Shown: positions 1 to 35,169 of the stretch, in pieces | Position numbering within the stretch: the first letter of the stretch is position 1 | Layout: each line of letters starts with the position of its first letter | Source of the DNA: Bacteroidota bacterium | GTDB lineage: Bacteria; Bacteroidota; Ignavibacteria; Kryptoniales; JAKASW01 | Length of the DNA: 35,169 nucleotides | Reading direction: 5' to 3' | Assembly: GCA_021794075.1 (NCBI GenBank) | Contig: JAJYRM010000039.1 | Location: 1-35,169, forward strand | The notes under the pieces: generated by a model | The model's input: only the letters and a program-made list of their open reading frames with translations | The model's database searches: none | Told to the model about the DNA's origin: nothing | Made by a program: the position numbers and the translations under genes

Positions 1-127
1 GGATGGGACTCGTCTCGCTCCTCGACACAATGCTCAAAATCCGGAATCTTTCACGAACCGCCGTATACGGAACCGTACGTACCGTGGTGTGAGAGGACGG
101 CGGGAGTAATCCCGCCTCCTACTCGAT
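1..127 (+). mobile_element. Group II intron, 3' end only (domains V and VI)
   Basis: Two adjacent RNA hairpins match the catalytic end of a bacterial group II intron. Domain V is at 57-88. Its lower stem pairs 57-65 with 80-88, a CGC triad lies at 59-61 with the characteristic G-U wobble (60/85), a 2-nt bulge is at 78-79, and the four-base cap is GAAC. Domain VI is at 91-124. Its stem is closed by a GTAA (GNRA) loop and it has a bulged branch-point A at 121, seven bases from the intron end counting that A, which is the usual spacing. The intron ends in AT at 127 and the 3' exon begins at 128. The intron body and its reverse transcriptase/maturase lie left of the window. One pair in the lower stem (62/83) is C-C rather than C-G, so activity is uncertain. 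Confidence 0.85.
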
Positions 128-187
128 AAGTGAGCTTTCGTAGAATTTGGCGCACGAATCGGCTAAATTTTTTCCGGAGGTTTGAAG

Positions 188-595
188 ATGAGTTTCCTGA
201 AAATAAGCCACATAGCAATCGCCGTTGAGGACCTTGAGACGGCAAAGAAGGCGTTCGAGACTCTTGTCGGAAGCAAGGTGCAGGTCATCGAAGAGGTGCC
301 CGATCAAAAAGTAAAAGTCGGCATGATTCCCGTGGGTGAATCGCGTTTGGAACTTGCCGGCCCCACCGATCCTTCATCCACGATCGCGAAGTTCATAGAA
401 AAACGCGGCGAGGGAATCCATCACATCTGTTTCGAGGTCTCGGACATCAAAGCAGAACTCACTCGCTTGAAAGCTGCCGGATTCCAGCTGATCGACGAGA
501 CGCCGCGACGAGGAGCCGACGGGCACCTGATTGCATTCATACATCCGAGGACTACCGGCGGTGTCCTGGTCGAGTTGAGCGAAAAACAAAACTGA
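188..595 (+). CDS. mce: Methylmalonyl-CoA epimerase
   Basis: A 135-residue single-domain VOC/glyoxalase-fold protein, the usual size for the family. It interconverts the (R) and (S) epimers of methylmalonyl-CoA for the B12-dependent mutase, linking propionyl-CoA and succinyl-CoA. The N-terminal SHIAIAVEDL motif and the central GIHHICFEV motif carry metal-ligand histidines, and the C-terminal ELSEK stretch carries the expected glutamate. An in-frame TTG at 182 would add two residues, but GGAGG at 176-180 is one base from it and seven from the ATG at 188, so 188 is chosen. The gene begins 60 bases after a group II intron end and precedes uvrC. No mutase gene is in view. Confidence 0.9.
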   Translation: MSFLKISHIAIAVEDLETAKKAFETLVGSKVQVIEEVPDQKVKVGMIPVGESRLELAGPTDPSSTIAKFIEKRGEGIHHICFEVSDIKAELTRLKAAGFQLIDETPRRGADGHLIAFIHPRTTGGVLVELSEKQN

Positions 596-611
596 AGAGG
601 AACAACACAGC

Positions 612-672
612 GCAAACAGTGGAGCGTCTGGCGCGGGGGAAGGCGCGACTCCTTTTGCTCCAGGCGCTTTGC
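612..672. repeat. Imperfect inverted repeat between mce and uvrC
   Basis: Arms 623-634 and 657-668 pair at 11 of 12 positions, including one G-U pair and with one mismatch, around a 22-base loop. Short flanking GCAAA (612-616) and TTTGC (668-672) could extend it. There is no T-run after the hairpin, so it could be an RNA-processing or weak termination structure upstream of uvrC. The function is unproven. Confidence 0.3.
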
Positions 673-685
673 ACTAAGCTACATT

Positions 686-2560
686 ATGCCGGGGATTTTT
701 GAGGACATAGAGATCCAGGAAGTGGGTTTCGGGCTTAAAGAGAAGCTCGACAACTTGCCGCGCCAGCCGGGCGTCTACCAATTTAAGAACGCCGACGGAA
801 AGATCATCTATGTGGGTAAGGCCAAGATACTGCGGAATCGTGTCCGGTCATATTTCCAGAAAGGTCATAACCACGACCCCAAGACGAAAGTCCTCGTAAC
901 AAAGATCGCGGATCTCGAGGTCATCGTCACCGACTCGGAGATGGAAGCTCTCATTCTCGAGAACACACTCATAAAGAAGCTTAAGCCGCGTTACAACATA
1001 GACCTCCGCGACGACAAGAGTTATCCTTATATAGTCGTCACCAATGAGCCTTTCCCTAGAGTGTACGTGACCAGGAAAGTGCGACAGGACGGCTCCCGCT
1101 ACTATGGTCCTTATACCGACGTAAAGACGATGAGATTCGCCCTGAAGTCGGTTCGCGATATATTCCAGATAAGGAGCTGCAAGCTTCCCCTAACCGAAGA
1201 TGGAATTTCCAGGAAGAAGTGGAAAGTCTGTCTCGATTACCATATCGGAAAATGCGGCGGACCATGCGAAGGGTTGGTTTCACTCGAAGAGTACAACGAT
1301 ATGATCTCCCAGGTCGAGAGGCTCCTTAAGGGAAAGACACGTGATCTTATCGACCAGCTAGCGGAAGAAATGCAGGGGTACTCCGAGAGACTCGAGTTCG
1401 AAAAGGCGGGCGAGACCAAAAAGAAAATCGCGGCCATCAAGGTTTACACCGAAAAGCAGAAGATGGTATCGTTCGAACTGATTGAGCGGGATATAATAGC
1501 CGCGGTCAGCGAAGACGACGACGGCTGCGGCGTGATATTCAAGGTCCGTGACGGCAAGCTTATCGGCAAGCAGCATTTCTATCTTTCGAACGTGTCAGAA
1601 CGCTCGGAGTCTGAGATGATCGAGACTCTTATCGAGAGATATTACATAGCCGCGGATTACATACCTCCGGAATTATTTCTCTCCGCCGAACCGACGGATA
1701 TCGAGATGGTTGAGGAGCTTCTCACGACGAAGCGAGGGGGCGAGGTCAGGATTACCGTCCCTGATGAGGGCGAGGACCTTAAGTTGATAAGGATGTGCCG
1801 GGCAAATGCGAAATTCATGCTCGACGAGTTGAAGATCCAGAAGGAAAAGGGAAAGGAAACAATCCCGCACACGCTCCAGGCGCTCCAGAGGGACCTACGC
1901 CTTCCCGCGCCGCCGCGACGTATCGAGTGCTTTGATAACTCGAACATCCAGGGGAGCGATCCCGTAGCGTCGATGGTCGTCTTCGTCGACGGCAAGCCGC
2001 GTAAGAGCGATTACAGGAAGTTCAAGATAAAGACGGTCGTCGGCGCGGACGATTTCGCCAGCATGGCAGAAATCATTGAGCGCAGATACACAAGGGTCAT
2101 GCGCGAAGGAGGACAGCTCCCCGATCTCGTTGTGGTGGACGGCGGCAAAGGCCAGCTCTCAGCAGCGGTCGAGACGCTCCGATCTATTGATCTCCCAAAC
2201 CAACCGATCGTTGGCCTTGCCAAGAGATTGGAAGAGGTGTTCGTCCCCGGGGAGAGCGAGTCGATACTCCTGCCGCGCACGTCATCCGCTCTTAAACTGC
2301 TACAGCAAATACGCGACGAAGCGCACAGATTCGCGATCACGTTCCACAGATCTCTGAGAGAAAAGCGGGTTATCTCTACTCAGCTGACTGATATCTCTGG
2401 TGTGGGTCCGACGAAAGCCACCAAGCTCCTTCGCGAATTTGGCTCGGTGAAGGGCGTTCGCGAAGCTTCATTGGAGAGGCTCGCTGAGGTCGTCGGCATG
2501 AAGGCCGCTAACAACATAAAGGTGTTTCTCGGAGAGGCGGATGACGTGAGCCCTGAATGA
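686..2560 (+). CDS. uvrC: UvrABC excision nuclease subunit C
   Basis: A full-length 624-residue UvrC, which makes both incisions in nucleotide excision repair after UvrB loading. Domains in order: GIY-YIG nuclease (GVY at 29-31, YVG at 42-44) for the 3' cut; a cysteine-rich linker (C165, C182, C190, C194); a UVR/UvrB-binding segment around 200-255; an RNase H-like nuclease for the 5' cut, with acidic residues in FDNSN (D417) and VVVDGGKGQ (D485) and H547; and tandem helix-hairpin-helix DNA-binding motifs at about 567-612. The spacing CX7CX3C matches cysteines reported to hold a 4Fe-4S cluster in E. coli UvrC. No strong Shine-Dalgarno was seen before the ATG. No truncation or frameshift was seen. 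Confidence 0.97.
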   Translation: MPGIFEDIEIQEVGFGLKEKLDNLPRQPGVYQFKNADGKIIYVGKAKILRNRVRSYFQKGHNHDPKTKVLVTKIADLEVIVTDSEMEALILENTLIKKLKPRYNIDLRDDKSYPYIVVTNEPFPRVYVTRKVRQDGSRYYGPYTDVKTMRFALKSVRDIFQIRSCKLPLTEDGISRKKWKVCLDYHIGKCGGPCEGLVSLEEYNDMISQVERLLKGKTRDLIDQLAEEMQGYSERLEFEKAGETKKKIAAIKVYTEKQKMVSFELIERDIIAAVSEDDDGCGVIFKVRDGKLIGKQHFYLSNVSERSESEMIETLIERYYIAADYIPPELFLSAEPTDIEMVEELLTTKRGGEVRITVPDEGEDLKLIRMCRANAKFMLDELKIQKEKGKETIPHTLQALQRDLRLPAPPRRIECFDNSNIQGSDPVASMVVFVDGKPRKSDYRKFKIKTVVGADDFASMAEIIERRYTRVMREGGQLPDLVVVDGGKGQLSAAVETLRSIDLPNQPIVGLAKRLEEVFVPGESESILLPRTSSALKLLQQIRDEAHRFAITFHRSLREKRVISTQLTDISGVGPTKATKLLREFGSVKGVREASLERLAEVVGMKAANNIKVFLGEADDVSPE

Positions 2561-2727
2561 TTCCCTGTTTGGAATTATGTGCGCTGTTGATTCCCTTCGC
2601 CGCTTACTCATCGGCTCTTTTCGGAATTTGACGGCCCATTTGTCTTTCCGTGAGCGTAGTCGCCGGCGTGTCATGTTGAAGGAACCTGTCGCCGACGGAG
2701 CAAGACTGTTTTGAAAGGAGTTCATCG

Positions 2728-3468
2728 ATGAGGGCGCAAGGCAGAAAGCGGGAGGGTCTGTCTCAAGAAGAGGCAAAACGCTTCTACGATTCAATTGGGA
2801 AGAAACAGGATATTCAATTCTACGAGAACCGAGCGCTTTCATTGCTGATGAGTTTTTCCAATTTCGGGAGCGCGAGGAAAGTGTTCGAGTTCGGCTGCGG
2901 CACCGGCCGGCTCGCTGTCGAGTTACTTACCAGACACCTCGGCGAAAACTGTTCCTACCTCGGAGTGGATATCAGCGAGACAATGATAGGACTATGTGTT
3001 GAGCGACTGTCAAGGTGGAAAGCGCGCGCCGAGGCCCGGCTCGTAGGCGGACCGATTAGATTCGATGTCCCCGACGGTTCGTACGACAGATTCGTCGCGG
3101 CTTATGTTCTCGATCTGCTGAGCGAAAGTGACGCCGGCAAAGTGATGGCCGAAGCGTATCGTATTATGGAACCGGATGGATTGCTCTGCGTTGTGAGCCT
3201 GGCGCGAGGTGACACGCCTTTCTGCCGTGCGGTATCGGCAGCCTGGCTGAAACTCTTCACATACAAACCATACTGGGTCGGAGGCTGCAGGCCAATCGAG
3301 ATTGGGAAGTCGTTGGATAGGGAGCTTTGGGGCGTCGTACACGACGAGGTCATTTCTGCCTTCGGTGTTAGTTCAGAGGTGCTTGTAGCGCGTGCTCTAA
3401 AGAATGGAAGTCGAATTGAAACTGAGAATGCCACGACCATCGTACAACCTGAACAGCCATTCTCATAA
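2728..3468 (+). CDS. Class I SAM-dependent methyltransferase
   Basis: A 246-residue Rossmann-fold methyltransferase of unknown substrate. The SAM-binding motif I is FEFGCGTGR (about residues 53-61), followed by GVDIS, whose acidic residue normally contacts the SAM ribose. The layout resembles the Methyltransf_11/25 families (UbiE-like). No membrane segment or second domain was seen. The start is supported by AAAGGAG at 2714-2720, seven bases upstream of the ATG. It stands alone, about 170 bases after uvrC and on the same strand. Nothing nearby identifies whether it acts on a small molecule, a quinone or a protein. Confidence 0.85.
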   Translation: MRAQGRKREGLSQEEAKRFYDSIGKKQDIQFYENRALSLLMSFSNFGSARKVFEFGCGTGRLAVELLTRHLGENCSYLGVDISETMIGLCVERLSRWKARAEARLVGGPIRFDVPDGSYDRFVAAYVLDLLSESDAGKVMAEAYRIMEPDGLLCVVSLARGDTPFCRAVSAAWLKLFTYKPYWVGGCRPIEIGKSLDRELWGVVHDEVISAFGVSSEVLVARALKNGSRIETENATTIVQPEQPFS

Positions 3469-3559
3469 TACGTGATCACTCGCTCTTCTTCGGAGCTCTA
3501 AGAAGTTCAACGGCACTATCTCCTCTTTTATCCATCGAATAGCTGTTTTAAACATTGAA

Positions 3560-3589
3560 TTGACATGCAAAAGTGGTAAATTCTATTTC
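3560..3589 (+). promoter_or_regulatory. Weak candidate promoter of the sugar-porter gene
   Basis: TTGACA at 3560-3565 is a perfect -35 hexamer, but the best -10 match 16-18 bases later (CTATTT/TATTTC, 3583-3589) is poor. The first nine bases, TTGACATGC, are the same as in the stronger candidate at 9589. It lies about 20 bases before the start codon region, so the leader would be very short. Confidence 0.25.
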
Positions 3590-3609
3590 GTTATCCAGCG
3601 GAGAGTCTT

Positions 3610-4935
3610 ATGAGCCGTAAGCTTCTTTTTGCGACGGTCGTGTCGGCGCTGGGCAGTTTTCTGTTTGGCTTCGACACGGCTGTCATTTCCGGAACCACGA
3701 AATTCATTACCAACTTTTTTCACCTTACCGACACGACACTCGGAATAACAGTCTCTATTGCTCTTTGGGGAACGGTTATTGGCGCGATCGCGGTTGGAAA
3801 GCCTGGTGATATACTGGGGCGGAAGAGACTTCTCTCGATTTGCGGGATACTATATTTTTTCTCTTCGCTAGGCTGCGCGTTTTCATCCGGATGGCATACG
3901 CTTCTCATCTCAAGGTTTGCCGGAGGACTGGCGATAGGCGCAGCGTCGGTGATGGCGCCGATGTATATAGCTGAATTAGCTCCGGGTCGGCTTCGAGGGA
4001 GGCTCGTCGCCGTGGCGCAATTCAATATAGTGCTGGGAATACTTGTGGCTTTCTTTTCAAACTATCTTCTCATCGGGATCGGACCGGACAGCTGGAGGTG
4101 GATGTTCGGCGTGATGGCGATCCCTTCCGCGATTTTTTTCCTCCTCCTTTTCTTGGTGCCTGAGAGCCCGCGCTGGCTCGTCAAGAAGTCGCGCGTGGAC
4201 GAAGCGAGAGGGGTGCTCGAGAGCATAGGAGCCGAAAACGTGGGCGGGGAAATATCTGAAATTGTAAATTCGCTGAAGGAGGAGGCCGGACAGCATGCCG
4301 CGAAACTCCTCCAAAAGAAATACAGCTTTGTGATAATGTGCGCAATGCTTCTTGCCGCTTTCAACCAGCTCTCGGGGATAAATGTAATAATGTATTACGC
4401 GCCGATGATTTTCGAGAAGGCAGGCGCGAGCACCAATGCCGCGATGCTCGAAGCGGTCGCGGTGGGCGTTACCAATATGCTCTTCACGATAATCGCGATG
4501 TTCTTCATCGACAAGTTCGGACGAAAGACTCTTCTGCTGATCGGGGCGATCGGAATGTTTTTCTCTCTTGCGGGAGCCGCGCTTCACTATTATGACGAGA
4601 CTCTCTTCGGGAGCACGGGCATCGTCGTTTTCATAGTCGGCTTCATCGCATTCTTTGCGGTATCACAGGGAGCTGTCATCTGGGTCTTTCTTGCAGAGAT
4701 ATTTCCAAACAGGGTTAGGTCGAAAGGACAGGCGCTCGGCTCTTTCACGCATTGGATTATGAACGCCATCATAGGTCTCGTGTTTCCGATCGCGCTCGCC
4801 GGTGTCGGCGGCGGAAACGTGTTCATGTTTTTCGCCGTGATGATGATACCCTTCTTCTTCTTTGTCTGGAAGGTGATGCCGGAAACGAAAGGAAAATCGC
4901 TCGAAGAACTGGAGAGAATTGTTGTCGTTCAGTGA
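3610..4935 (+). CDS. Sugar porter family MFS transporter
   Basis: A 441-residue, 12-helix inner-membrane transporter of the sugar porter family (TC 2.A.1.1; XylE, GalP, GLUT relatives), expected to import a monosaccharide, probably by proton symport. Family signatures in order: FGFDTAVISG in helix 1, GRLRGRL after helix 4, PESPRWL before the central loop, QLSGINVIMYYAP in helix 7, DKFGRKT between helices 8 and 9, and the C-terminal PETKGKSLEE. The start has GGAGAG upstream. It begins a plus-strand group with an esterase, a second sugar transporter and a sugar kinase. The sugar cannot be read from the sequence. Confidence 0.93.
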   Translation: MSRKLLFATVVSALGSFLFGFDTAVISGTTKFITNFFHLTDTTLGITVSIALWGTVIGAIAVGKPGDILGRKRLLSICGILYFFSSLGCAFSSGWHTLLISRFAGGLAIGAASVMAPMYIAELAPGRLRGRLVAVAQFNIVLGILVAFFSNYLLIGIGPDSWRWMFGVMAIPSAIFFLLLFLVPESPRWLVKKSRVDEARGVLESIGAENVGGEISEIVNSLKEEAGQHAAKLLQKKYSFVIMCAMLLAAFNQLSGINVIMYYAPMIFEKAGASTNAAMLEAVAVGVTNMLFTIIAMFFIDKFGRKTLLLIGAIGMFFSLAGAALHYYDETLFGSTGIVVFIVGFIAFFAVSQGAVIWVFLAEIFPNRVRSKGQALGSFTHWIMNAIIGLVFPIALAGVGGGNVFMFFAVMMIPFFFFVWKVMPETKGKSLEELERIVVVQ

Positions 4936-4978
4936 GCGAGTGTCGAAATTGTCCGGCACGCAGACGAAGATAGCCCGC

Positions 4979-5866
4979 GTGAAGAAATTTGCTGTCACCA
5001 AAACAGTCTTAGTCTTTTCTTTGTTGAGCTTCGCGACTGCCGCGGCTCAGATGCCGCGGATACGCGTCGCATGTATCGGGAACAGCATAACCATTGGTTA
5101 TGGCCTCCCTGATAGAAACAGCGCCTACCCTCAACAGTTAGGGAGGCTCCTCGGAAAAGGCTATGACGTCAGAAATTTCGGCGTCGGCGGCAGGACGATG
5201 TTGAAGAAAGGCGACTACCCTTACTGGAAGGAGAAATTCTACAGAGAGGCCCTCGCCTTCAAGCCTGAAATAGTCACGATCTGTCTCGGCACGAACGACA
5301 GCAAGCCATGGAACTGGAAATACAAAGCAGACTTTTTCGACGATTACATGCAAATGATCAGGTCATTTAGAGAGGTCAATCCTAACGCGCAAATATTTGT
5401 TTGCCTTCCGCCGCCGGTGTTCCACTCGAATTTTGGCATTACTGATTCCATAATACATTTGCAGGTAATTCCGATAATCAGAGCGGTGCAAATATCGTCG
5501 AACAGCTCGTTGATTGATTTCTACGATAACATGACAAAGGACAGCGCCGATTTTTTTGACGGCATCCATCCGGACTCGATCGGCGATTCAATAATGGCTC
5601 GCATAGTTTATGAGGCGTTGCAAAAGAGCCCGTCCGGCATAATCAGAAATTTCAGCGCGAGAAGGAACAACGTGACAAGCGCAGGCCTCGTGACATTGTA
5701 TTGGCAGACCACAAGCGGATCCGGCGTGACTCTTGGCGGTCAAAAGGTCGGCGAATCGGATTCATTGATTGTGCATCCTGATAGGACTACCATTTACACG
5801 CTGACAACCTCCGGAACGTTTTCAGACACAAGCCTGATAAAGGTGGAAGTGGCCGGCTCTCATTGA
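4979..5866 (+). CDS. Secreted SGNH/GDSL-type esterase
   Basis: An exported SGNH hydrolase, probably a carbohydrate O-acetylesterase given its neighbours. Numbered from GTG 4979 (295 residues): signal peptide at about 1-23 ending AAAQ; block I GNSIT with nucleophile S36; block II G68 in NFGVGG; block III GTND with N106; block V DGIHP with D194 and H197. All catalytic blocks are present. About 70 C-terminal residues after the catalytic domain look beta-rich and may be an Ig-like or sorting-type domain. The reading frame is open back to TTG 4919, inside the end of the transporter gene. GTG 4979 is chosen because it puts a clean signal peptide at the N-terminus, although its Shine-Dalgarno (GAAGA) is weak. 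The exact substrate is unknown. Confidence 0.85.
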   Translation: MKKFAVTKTVLVFSLLSFATAAAQMPRIRVACIGNSITIGYGLPDRNSAYPQQLGRLLGKGYDVRNFGVGGRTMLKKGDYPYWKEKFYREALAFKPEIVTICLGTNDSKPWNWKYKADFFDDYMQMIRSFREVNPNAQIFVCLPPPVFHSNFGITDSIIHLQVIPIIRAVQISSNSSLIDFYDNMTKDSADFFDGIHPDSIGDSIMARIVYEALQKSPSGIIRNFSARRNNVTSAGLVTLYWQTTSGSGVTLGGQKVGESDSLIVHPDRTTIYTLTTSGTFSDTSLIKVEVAGSH

Positions 5867-5927
5867 TGCCTGGCATCGAAGTTTCGCATGAACCTATAAT
5901 CAAAAATAAAATTGAACGGAGTAAAAT

Positions 5928-7100
5928 ATGAAGAATAAGACGCTTCCCGTCTTTCTCGCATTCCTCGCAATGGGCTTTGGCGATGCCGTCGGACCATTTG
6001 TTTCGCTTGCCAAGGGCGAGTTTCACCTCTCCAACACCGTCGCCTTCCTCACTGCGTTTATGGGTTTCATAATGTTCGGTATAATTTCCGTTCCGATGGG
6101 CGTGTACCAGGCAAAGAAAGGAAGAAAGTTCATCCTACTTCTTGGATTGTCGGTAATGCTTCTTGGAATCATCATACCTAATTTTGGTTTGTCTTCGTTT
6201 GGCGTTCTCCTCGTGACGGTCCTTTTCCTGGGCGCTGGCGCGACGATCCTCCAGGTGGCTGGGAACCCGATAATGAGAGATGTCTCTCCAGAAGGGAAGT
6301 ATTCAAGGAACTTGTCGCTGGGACAGTTCGTGAAGGCGATAGGCTCACTAACAGGGCCGATCATTCCCACCATAGCGGTTTCTATCCCGGCGATCACCGC
6401 TTACTATGAGGGCGCGAGCTGGAAAGTCCTTTTTCCCATTTACTCGATACTCGTGATAATAACTATCTTGTTCGTCGCAACACTTAAAGTCGAGGAGAAG
6501 GCGGTGAACGAGAAGGCGCCTGTGACATTGAAATCATGTCTCGCCCTCCTGAAGAATGGTTACGTTGCCATGATGGTCGCGGCGATATTCCTGTATGTCG
6601 GATCGGAAGTCTGCATGAGCTCCGGCATACCTCTCTATCTCCACTCGAAGTTTGGTGTGAATGTTGAGAAAGTAGGATTGCTTGGAACCGGACTATTTTT
6701 CACATGTCTTATGATCGGCAGATTTCTCGGCGGCGTTATTCTCAACTGGATATCCCCGAGGAAATTCCTCATCAGCACGGTCGCGGTCTCGATACTGGCA
6801 ATACTCGGGCTGTTTACAGGGATCGCTGGAGTTGTTGTGGCTTGTGTGATCCTAACGGGTCTCGCTTTCGGAAACGTGTTCCCGTTGATATTCTCGATAA
6901 CGGTGGATGCCATGCCTGAAAAGTCCGATGAACTCTCCGGACTCATGGTGACGGCGATCGTCGGCGGAGCCTTCCTCCCGCCCTTGATGGGATTCATCGC
7001 GGACCAGACGAAGCTTGAGTTCGGCTTCTTTGTCCCGCTCGTGGCTTTCCTATATATAGCATGGACCTCAATCAAGAATTTGAAAACGTCTCAAGCATAA
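5928..7100 (+). CDS. FucP-like sugar MFS transporter
   Basis: A 390-residue, 12-helix MFS protein related to the fucose/glucose/galactose permease group (FucP/GluP-like). It has a short basic N-terminus and the conserved loop after helix 2 (YQAKKGRKF). The ATG follows an ACGGAG Shine-Dalgarno. A perfect TATAAT at 5895-5900 would suit a -10 box with a leader of about 20 bases, but I found no good -35. The ROK kinase gene starts 10 bases after its stop, so the two are almost certainly co-transcribed and likely import and phosphorylate the same sugar. The sugar is not identified; glucose, galactose, fucose or an amino sugar are all possible. Confidence 0.88.
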   Translation: MKNKTLPVFLAFLAMGFGDAVGPFVSLAKGEFHLSNTVAFLTAFMGFIMFGIISVPMGVYQAKKGRKFILLLGLSVMLLGIIIPNFGLSSFGVLLVTVLFLGAGATILQVAGNPIMRDVSPEGKYSRNLSLGQFVKAIGSLTGPIIPTIAVSIPAITAYYEGASWKVLFPIYSILVIITILFVATLKVEEKAVNEKAPVTLKSCLALLKNGYVAMMVAAIFLYVGSEVCMSSGIPLYLHSKFGVNVEKVGLLGTGLFFTCLMIGRFLGGVILNWISPRKFLISTVAVSILAILGLFTGIAGVVVACVILTGLAFGNVFPLIFSITVDAMPEKSDELSGLMVTAIVGGAFLPPLMGFIADQTKLEFGFFVPLVAFLYIAWTSIKNLKTSQA

Positions 7101-7110
7101 AGGTTTTGAA

Positions 7111-8214
7111 ATGAACTACGACAATGACAAACGAATAGTAATGACCCTCGACGCCGGGGGAACAAACTTTGTGTTTACGGCGATAAGTGGGAACAAACAA
7201 GTTACTGATGTGATCACGCTTCCTTCCAACGCGGACAATCTGGATCGATGCATGGCTACTATCGTGGATGGTTTCAATCGCGTGAAATCCGGATTGAAGG
7301 ACAAGCCTGTGGCGATCAGCTTTGCCTTTCCGGGTCCGGCGGACTATCCGAACGGAATAATTGGAGATCTTCCAAACCTTCCCGCGTTTCGAGGCGGCAT
7401 TGCTCTCGGGCCGATGCTCCAGGAGAAATTCGGCCTGCCAGTTTTCATCAATAATGACGGCGACTTGTATGCTTACGGCGAAGCGATCGCGGGCTTTCTC
7501 CCGTACGTGAATCAACTCCTCGAAAAGTCCGGAAGTCCCAAAAGGTACAATAACTTACTCGGTCTAACACTTGGCACCGGATTCGGAGGGGGAATCGTGC
7601 GCGACGGCACCCTTTTCGTCGGAGATAATTCGATCGCTGGAGAGGTCTGGCTCCTGAGGGATAAGCTGAATCCGGCGATGAATGTCGAAGAGCACGCGAG
7701 CATCAGGGGAGTAAGAAGAGGGTATGCCAAAGAGGCGAATGTCAAGTTCGAGGAGACCCCTGAGCCTAAAGACATTTATCAGATAGCTATCGGAGAAAAG
7801 AAAGGCAACAAACAAGCTGCCATATCGGCGTTCCGGTTGATGGCCGAGGCGACCGGCGACGCGATATCAAACGCGATCACTCTCATCGACGGACTGGTTG
7901 TAATTGGCGGAGGACTCGCGGGCGCTTCGTCTGTCTTCCTTCCGTATCTCGTCGACGAGATGAACAGCACTTTCACGAGCCCGAATGGCGAGAAATTCCA
8001 CCGACTCGCTGCGCACGTTTACAACCTTGAAAGCGAAGCGGACCGGGAGAAATTCGTACGCGGTTCGACGACAGAGTTGACGGTATACGGTTCGAATAAG
8101 AAAGTCAAGTATGACTCGGAGATGAGGATAGGCGTCGGCATTTCAAAGATCGGCACAAGCAAAGCCATTGCCATCGGCGCCTATGCGTTCGCATTGAATT
8201 CAATGGACAAATAA
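7111..8214 (+). CDS. ROK family sugar kinase
   Basis: A 367-residue ROK (repressor/ORF/kinase) protein without a DNA-binding domain, so a cytoplasmic ATP-dependent sugar kinase. The ATP phosphate motif is DAGGT at 14-18, FAFPGPAD lies at 71-78, and FINNDGD (N114, N115, D116) supplies the catalytic aspartate. LTLGTGFGGG continues the fold. The CxCGxxGC zinc motif of many ROK glucokinases is absent, which places it in a zinc-free subgroup. AAAGG precedes the ATG. It is coupled to the FucP-like transporter and may also serve amino sugars from the distant nag locus, but that is inference. Confidence 0.88.
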   Translation: MNYDNDKRIVMTLDAGGTNFVFTAISGNKQVTDVITLPSNADNLDRCMATIVDGFNRVKSGLKDKPVAISFAFPGPADYPNGIIGDLPNLPAFRGGIALGPMLQEKFGLPVFINNDGDLYAYGEAIAGFLPYVNQLLEKSGSPKRYNNLLGLTLGTGFGGGIVRDGTLFVGDNSIAGEVWLLRDKLNPAMNVEEHASIRGVRRGYAKEANVKFEETPEPKDIYQIAIGEKKGNKQAAISAFRLMAEATGDAISNAITLIDGLVVIGGGLAGASSVFLPYLVDEMNSTFTSPNGEKFHRLAAHVYNLESEADREKFVRGSTTELTVYGSNKKVKYDSEMRIGVGISKIGTSKAIAIGAYAFALNSMDK

Positions 8215-8249
8215 GAAACTCGGACGAAGCGAGCTTTTGCAATTACAAA

Positions 8250-8299
8250 GGCCGGGCGTGACTAATGTGCTGGCGCACTTCGTCGCCCCGGCATTTTTA
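8250..8299 (+). terminator. Rho-independent terminator after the ROK kinase gene
   Basis: A GC-rich hairpin whose base pairs GCCGGG (8251-8256) with CCCCGGC (ending 8292), with an inner GTGC/GCAC pairing, followed by ATTTTTATT at 8293-8301. It lies 35 bases after the kinase stop and closes the plus-strand sugar run. Confidence 0.75.
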
Positions 8300-8560
8300 T
8301 TATCCTCCCTGTCGCATTCGTTTCGGTCATATAGTTCAATGTCACCGACAAGTTATATTTCATGCAGGAAAAGATTTGCCGAATGAAAAATCTTATTGTT
8401 TGGATCAACGCGCACACTGCCGAAGAAATACACGGTAATTGTTTCTTTATGCTGATGACGTGCAAAGCCAGGAATATGAGTGAGAGCTGACGCGCCAACA
8501 TCTTGATTTGCGCATCGAGCCTGACAAATTCCCGCATTTTATCAACAATGTTGTGAAGAA
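8300..8560. other. Gene-free spacer before the homocysteine methyltransferase
   Basis: About 260 bases with no credible ORF on either strand. I looked for a SAM or cobalamin riboswitch because of the next gene and recognised no conserved core. Only a 5-bp inverted repeat (TCGGT/ACCGA near 8325-8348) was seen. Confidence 0.4.
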
Positions 8561-9445
8561 TTGAAATCGCTTATTGAGGCGCTCAGAAGCCGCAGGGTAC
8601 TGGTTTCCGACGGTGCATGGGGAACCATGCTTCAGGAACGAGGGCTTCAGCACGGTGAATGTCCGGAATTGTGGAACGTCACGCGTCGCGGCGACGTATT
8701 CGCGGTGGCGAAAGGATACGTCGATGCGGGCGCGGACATTATTTTGACCAACAGTTTCGGCGCGTCGCCGATCAGGCTTGCCCACTTCGATCTGGAAGAC
8801 CGCGCCGCGGAGCTAAACAAAGCTGCAGCGGCAATTTCAAGAGAAGCGGCAGGTGACGACGTATTCGTTCTGGGTTCGGTAGGCCCGACGGGCGTTGTTC
8901 CCATGAAGGGACACGTGAAAGATGCGGATGTATTTAACGGCTTTCGGCTCCAGGCGACCGCTCTTAAGCAAGGCGGCGTCGACGCGATTCTTATCGAGAC
9001 TATGTCGGCAATCGATGAAGCTGAGATTGCCATTCGCGCGGCAAGAGACGCGACTGAGCTTGAGGTCATATGCACGTTCACTTTCGACAGGACAGCGACA
9101 GGTGATTACCGTACCATGACGGGGGTTTCGCCCGCCGAGATGGCGAAGGCTTTGAAGGGCGCCGGAGCTTCCATTATAGGCGCGAACTGCGGCAACGGTT
9201 TTGGCCAGATGATAGACGTCGTCAGGGATATTCGGAAAGTTGATTCGGCGACACCGCTTCTGGTCCAGGCCAACGCCGGCCTGCCGGTCGTCGAGAACGG
9301 CAAGCTTGTTTATAATGAGACTCCGGAGATGGTCGCTCTCAAAGCTCGCACGCTGATGGAGTGCGGCGCGAATATCATCGGTGGCTGTTGTGGGACGACA
9401 CCCTCTCACATCCGCGCGATCGTGAAGGAACTCAAGATGTCTTGA
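8561..9445 (+). CDS. Homocysteine S-methyltransferase (stand-alone MetH N-terminal type)
   Basis: A 294-residue (beta/alpha)8 homocysteine-binding domain corresponding to the first module of methionine synthase MetH. It holds homocysteine on zinc and transfers a methyl group to make methionine. Zinc-ligand cysteines are visible in GANCGNG and in the C-terminal GGCCGTTP. The start region VSDGAWGTML fits the family N-terminus, so the TTG at 8561 is accepted; there is no in-frame ATG before residue 23 and the Shine-Dalgarno is weak. The pterin, cobalamin and activation domains of full MetH are not in this window. They are either encoded elsewhere (split MetH) or this enzyme uses another methyl donor such as S-methylmethionine. 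Confidence 0.85.
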   Translation: MKSLIEALRSRRVLVSDGAWGTMLQERGLQHGECPELWNVTRRGDVFAVAKGYVDAGADIILTNSFGASPIRLAHFDLEDRAAELNKAAAAISREAAGDDVFVLGSVGPTGVVPMKGHVKDADVFNGFRLQATALKQGGVDAILIETMSAIDEAEIAIRAARDATELEVICTFTFDRTATGDYRTMTGVSPAEMAKALKGAGASIIGANCGNGFGQMIDVVRDIRKVDSATPLLVQANAGLPVVENGKLVYNETPEMVALKARTLMECGANIIGGCCGTTPSHIRAIVKELKMS

Positions 9446-9588
9446 GACTCCGCCAGAGGTAATTGGGGAGGCTGTTTTCGCACTCTCGATCGTTTCAGTA
9501 GCCTTCATTTCGACTCGGGGTAGGAGTTGATGCGCGCTTCCAAGAGGATGCCGATCGAGTGTTATCGAACGCTAACCGCATAATTCAT

Positions 9589-9617
9589 TTGACATGCTGA
9601 GCTATTCTTTGTAATAT
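9589..9617 (+). promoter_or_regulatory. Sigma70-type promoter for the ExuT-like gene
   Basis: TTGACA (9589-9594), exactly 17 bases, then TAATAT (9612-9617). Transcription would start near 9624, leaving a leader of about 240 bases before the ATG at 9864. This is the best promoter match seen in the window. Confidence 0.6.
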
Positions 9618-9620
9618 GAA

Positions 9621-9648
9621 TTCGGTTCAAGAATTTCTCTGAACCGAA
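9621..9648 (+). promoter_or_regulatory. 9-bp perfect inverted repeat at the transcription start
   Basis: TTCGGTTCA (9621-9629) and its exact reverse complement TGAACCGAA (9640-9648) are separated by 10 bases and begin three bases after the -10 box. It could be an operator for a repressor of hexuronate transport or a 5' mRNA hairpin. The rest of the 9446-9863 spacer shows no ORF and no recognised riboswitch. Confidence 0.5.
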
Positions 9649-9863
9649 AGAACGGGCATCTACAAGACGAACAAGCTTCACGTCGTCAGGACTTAAACAG
9701 CGGGCTAAGTAAAAGGGCATGCATTTATCGTGGGAAAGCTTTGTAGTTATCCATTCCATCGATATCCGTATTCGGAATTTCAAAACCCCATTTACTTCTC
9801 CCTCAGCCGTCATTTCTCACATGCCGAGACGCGTTCGTACATTCGCGTCAAATGAGGAGACAC

Positions 9864-11165
9864 ATGGAAAACGGAATTCCGGAATTTGATGGAAACAACC
9901 CGGGGCTCGCTTCAGATGCGAGATCTGGCTATTATCGGTGGGTTGTCTGCGGCCTGCTGTTCCTTGCGACAACCATCAACTATATAGACAGGGCTGTGCT
10001 CGGTATACTCGCGCCGGTGTTGCAGAAGAGTATCGGTTGGAACCAGATCGAGTACGGTTACATCATCGCCGCCTTCACGGCTGCATATGCAATCGGACTC
10101 CTGTTCGTGGGGAGGTTCATCGATTGGGTGGGCACCAAGAAGGGATATTCGGTCTCGATGGTTGTGTGGAGCGTGTCTGCTGTGGCGCATGCTTTTGCGG
10201 GAACGGCCTTCGGTTTCGGCGTGGCGAGGTTTGCTCTCGGTCTCGGAGAGTCGGGAAATTTTCCTGCCGCGATCAAGGCGACCGCCGAATGGTTCCCCAA
10301 GAGAGAGAGGGCGCTGGCCACGGGTCTATTCAATTCCGGTCCCAATGTCGGCACAATCGTCGCCCTTGTCCTTGTACCGTGGATGACGCTGACATGGAGC
10401 TGGCGCGAAGCATTCATCTTCACTGGACTTCTCGGGTTCATATCGCTCGCGCTATGGCTGTGGTTCTTTGAGACGCCAGAAAAACAGAAAAGGGTCAGCA
10501 AGGCTGAGGTGGCGTACATTCATAGCGATCCGCCTGAGCCATCTGCCGAAAAAGTACCATGGCTGAAGTTGCTCAAACACAGAGAGTCATGGGCGTTCGT
10601 TATCGGCAAGTTCCTCACCGATCCGATCTGGTGGTTCTATCTCTACTGGCTGCCGAGTTTTCTAAACCAGAGATACAACCTTGATCTTGCTCACCTCGGT
10701 TTCCCTCTTATAGTGATATACACGATGGTGACCGTTGGGAGCATCGGCGGCGGCTGGATGTCCGGCGCCTTCATAAAGAGAGGCTGGAGCATCAACAAGG
10801 GGAGGAAAGCGACGATGCTCCTCAGCGCCGTCCTGATAGTGCCGATCGTATTCGCCGCTTCAGTGTCTGAATGGTGGGCTGTCGTGTTGATCGGGTTGGC
10901 TGCCGCCTCTCACCAGAGCTGGTCGGCAAACCTTTTCACTACCGCCTCGGATATGTTTCCAAAGAGGGCGGTCGGCTCAATCGTCGGCCTTGGCGGAATG
11001 GCGGGGGCAATCGGCGGAGTATTGATTGCCGGCGTGGCCGGGTTTGTGCTCGAGTTAACGGGAAGCTACCTCCCGCTTTTCATTATTGCCGGGAGCGTCT
11101 ATCTGCTGGCTCTGCTAATCATTCATCTGCTCGTTCCGGAGATAAGAGAAGTTGAGATGGTCTGA
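9864..11165 (+). CDS. ExuT-like hexuronate MFS transporter (ACS family)
   Basis: A 433-residue, 12-helix transporter of the anion:cation symporter family (TC 2.A.1.14), close in pattern to hexuronate transporter ExuT and related D-galactonate carriers. It has INYIDRAVLGILAP in helix 1, a long ARFALGLGESGNFPAA stretch in helix 4 and EWFPKRERALATG after it, all typical of this family. It probably imports glucuronate/galacturonate with protons. An ATG at 9852 is also in frame, but AGGAG at 9855-9859 lies inside that extension and just before ATG 9864, so 9864 is taken. It is monocistronic, and no uronate catabolic gene is in view. Confidence 0.88.
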   Translation: MENGIPEFDGNNPGLASDARSGYYRWVVCGLLFLATTINYIDRAVLGILAPVLQKSIGWNQIEYGYIIAAFTAAYAIGLLFVGRFIDWVGTKKGYSVSMVVWSVSAVAHAFAGTAFGFGVARFALGLGESGNFPAAIKATAEWFPKRERALATGLFNSGPNVGTIVALVLVPWMTLTWSWREAFIFTGLLGFISLALWLWFFETPEKQKRVSKAEVAYIHSDPPEPSAEKVPWLKLLKHRESWAFVIGKFLTDPIWWFYLYWLPSFLNQRYNLDLAHLGFPLIVIYTMVTVGSIGGGWMSGAFIKRGWSINKGRKATMLLSAVLIVPIVFAASVSEWWAVVLIGLAAASHQSWSANLFTTASDMFPKRAVGSIVGLGGMAGAIGGVLIAGVAGFVLELTGSYLPLFIIAGSVYLLALLIIHLLVPEIREVEMV

Positions 11166-11204
11166 ATCTATTTCATGATAAACCGGAGAGGGGCTTTCAT
11201 AGGA

Positions 11205-11225
11205 GTTCATGCGAAGCCCATGAAC
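11205..11225. terminator. Hairpin between convergent genes
   Basis: GTTCATG and CATGAAC form a perfect 7-bp stem around a 7-base loop, with an overlapping alternative GGGCTT/AAGCCC pairing. It sits in the 187-base gap where the ExuT-like gene and the Bat operon converge. No T-run follows on either strand, so it is only a possible bidirectional terminator. The rest of this gap shows nothing recognisable. Confidence 0.35.
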
Positions 11226-11352
11226 GGCTTTCAGGACTCGCGGACCGAACGATCCAACGGCTTCAAGACTTTCGTATGAATTTCTTCTGGAAGAATATTG
11301 CTTGAGTGAGAGGCCCTTCGCCCCGTGGCTTGGGGGTGAGGTATTCTAACTT

Positions 11353-12165
11353 TCATATGGTTGCAATGTCGCCCTTCTGTATCCATCCCTCTTTCCCGTC
11401 CTCGAGCTTTATGTCTATCCAATCACCGACGCTGTTCAGTTCTCTAACTTTCAGCCCTTCGTGGATTATGAACGCGTCGTTGCTCGTTTCGTCCGGTGAG
11501 AGTTTTACCGGCGCGCTTTGCGCGATCACGATGGCGCTTTTAACATTCATCTCCCTGTTCAGCTTCACGGCAAGAAGGGTAGACGTCACTATGAGAAGGA
11601 TTATGGAGACGAAACCCGTATAGACTGCGAATCTCTGGAGGCCTCCTCTTCTGGCGAAGAAATAGAGGCCGATGGAGAGAAGGAGAATTATGTAGAAGAT
11701 ATAAACCGTAAGAGTCCATCCGGTGATCGAGAGGGCGGCGAGAATGCTTTCCCACCATTCGAAGAGGAAGAACTGCGGCAGCGCCTCAATCTTATCGATC
11801 GTCCTGGCGTTTGCGATCTTCAGGTTGTGGATCACGTCGCCATTGCCGGGCGAGAGCCGGAGCGCTTTCTCGTAATAGAGAATGGCCAGCCCGAGTTTTC
11901 CCTCGCGGTAGTAGGAATCGCCGAGGTTGTAATATAGCGACGTCCCTTCAAACCCAGCGCTGATCATTTCCTGATACGCGTCAACCGCCTTGTCGTATTG
12001 CTTGTCCTGGTAATATTTGTTTCCCTGTGCCATGACGTTTTTCGCTTCCGACTTAGACATTGCCTGGGAAGCGATCGACATGCCGGGAAGAACCAGCGAC
12101 ACTGCGGCCGCGATTATAGCGATTGTCACGCAAGCGGGCAAACTCTTTAAGATCGTCTCACGCAT
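11353..12165 (-). CDS. batE: BatE: TPR and SH3-domain membrane protein of the Bat operon
   Basis: A 270-residue protein with a signal/anchor segment (about 12-35), TPR repeats (about 40-120, with YYNLGDSYYREGKLGLAILYYEKAL), two further membrane segments (about 145-200) and a C-terminal bacterial SH3-like domain ending in WIQKGDIATI. This is the usual BatE plan. Its ATG overlaps the end of batD by eight bases (12158-12165), implying translational coupling. It is the last gene of the operon. Bat proteins have been linked to oxidative-stress or envelope tolerance in Bacteroides, Francisella and Leptospira, but the biochemical role is unsettled. Confidence 0.85.
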   Translation of the reverse strand: MRETILKSLPACVTIAIIAAAVSLVLPGMSIASQAMSKSEAKNVMAQGNKYYQDKQYDKAVDAYQEMISAGFEGTSLYYNLGDSYYREGKLGLAILYYEKALRLSPGNGDVIHNLKIANARTIDKIEALPQFFLFEWWESILAALSITGWTLTVYIFYIILLLSIGLYFFARRGGLQRFAVYTGFVSIILLIVTSTLLAVKLNREMNVKSAIVIAQSAPVKLSPDETSNDAFIIHEGLKVRELNSVGDWIDIKLEDGKEGWIQKGDIATI

Positions 12166-14080
12166 GTTTCTTCACCGATAACGTTCGTTCAAGACCGACG
12201 ATTACGCTTGTCAATTCATTGTACATGTCGCTCATGGCCGCTGCGCCGTCGCCCGCGGGAGCGAAACGTGCGAACTCACACTTCTCCGTGCAGGATCTGA
12301 GGCTCGCGAGGAGCCGGCCGTCTATGTTCCTGGCTTTCAACACGGATTCCGCTCGCTCCAGCGACATCTCTGATTTCGGTATGTGGAGTTTGTCCTCGAG
12401 GTAACCGAAGATAGCCTGCGATATCTCCGCGTAGAATTCGGCCTGCTTGCCGCCATCCATTAGTAATTTCGCCTTCTTGAAACGCGCTCTGGCTACTTTC
12501 TCCGCCTGGCGGTATCTGAGCAGTTGGACGTTCCCGGCGAGTTTATCAGTTCTCCTCTTCCAGGTGACAAGCCCGATCAGGATGAATAAGGGAGCGACTA
12601 CTGCCGACCAGAACCAGGCGCTGAAAATTGTGTAGCCGACCTCTCTCCTCAGGCCGCTAGTAGTCGTATGGATGTAACGGATGTCTTCTCCGAGAAGTTT
12701 TATGTTCTCTTTCGAGAAGCCCGCGACATTTTGATTTCCGTTGTTCGCTCCGGGTGCAATGTCCAGCGGATATGGCGGAGTAGCCAGAGTTATGTATGAT
12801 CGCCGCGCCGGATTGAAATACGAAAACTTGATCGGTGGGATCTCTTGTCTTCCGGCAACTCTGGGGACGATGAGATACTCGAAGGTCTTTGTGCCAGATA
12901 CCGCATTGTCTCTCGTAATTTGCTGCGTAATCTTCGGCTGGTAAGTGTCGAACCCTGACGGAAGAGAGATGTCCGGCATCGTGAGGAGCTGTATGTTACC
13001 CTGACCGCTGATCGTGATCTTGAGAGTCAGTGGTTCATCCGCTTTCGTGTTCACGTTGCTGATCTGTGAAGACATTGTGAAATCGCCGACCGATCCGGTG
13101 AAGGACTTCGGGACGTTATTCGATGGAAGCGGGACAACGTCGACCTTGATGGTGTTAGACGTCGACTTCAGGTTCACAGTCGAGTAACTGTTGAAGAAAG
13201 GGTCGTTGAAGAACTGGTCGAACACATTGTTCGGGCTGCCCCCTTGTCTCTGGCGGACCTGGACCGGTATGTCAAGGACCATCGGGGTCACTGAAAGCCT
13301 TCCAGTCTGCGTCGGGAAAAGTTCCACTTTTTTCAATACTCCGACGCTGTACGGCTTCCCGTGGTAAGTCTCGGTTGTCAGGCTGATTGTTCCCGGAAGG
13401 GTGAGATCTTCCGCCCAGAATCCTTCATAAGATGGAAGCTTGGAAACCTGCATCTGGCTCGCAATGGGTAGGCGCGTGTACAGTTTGTAAGTCACAGTTA
13501 CCGGCTGGCCAAGATAGACCTTCTCTCTGTCCGCGGAAGCGAGGATGAAAACGTTGTCGCCGATATTGTTCGAGGAGACTGTCGGCGCTCCCTTTGTTCC
13601 CGCCGCCGGTTTCGGAGAAGCTTTCGTGACGTCGATGGTTACCGGCTTCGTGGTGTATTTCTTGCCGTTGTATTCAAGCGACGCAGCGCCTATTGTGAAC
13701 TTGCCTATCTTCGGGCAGCGGAGATAGTACGAGTAGGTCATCGAACCTGAAGCCGCTCCGTTTATGAACTGCAGGCTTGTCGACTGGTCCGGCCCGGAGA
13801 GAAGGACGAAGTCCTGGAAGCCGGGCGCCTGGAAATTTTTGATCCCGTTTACGTCCGTCGCGGAAAACGTGAATGAGACTTCGAACTGTTCGTTCTGTCC
13901 GACTGTCGTGTGGTTTACAGTTGCCGTGAACGTTTGGGCGATAGAGACGTCAGGAAATAATACGAAGAGGACCGCGGCAAGAGTTGCGGCGAATCCGATC
14001 ATCAAATAAGATCTTGTTTCTATTTTTCTCCTCCCCGATACCTTCGCGTCCACCGCGGGGACATTAGAGAAATACCTCAT
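12158..14080 (-). CDS. batD: BatD: large exported membrane-anchored Bat protein
   Basis: A 640-residue BatD (oxygen tolerance) family protein. An N-terminal hydrophobic segment ending VSIAQ is a signal peptide or anchor. A long beta-rich periplasmic region of repeated Ig-like units follows (about 50-470), then one transmembrane helix (about 485-510) and a cytoplasmic tail of about 130 residues with a helical domain. The length agrees with typical BatD. TTG 14083 immediately precedes ATG 14080, and I use the ATG. It likely presents a periplasmic surface for a complex with the VWA proteins BatA and BatB. A 58-base gap separates it from batC. Confidence 0.88.
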   Translation of the reverse strand: MRYFSNVPAVDAKVSGRRKIETRSYLMIGFAATLAAVLFVLFPDVSIAQTFTATVNHTTVGQNEQFEVSFTFSATDVNGIKNFQAPGFQDFVLLSGPDQSTSLQFINGAASGSMTYSYYLRCPKIGKFTIGAASLEYNGKKYTTKPVTIDVTKASPKPAAGTKGAPTVSSNNIGDNVFILASADREKVYLGQPVTVTYKLYTRLPIASQMQVSKLPSYEGFWAEDLTLPGTISLTTETYHGKPYSVGVLKKVELFPTQTGRLSVTPMVLDIPVQVRQRQGGSPNNVFDQFFNDPFFNSYSTVNLKSTSNTIKVDVVPLPSNNVPKSFTGSVGDFTMSSQISNVNTKADEPLTLKITISGQGNIQLLTMPDISLPSGFDTYQPKITQQITRDNAVSGTKTFEYLIVPRVAGRQEIPPIKFSYFNPARRSYITLATPPYPLDIAPGANNGNQNVAGFSKENIKLLGEDIRYIHTTTSGLRREVGYTIFSAWFWSAVVAPLFILIGLVTWKRRTDKLAGNVQLLRYRQAEKVARARFKKAKLLMDGGKQAEFYAEISQAIFGYLEDKLHIPKSEMSLERAESVLKARNIDGRLLASLRSCTEKCEFARFAPAGDGAAAMSDMYNELTSVIVGLERTLSVKKHA

Positions 14081-14138
14081 CAAGTCGATTGCACCCTCAG
14101 TTTGCGTCAGAACTTTTCTCCGAGTTTCTTTTTCGTGT

Positions 14139-14855
14139 TCACCAGTCTTTCGTGACCTTCATCGGTTTCCCGACGAACTTCCGTAGTTTCTTCTGCAGTT
14201 TCTGCTCTTCGTGGTTTAGAGCGGCAAAAATCGCCTGTGCTTGCTCCTTGGAAAGCTGCTCCTGCTGCTGGTTTTGCTGCTGATTATTCTGTCTGTTCTG
14301 ATTGTTCTTGTTCTGGTTCTTGTTCTGCTTGTTTTGATTTTGCTTGTTCTGATTCTTTTTGTTCTGGTTATTCTTGTCGTTCTTGTTTTTGTTGTTCTTA
14401 TTCTTGTTCTTCTGATGTTTCAGCATGTCGAGAGCATACGAGAGATTATACTTGGTTTTCATGTCTCCCGGATCAAGCTTGAGCGCCTCCGTGTAGGCGG
14501 CGATGCTCTCCTTCAACTTTTTGTCTTTGAGGAGAGAGTTGCCGATGTTGTAGTACACCTTCGACTTGAGAAGGGGGCTCTTTGTTTTCGTTATAGAAGA
14601 CTGGAACGATTTCATCGCGTCCTGGAAGTTGCCCTGCTTATAGTATGAATCGCCGAGATTGAAGTTCGCCTGGAAGTTGTCCGGCGATTTACCGAGACCT
14701 TTCTTGAACTCCACTTCGGAGTCGACGTACTTTCCGTCTTTATAGAGTTTCACGCCTTTGTTCACGTAAGACCGTGGGCCCTGGGCGAGCGCCGTGCCGC
14801 CGAGAGTCAAAACGGCGATAGATAGAGCGAGCATGAATGAGATTCTTCTTTTCAT
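14139..14855 (-). CDS. batC: BatC: TPR protein with Asn/Lys/Gln-rich tail
   Basis: A 238-residue exported protein. A signal peptide (1-24, ending ALAQ) is followed by three or so TPR repeats (about 28-146, for example NFNLGDSYYKQGNFQDAMKSF). A striking low-complexity stretch of almost only Asn, Lys and Gln spans about 148-199, and a short charged C-terminal helix follows. TPR proteins of this type sit between batB and batD in Bacteroidota and probably act as scaffolds. It starts six bases after batB ends and has only a weak Shine-Dalgarno, which suggests coupled translation. Confidence 0.85.
   Translation of the reverse strand: MKRRISFMLALSIAVLTLGGTALAQGPRSYVNKGVKLYKDGKYVDSEVEFKKGLGKSPDNFQANFNLGDSYYKQGNFQDAMKSFQSSITKTKSPLLKSKVYYNIGNSLLKDKKLKESIAAYTEALKLDPGDMKTKYNLSYALDMLKHQKNKNKNNKNKNDKNNQNKKNQNKQNQNKQNKNQNKNNQNRQNNQQQNQQQEQLSKEQAQAIFAALNHEEQKLQKKLRKFVGKPMKVTKDW
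14259..14414 (-). repeat. Low-complexity AAC/AAG/CAG-codon tract in batC
   Basis: About 52 consecutive codons for Asn, Lys and Gln only, with rare Asp, Arg and Glu, form an irregular short-period repeat (read as TTGTTC/TTCTTG units on the plus strand). Such tracts are prone to length change by slippage. Confidence 0.75.
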
Positions 14856-14861
14856 TGCCGG

Positions 14862-15902
14862 TTACTCTATTCCCAGTTTCTTGTTTAGTTTCGTAAATAA
14901 ACGAGATTTGCGATCCGACATGAAGAACTCGACGAGAAGCAGCAGGATTGCCGGCGCCAAGAAATAGTAAAACCTGTCCTCGTAATCAGCAACCCGCTTT
15001 TCACCGAATTGCGTCTTCTTGATTTTCGAGAGATCGTCGTAGATGATCCTGAGCTCATCCCTTCCGTTCTGGGCCTGGAAAAACTTCCCGCCCGATTCAG
15101 ACGCGATCTCTTCGAGCGTCTCCGGCCGCATCCTAGTCAGGACGATGTGACCCTTGTCGTCTTTCTTGAAGCCAATTTGCTGGCCCTGATCGTTGTAAAT
15201 AGGTATCGGTGTTCCCTGCGTGGAGCCGAGTCCGATCGTGAAAATTTTGATGCCGTGTTTTTTAGCGTTCTCGATCGCGCCTTTTATATCTCCCTGATGG
15301 TCTTCGCCGTCCGTGAAAAGGACCATGACCTTCTCCGAATTCATTTTATAATCGAACGATTTGACGGCGAGGTTTATGGCGGCGGCAATGGCGGTACCCT
15401 GCTCGGGGACGCTGCTCGTGTTCGCGGCGTTGAGGAAAAGGTCGGCTGCCGAATAGTCCGTCGTCAGAGGGAACTGCACGAAAGGCTCTCCGGCGAATAC
15501 GATCAGACCGATCCTGTCACCGTGCAATCTCTGGATGAGGTTCGCTATTTCCAGCTTTGCCTTGTCCAGCCTGCTCGGCTGAAGGTCTTGTGCCTGCATG
15601 CTGAGGGAGACGTCGAGAAGTATATAAATGTCTATGCCTGTTTCTTTAACGGTCTCGAGTCTCGTGCCGATTTGAGGGTCGGACGCGGCGACGAGGAGGC
15701 AGGCAACGGCAAAAATCCAAATACCCGACCTCAGGATTGCTTTTCCCCTGCTGTAAGTCGGGAGAAGAACGTCCTGCAGGGTCTTGCCCGCGAACTTTTC
15801 GAGCATCTTGTTCCTTCTCCTGGCGAAATACCAAAAAGCTAGAACAAGCACCGGGATGAAGTACAACCCGTATAGAAATTCCGGATGTGCGAATCGAATC
15901 AT
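14862..15902 (-). CDS. batB: BatB: VWA-domain membrane protein
   Basis: A 346-residue BatB. One or two N-terminal membrane helices (about 10-26 and 57-73) precede a von Willebrand factor A domain (about 90-290), and a C-terminal membrane helix (about 308-328) follows. The metal-ion-dependent adhesion site is intact: DVSLS at 97-101, a TDYSA-type threonine segment, and LFTDGEDH. The MIDAS loop suggests divalent-metal-dependent binding to partners, probably the BatD or TPR proteins. It lies 40 bases after batA and six before batC. Confidence 0.9.
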   Translation of the reverse strand: MIRFAHPEFLYGLYFIPVLVLAFWYFARRRNKMLEKFAGKTLQDVLLPTYSRGKAILRSGIWIFAVACLLVAASDPQIGTRLETVKETGIDIYILLDVSLSMQAQDLQPSRLDKAKLEIANLIQRLHGDRIGLIVFAGEPFVQFPLTTDYSAADLFLNAANTSSVPEQGTAIAAAINLAVKSFDYKMNSEKVMVLFTDGEDHQGDIKGAIENAKKHGIKIFTIGLGSTQGTPIPIYNDQGQQIGFKKDDKGHIVLTRMRPETLEEIASESGGKFFQAQNGRDELRIIYDDLSKIKKTQFGEKRVADYEDRFYYFLAPAILLLLVEFFMSDRKSRLFTKLNKKLGIE

Positions 15903-15942
15903 AATTCTGTTTTGTGCTTCTTGATGCCTGTGCCTTTACTCC

Positions 15943-16962
15943 TCACGGCACCCTTCTTAAAACAAATTTAGACATCCCAAGTTCAAGCGCGAGGAGTATC
16001 AACCCCGCGTCGAGCCAGCCGGCGAAGAGTTCAGTTGTGTTCCTGTATGAAGTCACTTTGATCTTGGACTTTTCAAGTTTATCGATCCGCCGGTAGACCT
16101 CTTCCAACGATCTGTTGTTCGTCGCCCTGAAGAATTCCCCCCCCGTGATGCTGGAAATTTTGCTCAGGAGCGTCGTGTCGATCTTGACGGGGACCATCTG
16201 GTAACGAACGCCGAAAGGTGTTTGAACGGGATAAGGCGCTTCTCCGTTCGTTCCGACACCTATGGTATAAACTCTGACGCCGTATGTCTTGGCAATCTCG
16301 GCGGCGGTCAGTGGATCGACCTGACCCGCGTTATTTTCACCGTCGGTCAGAAGTATGATTACTTTGCTTTTCGCCTCACCGTATCTGAGTCGTCCGACCG
16401 CGTCGGCGATCGCGTTCCCGATTGCCGTGCCGTCCGGGTTGACCATTCCCAGCTTCACCTTACGAAGCAGGTTGAGCAGGACGTCATGGTCGATGGTGAT
16501 CGGGCATTGCGTGAATGCCTGTCTTCCGAAAATGACGAGCCCAATACGATCATTCGGTCTTTCCTTTATGAATTGCGCGGCCACGGCCTTCGCCGCGTCG
16601 ATGCGGTTCGGTTTCAAATCTTCGGATGTCATGCTTCCGGACATGTCTAGGCAGAGAACAATATCGATTCCTTCCGTCGTGACGTTCTGTGACGAGGAGT
16701 AGGTCTGGGGCCTTGCAAGCGCCACAATGAGAAGTCCGATAGCGATTGATCTCATAAGGACGGGCGCGCCATTCATCTTCTCTTTCCATGATTTCGGAAT
16801 GCCTCCGAACATGTCCAGCGAGGAGTAGGTGAGGGACGGCTGCTTCGCTCTTCCTATCCTCCAATGCCAGAGGATCATCAGCGGGACGATCGGCAGGAGG
16901 TAAAGCACCCATGGGTAAGCGAATGTGATATTATTGAATAACGTCACCGGTTTCCTTGTCAT
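15943..16962 (-). CDS. batA: BatA: VWA-domain membrane protein
   Basis: A 339-residue BatA, paralogous in plan to BatB. It has N-terminal membrane helices (about 15-32 and 68-84), a VWA domain (about 98-300) and a C-terminal helix (about 312-330). The MIDAS residues are present: DMSGS at 106-110, the DGTAIG loop and LLTDGEN. ATG 16962 overlaps the upstream gene by 32 bases and has AAGG directly against it. An in-frame GTG at 16947 has AAGGAA about five bases upstream and may be the true start. Both starts overlap the upstream gene. Confidence 0.9.
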   Translation of the reverse strand: MTRKPVTLFNNITFAYPWVLYLLPIVPLMILWHWRIGRAKQPSLTYSSLDMFGGIPKSWKEKMNGAPVLMRSIAIGLLIVALARPQTYSSSQNVTTEGIDIVLCLDMSGSMTSEDLKPNRIDAAKAVAAQFIKERPNDRIGLVIFGRQAFTQCPITIDHDVLLNLLRKVKLGMVNPDGTAIGNAIADAVGRLRYGEAKSKVIILLTDGENNAGQVDPLTAAEIAKTYGVRVYTIGVGTNGEAPYPVQTPFGVRYQMVPVKIDTTLLSKISSITGGEFFRATNNRSLEEVYRRIDKLEKSKIKVTSYRNTTELFAGWLDAGLILLALELGMSKFVLRRVP

Positions 16963-17884
16963 CCTTGCCGTTCGTTACGGCCGTCTCGTTCACGATCTCG
17001 TATGCCTGCTTCATCATTTCTTCGTTGACCGAATTCATTGGGGTGAACTTCGCGAACTTCACCATGTCCGCGTTCGAGAGAAATCCATAGGTCAGGTCGA
17101 GTATCGGGGCGCTTTCCGGGCGGTGCTTAAGGAGTTCCAGCGCTTCCGAAGTCGGAAGCTCCATCGCGGGCATGTCAAAACGCTTCTCGAAATACCTTCT
17201 GATTATTTCAGTGATCGCCGAATGATATTCCTTCACAAGTCCGCGCTGCCACAGCTGCTCTTGCTCAAGCTGGTGGAGGGAGCTCAGCGCCTCTTCGTGC
17301 GGGAGAAGCTTCACGACAGGTCTGACCGAGGCCGCTGCGGCTTTCTTTTTCTTATATCGGCGATAGAGATAATACGCGATCGCGGCGATTAGCAGCGCCG
17401 CGCCGATCCATACGAGAAACCATCTCCAGTCGAAGGGAATCTTTATCGGGGCACTTACATCTTTGATTCCCTTCTGCAAGTCCACTTTGACTGTCGAGAC
17501 GGCGAAACGAACGGGGTTTGTCGGAACTTCCTGGAGCGTAGTGTCCCCGGTAGTCCGATAGAAAATCGGGATTCCTGGAATGGTCACGCCGGCTGAATCG
17601 TAGCAGGAAAGCGTGTAGGCATAAGTGGCCGTGGTGTCGCCGTTCACGACAACCTTCGAGGGCTTCCCAATCTTCAGAAGGGTCAGGCTCTGCAGGCTGT
17701 CCTGGATCATCGGCTGGTAGACGGTCGTGCCGCTCTTGTAGCCGATCTCTATTTTGTAATGAATGTAATCGCCGACGAGGTAGTTCGTCTTGCCGGTCGA
17801 CGCCGTGGCCGAGGTCACCTGCGAAAAAGCGGGCGAGGCGATGAGGGAAATGAACAACCAGAGGAGCGCGGCTCTTCTTACCAT
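16931..17884 (-). CDS. BatD-like/DUF4381-like single-pass membrane protein of the Bat operon
   Basis: A 317-residue protein that I recognise only by position and plan. A signal peptide (1-21, ending AFSQ), a beta-rich exported domain (about 25-145) resembling the start of BatD, one transmembrane helix (about 152-172, followed by RRYKKKK), and a helical cytoplasmic domain (about 190-305) similar in layout to the C-terminal part of BatD. Proteins of this kind often lie between DUF58 and batA genes in Bacteroidota. Its ATG overlaps the DUF58 stop by seven bases. It may be a second, shorter BatD-type partner for the VWA proteins. No enzymatic motif was seen. Confidence 0.7.
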   Translation of the reverse strand: MVRRAALLWLFISLIASPAFSQVTSATASTGKTNYLVGDYIHYKIEIGYKSGTTVYQPMIQDSLQSLTLLKIGKPSKVVVNGDTTATYAYTLSCYDSAGVTIPGIPIFYRTTGDTTLQEVPTNPVRFAVSTVKVDLQKGIKDVSAPIKIPFDWRWFLVWIGAALLIAAIAYYLYRRYKKKKAAAASVRPVVKLLPHEEALSSLHQLEQEQLWQRGLVKEYHSAITEIIRRYFEKRFDMPAMELPTSEALELLKHRPESAPILDLTYGFLSNADMVKFAKFTPMNSVNEEMMKQAYEIVNETAVTNGKDDKETGDVIQ

Positions 17885-18753
17885 CTTTTTTCTCTCAATC
17901 TGAAAAACCGGACGAGAGGTTTTATGTAGTCTTCACCGGTCTGAATTTCTATGCTGTCGAGACGGCTTGAAATGAAGAGCGCTTTGCGCTGAGACCTGTT
18001 TCGCTCTCTTAGCTGCTGGAAGAGATGTCTCGTTTTCTTGTCGCTTGTGTCGATCCACCTTTCCCTCCCAGTTTCGGCATCCGTGAATTTCATCAATCCA
18101 ACCGGAGGGATTTCGTTCTCTCGTTTGTCGTTGAGCACTACGCCGATGAGATCGTGACGCTTGCCGACGATCCTCAGTATCTTGTCGTACCCTGTGTCCA
18201 TGAAATCTGAAATCAGGAAGGCGATGCTCCGTTTCTTTATGGCGTTGTTCATGTATTCGAGGGCCGCTCTAAGGTTGGTGGTTTTTCCTTCAGGCTCGAA
18301 CGAGAGGATTTCACGGATGATCCTCAGAACATGCATCCGCCCTTTCCTTGGCGGGACGAACTTCTCTATTTTGTCGGTGAACATTATCAATCCGACTTTG
18401 TCGTTATTCTTCAGCGCGGAAAATGCGAGAATCGCGCCGATCTCTGCCGCGATCTGTTGCTTGGTCTTGTCGGATGAGCCGAATATCAATGAGCCGCTCA
18501 TGTCTACCATGAGCATCACGGTAAGCTCGCGCTCTTCCTCGAATATCTTAACAAAAGGGTGACCGAACCTCGCCGTCACGTTCCAGTCAATGTTTCTGAT
18601 GTCGTCGCCGAACTGGTACTCCCTTACCTCGGAAAACTCCATCCCTCTCCCCTTGAAGACGGAGTGGTACTCTCCCGAGAAGACCTGGTCGACCATGCCT
18701 CTGGTTCTGATCTCGATTTGCCGGACTTGCTTTAAGAGCTCTTTAGTTTGCAA
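17878..18753 (-). CDS. DUF58 (VWA-like) protein
   Basis: A 291-residue cytoplasmic DUF58 protein, the standard companion of MoxR ATPases. The family core GRGMEFSEVREYQFGDD (about 35-51) and NIDWNVTARFG are present. DMSGS at 84-88 gives it a VWA-type metal site. It starts at TTG 18753, chosen because the predicted N-terminus (QTKELLKQVRQIEIRTRG) matches where family members normally begin, although AAGAG is unusually close to the TTG. It probably acts as an adaptor or substrate for the MoxR ATPase. It is 54 bases downstream of moxR and overlaps the next gene. Confidence 0.9.
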   Translation of the reverse strand: MQTKELLKQVRQIEIRTRGMVDQVFSGEYHSVFKGRGMEFSEVREYQFGDDIRNIDWNVTARFGHPFVKIFEEERELTVMLMVDMSGSLIFGSSDKTKQQIAAEIGAILAFSALKNNDKVGLIMFTDKIEKFVPPRKGRMHVLRIIREILSFEPEGKTTNLRAALEYMNNAIKKRSIAFLISDFMDTGYDKILRIVGKRHDLIGVVLNDKRENEIPPVGLMKFTDAETGRERWIDTSDKKTRHLFQQLRERNRSQRKALFISSRLDSIEIQTGEDYIKPLVRFFRLREKRW

Positions 18754-18807
18754 TCTCTTGGTAGAATTTTAAATTTTGATCTTAGGTTCTCAATTGCGAA
18801 TTCCTGA

Positions 18808-19791
18808 TCAGGGCACTTCAACCTTATTCAGAATTTCCTTTATGACATTCTCGGAGTTTATTTCTTCCGCTTCCGCTTCGTAGGTAACGGCCACGCGGTG
18901 ACGAAGAACATCGAGGCAGATGCCTCTTACGTCTTCAGGTATGACGTAGCCCCTTCTCTTTATGAACGCCATCGCCTTCGCCCCCAACGCGAGGTTTATA
19001 GAGGCTCTAGGAGAGGCGCCGTAACTTATGTAGTCGGTAAGCTTTTCGAGTCCGTAGTTCTTTGGTGACCTCGTCGCGAAAACTATATCGAGGATGTATT
19101 TCTCGATCTTTTCATCTATATAAACATCGTGGACGAGGTTCCTCGCTTTTATGATGTCCTTCGGCGAAACAACCTGCTGAACGCCGTCATCAACGGCATT
19201 AACGTTCTGCCGCATGATCTTCAGTTCCTCATCCCTCGAAGGATAAGAAATTACCACCTTGAGCATGAATCGGTCTACCTGCGCTTCGGGAAGGGGGTAG
19301 GTGCCTTCCTGCTCGATGGGATTCTCAGTGGCGAGAACCAGAAACGGATCTTCGAGTTTGAAAGTCTGCTCACCGATCGTCACCTGGCGCTCCTGCATTG
19401 CCTCCAGTAGAGCGCTTTGCACTTTGGCCGGAGCGCGGTTAATCTCATCTGCCAGTATGAAATTTGAGAAGATCGGACCCTTCCTGATCAGGAAGTTGCC
19501 CTCTCTCTGGTTATATATCTGCGTCCCGACGAGATCGGCGGGAAGGAGATCGGGAGTGAACTGAATTCTCTGAAACTTCGCCTTCATGGCCGAAGAAAGA
19601 GTCTTTATGGCGAGCGTCTTCGCAAGTCCGGGCACGCCCTCCAGTAGTACGTGTCCGTTGCTCAGGAGCCCGATCAGGAGTCGCTCGATCATGGCTTTCT
19701 GTCCGACGATTACCTTGCCGATTTCGTTCATCAGCAAGTCTACAAATGCGCTTTCTTCTTTGATCTTCTCGTTTAATGCGGAGATATCCAC
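18808..19791 (-). CDS. MoxR family AAA+ ATPase
   Basis: A 327-residue MoxR-type AAA+ ATPase, first gene of the Bat operon, thought to act as a chaperone that assembles or activates VWA-domain proteins. Walker A is GVPGLAKT at 52-59 and Walker B is FILADE at 111-116. The sensor region ATENPIEQEGTYPLPEAQVDRF and the C-terminal lid domain are complete. The start is GTG 19791, supported by GAGGTG five bases upstream. Upstream candidates for its own promoter are weak (TTCATG, 17 bases, TAAATT on the minus strand). Confidence 0.93.
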   Translation of the reverse strand: MDISALNEKIKEESAFVDLLMNEIGKVIVGQKAMIERLLIGLLSNGHVLLEGVPGLAKTLAIKTLSSAMKAKFQRIQFTPDLLPADLVGTQIYNQREGNFLIRKGPIFSNFILADEINRAPAKVQSALLEAMQERQVTIGEQTFKLEDPFLVLATENPIEQEGTYPLPEAQVDRFMLKVVISYPSRDEELKIMRQNVNAVDDGVQQVVSPKDIIKARNLVHDVYIDEKIEKYILDIVFATRSPKNYGLEKLTDYISYGASPRASINLALGAKAMAFIKRRGYVIPEDVRGICLDVLRHRVAVTYEAEAEEINSENVIKEILNKVEVP

Positions 19792-19818
19792 TTTAACACC
19801 TCGTGTGTGTTTCCTTAT

Positions 19819-19847
19819 TTGACATCTTACGAACCGTAATTTATTAA
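19819..19847 (+). promoter_or_regulatory. Plus-strand promoter-like sequence opposite moxR
   Basis: TTGACA (19819-19824), 17 bases, TATTAA (19842-19847) on the plus strand. It would read away from moxR into 1 kb with no intact gene, so it could be a relic, the promoter of a non-coding transcript, or chance. Confidence 0.35.
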
Positions 19848-20859
19848 TGTGAAAGTGTTACATGAAAGGGAAAATAAAATCCGGGTTTATCCGCGGCGGG
19901 CAAAATTCCGACCGATATAATTCATCGGGAGAAATCCGGATTCCGATCTCGTTTTTAATGAGTCATGGTACCTGAAGAAAGTCTTTCAGAAACCTTTCAC
20001 ATGTCAGTAACGAAGAAATCCGGTTAAAAAATCCTTCCGTTCTTGAAATAAACAGTCAGCGTTCAATACCATGGACGGCTCAAAATCTCTGATGGAAAAT
20101 TCTGCCGTGGTCTAGCCGATCCGGTGCTCATTGACATGATCGTTGGAAGCGGAATCGAAAAAGCCGCGTGCGATAATTATCATCGCTCTGGATGATTGAA
20201 ATTTCCCCCGGCACGGCAATGTTAAGATCCTCCAAAGCTGTCATGGCTGCTACTGCCTGGTTGTCATTGAACCAGACTATCGCCTTCGGGTGCTCGTTTC
20301 TCTCTTTTTCAAGGAAAAATTGAACGGTTTAAATTACCGATGAAAGCCGTAATAATCAAACTCAAGGTCTTTGACGTCGGGTTTGGCTTCTGAGAATTGG
20401 GACGGAATCGAGCATTAATGCAGAAGCAAGTGGATTGGAATCGCACTAATCACAAGAAGCGTGAACGGATCGTCGAGAACCATCGGTAGTTAAGAAGGCC
20501 ATGAATCTGGAACGAAGATTCATTGCGTTCCGTTTGGTCTTCTAAAGGCGCTGGTGGTCATCGAGTTACCGCCGGCATACATTAGTCCGGAAGTATGACC
20601 CGCGCGAGCGGTTCGACCGCTGAATAGAGACATGCTGAAGAACAGTGTCGAGAGATAGATTCGAACGTGTTGAGCGATAGTAAACAAGAGACCATGAGAA
20701 ATGATCACCCCATCATGGAAAGGTTCCGGCAAATTCCGACAGAGGAGTAGCCGGAGAATCCCCTCCAACATTCCTTCCGGTTTCCTTCACCTCCGCGCTC
20801 CCCTCTGCCGCTTCTTTCAGCAATGCCTGAATTGAAAACAGCTAGAGAAAGGTATTCCC
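19848..20859. other. Gene-free, apparently decayed region
   Basis: About 1 kb with frequent stops in all frames and no credible intact ORF. It contains the LacI-type fragment described separately and a small palindrome (AGCGGT/ACCGCT, 20607-20621). A minus-strand open frame at 20520-20771 has no start signal or recognised motif. The rest shows nothing I can identify. Confidence 0.5.
20165..20402 (-). pseudogene. Fragment of a LacI-type transcriptional regulator (effector domain)
   Basis: Translating the minus strand from about 20328 to 20165 gives a stretch ending HPKAIVWFNDNQAVAAM then EDLNIAVPGEISIIQSDDNY. This is the characteristic hinge region of the periplasmic-binding-protein-like domain of LacI/GalR regulators (the usual form is AI-x-FNDNQA...VPE-DIS-V-GFDD). 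Upstream, 20402 to 20337 reads in another frame as a plausible preceding segment (EFDYYGFHR) that runs into TAA at 20334-20336. The two pieces are therefore joined by a frameshift. No HTH domain is found further upstream. It is a decayed remnant, possibly of a regulator of a sugar operon. Confidence 0.65.
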
Positions 20860-21426
20860 ATGCGTAAGATATTTGTGGTCATGAGCCTGTCGATGATGGT
20901 GATGCTGGCAGCTTGCAGCAAGAAGTCGACTATGCCAACACAGCCGAGCACAGGCACTGTGGCGGTGCCCGATTGGACAAAGTATGGCTTCTCCACCGTG
21001 CTCGATTCCGTGCAGATCACGCCGGGAAAAGCAGACACTGTAGTGTCAGGTCCATACACATTTCAGATACCCGGAAACGTTTTTGCAACGCCGGTCGAAT
21101 TTTATCTTTTGGAGGGAGACACCACAACCTTAGCGGCGACAGCTCCTTCAGGCGAGAAACCCATATTGGCATTTGCCTTCAAGGTAGTCGACACGAATAC
21201 AGATTCGCTCGTCGGGACGTTTCAAAATCCCATGACTATGATCGCGAATGATCCGGAGATAACTGCACAAAGCTGGTATTATGACGTTGAGACGAACGGA
21301 ACGTACGTGCTTAACTCGACCGGATTGAAGGTGAGCAGCGGTCAGATGATTCATCCTGTCAGAAGAGCTCTCTTCAGCTGGGTGATAACCGTGCCGACTT
21401 CAAGCGGCGGCGGTTATTACTACTGA
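20860..21426 (+). CDS. Hypothetical lipoprotein
   Basis: A 188-residue protein of no family I recognise. It has a lipoprotein signal peptide with lipobox LAAC (C19) followed by Ser, consistent with outer-membrane sorting. After a short Thr/Pro-rich linker, the mature part (about 35-175) is rich in beta-strand-forming residues, resembling a small Ig-like or ZU5-like module. The protein ends in a glycine/tyrosine-rich tail. GAAAGG precedes the ATG. It stands alone between decayed DNA and a hairpin, so context gives no function. Confidence 0.75.
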   Translation: MRKIFVVMSLSMMVMLAACSKKSTMPTQPSTGTVAVPDWTKYGFSTVLDSVQITPGKADTVVSGPYTFQIPGNVFATPVEFYLLEGDTTTLAATAPSGEKPILAFAFKVVDTNTDSLVGTFQNPMTMIANDPEITAQSWYYDVETNGTYVLNSTGLKVSSGQMIHPVRRALFSWVITVPTSSGGGYYY

Positions 21427-21491
21427 TGTCGGCCTGAGTATCCTCTGGAGTGAAATGAAGACGGATCGCATCTAACCCGACACGTATTGAA

Positions 21492-21517
21492 AGGGACGGG
21501 ATCCTGAGACCGTCCCT
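21492..21517 (+). terminator. Hairpin after the lipoprotein gene
   Basis: AGGGACGG (21492-21499) and CCGTCCCT (21510-21517) form a perfect 8-bp stem with a 10-base loop, followed by CGAAATTT. It lies about 65 bases after the stop codon. The weak T-run makes termination likely but not certain. The remaining spacer to 21780 holds no gene. Confidence 0.5.
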
Positions 21518-21780
21518 CGAAATTTCAGGGCAGCAAAAGAGACCGGACTGCTCACGGTCCTGATGCTGCCCATTTGTTTGAGGGGCTTTCCCGTGGATTT
21601 CTTTCATGAACTTCGGAATCGCGGGTTGGGAAAGTTTTTGTATCTTATATACGCATATTAGGAAAGAGCCGCTAGGCGTCGGAGTAGTTGTCGATTTGTC
21701 AAGGTGACGAGAAACTCGCTCCGAGGCGGGCGCGGCTTTTCGGAGAATGATTAACTTAGATCTTCTTGGAAGGAATAACG

Positions 21781-22536
21781 TTGAAAACTGCATTCATTAC
21801 AGGAGGGACGTCGGGATTCGGCGCCGCTGCGGCGCGGAGATTCGCGAAAGAAGGCTGGCAGATCGTTGTGACCGGGCGCCGCACTGACCGGCTGGAAGCT
21901 CTTGTGAAGGAGCTCGGCGGCGATAAGACTCTGGCTCTCCCATTCGACATGCGTGACAAGGCGGCCATGGAATCTGCGCTGTCCTCGCTTCCGGCTAAAT
22001 ACCGCGATATAGACGCCCTTGTAAACAATGCGGGCCTCGCGCTCGGGACCGCGCCTGCTCCTCAGGCGAAGCTTGACGATTGGACCCGAATGATCGACAC
22101 GAACATCACCTCCCTCGTGACCATAACGCACAAGCTACTCCCAACGCTGATAAAGCGGAAGGGAGTCATAGTCAACATAAGTTCCATTGCCGGAAGCTAC
22201 CCATATCCGGGCGGCAACGTGTATGGTGGCACAAAGGCATTCGTCAAGCAGTTCTCGCTGGGGCTTCGCAGCGACCTGCACGGCACGGGAGTTCGCGTGA
22301 CTTCGATCGAGCCGGGTATGGCAGAGACGGAATTTACGCTTGTGAGAACGGGTGGCAACCAGGCAGCATCTGATGCGCTGTATAAAGGAGTGCGGCCGCT
22401 TACCGCTGATGATATAGCGGAGATGATTTACTGGGTCGCCGCTCTTCCGCAACACGTAAACATCAACCGACTCGAAGTTATGCCGGTGAACCAATCTTCA
22501 TCGGGTTTCCAGGTATTCCGGGAAACATCAGACTGA
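21781..22536 (+). CDS. SDR family NAD(P)-dependent oxidoreductase (YdfG-like)
   Basis: A 251-residue classical short-chain dehydrogenase/reductase. The cofactor-binding TGGTSGFG motif is near the N-terminus and is followed by GRR, whose arginines favour NADP(H). NNAG, the catalytic serine in NISSIAGS and the YxxxK pair in YGGTK are all present. The C-terminal region (IEPGMAETEF) resembles YdfG, which oxidises serine, threonine and 3-hydroxy acids. An in-frame TTG at 21766 exists, but GGAAGGA (21768-21774) is six bases before TTG 21781, which is taken as the start. It is followed 73 bases later by a HAD phosphatase gene. Confidence 0.88.
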   Translation: MKTAFITGGTSGFGAAAARRFAKEGWQIVVTGRRTDRLEALVKELGGDKTLALPFDMRDKAAMESALSSLPAKYRDIDALVNNAGLALGTAPAPQAKLDDWTRMIDTNITSLVTITHKLLPTLIKRKGVIVNISSIAGSYPYPGGNVYGGTKAFVKQFSLGLRSDLHGTGVRVTSIEPGMAETEFTLVRTGGNQAASDALYKGVRPLTADDIAEMIYWVAALPQHVNINRLEVMPVNQSSSGFQVFRETSD

Positions 22537-22609
22537 ATTTCAATCTCATGGAAGTTCAAGAAAGAACCGGAGAGTCCGGCAGTTTGATCTGTCGATGGAG
22601 GAATGTGCG

Positions 22610-23260
22610 TTGACTTTCAAAGGAGCGCTATTCGATCTTGACGGCACGCTTGTGAATTCGCTCGAAGATCTCGCGGATTGCATGAACCACGTCCTGGCCG
22701 AGCACGGTTTCCGACAGCATTCAGTTCAGGAATACAAATACATGATCGGCAGCGGTATAAGAAACCTGGTCGTCGAAGCGCTTCCGGAGGCGTCGCGCAG
22801 CGATGATTTGATTTCGGAGTGTCACGATTCGATGATGAGAGAGTATCGGGAGAATTGCGCGAACAAGACGAAACCCTACGAAGGCGTGATTGACTTGCTC
22901 GACCAACTCTCGGCGCGGGGGATTCAGTTGGCCGTCCTTTCAAATAAGGCTGACGAGCTGACGCGAAAAGTGGTGTCATCTCTTTTGCCCGAAGTGCAAT
23001 TCGCGGCGGTCATGGGATCATCAGCAGAGTGGCCGAGGAAACCCGACCCGACGGCGGCGCTGGAGATCAGCAGGCGGCTCGGGATCCAGCCGGCGGAATT
23101 CATTTATATCGGCGACACCGATGTCGATATGCAGACCGCGAACCGGGCGGGGATGCGCGCGGTTGGTGCTTTGTGGGGCTTCCGGACTGAAGATGAACTA
23201 CTCGCAAGCGGTGCGGAGCACTTGCTGAACCATCCGACGGATCTCTTGAAATTGTTGTGA
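22610..23260 (+). CDS. HAD phosphatase, phosphoglycolate phosphatase-like (Gph)
   Basis: A 216-residue HAD hydrolase of the Gph/PGP type with a helical cap. All four motifs are present: FDLDGTLVNS with nucleophile Asp near the N-terminus, LSNK (motif II), RKPDP (motif III lysine) and IGDTDVDMQTA (motif IV). It probably hydrolyses 2-phosphoglycolate, formed in DNA repair or metabolism, or a sugar phosphate. ATG 22595 is in frame, but GGAGGA (22597-22602) overlaps it and is seven bases before TTG 22610, which gives a more typical N-terminus, so 22610 is preferred. Confidence 0.85.
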   Translation: MTFKGALFDLDGTLVNSLEDLADCMNHVLAEHGFRQHSVQEYKYMIGSGIRNLVVEALPEASRSDDLISECHDSMMREYRENCANKTKPYEGVIDLLDQLSARGIQLAVLSNKADELTRKVVSSLLPEVQFAAVMGSSAEWPRKPDPTAALEISRRLGIQPAEFIYIGDTDVDMQTANRAGMRAVGALWGFRTEDELLASGAEHLLNHPTDLLKLL

Positions 23261-23304
23261 TCGGATAGCGCGGGTTTAAATATCATTAGTGGAGATGCAG
23301 CAAC

Positions 23305-23877
23305 ATGCCTTATCACGCGTTCGTGTTCGATTTCTTCGGAGTAGTTTGCTCAGAGGTAGCTCCGTTCTGGTTCAGGAAGTACCTTCCGGAACAGGCATCG
23401 GTTGAAGTGAAGAGCAAACTGGTCGGTCCGGCAGACAGGGGCGAAATTTCTGAAGAAGAACTCTTTGAGAAGCTCGGTGAATTCGCAAGCATGACGGCAA
23501 AACAGGTTCATGACGAATGGTGGGGATATGTCTCGATCAACAGAGACGTAGTCGATTTGGTCAAAGAACTCAGAAAGAGTCACGGTGTCGCGCTACTCAC
23601 AAACGCAACCTCCGGTTTTTTCAGAGAAATAATGACGAGTCGCCAACTAAATGGAATCTTTGATCCTATCGTAATTTCCAGCGAGGAGCACGCGGCAAAA
23701 CCAGACCGGGTTATATATGAGAGGGTTCTCGACAGGCTGAACGTTCCCGCCGGCAGGACCATTTTTATAGATGACAATCCGGCCAATGTACTCGGTGCGA
23801 AATCGGTCGGCATGGACGGGATAGTGTTTGAATCGGCAGCCAAGCTCCGGGAAGCACTCGCTGGCCGTGGATTCTAA
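23305..23877 (+). CDS. HAD family hydrolase (HAD-IA, YihX-like)
   Basis: A 190-residue HAD-superfamily hydrolase. Motif I is FDFFGVV, where the second Asp of DxD is replaced by Phe, as in the YihX/epoxide-hydrolase N-domain subgroup (HAD-IA variant 3). LLTNAT (motif II), AAKPD (motif III) and FIDDNPANV (motif IV) follow. The short cap suits small phosphorylated sugars or haloacid-like substrates, but the substrate is unknown. It follows the Gph-like gene by 44 bases on the same strand and is likely co-transcribed with it. The 63-base gap to the convergent nagB shows no clear terminator. Confidence 0.85.
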   Translation: MPYHAFVFDFFGVVCSEVAPFWFRKYLPEQASVEVKSKLVGPADRGEISEEELFEKLGEFASMTAKQVHDEWWGYVSINRDVVDLVKELRKSHGVALLTNATSGFFREIMTSRQLNGIFDPIVISSEEHAAKPDRVIYERVLDRLNVPAGRTIFIDDNPANVLGAKSVGMDGIVFESAAKLREALAGRGF

Positions 23878-23940
23878 CCTATTCCAATTCCGTTGATGAC
23901 TAGAGACCTTACCCGATGTGATATCGGCCTTATGCGCGCT

Positions 23941-24720
23941 TCAGACTATCTGCGCCGCCGAATCGCCATCGAGAAACAGGATGGCGTTTGCATGCCGGCG
24001 CAGAATGGAGGCTGGGCACGCCGTTGAAATTTCTCCCTTGATCGTGCGGCGGACCGCGTCAGCTTTTGTCTTGCCTGGAACAACGGCGTACATGTAGTGT
24101 GAAGAAATAAGAGTCGGAATTGTCAGGGTTATCGCTTCTTTGGGCACTTCCGCGATTGAAGCGAAACAGCCGTCGTTCACCTGTTGCTGTCTCGATTTTT
24201 GGTCGAGCCGGACAACCTTCACTTTTTTGGGGTCGTTGAAATCGGCAACGTCGGGATCGTTAAAGGCGATGTGCCCGTTCTCTCCTATCCCGAGACATAC
24301 TATGTCGATCGGCGCCTCTGAAAGAAGGGAAGAATATCTCTCGCACTCCTTGGCGGTGCTGTCGGGATTTGAACTTATATAATGAACTCTTCCAAAATTC
24401 ACCTTCCCGAAAATTTTGTCTTTGAGAAAAACACCGAACGATTGCGGGGCGCCTGCTTTCAATCCGATATATTCGTCCATATGGAATGCCGTTACTCTAG
24501 ACCAATCGATTCCAGGAGTCGAGACAAGCGTGTCGAGTAATTCGTTCTGGGAAGGAGCCGCGGCAAATATCATTCGCACGTTCTTTCCTGATGCCAACAG
24601 GCTCCTAAGCTTTTCAGCAACAGCCTCGGCCGCCCGAGCTCCCATGGCCACGCGGTGTTTGTAAACTTCCACGCCAAGTTTATCAATTTTAAACGACGAT
24701 ATTGCGCTTCCCGATTCCAA
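23941..24720 (-). CDS. nagB: Glucosamine-6-phosphate deaminase
   Basis: A 259-residue NagB-family enzyme converting glucosamine-6-phosphate to fructose-6-phosphate and ammonia, the entry of amino sugars into glycolysis. The phosphate-binding AAAPSQNE loop, the catalytic FHMDEYIGL motif (D82, E83) and GIGENGHIAFNDP with H150 are all present. The length fits the allosteric-site-free form. TTG 24720 is used, with GGAGA eight bases upstream. It is the last gene of the minus-strand amino-sugar operon and follows nagA by 47 bases. Confidence 0.93.
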   Translation of the reverse strand: MESGSAISSFKIDKLGVEVYKHRVAMGARAAEAVAEKLRSLLASGKNVRMIFAAAPSQNELLDTLVSTPGIDWSRVTAFHMDEYIGLKAGAPQSFGVFLKDKIFGKVNFGRVHYISSNPDSTAKECERYSSLLSEAPIDIVCLGIGENGHIAFNDPDVADFNDPKKVKVVRLDQKSRQQQVNDGCFASIAEVPKEAITLTIPTLISSHYMYAVVPGKTKADAVRRTIKGEISTACPASILRRHANAILFLDGDSAAQIV

Positions 24721-24767
24721 TTTGTGATTCTCCGGTTTATGTGTTCGCTCAGTTGGACGGCGCGTTC

Positions 24768-26108
24768 TTAGACAGGCCGTCCTTTGACAAGAACTCTTTC
24801 GATTTTCACGCGACGATTGCCTTCGTTACCACTGATATCTGCGATCACAACGTCGGCGCACTTGCCCACCTCGATGCTCCCCGTATAATGGCTCATCTCT
24901 TTTTCGTCCTTCGCGGTCTTGGGTTCGAATATGCCGAGGATCCTGGCCGGATTTCGGCTGCACATAGCTGATGCTTTCGACATCGCCTCTTCGAAAGAGA
25001 GCGGCGCGTGCACCCTGTACCAGACACCTTCCATCGACGATGTGAGCCAGTTCAGGATATTTGAGAACGCCTTATCCATTGTCAGCGTGCTCCCAAATAG
25101 CGCGTTGCCTCTGTCTGCTATTTGGAGGTACTCGCCGCCCGCGCTTATCTTACCGTCGACGCCGAGCATCGAAAACCTATCGAGTCCTTCGAGCAGCGTG
25201 GGGAACATGCTGTCCGTGATCACCGCGACATTATCATATCCTTTTCTCTTTATGATATCCATGATGTAAGCCTTGTCGACGTGGTAGCCGTCTGCTATCA
25301 GTTCGACGGAGACATCATCGGCGCGCAGCACGCTCTCTACGGCGCCTCCGCTGTCGAAAGGCTTCACGGAAGATCCCGTGGGCCCGTTCGGGAAATGAAT
25401 GGCGAGCCTAGTTCCATCCGATATCGCCTGACTGTACTGGTCTCCACTGGCTCCCGTATGCCCCGCGGCACAGACGATTCCTTTAGCCGTAAGATATTTA
25501 ATCAGCTCGAACGCGGGCGCTCCCCATTCAGGAACGACGTTGACGGCTTTTATCAAGCCGGCGGCAGCGCTCTGCAACTCGTCAAACAAGCTTATTGAAG
25601 GTTCGTGGAAATAATCCGGATTATGCGCGCCACGGTACTCGGGATCTTTCATGAATGTGCCTTCGATATAGAGTCCCTCCAGCACATCCACCCACGGTTG
25701 TCCGTGAAAAGCGTGTCGATATCTTTCCACGTATTGAAATACCTTTCGCAAGTTCGCCACCGGTGAAGCAAGGCTCGTGAGTAGCGCGCGCGTGACTCCG
25801 GTTTCAGCGAATTTTCTGAGCGCGACGTCCAGGCCGGAGAGATATAGTTGTTCGTCGGAGTTGAAAGTGTCTTTTGTATCGTCGTAGACTCCGAGTGTGA
25901 GGTCGAATCCGGCGATGCCGTTCGTGTGTATGTCGATGAACCCTGGAATTATGAATTTTCCGGCGGCGTCGATTTCCAGAGAGTCTGAGCCGACAGGAAT
26001 GCTGGGATCCACCTTCGAAATTATTCCTCCGCTCATTTCTATATCCGTCCTCTTCAATCCATCCGGAAGAAGGACCGATCCGTTCTTTATGACTATTTTT
26101 TCTCGCAT
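24768..26108 (-). CDS. nagA: N-acetylglucosamine-6-phosphate deacetylase (divergent NagA)
   Basis: A 446-residue amidohydrolase that removes acetate from GlcNAc-6-phosphate, supplying NagB. Numbered from ATG 26108: FIDIHTNG (H61, N63), metal-ligand glutamate in YIEGTF (E139), AGHTGA (H197), IHFPNG (H218), ADGYHVD (H256) and catalytic aspartate in VITDSM (D279). Several motifs differ from typical NagA (for example IHFPNG in place of HLFNAM) and the protein is about 60 residues longer, with an extra segment after residue 70. TTG 26126 and ATG 26120 are in-frame alternatives with no better ribosome site. Position beside nagB supports the assignment. Confidence 0.85.
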   Translation of the reverse strand: MREKIVIKNGSVLLPDGLKRTDIEMSGGIISKVDPSIPVGSDSLEIDAAGKFIIPGFIDIHTNGIAGFDLTLGVYDDTKDTFNSDEQLYLSGLDVALRKFAETGVTRALLTSLASPVANLRKVFQYVERYRHAFHGQPWVDVLEGLYIEGTFMKDPEYRGAHNPDYFHEPSISLFDELQSAAAGLIKAVNVVPEWGAPAFELIKYLTAKGIVCAAGHTGASGDQYSQAISDGTRLAIHFPNGPTGSSVKPFDSGGAVESVLRADDVSVELIADGYHVDKAYIMDIIKRKGYDNVAVITDSMFPTLLEGLDRFSMLGVDGKISAGGEYLQIADRGNALFGSTLTMDKAFSNILNWLTSSMEGVWYRVHAPLSFEEAMSKASAMCSRNPARILGIFEPKTAKDEKEMSHYTGSIEVGKCADVVIADISGNEGNRRVKIERVLVKGRPV

Positions 26109-26130
26109 GACTGATTCCATGTTCAAATAC

Positions 26131-27405
26131 TTATAGCTGAATCTGCTCCAACAATTCTAAGATTAATATCATGTTTCTGATTATATGATAAGGGTCCTTC
26201 ACCGGAAGTGCCACGACCTTGTTGATGGGATTTCCCATTCTGTCTCTTATCTGCACCCATTCTCCCGTCTCGTTCTTTTTATCTGGGAATGTGCTGAATA
26301 CATATTCATGCGCCATTTCGTAAAGAGAGATGAACTCTTCGTCTTTGGTAAGCGCGTATGAGAGGAGCGTGGTGTAGAGCATTTCCGAATGGGGCCACCA
26401 AAGCTTCGTGTCCCATGTGTCTAGTATGAGCGTCTCGTAAGGATCTCCCGTCTTTGTTCCGCGAGGCTGTCCGCCTTCCGCGTCCGTGAATCTGAGAAGG
26501 CCGCCGAATTCCCGATCCCACCCGGTTTTGATTGCCGACTTAACTGCTCTCGCGGCCTTATCGATGTAGTCGATCCTGTTCTTTCTCTTCGCGAGGCTCA
26601 TTACAAACCACATATCTTCAATCGCGTGCCCCGGATTGACGTGGCGGCACAGGACGCTATCGCGGGAAGCGGTATCGGGACCGACGACTTCGATTATTCT
26701 GCTTTCCTTTTCGTCATAGAAATCTTCCATAATCTCGCGCATATAGGCGGAACTTTCATCGTCGACTTCCGCGTGTCTTTTGTCGTCGAGCATTTTGAGA
26801 GTGAGCGAAAGCTCTTCGCTGACGTTCAGCATGATCATTGGGACCGAGTGAAACTTATATCCCTTTGGAATTGGATAAGGCTCGCTCCTGAGACCCTCCT
26901 GGTGAAGCCTTTCTGCCGTGTGCCTGTAAACCCTGAACGCGAGATCCACATAATGTTTGTCCTTGAACACTCTCGCATATTCTGAGAAGCCGAGAGCAAC
27001 GAAGCAGTCAGCGTAGAAACTTGTGTCAAAACCCTTTCCGGGAATGCTCTCAAGCCAGTTGCCTTTCTCGTCCGTGAGAAAGACGCAGTTGCCGTTTTCC
27101 ATGAAAACATTTTTTTCAATGAAGCCCACAGTCTTATTGAGATCGTCACGCAGGCCTTTTGCATCGAGTGATAACATCTGTCTTTTCGACAACGAGTAAA
27201 GTTTGCTCCATATCCATACAAACCTTCCCTGAGACCATGTGTACTTGTTCTTGCTGACGAGCTCCGTGCCGGCGTTGTTGAAGCAATTGAAAATTCCGCC
27301 GTTCTTTCTGTCCACGGCCTTGTTCCAGAACCTGAAGAAGTTGTTCTGTAGCAGATCCTTATAGAAATTTTCGAGATCCGTCTTGTCTTTCCATTTAGAA
27401 TTCAA
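26131..27405 (-). CDS. AGE family N-acylglucosamine 2-epimerase
   Basis: A 424-residue (alpha/alpha)6-barrel protein of the AGE/renin-binding family, which interconverts free N-acetylmannosamine and N-acetylglucosamine. Conserved elements are YTWSQGRFVWIWS (about 55-67), the CRHVNPGHAIEDMW motif with H250, WWPHSE with H329, and H397 near the C-terminus; these histidines fit the catalytic set. TTG 27405 has GGAG eight bases upstream. Position between nagA and an SSS symporter suggests ManNAc or sialic-acid-derived sugar as a substrate. Other members act on mannose, cellobiose or mannobiose, so sugar specificity is an inference. Confidence 0.87.
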   Translation of the reverse strand: MNSKWKDKTDLENFYKDLLQNNFFRFWNKAVDRKNGGIFNCFNNAGTELVSKNKYTWSQGRFVWIWSKLYSLSKRQMLSLDAKGLRDDLNKTVGFIEKNVFMENGNCVFLTDEKGNWLESIPGKGFDTSFYADCFVALGFSEYARVFKDKHYVDLAFRVYRHTAERLHQEGLRSEPYPIPKGYKFHSVPMIMLNVSEELSLTLKMLDDKRHAEVDDESSAYMREIMEDFYDEKESRIIEVVGPDTASRDSVLCRHVNPGHAIEDMWFVMSLAKRKNRIDYIDKAARAVKSAIKTGWDREFGGLLRFTDAEGGQPRGTKTGDPYETLILDTWDTKLWWPHSEMLYTTLLSYALTKDEEFISLYEMAHEYVFSTFPDKKNETGEWVQIRDRMGNPINKVVALPVKDPYHIIRNMILILELLEQIQL

Positions 27406-27477
27406 TTTTGAAATCTCCGAATAGAATATATGCCGACTCTCTTCCGTACATTAGAAACAATCTGGCAGTCAAATTCA

Positions 27478-28974
27478 TCATTCATCCCTTCCGTCGTTTA
27501 CATTTGCCAGCGACAGCTGGCTGAGCAAGCGCTCCACACTTTCAGATACCTCTCCGTTTCTTTCGACGAATCCCATGAATAGGTACACCAGGATGGAAGC
27601 GATCGTCGGCAAGGCGAGTATTAAGGCCTGGCTTCCCTGGTAGTTAATCACCTTCATCAGCACGAACACGACAACTCCGGTTATGATGGATGAGATTGCA
27701 GCCCTTGAGCCGCTGTGTTTGAAGCGAGGTACTAGACCCAAGATCATCGGAACGGCAGTAGGGCCGACGAGTGCGCCGAACCACACCACGATTAGTCCGA
27801 TCACGCCGCCGAAATCCTTGTAGAAGGCCGTTATAATCAAAGTCATGAAGACGAAAGTAAATGTCGTCACTCTGGCGAGCCTCAGCTCCTTCTTGGGATT
27901 CAGCCCTCTGAATCTTTCTGACAGAAACGGGATTATGTCCCTGGTTATAACGGCAGATACCGTGTTGGCATCTGAAGTGACCATGGAAAGAGTAGCGGAG
28001 AATATGCCTGCCAATACCAGCCCCACGAGCCCCGCCGGGAGAAATTTTCTGACCATCAAGGCGTAAGCATCCGTAGGGTCTGCAAGTCTTGGAAGAAAGA
28101 TGGGCGCTGCCCACATAGGGAAGAAAAGAATCAAAGGCCAAAACAAATAAAGCGTTCCCGATAAAAGTCCGGATTTCTTCGCGCTAGACGCGTTCGGCGA
28201 AGCGATATATCTTGTCGCCAGACTCCATGTACCTCCGTTATAGCTGAATGATGACATCAGCATGTAAGCGAGGAAGAACGCGAATGTGTAAGGTCCATTG
28301 AACAAATTTGCGTGGCCTTGCGGAAGCCGGGACCACATGGCCGATATACTTCCTATGCCGCCCAACTTCCCAACTACCGTTATGAACATCAACACGCCTG
28401 CAACGATCTGGATAATGAACTGGACGAAGTCCGTGTAGAGGTCTGCCCACAATCCTCCGACAGTGGTGTATAGCAACGCTATGGCAGCGGTCATTACGGC
28501 CCCGGCAAAGACAGGTAGGCCTGTGAAAACGTTTAGTAATATACCGATCGAAGCCCACTTCGCCGCCACATCGAACAATTTGAGAAGGGTTCCGCTGAAG
28601 GCGGTTAGAAGCTGAGTGGAGAGCCCATATCTGACCTGGAGATATTCGGTTGGCGATCCGATGTTCAGGTTTTGTCTCAGCCTGGACCATCTCGGAGCTA
28701 TCAGGTAAGCTCCGGTTATGACTGCGATTGATATCGCGACGGCCCACCATATATAGATAGTGAAACCGTAAGTATAGGCGACGCCGGCGAACGCTACGAA
28801 GACTACGCCGCTGTACCCCGATACGTGATGCGATATTCCTGCGAGCCACCATGGCACCTTTCCACCCGCGACGAAAAAGTCGGTGGAGTTTTTTATTTTC
28901 CTTGAAGAATAGAAGCCGATCAGCACCATCAGCCCAAAGAAGATGACAATTACAACGTAATCGGGAAATTTCAT
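27478..28974 (-). CDS. SSS family sodium:solute symporter
   Basis: A 498-residue inner-membrane protein with about 13 membrane helices, of the solute:sodium symporter family (TC 2.A.21). Characteristic features are the N-terminal SSRKIKNSTDFFVAGGK segment, GISHHVSGYSG in helix 2, the long helix-5/6 YTTVGGLWADLYTDFVQF stretch (the SSS signature) and a conserved mid-protein FSATLSMVTSDANTVSA. It likely imports an amino sugar such as N-acetylmannosamine, GlcNAc or sialic acid given its operon. The start is ATG 28974. It follows the CBM9-like gene by 69 bases and is 72 bases before the epimerase gene. Confidence 0.9.
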   Translation of the reverse strand: MKFPDYVVIVIFFGLMVLIGFYSSRKIKNSTDFFVAGGKVPWWLAGISHHVSGYSGVVFVAFAGVAYTYGFTIYIWWAVAISIAVITGAYLIAPRWSRLRQNLNIGSPTEYLQVRYGLSTQLLTAFSGTLLKLFDVAAKWASIGILLNVFTGLPVFAGAVMTAAIALLYTTVGGLWADLYTDFVQFIIQIVAGVLMFITVVGKLGGIGSISAMWSRLPQGHANLFNGPYTFAFFLAYMLMSSFSYNGGTWSLATRYIASPNASSAKKSGLLSGTLYLFWPLILFFPMWAAPIFLPRLADPTDAYALMVRKFLPAGLVGLVLAGIFSATLSMVTSDANTVSAVITRDIIPFLSERFRGLNPKKELRLARVTTFTFVFMTLIITAFYKDFGGVIGLIVVWFGALVGPTAVPMILGLVPRFKHSGSRAAISSIITGVVVFVLMKVINYQGSQALILALPTIASILVYLFMGFVERNGEVSESVERLLSQLSLANVNDGRDE

Positions 28975-29043
28975 CTGTGTGCTTCCACTATTTCGTCATG
29001 AGATATGAGCTGTCCTGGAATTAGGCCGATAAATGGTAAGAGG

Positions 29044-29769
29044 TCAACAAAATTCAATCTCTCCGAAGAACTGAGGCAGATGAAAATTGGGCCGCTCGGA
29101 AGTTATCGGAGCCCAGCTCAGCCAGTGAGGGTGTGAATTATTTTCGGCACATTTGTAAAAGTTCGCCCTCCATTTTGTCCCGCCACGCGGTACGCCTGCG
29201 GAGGAATACTTGTTCAGCACCTCGAAGGGGAGCGCAACCATGAGTGACCATTCAACCTGTTTGCTTATCTCTTCCTGAATGGTGCCTGAAAGGGAATGGC
29301 ACGTTAATATCTTTTCCAGGTACTCTGCCCCAGCGTGGACCGATGTCCCGCGCTCTCCGCTTCTGTACCCCAGCTTGATGGTCCCGCAGCAGTTGATCTC
29401 GAGGTTGAAATAATCTGAGGGGCGGTCCGCAATTGGCGCAAAGAAAAATTCCACGCATGAGTCTTTGTGGACGGGACCGTTAGGCTTTGTCGTCAAACAC
29501 CTGACGTACTTGTCCTTTACCGAGTACATCGCGTATATGTACTCCTCGTCGTGGCAGAGGCTGGCGGCAGTTTCCGGCGTGAATTGCATTTCCCAAGAGT
29601 TGGTTTGGTCGATCCGTACCGGCTCTATCTTGAGCCACTCTTCTTTGCTCGCCGCACAGTCGATAGTGAGGCGATGGTCGATTCGCTTAATCTTGTAGAC
29701 TGGACGCTCGCCGCGGAAAGTTGCTGCGGAGATGTCCCGGTTTATATCGGAGTTTTGTTCAGGCGCCAA
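29044..29769 (-). CDS. CBM9-like/DOMON carbohydrate-binding domain protein
   Basis: A 241-residue protein consisting of one carbohydrate-binding family-9-like beta-sandwich. Signatures are VHKDSCVEFFF (about 104-114), NLEINCCGTIKLGYR, and the C-terminal WRANFYKCAE/HWLSWAP plus FHLPQFFGEIEF. No signal peptide or lipobox is visible, so it may be cytoplasmic or the true start may lie elsewhere. TTG 29769 is taken; GAGAAG lies eight bases upstream. It is the first gene of the amino-sugar operon. It may bind the imported sugar or a glycan, and no catalytic residues are evident. Confidence 0.75.
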   Translation of the reverse strand: MAPEQNSDINRDISAATFRGERPVYKIKRIDHRLTIDCAASKEEWLKIEPVRIDQTNSWEMQFTPETAASLCHDEEYIYAMYSVKDKYVRCLTTKPNGPVHKDSCVEFFFAPIADRPSDYFNLEINCCGTIKLGYRSGERGTSVHAGAEYLEKILTCHSLSGTIQEEISKQVEWSLMVALPFEVLNKYSSAGVPRGGTKWRANFYKCAENNSHPHWLSWAPITSERPNFHLPQFFGEIEFC

Positions 29770-29770
29770 T

Positions 29771-29863
29771 CTAATCGCTTCTCTTTTTCGTTGACAACGG
29801 TGTCATGGTCTGGCTGTTCCGGGTCGAAGGTTCCACTTGAGCCGAGGTCGAAAGAGTACCCAT
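29771..29863 (-). CDS. Possible 30-residue leader peptide before the CBM9-like gene
   Basis: A short ORF with ATG at 29863 and a stop (TAG, 29771-29773) one base before the TTG of the CBM9-like gene, in another frame. GGGGAG lies about 11 bases upstream of its ATG. Tight stop-start spacing would suit translational coupling. It has no recognisable motif and could be chance. Confidence 0.25.
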   Translation of the reverse strand: MGTLSTSAQVEPSTRNSQTMTPLSTKKRSD

Positions 29864-29956
29864 CTTGTCGCAGTCTCCCCTAAAGATGAAAGGAGCGAAA
29901 GTTAATGCCCAAACCTTCGATGTCCGATGGCAGTCGCACTTATTTCATGCCATTAA

Positions 29957-29994
29957 ATTATACACTTGACAAACGGCAATCAAGACCTTACATT
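29957..29994. promoter_or_regulatory. Overlapping divergent promoters of the amino-sugar locus
   Basis: Plus strand, toward the ROK regulator: TTGACA (29966-29971), 17 bases, TACATT (29989-29994). Minus strand, toward the CBM9/SSS/nag operon: perfect TATAAT (seen as ATTATA at 29957-29962) with TTGATT 15 bases upstream (29978-29983). The two promoters overlap back to back, so one bound protein could control both. Confidence 0.55.
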
Positions 29995-30007
29995 GTTACA
30001 CCGTTTG
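29970..30007. promoter_or_regulatory. Candidate operator: CAAACGG/CCGTTTG inverted repeat
   Basis: CAAACGG (29970-29976) and its exact reverse complement CCGTTTG (30001-30007) are 24 bases apart. They flank the plus-strand -10 and overlap the minus-strand promoter, an apt place for the adjacent ROK regulator to repress both directions. Confidence 0.4.
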
Positions 30008-30049
30008 AAATAACATTGCACAGAGAGCACCTTAAGACGGAAAGTAATT

Positions 30050-31276
30050 GTGGCGAAAAAAATAACAGACTTAAGTCACTCCCCACTGTCTCGTCAATAT
30101 ACCGCGTCGGCAATCTTCGCGAATATATTCCACAATGGTCCGATTACCCAAAGAGAAATGTCGCAAACGGCCGGCTTGAGCTTCGCCACGGTGACTTCTG
30201 TGGTTTCCGGTTTGGAGAAAAAGGGGATTATCCGGCGTAGCGACGAATCTTCCACGAATGGCGGGCGCCCCGCGGCGCTTTATAAATGTAATTCCACCTA
30301 CCGGTATGTCATGGGAATTGAGGCCCGCAAAGACGAGCTCCTATTCCTTGTGTCCGATTTGGCGGGGGATGTGTTAACCCAGAAGCGGGTGCCGTTCGAT
30401 AAGAAGGTAGGTAAAGATGCTTTTCTCACTCTTTTGATTCAGGGGGCGAAGGAGCAGATCGATGTCTTCAAAGGAAAAGAGAAAAAATTCCTTGGTATAG
30501 GAATCGGCGCCGCCGGTCTTGTCAATCCGGATGATGGAAGCGTTGCAATCCTTTCTCACCTTTCAAACTGGGGGAGCGTGCCGGTGAAGAAAGCTCTCGA
30601 GGAAGAAATCGGCTTAAAGGTCTTTGTCCATAATCTCGCCGCGGCCGCCGCGCTTGGGGAATCATGGTATGGTCTGGGCCGCGGCAGAAAGAATTTTCTC
30701 TACCTTAGCGTAACGGATGGTGTCGGCGGGGGAATTGTCATAAACGGCAGACTCTATACTGGAGCTTCCGGCACAGCGGGAGAATTCGGACATATAACTG
30801 TAGATGATCACGGTCCGGTCTGTACCTGCGGCAACGTAGGGTGTCTCGAAACATTCATAAGCATACCTTCCATTATTGAAAGCGCCAGGAAATCGCTCTC
30901 CGACGGCGTTTCATCCGCCATTCAGGAAATCGCCGGCGGCCCTGACGGCGCGATCACGTTTACAGCTCTCATCGAGGCCGCCAGGCGGGAAGACAAGCTG
31001 GCTTACAAACTTTTCACCGATGTTGGTCGATACCTGGGTGAAGGCGTCGTCAGTCTTGTAAATCTTTTGAACCCTGAGCTCATCGTCATTGGCGGTGACC
31101 TCGTTCAGGCAGGGAATCTCATTCTCAATCCCGTCAAGGACGTCTTGAAAAGACAGGCGCTTGAGGTCGCGCGCAAGTCAGTAGAGATAGTTTTCAGTGA
31201 ACTTGGCGGCAGTGCCAGCGCGCTCGGTTCGGTAGTTCCGCTTATAGAGGAGTTTGTCGCTTCACCACTTGATTAA
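30050..31276 (+). CDS. ROK family transcriptional regulator (NagC-like)
   Basis: A 408-residue repressor with an N-terminal winged helix-turn-helix (about 17-66, TQREMSQTAGLSFATVTSVV) ending in the family GGRP motif (71-74), then a ROK domain. The zinc motif CTCGNVGCLE (C248, C250, C255) is intact. The kinase site is not: the phosphate loop DxGxT is replaced (EARKDELLF), and where kinases have NDAxA it reads HNLAA, lacking the catalytic aspartate. It should thus sense, not phosphorylate, a sugar such as GlcNAc-6-phosphate or ManNAc. The start is GTG 30050 with GGAAAG upstream. Divergent placement suggests control of the nag operon and of itself; the receptor gene follows 13 bases after its stop. 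Confidence 0.9.
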   Translation: MAKKITDLSHSPLSRQYTASAIFANIFHNGPITQREMSQTAGLSFATVTSVVSGLEKKGIIRRSDESSTNGGRPAALYKCNSTYRYVMGIEARKDELLFLVSDLAGDVLTQKRVPFDKKVGKDAFLTLLIQGAKEQIDVFKGKEKKFLGIGIGAAGLVNPDDGSVAILSHLSNWGSVPVKKALEEEIGLKVFVHNLAAAAALGESWYGLGRGRKNFLYLSVTDGVGGGIVINGRLYTGASGTAGEFGHITVDDHGPVCTCGNVGCLETFISIPSIIESARKSLSDGVSSAIQEIAGGPDGAITFTALIEAARREDKLAYKLFTDVGRYLGEGVVSLVNLLNPELIVIGGDLVQAGNLILNPVKDVLKRQALEVARKSVEIVFSELGGSASALGSVVPLIEEFVASPLD

Positions 31277-31289
31277 GGAGAACCATTCG

Positions 31290-34214
31290 ATGACATTGTG
31301 TCGGTTTCGGAACTTCACCCTCTTTGTCTTAATAAGTTTTCTTCTCCCGCCTTCTTCATTTTCCCAAACTGCCGGAGACATTTCCGGGAAGGTCACCGAC
31401 CGCGCAACGGGCAAGGGCCTGCCCGGAGCCGATGTACTGGTTGTCGGAACGAGCCTTGGCGCTGCCACACACCTTAACGGGACTTTCAATATCTCCGATG
31501 TGCTGCCGGGAACTTACACCCTGCGGACTACATACATAGGCTACAGGACATCCCGCACGCGCGTTACTGTCGAAGAAGGTAAAACGTTGACTGTCGACCT
31601 TAAGCTTGAAGCGGTTGGGGTGAAGGGCAAAGAGGTAGTGGTGACCGCACAAGCTAGCGGTCAGAATGAGGCAATCAACGAGCAGCTATCGGCGAACACT
31701 ATCGAGAATGTGGTTTCAGCGGCGAAGATAAGGCAGCTGCCGGATGAAAACGCGGCGGAATCTGTGGGAAGACTTCCCGGCGTTTTCGTGTTGAGAAGCG
31801 GAGGCGAAGGTTATGCGGTCGTTATCAGGGGAATGGCGCCGCAGTACAACGAGGTGACGATAAACGGGATTCAAATGGGATCGTCCAACCCCAATGATCG
31901 GAGCACGAACCTCAGCATGATATCGTCAAACATGCTGGAGGGGATCCAGGTGAAAAAGACTGTAACGCCGGACATGGACGCGAACGTGATCGGAGGCGTG
32001 GTGAATTTCAATATGCGCGAGGCCCACGTGAAAGAACCGGGCGTCCCGGAATACGGCATTCTACTTCAAGGCGGATACAATAACCTTCCCGATGCCTACA
32101 ACAGATACAACAATTATAAGTATGTAGCGAGCGTTCAAGACAGGATATTGAACGACAAACTCGGCATTTTTGCGCAAGTGGACCTCGAGAGGCTGAACCT
32201 AACGTCGAACCAACTGTCTAGCTCGTACACTCACAACGGCAACAGTCTGTCGGAATATCTGATATCGGGGGTAACGCTTTCGGATATTCCGAGAGACAAG
32301 AGGTTATACAACGGAGCTCTTGACCTGGATTACGAATATTCCGGCGGTTCGCTAAAGCTCATGAATTTCCTAAGCACGGGGGCGACAACCGCAAACCCGC
32401 GATCTGAATCGTTCGGTATCGGGAGCAATGTGTTGTATTACGGGCTCTCGAATACCAGCAACGTCCTAAGCACTATATCAGACGTGCTTGACTATAATCA
32501 GAAGCTGCCCGTGTTCGATATGGACATAAAGTTGGGGCACACGTATTCGGAGACGAAATCTCCGAACAACTGGGGGGTGCAATTCTCGCAGACATCGGAG
32601 GCGGGACTTAGCCTGTTCACCAGCGAGTTGGACGTTAATCCGAAGACGGTTGTTGACGCGGCGACGCCGATCTTGTCCCAGACATATCTTTACTACCTGG
32701 ACAACACATACTCGTTCTCGAGGTCGAGGGCGTTGACGGCATCGATCGATTTCAAGACTAACGTCAACCTTTCGGACGCGGTATCGGCCGTGATAAAATT
32801 CGGCGGTGAGACGCGCTATACCACGAGGTCTTATCAATTCAATGAATATGACACCGCTCAGCTTCTAAACTCCGGCAGCGCGCTTTCGGTTGACAACCTG
32901 ATAAGCTCATACTTCTCGTTGCCGACCGGCAACTATCAAATACCGATCACAAATTTTCTGGATCCTAATTACAATTACGGGGAATTCCTGAACGGGCAAT
33001 ATTCTATGATTGCTCCGTTGAGTCTCGGCAAAATGTCACAGCTTGCGACATACATGCAAAACAAGGCCGCGTATATCGCGCAGACGATAGGACCGGCCAA
33101 CTACGGCTATAACAACTATGCTTCGACCATCCCGAACTATTCGGGATACGAGAACCCGAACGCTGGTTACGCGATGGCGACAGTTAAGGTGGGATCGAAA
33201 GTCACGGTGATAGGAGGCGTGAGGTTTCAGACTTTCCAAACGTCATACACCGGCGTCGCCGGCGTGACGAGTCCGGAATCGTATCAAACCTACACGCATT
33301 ATGATACAACGGTTAATCGGTACGATGGATACTGGCTGCCGGACGTGACACTCAGGTACGATCCGGTTTCATGGTCGGACATACGGCTGTCTTATACGAA
33401 CACGCTTGCATATCCGAGCTTCAGCGATTTTGTGCCGAAGACTAATCTTTCGGACTTGACCGAAACATGGAATAACATCGGGCTCGTACCGGCACACTCG
33501 ATCAACTATGACGCCTCCGTCTCGTTCTATGACAATACGCTGGGATTATTCAGCGCGGATGGATTTATAAAAGAGATCAGGAATATGATATATTCCTGGC
33601 AATTTTTCGTCAAGGGGAACGCCGCGTTACCGTATCTGCCGCTCGACCTCGCGAATTTTAGCCCGAACTCGACTTATCAAATTTATACGACGGAGAACAA
33701 TCCTTTCCTGAACAAGGTGTACGGCGTGGAGCTCGACTGGCAGACGCACTTCTGGTATTTGCCGGGGATGCTGTCCGGGCTTATACTCGACGTCAACTAC
33801 ACGCATACCAAGTCGGTGGCGCATTATCCTTATCTACTGTCGGTATCGAACGGGCGTAACCTGACTTACGTCGACACTTCATTCAGCGACCGGCTGGTAG
33901 ATCAGCCAAATAACATATTCAATCTCTCTCTCGGATATGACTACAAAGGTTTCTCGGTCCGGGTAGCCATGGTGTACCAGGCAGACATCTTCACCGCCGC
34001 GAGTCAATGGCCGCAACTTAGAGGATACACTGCCGCTTACGAACGGTGGGATCTGGCCGCAAGGCAGAAACTGCCGTGGGAGGGACTTGAAGTTTACGCG
34101 GACCTTAACAACATCAACGCGGCCAACGATGTGCAGGTGATCCAGGGAGGGCCTCCAACCGCGATAGAGGATTACGGTTTCACCGCAGACATGGGAGTCC
34201 GCTGGAAATTGTAG
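31290..34214 (+). CDS. TonB-dependent outer-membrane receptor
   Basis: A 974-residue outer-membrane active transporter. It has a signal peptide (about 1-26, ending SFSQ), a carboxypeptidase-D-regulatory-like domain (about 29-110), a possible TonB-box-like EVVVTAQ (about 115), a plug domain (about 125-235, with AAESVGRLPGVFVLRSGGE and VIRGMAPQYNEVTINGIQM) and a beta-barrel to the C-terminus (GVRWKL). The reading frame is open back to TTG 31254, inside the ROK gene, but AAGGAG at 31275-31280, nine bases before ATG 31290, and the signal peptide fix the start at 31290. Co-transcription with the regulator suggests uptake of an amino-sugar-containing glycan. No SusD partner follows. Confidence 0.93.
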   Translation: MTLCRFRNFTLFVLISFLLPPSSFSQTAGDISGKVTDRATGKGLPGADVLVVGTSLGAATHLNGTFNISDVLPGTYTLRTTYIGYRTSRTRVTVEEGKTLTVDLKLEAVGVKGKEVVVTAQASGQNEAINEQLSANTIENVVSAAKIRQLPDENAAESVGRLPGVFVLRSGGEGYAVVIRGMAPQYNEVTINGIQMGSSNPNDRSTNLSMISSNMLEGIQVKKTVTPDMDANVIGGVVNFNMREAHVKEPGVPEYGILLQGGYNNLPDAYNRYNNYKYVASVQDRILNDKLGIFAQVDLERLNLTSNQLSSSYTHNGNSLSEYLISGVTLSDIPRDKRLYNGALDLDYEYSGGSLKLMNFLSTGATTANPRSESFGIGSNVLYYGLSNTSNVLSTISDVLDYNQKLPVFDMDIKLGHTYSETKSPNNWGVQFSQTSEAGLSLFTSELDVNPKTVVDAATPILSQTYLYYLDNTYSFSRSRALTASIDFKTNVNLSDAVSAVIKFGGETRYTTRSYQFNEYDTAQLLNSGSALSVDNLISSYFSLPTGNYQIPITNFLDPNYNYGEFLNGQYSMIAPLSLGKMSQLATYMQNKAAYIAQTIGPANYGYNNYASTIPNYSGYENPNAGYAMATVKVGSKVTVIGGVRFQTFQTSYTGVAGVTSPESYQTYTHYDTTVNRYDGYWLPDVTLRYDPVSWSDIRLSYTNTLAYPSFSDFVPKTNLSDLTETWNNIGLVPAHSINYDASVSFYDNTLGLFSADGFIKEIRNMIYSWQFFVKGNAALPYLPLDLANFSPNSTYQIYTTENNPFLNKVYGVELDWQTHFWYLPGMLSGLILDVNYTHTKSVAHYPYLLSVSNGRNLTYVDTSFSDRLVDQPNNIFNLSLGYDYKGFSVRVAMVYQADIFTAASQWPQLRGYTAAYERWDLAARQKLPWEGLEVYADLNNINAANDVQVIQGGPPTAIEDYGFTADMGVRWKL

Positions 34215-34274
34215 AAAAATTCGGAGCCTGAAAAATATTTCAATTCTCAAGAACCATTTAGAAAGAGAGATGCT

Positions 34275-35169
34275 ATGAGAACCATGTTACTTACCGTGTC
34301 GGCAGTAGCGGTGGTAGTTTTCTTCACCCTTCAGAGTAAGACCTTAGCCGCCGTCAACGACACTCTTGTTGTGTACGCAAACGGGCCGAGTATCGACCAG
34401 GTAATAAACAGCGATACGACAGCCAGCGGCCAGCAGGCCCATAGCGTATACAAGTTTGTTTCGCTGGATACCACCTATATCTTCCTTTCCCAAATCACGC
34501 CGAGGTCGAGCGTAACCTTCCTCGGAGCATTAGGCCCCAACGGACGCCCGCCTACCATACAGCCGGGAGTTCTCAACGACGGATCGATACCCAAAATCCT
34601 TTTCGACATCAATCGAAAAGGATTGACTGTTACACTCGACAATCTCTATCTCGAGGATATGTCAACTAACGGATCTAATGCCACGGGGAACAGTGATGTC
34701 ATTGTCTCAGCTGATTCCGTGAGGCTTACCATGAACAACGTCATATCCGATGAGAATCGCGGCAGGGTCGTGGGCTATACCGGCAACTGGGACGACTTCT
34801 ACATCACAAACTGCGATTTCAGGAATGGAGTTAACCCGCCGACTTGGACAGACACGGAGATACTCGCGCCGCTGTGGCCCGCGGTACCGGCAGTGGACTC
34901 GATCATGATGAAGGATAACACGCTCTTCTGTGACAACGCTTACGCGGTGGTAGCGAAGCCGCCCGCGAAGTATATCGACTTCGACCATAACAGCGTGGTA
35001 TTTTCGTTCCTTCAACCGTTCTTCATATTCGCGGCATTCCATGCGAAGATCGAGAACAACATATTCTACAGCGCGTTTATCGGAGGCGAGACGAAGGCAG
35101 AATATCCCTGGTGGGACGAGGAGTTCTCACCTGCTCCACCGTCGCTTATAGACTTCGATACGATGAACG
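34275..35169 (+). CDS. Exported beta-helix-like protein, C-terminus beyond the window
   Basis: An open frame from ATG 34275 to the window end (298 codons, no stop). It has a signal peptide (about 1-25, ending LAA), then a region with short repeated strand-like units typical of right-handed parallel beta-helix proteins (for example VTLDNLYLEDMS, LTMNNVISDENR, DFYITNCDFRN, IENNIFYSAF, each with N/D turns). This fold is common in polysaccharide lyases and surface glycan-binding proteins, but no catalytic residues can be assigned. GAGAG precedes the start. It follows the receptor gene by 60 bases and likely belongs to the same operon. The gene is cut only by the window edge. Confidence 0.75.
   Translation, partial: MRTMLLTVSAVAVVVFFTLQSKTLAAVNDTLVVYANGPSIDQVINSDTTASGQQAHSVYKFVSLDTTYIFLSQITPRSSVTFLGALGPNGRPPTIQPGVLNDGSIPKILFDINRKGLTVTLDNLYLEDMSTNGSNATGNSDVIVSADSVRLTMNNVISDENRGRVVGYTGNWDDFYITNCDFRNGVNPPTWTDTEILAPLWPAVPAVDSIMMKDNTLFCDNAYAVVAKPPAKYIDFDHNSVVFSFLQPFFIFAAFHAKIENNIFYSAFIGGETKAEYPWWDEEFSPAPPSLIDFDTMN

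Follow-up and report, generated by a model that had tools for sequence, protein, structure and literature searches.

The window analysed here, a stretch of 35,169 nucleotides from contig C53 of the Bacteroidota-type genome bin G000, begins with 127 bases in which a sequence-only reading had recognised a group II intron tail standing directly before a methylmalonyl-CoA epimerase gene. The same reading had pointed out a C-C mismatch at positions 62 and 83 in the domain V stem and had offered a decaying copy or a sequencing error as its cause. The locus raises the question whether these bases are the end of a genuine mobile intron and, if so, what the mismatch in its catalytic core signifies. Covariance searches, comparison of copies and flanks, and folding were used to answer it. 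With high confidence, window positions 1-127 (+ strand) are assigned as the 3′ terminus of a mobile class C (IIC) group II intron with at least five insertions in this genome, each directly behind a transcription terminator and here placed between ssb and the epimerase gene.

Domains, boundaries and copies of the intron end

A covariance search of the first 700 bases returned a match to RF00029 at 56-127 over the full model length (1-77 of 77), with 38.3 bits (E-value 6e-6) and thus slightly below the gathering threshold of 40 bits. The Rfam search of the whole window at the gathering threshold reported no match, because the mismatch alone lowers the RF00029 score: the copy on contig C192, which carries G at position 83 and is otherwise identical to the window tail, reached 47.6 bits, so that this one-base difference costs 9.3 bits. 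Such an intron is easily missed, since the mismatch puts the score of the standard model below its cut-off.

The covariance alignment reproduced base by base the domain V that had been proposed from the letters. It extends over 57-88 (+ strand), with the pairs A57-U88 and C58-G87, the triad CGC at 59-61 paired with GUG at 84-86, the C62xC83 mismatch, and the pairs G63-C82, U64-A81 and A65-U80; the 2-nt bulge lies at 77-78 or 78-79 depending on the register, and beyond it follows a capped upper stem. Domain VI (91-124, + strand), read directly from the sequence and situated within the RF00029 match, shows the pairs G91-C124, A92-U123 and G93-C122, then the bulged branch-point A121, then a stem up to the GUAA loop at 106-109, likewise as described earlier. 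Domains V and VI, a bulged branch A and a 3′ end of the form AY, all features of group II introns, are hence present in the window. The 3′ splice site at 126-128 (+ strand; intron ...CTCGAT / exon AAGTGAG) was located by the point of divergence of the five copies and by the empty site in relatives, and it places the intron end at 127, where it had first been set. The metabolic gene noted about 60 bases away proved to be an epimerase gene (188-595, + strand; TIGR03081, 150 bits), which starts 60 bases past the intron end as a 3′ neighbour outside the intron.

Five copies of the 127 bases were found in the 240 contigs of G000, namely on C53 (the window), C170, C192, C175 and C70, all at contig ends, and in four of these contigs the distance between contig edge and intron end is exactly 127 bases. 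The start of the window inside the intron is probably an assembler k-mer overlap (de Bruijn k=127) at the mouth of a repeat; a contig from another assembly of the same species bears a SPAdes-style NODE name. A reverse transcriptase of this type was not found in the 240 contigs, and the intron body is absent from the bin. With the intron start of a relative as query, four intron 5′ ends were located in G000 (C84, C227, C109 and C158) and a fifth on contig C101 of bin G009. The 5′ ends therefore equal the 3′ ends in number, five each, with only C84 and C53 paired by gene order, and the leftward extension suggested for the window copy leads to its 5′ part on C84. The contrary outcomes named beforehand, a lack of upstream intron parts or reverse transcriptase and a lack of a covariance match, were checked and did not come about.

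With no more than 127 bases in the window and a score under the gathering threshold, the tail might be thought to resemble an intron by chance, or to be a stray domain V/VI piece with no intron attached. Chance is ruled out, since five copies of these bases, exact or with one mismatch, stand at five different sites of one genome; together with the matching 5′ ends, the site found empty in relatives and a full-length copy that encodes a reverse transcriptase, these copies make either version of this explanation extremely improbable.

Contig C101 (JAJZVO010000078.1; locus L085, 1-17659) is filed under SKS5.bin54, and about 7.4 kb of it, in two blocks, are 100% identical to the genome of the window (5.6 kb of C86 and 1.8 kb of C87). 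It looks, on sequence identity, like a misbinned and separately assembled contig of the window's species. A transfer of the tail with T77 and C83 to another species (bin G009) was considered and rejected in view of this identity, the corresponding value for G012 being 82%. A weak reverse-transcriptase match on contig C30 of G000 was also rejected as an intron; by eye it resembles an arsenate-reductase-type frame behind a small regulator.

Class C assignment and insertion behind terminators

The intron is a class C (IIC) retro-intron of the ordinary bacterial type. The published boundary consensus of class C is GUNYGCCNRGCAUGG ... CCUACYCGAU (PMC4028801); the 3′ end CCTACTCGAT agrees with CCUACYCGAU, and the 5′ boundary GTGTGCCCGGCAGGG fits the consensus save for one mismatch, G for U (PMC4028801). 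The group II 5′ end GUGYG is present as GTGTGCCCGGC on C84, C227, C109 and C158 and as GTGCG in C101. For domains I-IV, RF02001 gave 32.9 bits (gathering threshold 32) in a relative from G002; the corresponding body of the window copy is missing from the assembly. Nearly the same domain V sequence is found in class C introns on plasmids and viral contigs (NZ_CP029118.1, NC_020548.1 and 30 IMG/VR contigs), an E. coli plasmid copy showing 94.7% identity over window positions 52-127.

On C84, the order is ssb, then the terminator GGGTCGTCCAGATAAAGGACGACCCTTTTTTTTGT, then the start of the intron. The relatives G009 and G012 have ssb, the terminator and the epimerase gene in direct succession, with no intron among them, and the joined flanks from G000 align to this empty site; the same gene order was found in G008, G010, G001 and G007. 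The order on C84 and the intron-free stretch in the relatives show that the window copy went in behind the ssb terminator and ahead of the epimerase gene; the host gene is left uninterrupted. According to folding, each of the five intron 5′ flanks in this species closes with a strong hairpin and its T run, the terminators belonging to ssb, tRNA-Leu, 5S rRNA, a secreted-protein gene and one other gene, and eight further 5′ ends in the genus also lie behind hairpins. The putative IBS1 reads TTTGT, and a candidate EBS1, GCAAA, is present in the full copy. Terminators are known insertion targets of class C introns (PMC4424553), and the intron resembles the group IIC elements found after terminators, such as B.h.I1 and GsI-IIC (PMC4424553), both in its end and in its target sites.

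Two further intron forms were observed among the genomes. Copies of the present intron at the loci L040 (2199-3256, G002:C6), L089 (881-1304, G009:C13) and L090 (964-1337, G009:C120) have one 845-base deletion in common, bounded by GGCATAA repeats (intron positions 256 and 1101), through which they lack the first half of their reverse transcriptase. This form, present at three sites in two bins, is perhaps a derivative that moved in trans. Locus L034 (5372-6106, G000:C2:43371-44105) is a second, unrelated group II intron (RF02005 55.5 bits, RF00029 47.0 bits); no group II reverse transcriptase was found in the genome bin, and it is apparently ORF-less.

The reverse transcriptase and its frame through domain V

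The reverse transcriptase/maturase to be sought upstream was found in a full-length copy from the same species: the complete intron on C101 comprises 1915 nt and encodes an intact protein of 478 aa, read in this copy because the body of the window copy is missing from the assembly. The protein contains RVT_1 and GIIM as its only domains, without an endonuclease, and matches TIGR04416 with 411 bits; its best solved relative is the GsI-IIC RT (6ar1, E 5e-141), the closest known structure to this reverse transcriptase with its maturase domain. The window itself holds the C-terminal 29 codons (MGLVSLLDTMLKIRNLSRTAVYGTVRTVV) and the stop codon TGA (90-92) of this gene at 3-92 (+ strand), and the 478-aa ORF of C101 has an identical protein end.

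The frame passes through domain V, which is spanned by the last 12 codons of the reverse-transcriptase gene. In relatives outside the genus, the stop codon stands 1 to 9 bases ahead of GAACC, at the door of domain V, in 20 of 20 cases with a readable frame. The extra 12 codons arise because the usual stop TGA of the relatives, as in TCATGAACC, is CGA in this genus (TCACGAACC). At window positions 51-92, the maturase stop before domain V has accordingly been lost in this genus, a loss absent from the 20 readable relatives outside it. The extension of the protein by 12 codons into domain V distinguishes the intron from those of the B.h.I1/GsI-IIC type, and in the plasmid and viral class C introns the reverse transcriptase, where readable, ends directly before domain V. 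No paper describing a maturase gene that overlaps domain V turned up in a literature search, which is weak evidence because it covered open papers only.

The C62xC83 mismatch and the possible mobility of the mismatched intron

The second feature that sets the intron apart from the B.h.I1/GsI-IIC type is the C-C mismatch that four of the five copies have beside the domain V triad. Base 83 (+ strand) is C on C53, C170, C175 and C70 and G on C192; C175 and C70 additionally have T at 77 (A77T). An unbroken domain V helix beside the triad, a trait of the relatives rather than a strict family criterion, is thus absent in four copies and present in C192. G83 occurs in every other copy examined (the 30 viral-collection contigs, the two plasmids and the genus relatives), and a search of 395 genomes added one further case from the phylum, also with G83. 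When 84,980 species genomes were scanned, a set from which the window's own genome records may be left out, the C83 form of domain V came back from C101 only. From the comparison of copies, C83 is derived and G ancestral, and the change affects a silent third codon position (ACC vs ACG, Thr).

As the copies all lie at contig ends, four of them cut 127 bases from the intron end in the manner of assembler overlaps, a sequencing or assembly error at the contig end could be imagined. Position 83, however, is 44 bases from unique flank, so that each contig ties base 83 directly to its own site. C83 stands on four contigs with four different flanks and in two haplotypes, each with two flanks, and the haplotype with T77 also ends JAJZVO010000078.1, a contig from the separate assembly of the species, with overlaps of 5.6 kb and 1.8 kb at 100% to G000 contigs. 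Because four of the five copies, at different sites, and a second assembly carry C83, the proposal of a sequencing error is rejected as very unlikely, and the mismatch is real.

The other explanation offered at the outset, a decaying copy, fares differently in its two forms. Decay of a single copy does not fit a change common to different sites, while decay of a whole lineage may still apply. Such a lineage would be dying, the mismatch having spread by gene conversion or the copies having moved just before activity was lost, with none of the four now splicing well or moving. The predicted folding energy of domain V is -11.1 kcal/mol with C83 and -17.3 kcal/mol with G83, a loss of stability of about 6 kcal/mol which, with the drop of 9.3 bits in covariance score, speaks for this explanation, and the copies with both C83 and T77 (L004 and L005) gave no RF00029 match at all. 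By analogy with RmInt1, a C-C mismatch in this place may well put an end to mobility, and C83 could have spread by gene conversion between copies without mobility.

RmInt1, to our knowledge not a class C intron, offers a comparison. In Sinorhizobium meliloti 1021 it likewise exists as near-identical copies with single-base differences, including domain V and mostly protein-silent, and some of its copies have been inactivated by a change of one base, in one case within domain V (PMC4496777). The natural domain V point change C1832U in RmInt1 kept splicing and was shown to abolish mobility (PMC4496777), whereas the change described here occurs at several sites.

Against a dying lineage stand the intact reverse transcriptase in the full copy with both changes, the near identity of the copies where readable, and the nesting of the haplotypes. 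C83 and T77 both fall on third codon positions and are silent in the reverse-transcriptase gene, unlike the prediction of unconstrained decay, two silent changes being too few to prove selection. On balance the dying lineage is a serious possibility that falls somewhat short of an even chance.

The nested order from G83 to C83 to C83 with T77 over different sites is explained most simply if the mismatched intron went on moving, the succession of mutations and insertions being drawn from two positions only. On this most economical history, the intron with the mismatch would have kept at least a weak mobility. As in known IIC introns, the intron RNA would splice out with the help of its maturase, reverse-splice into DNA behind terminator hairpins and then be copied back. 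The G-to-C change in domain V originated in this species, and four of the five sites are today taken by C83 copies, some with the further A77T. We tentatively propose, as a reading that is plausible yet not the expected outcome, a natural IIC lineage that has kept its mobility despite the C-C mismatch next to the catalytic triad, perhaps because its maturase holds it together, while the maturase gene itself continues across domain V and the same 32 bases serve both the protein and the ribozyme core.

In the main, the analysis records an element of a known kind from a Bacteroidota-type lineage that has been little studied, where a protein gene shares its bases with a ribozyme core. Should the C83 intron have kept its activity, it would provide a natural test of how much damage to domain V can be tolerated.
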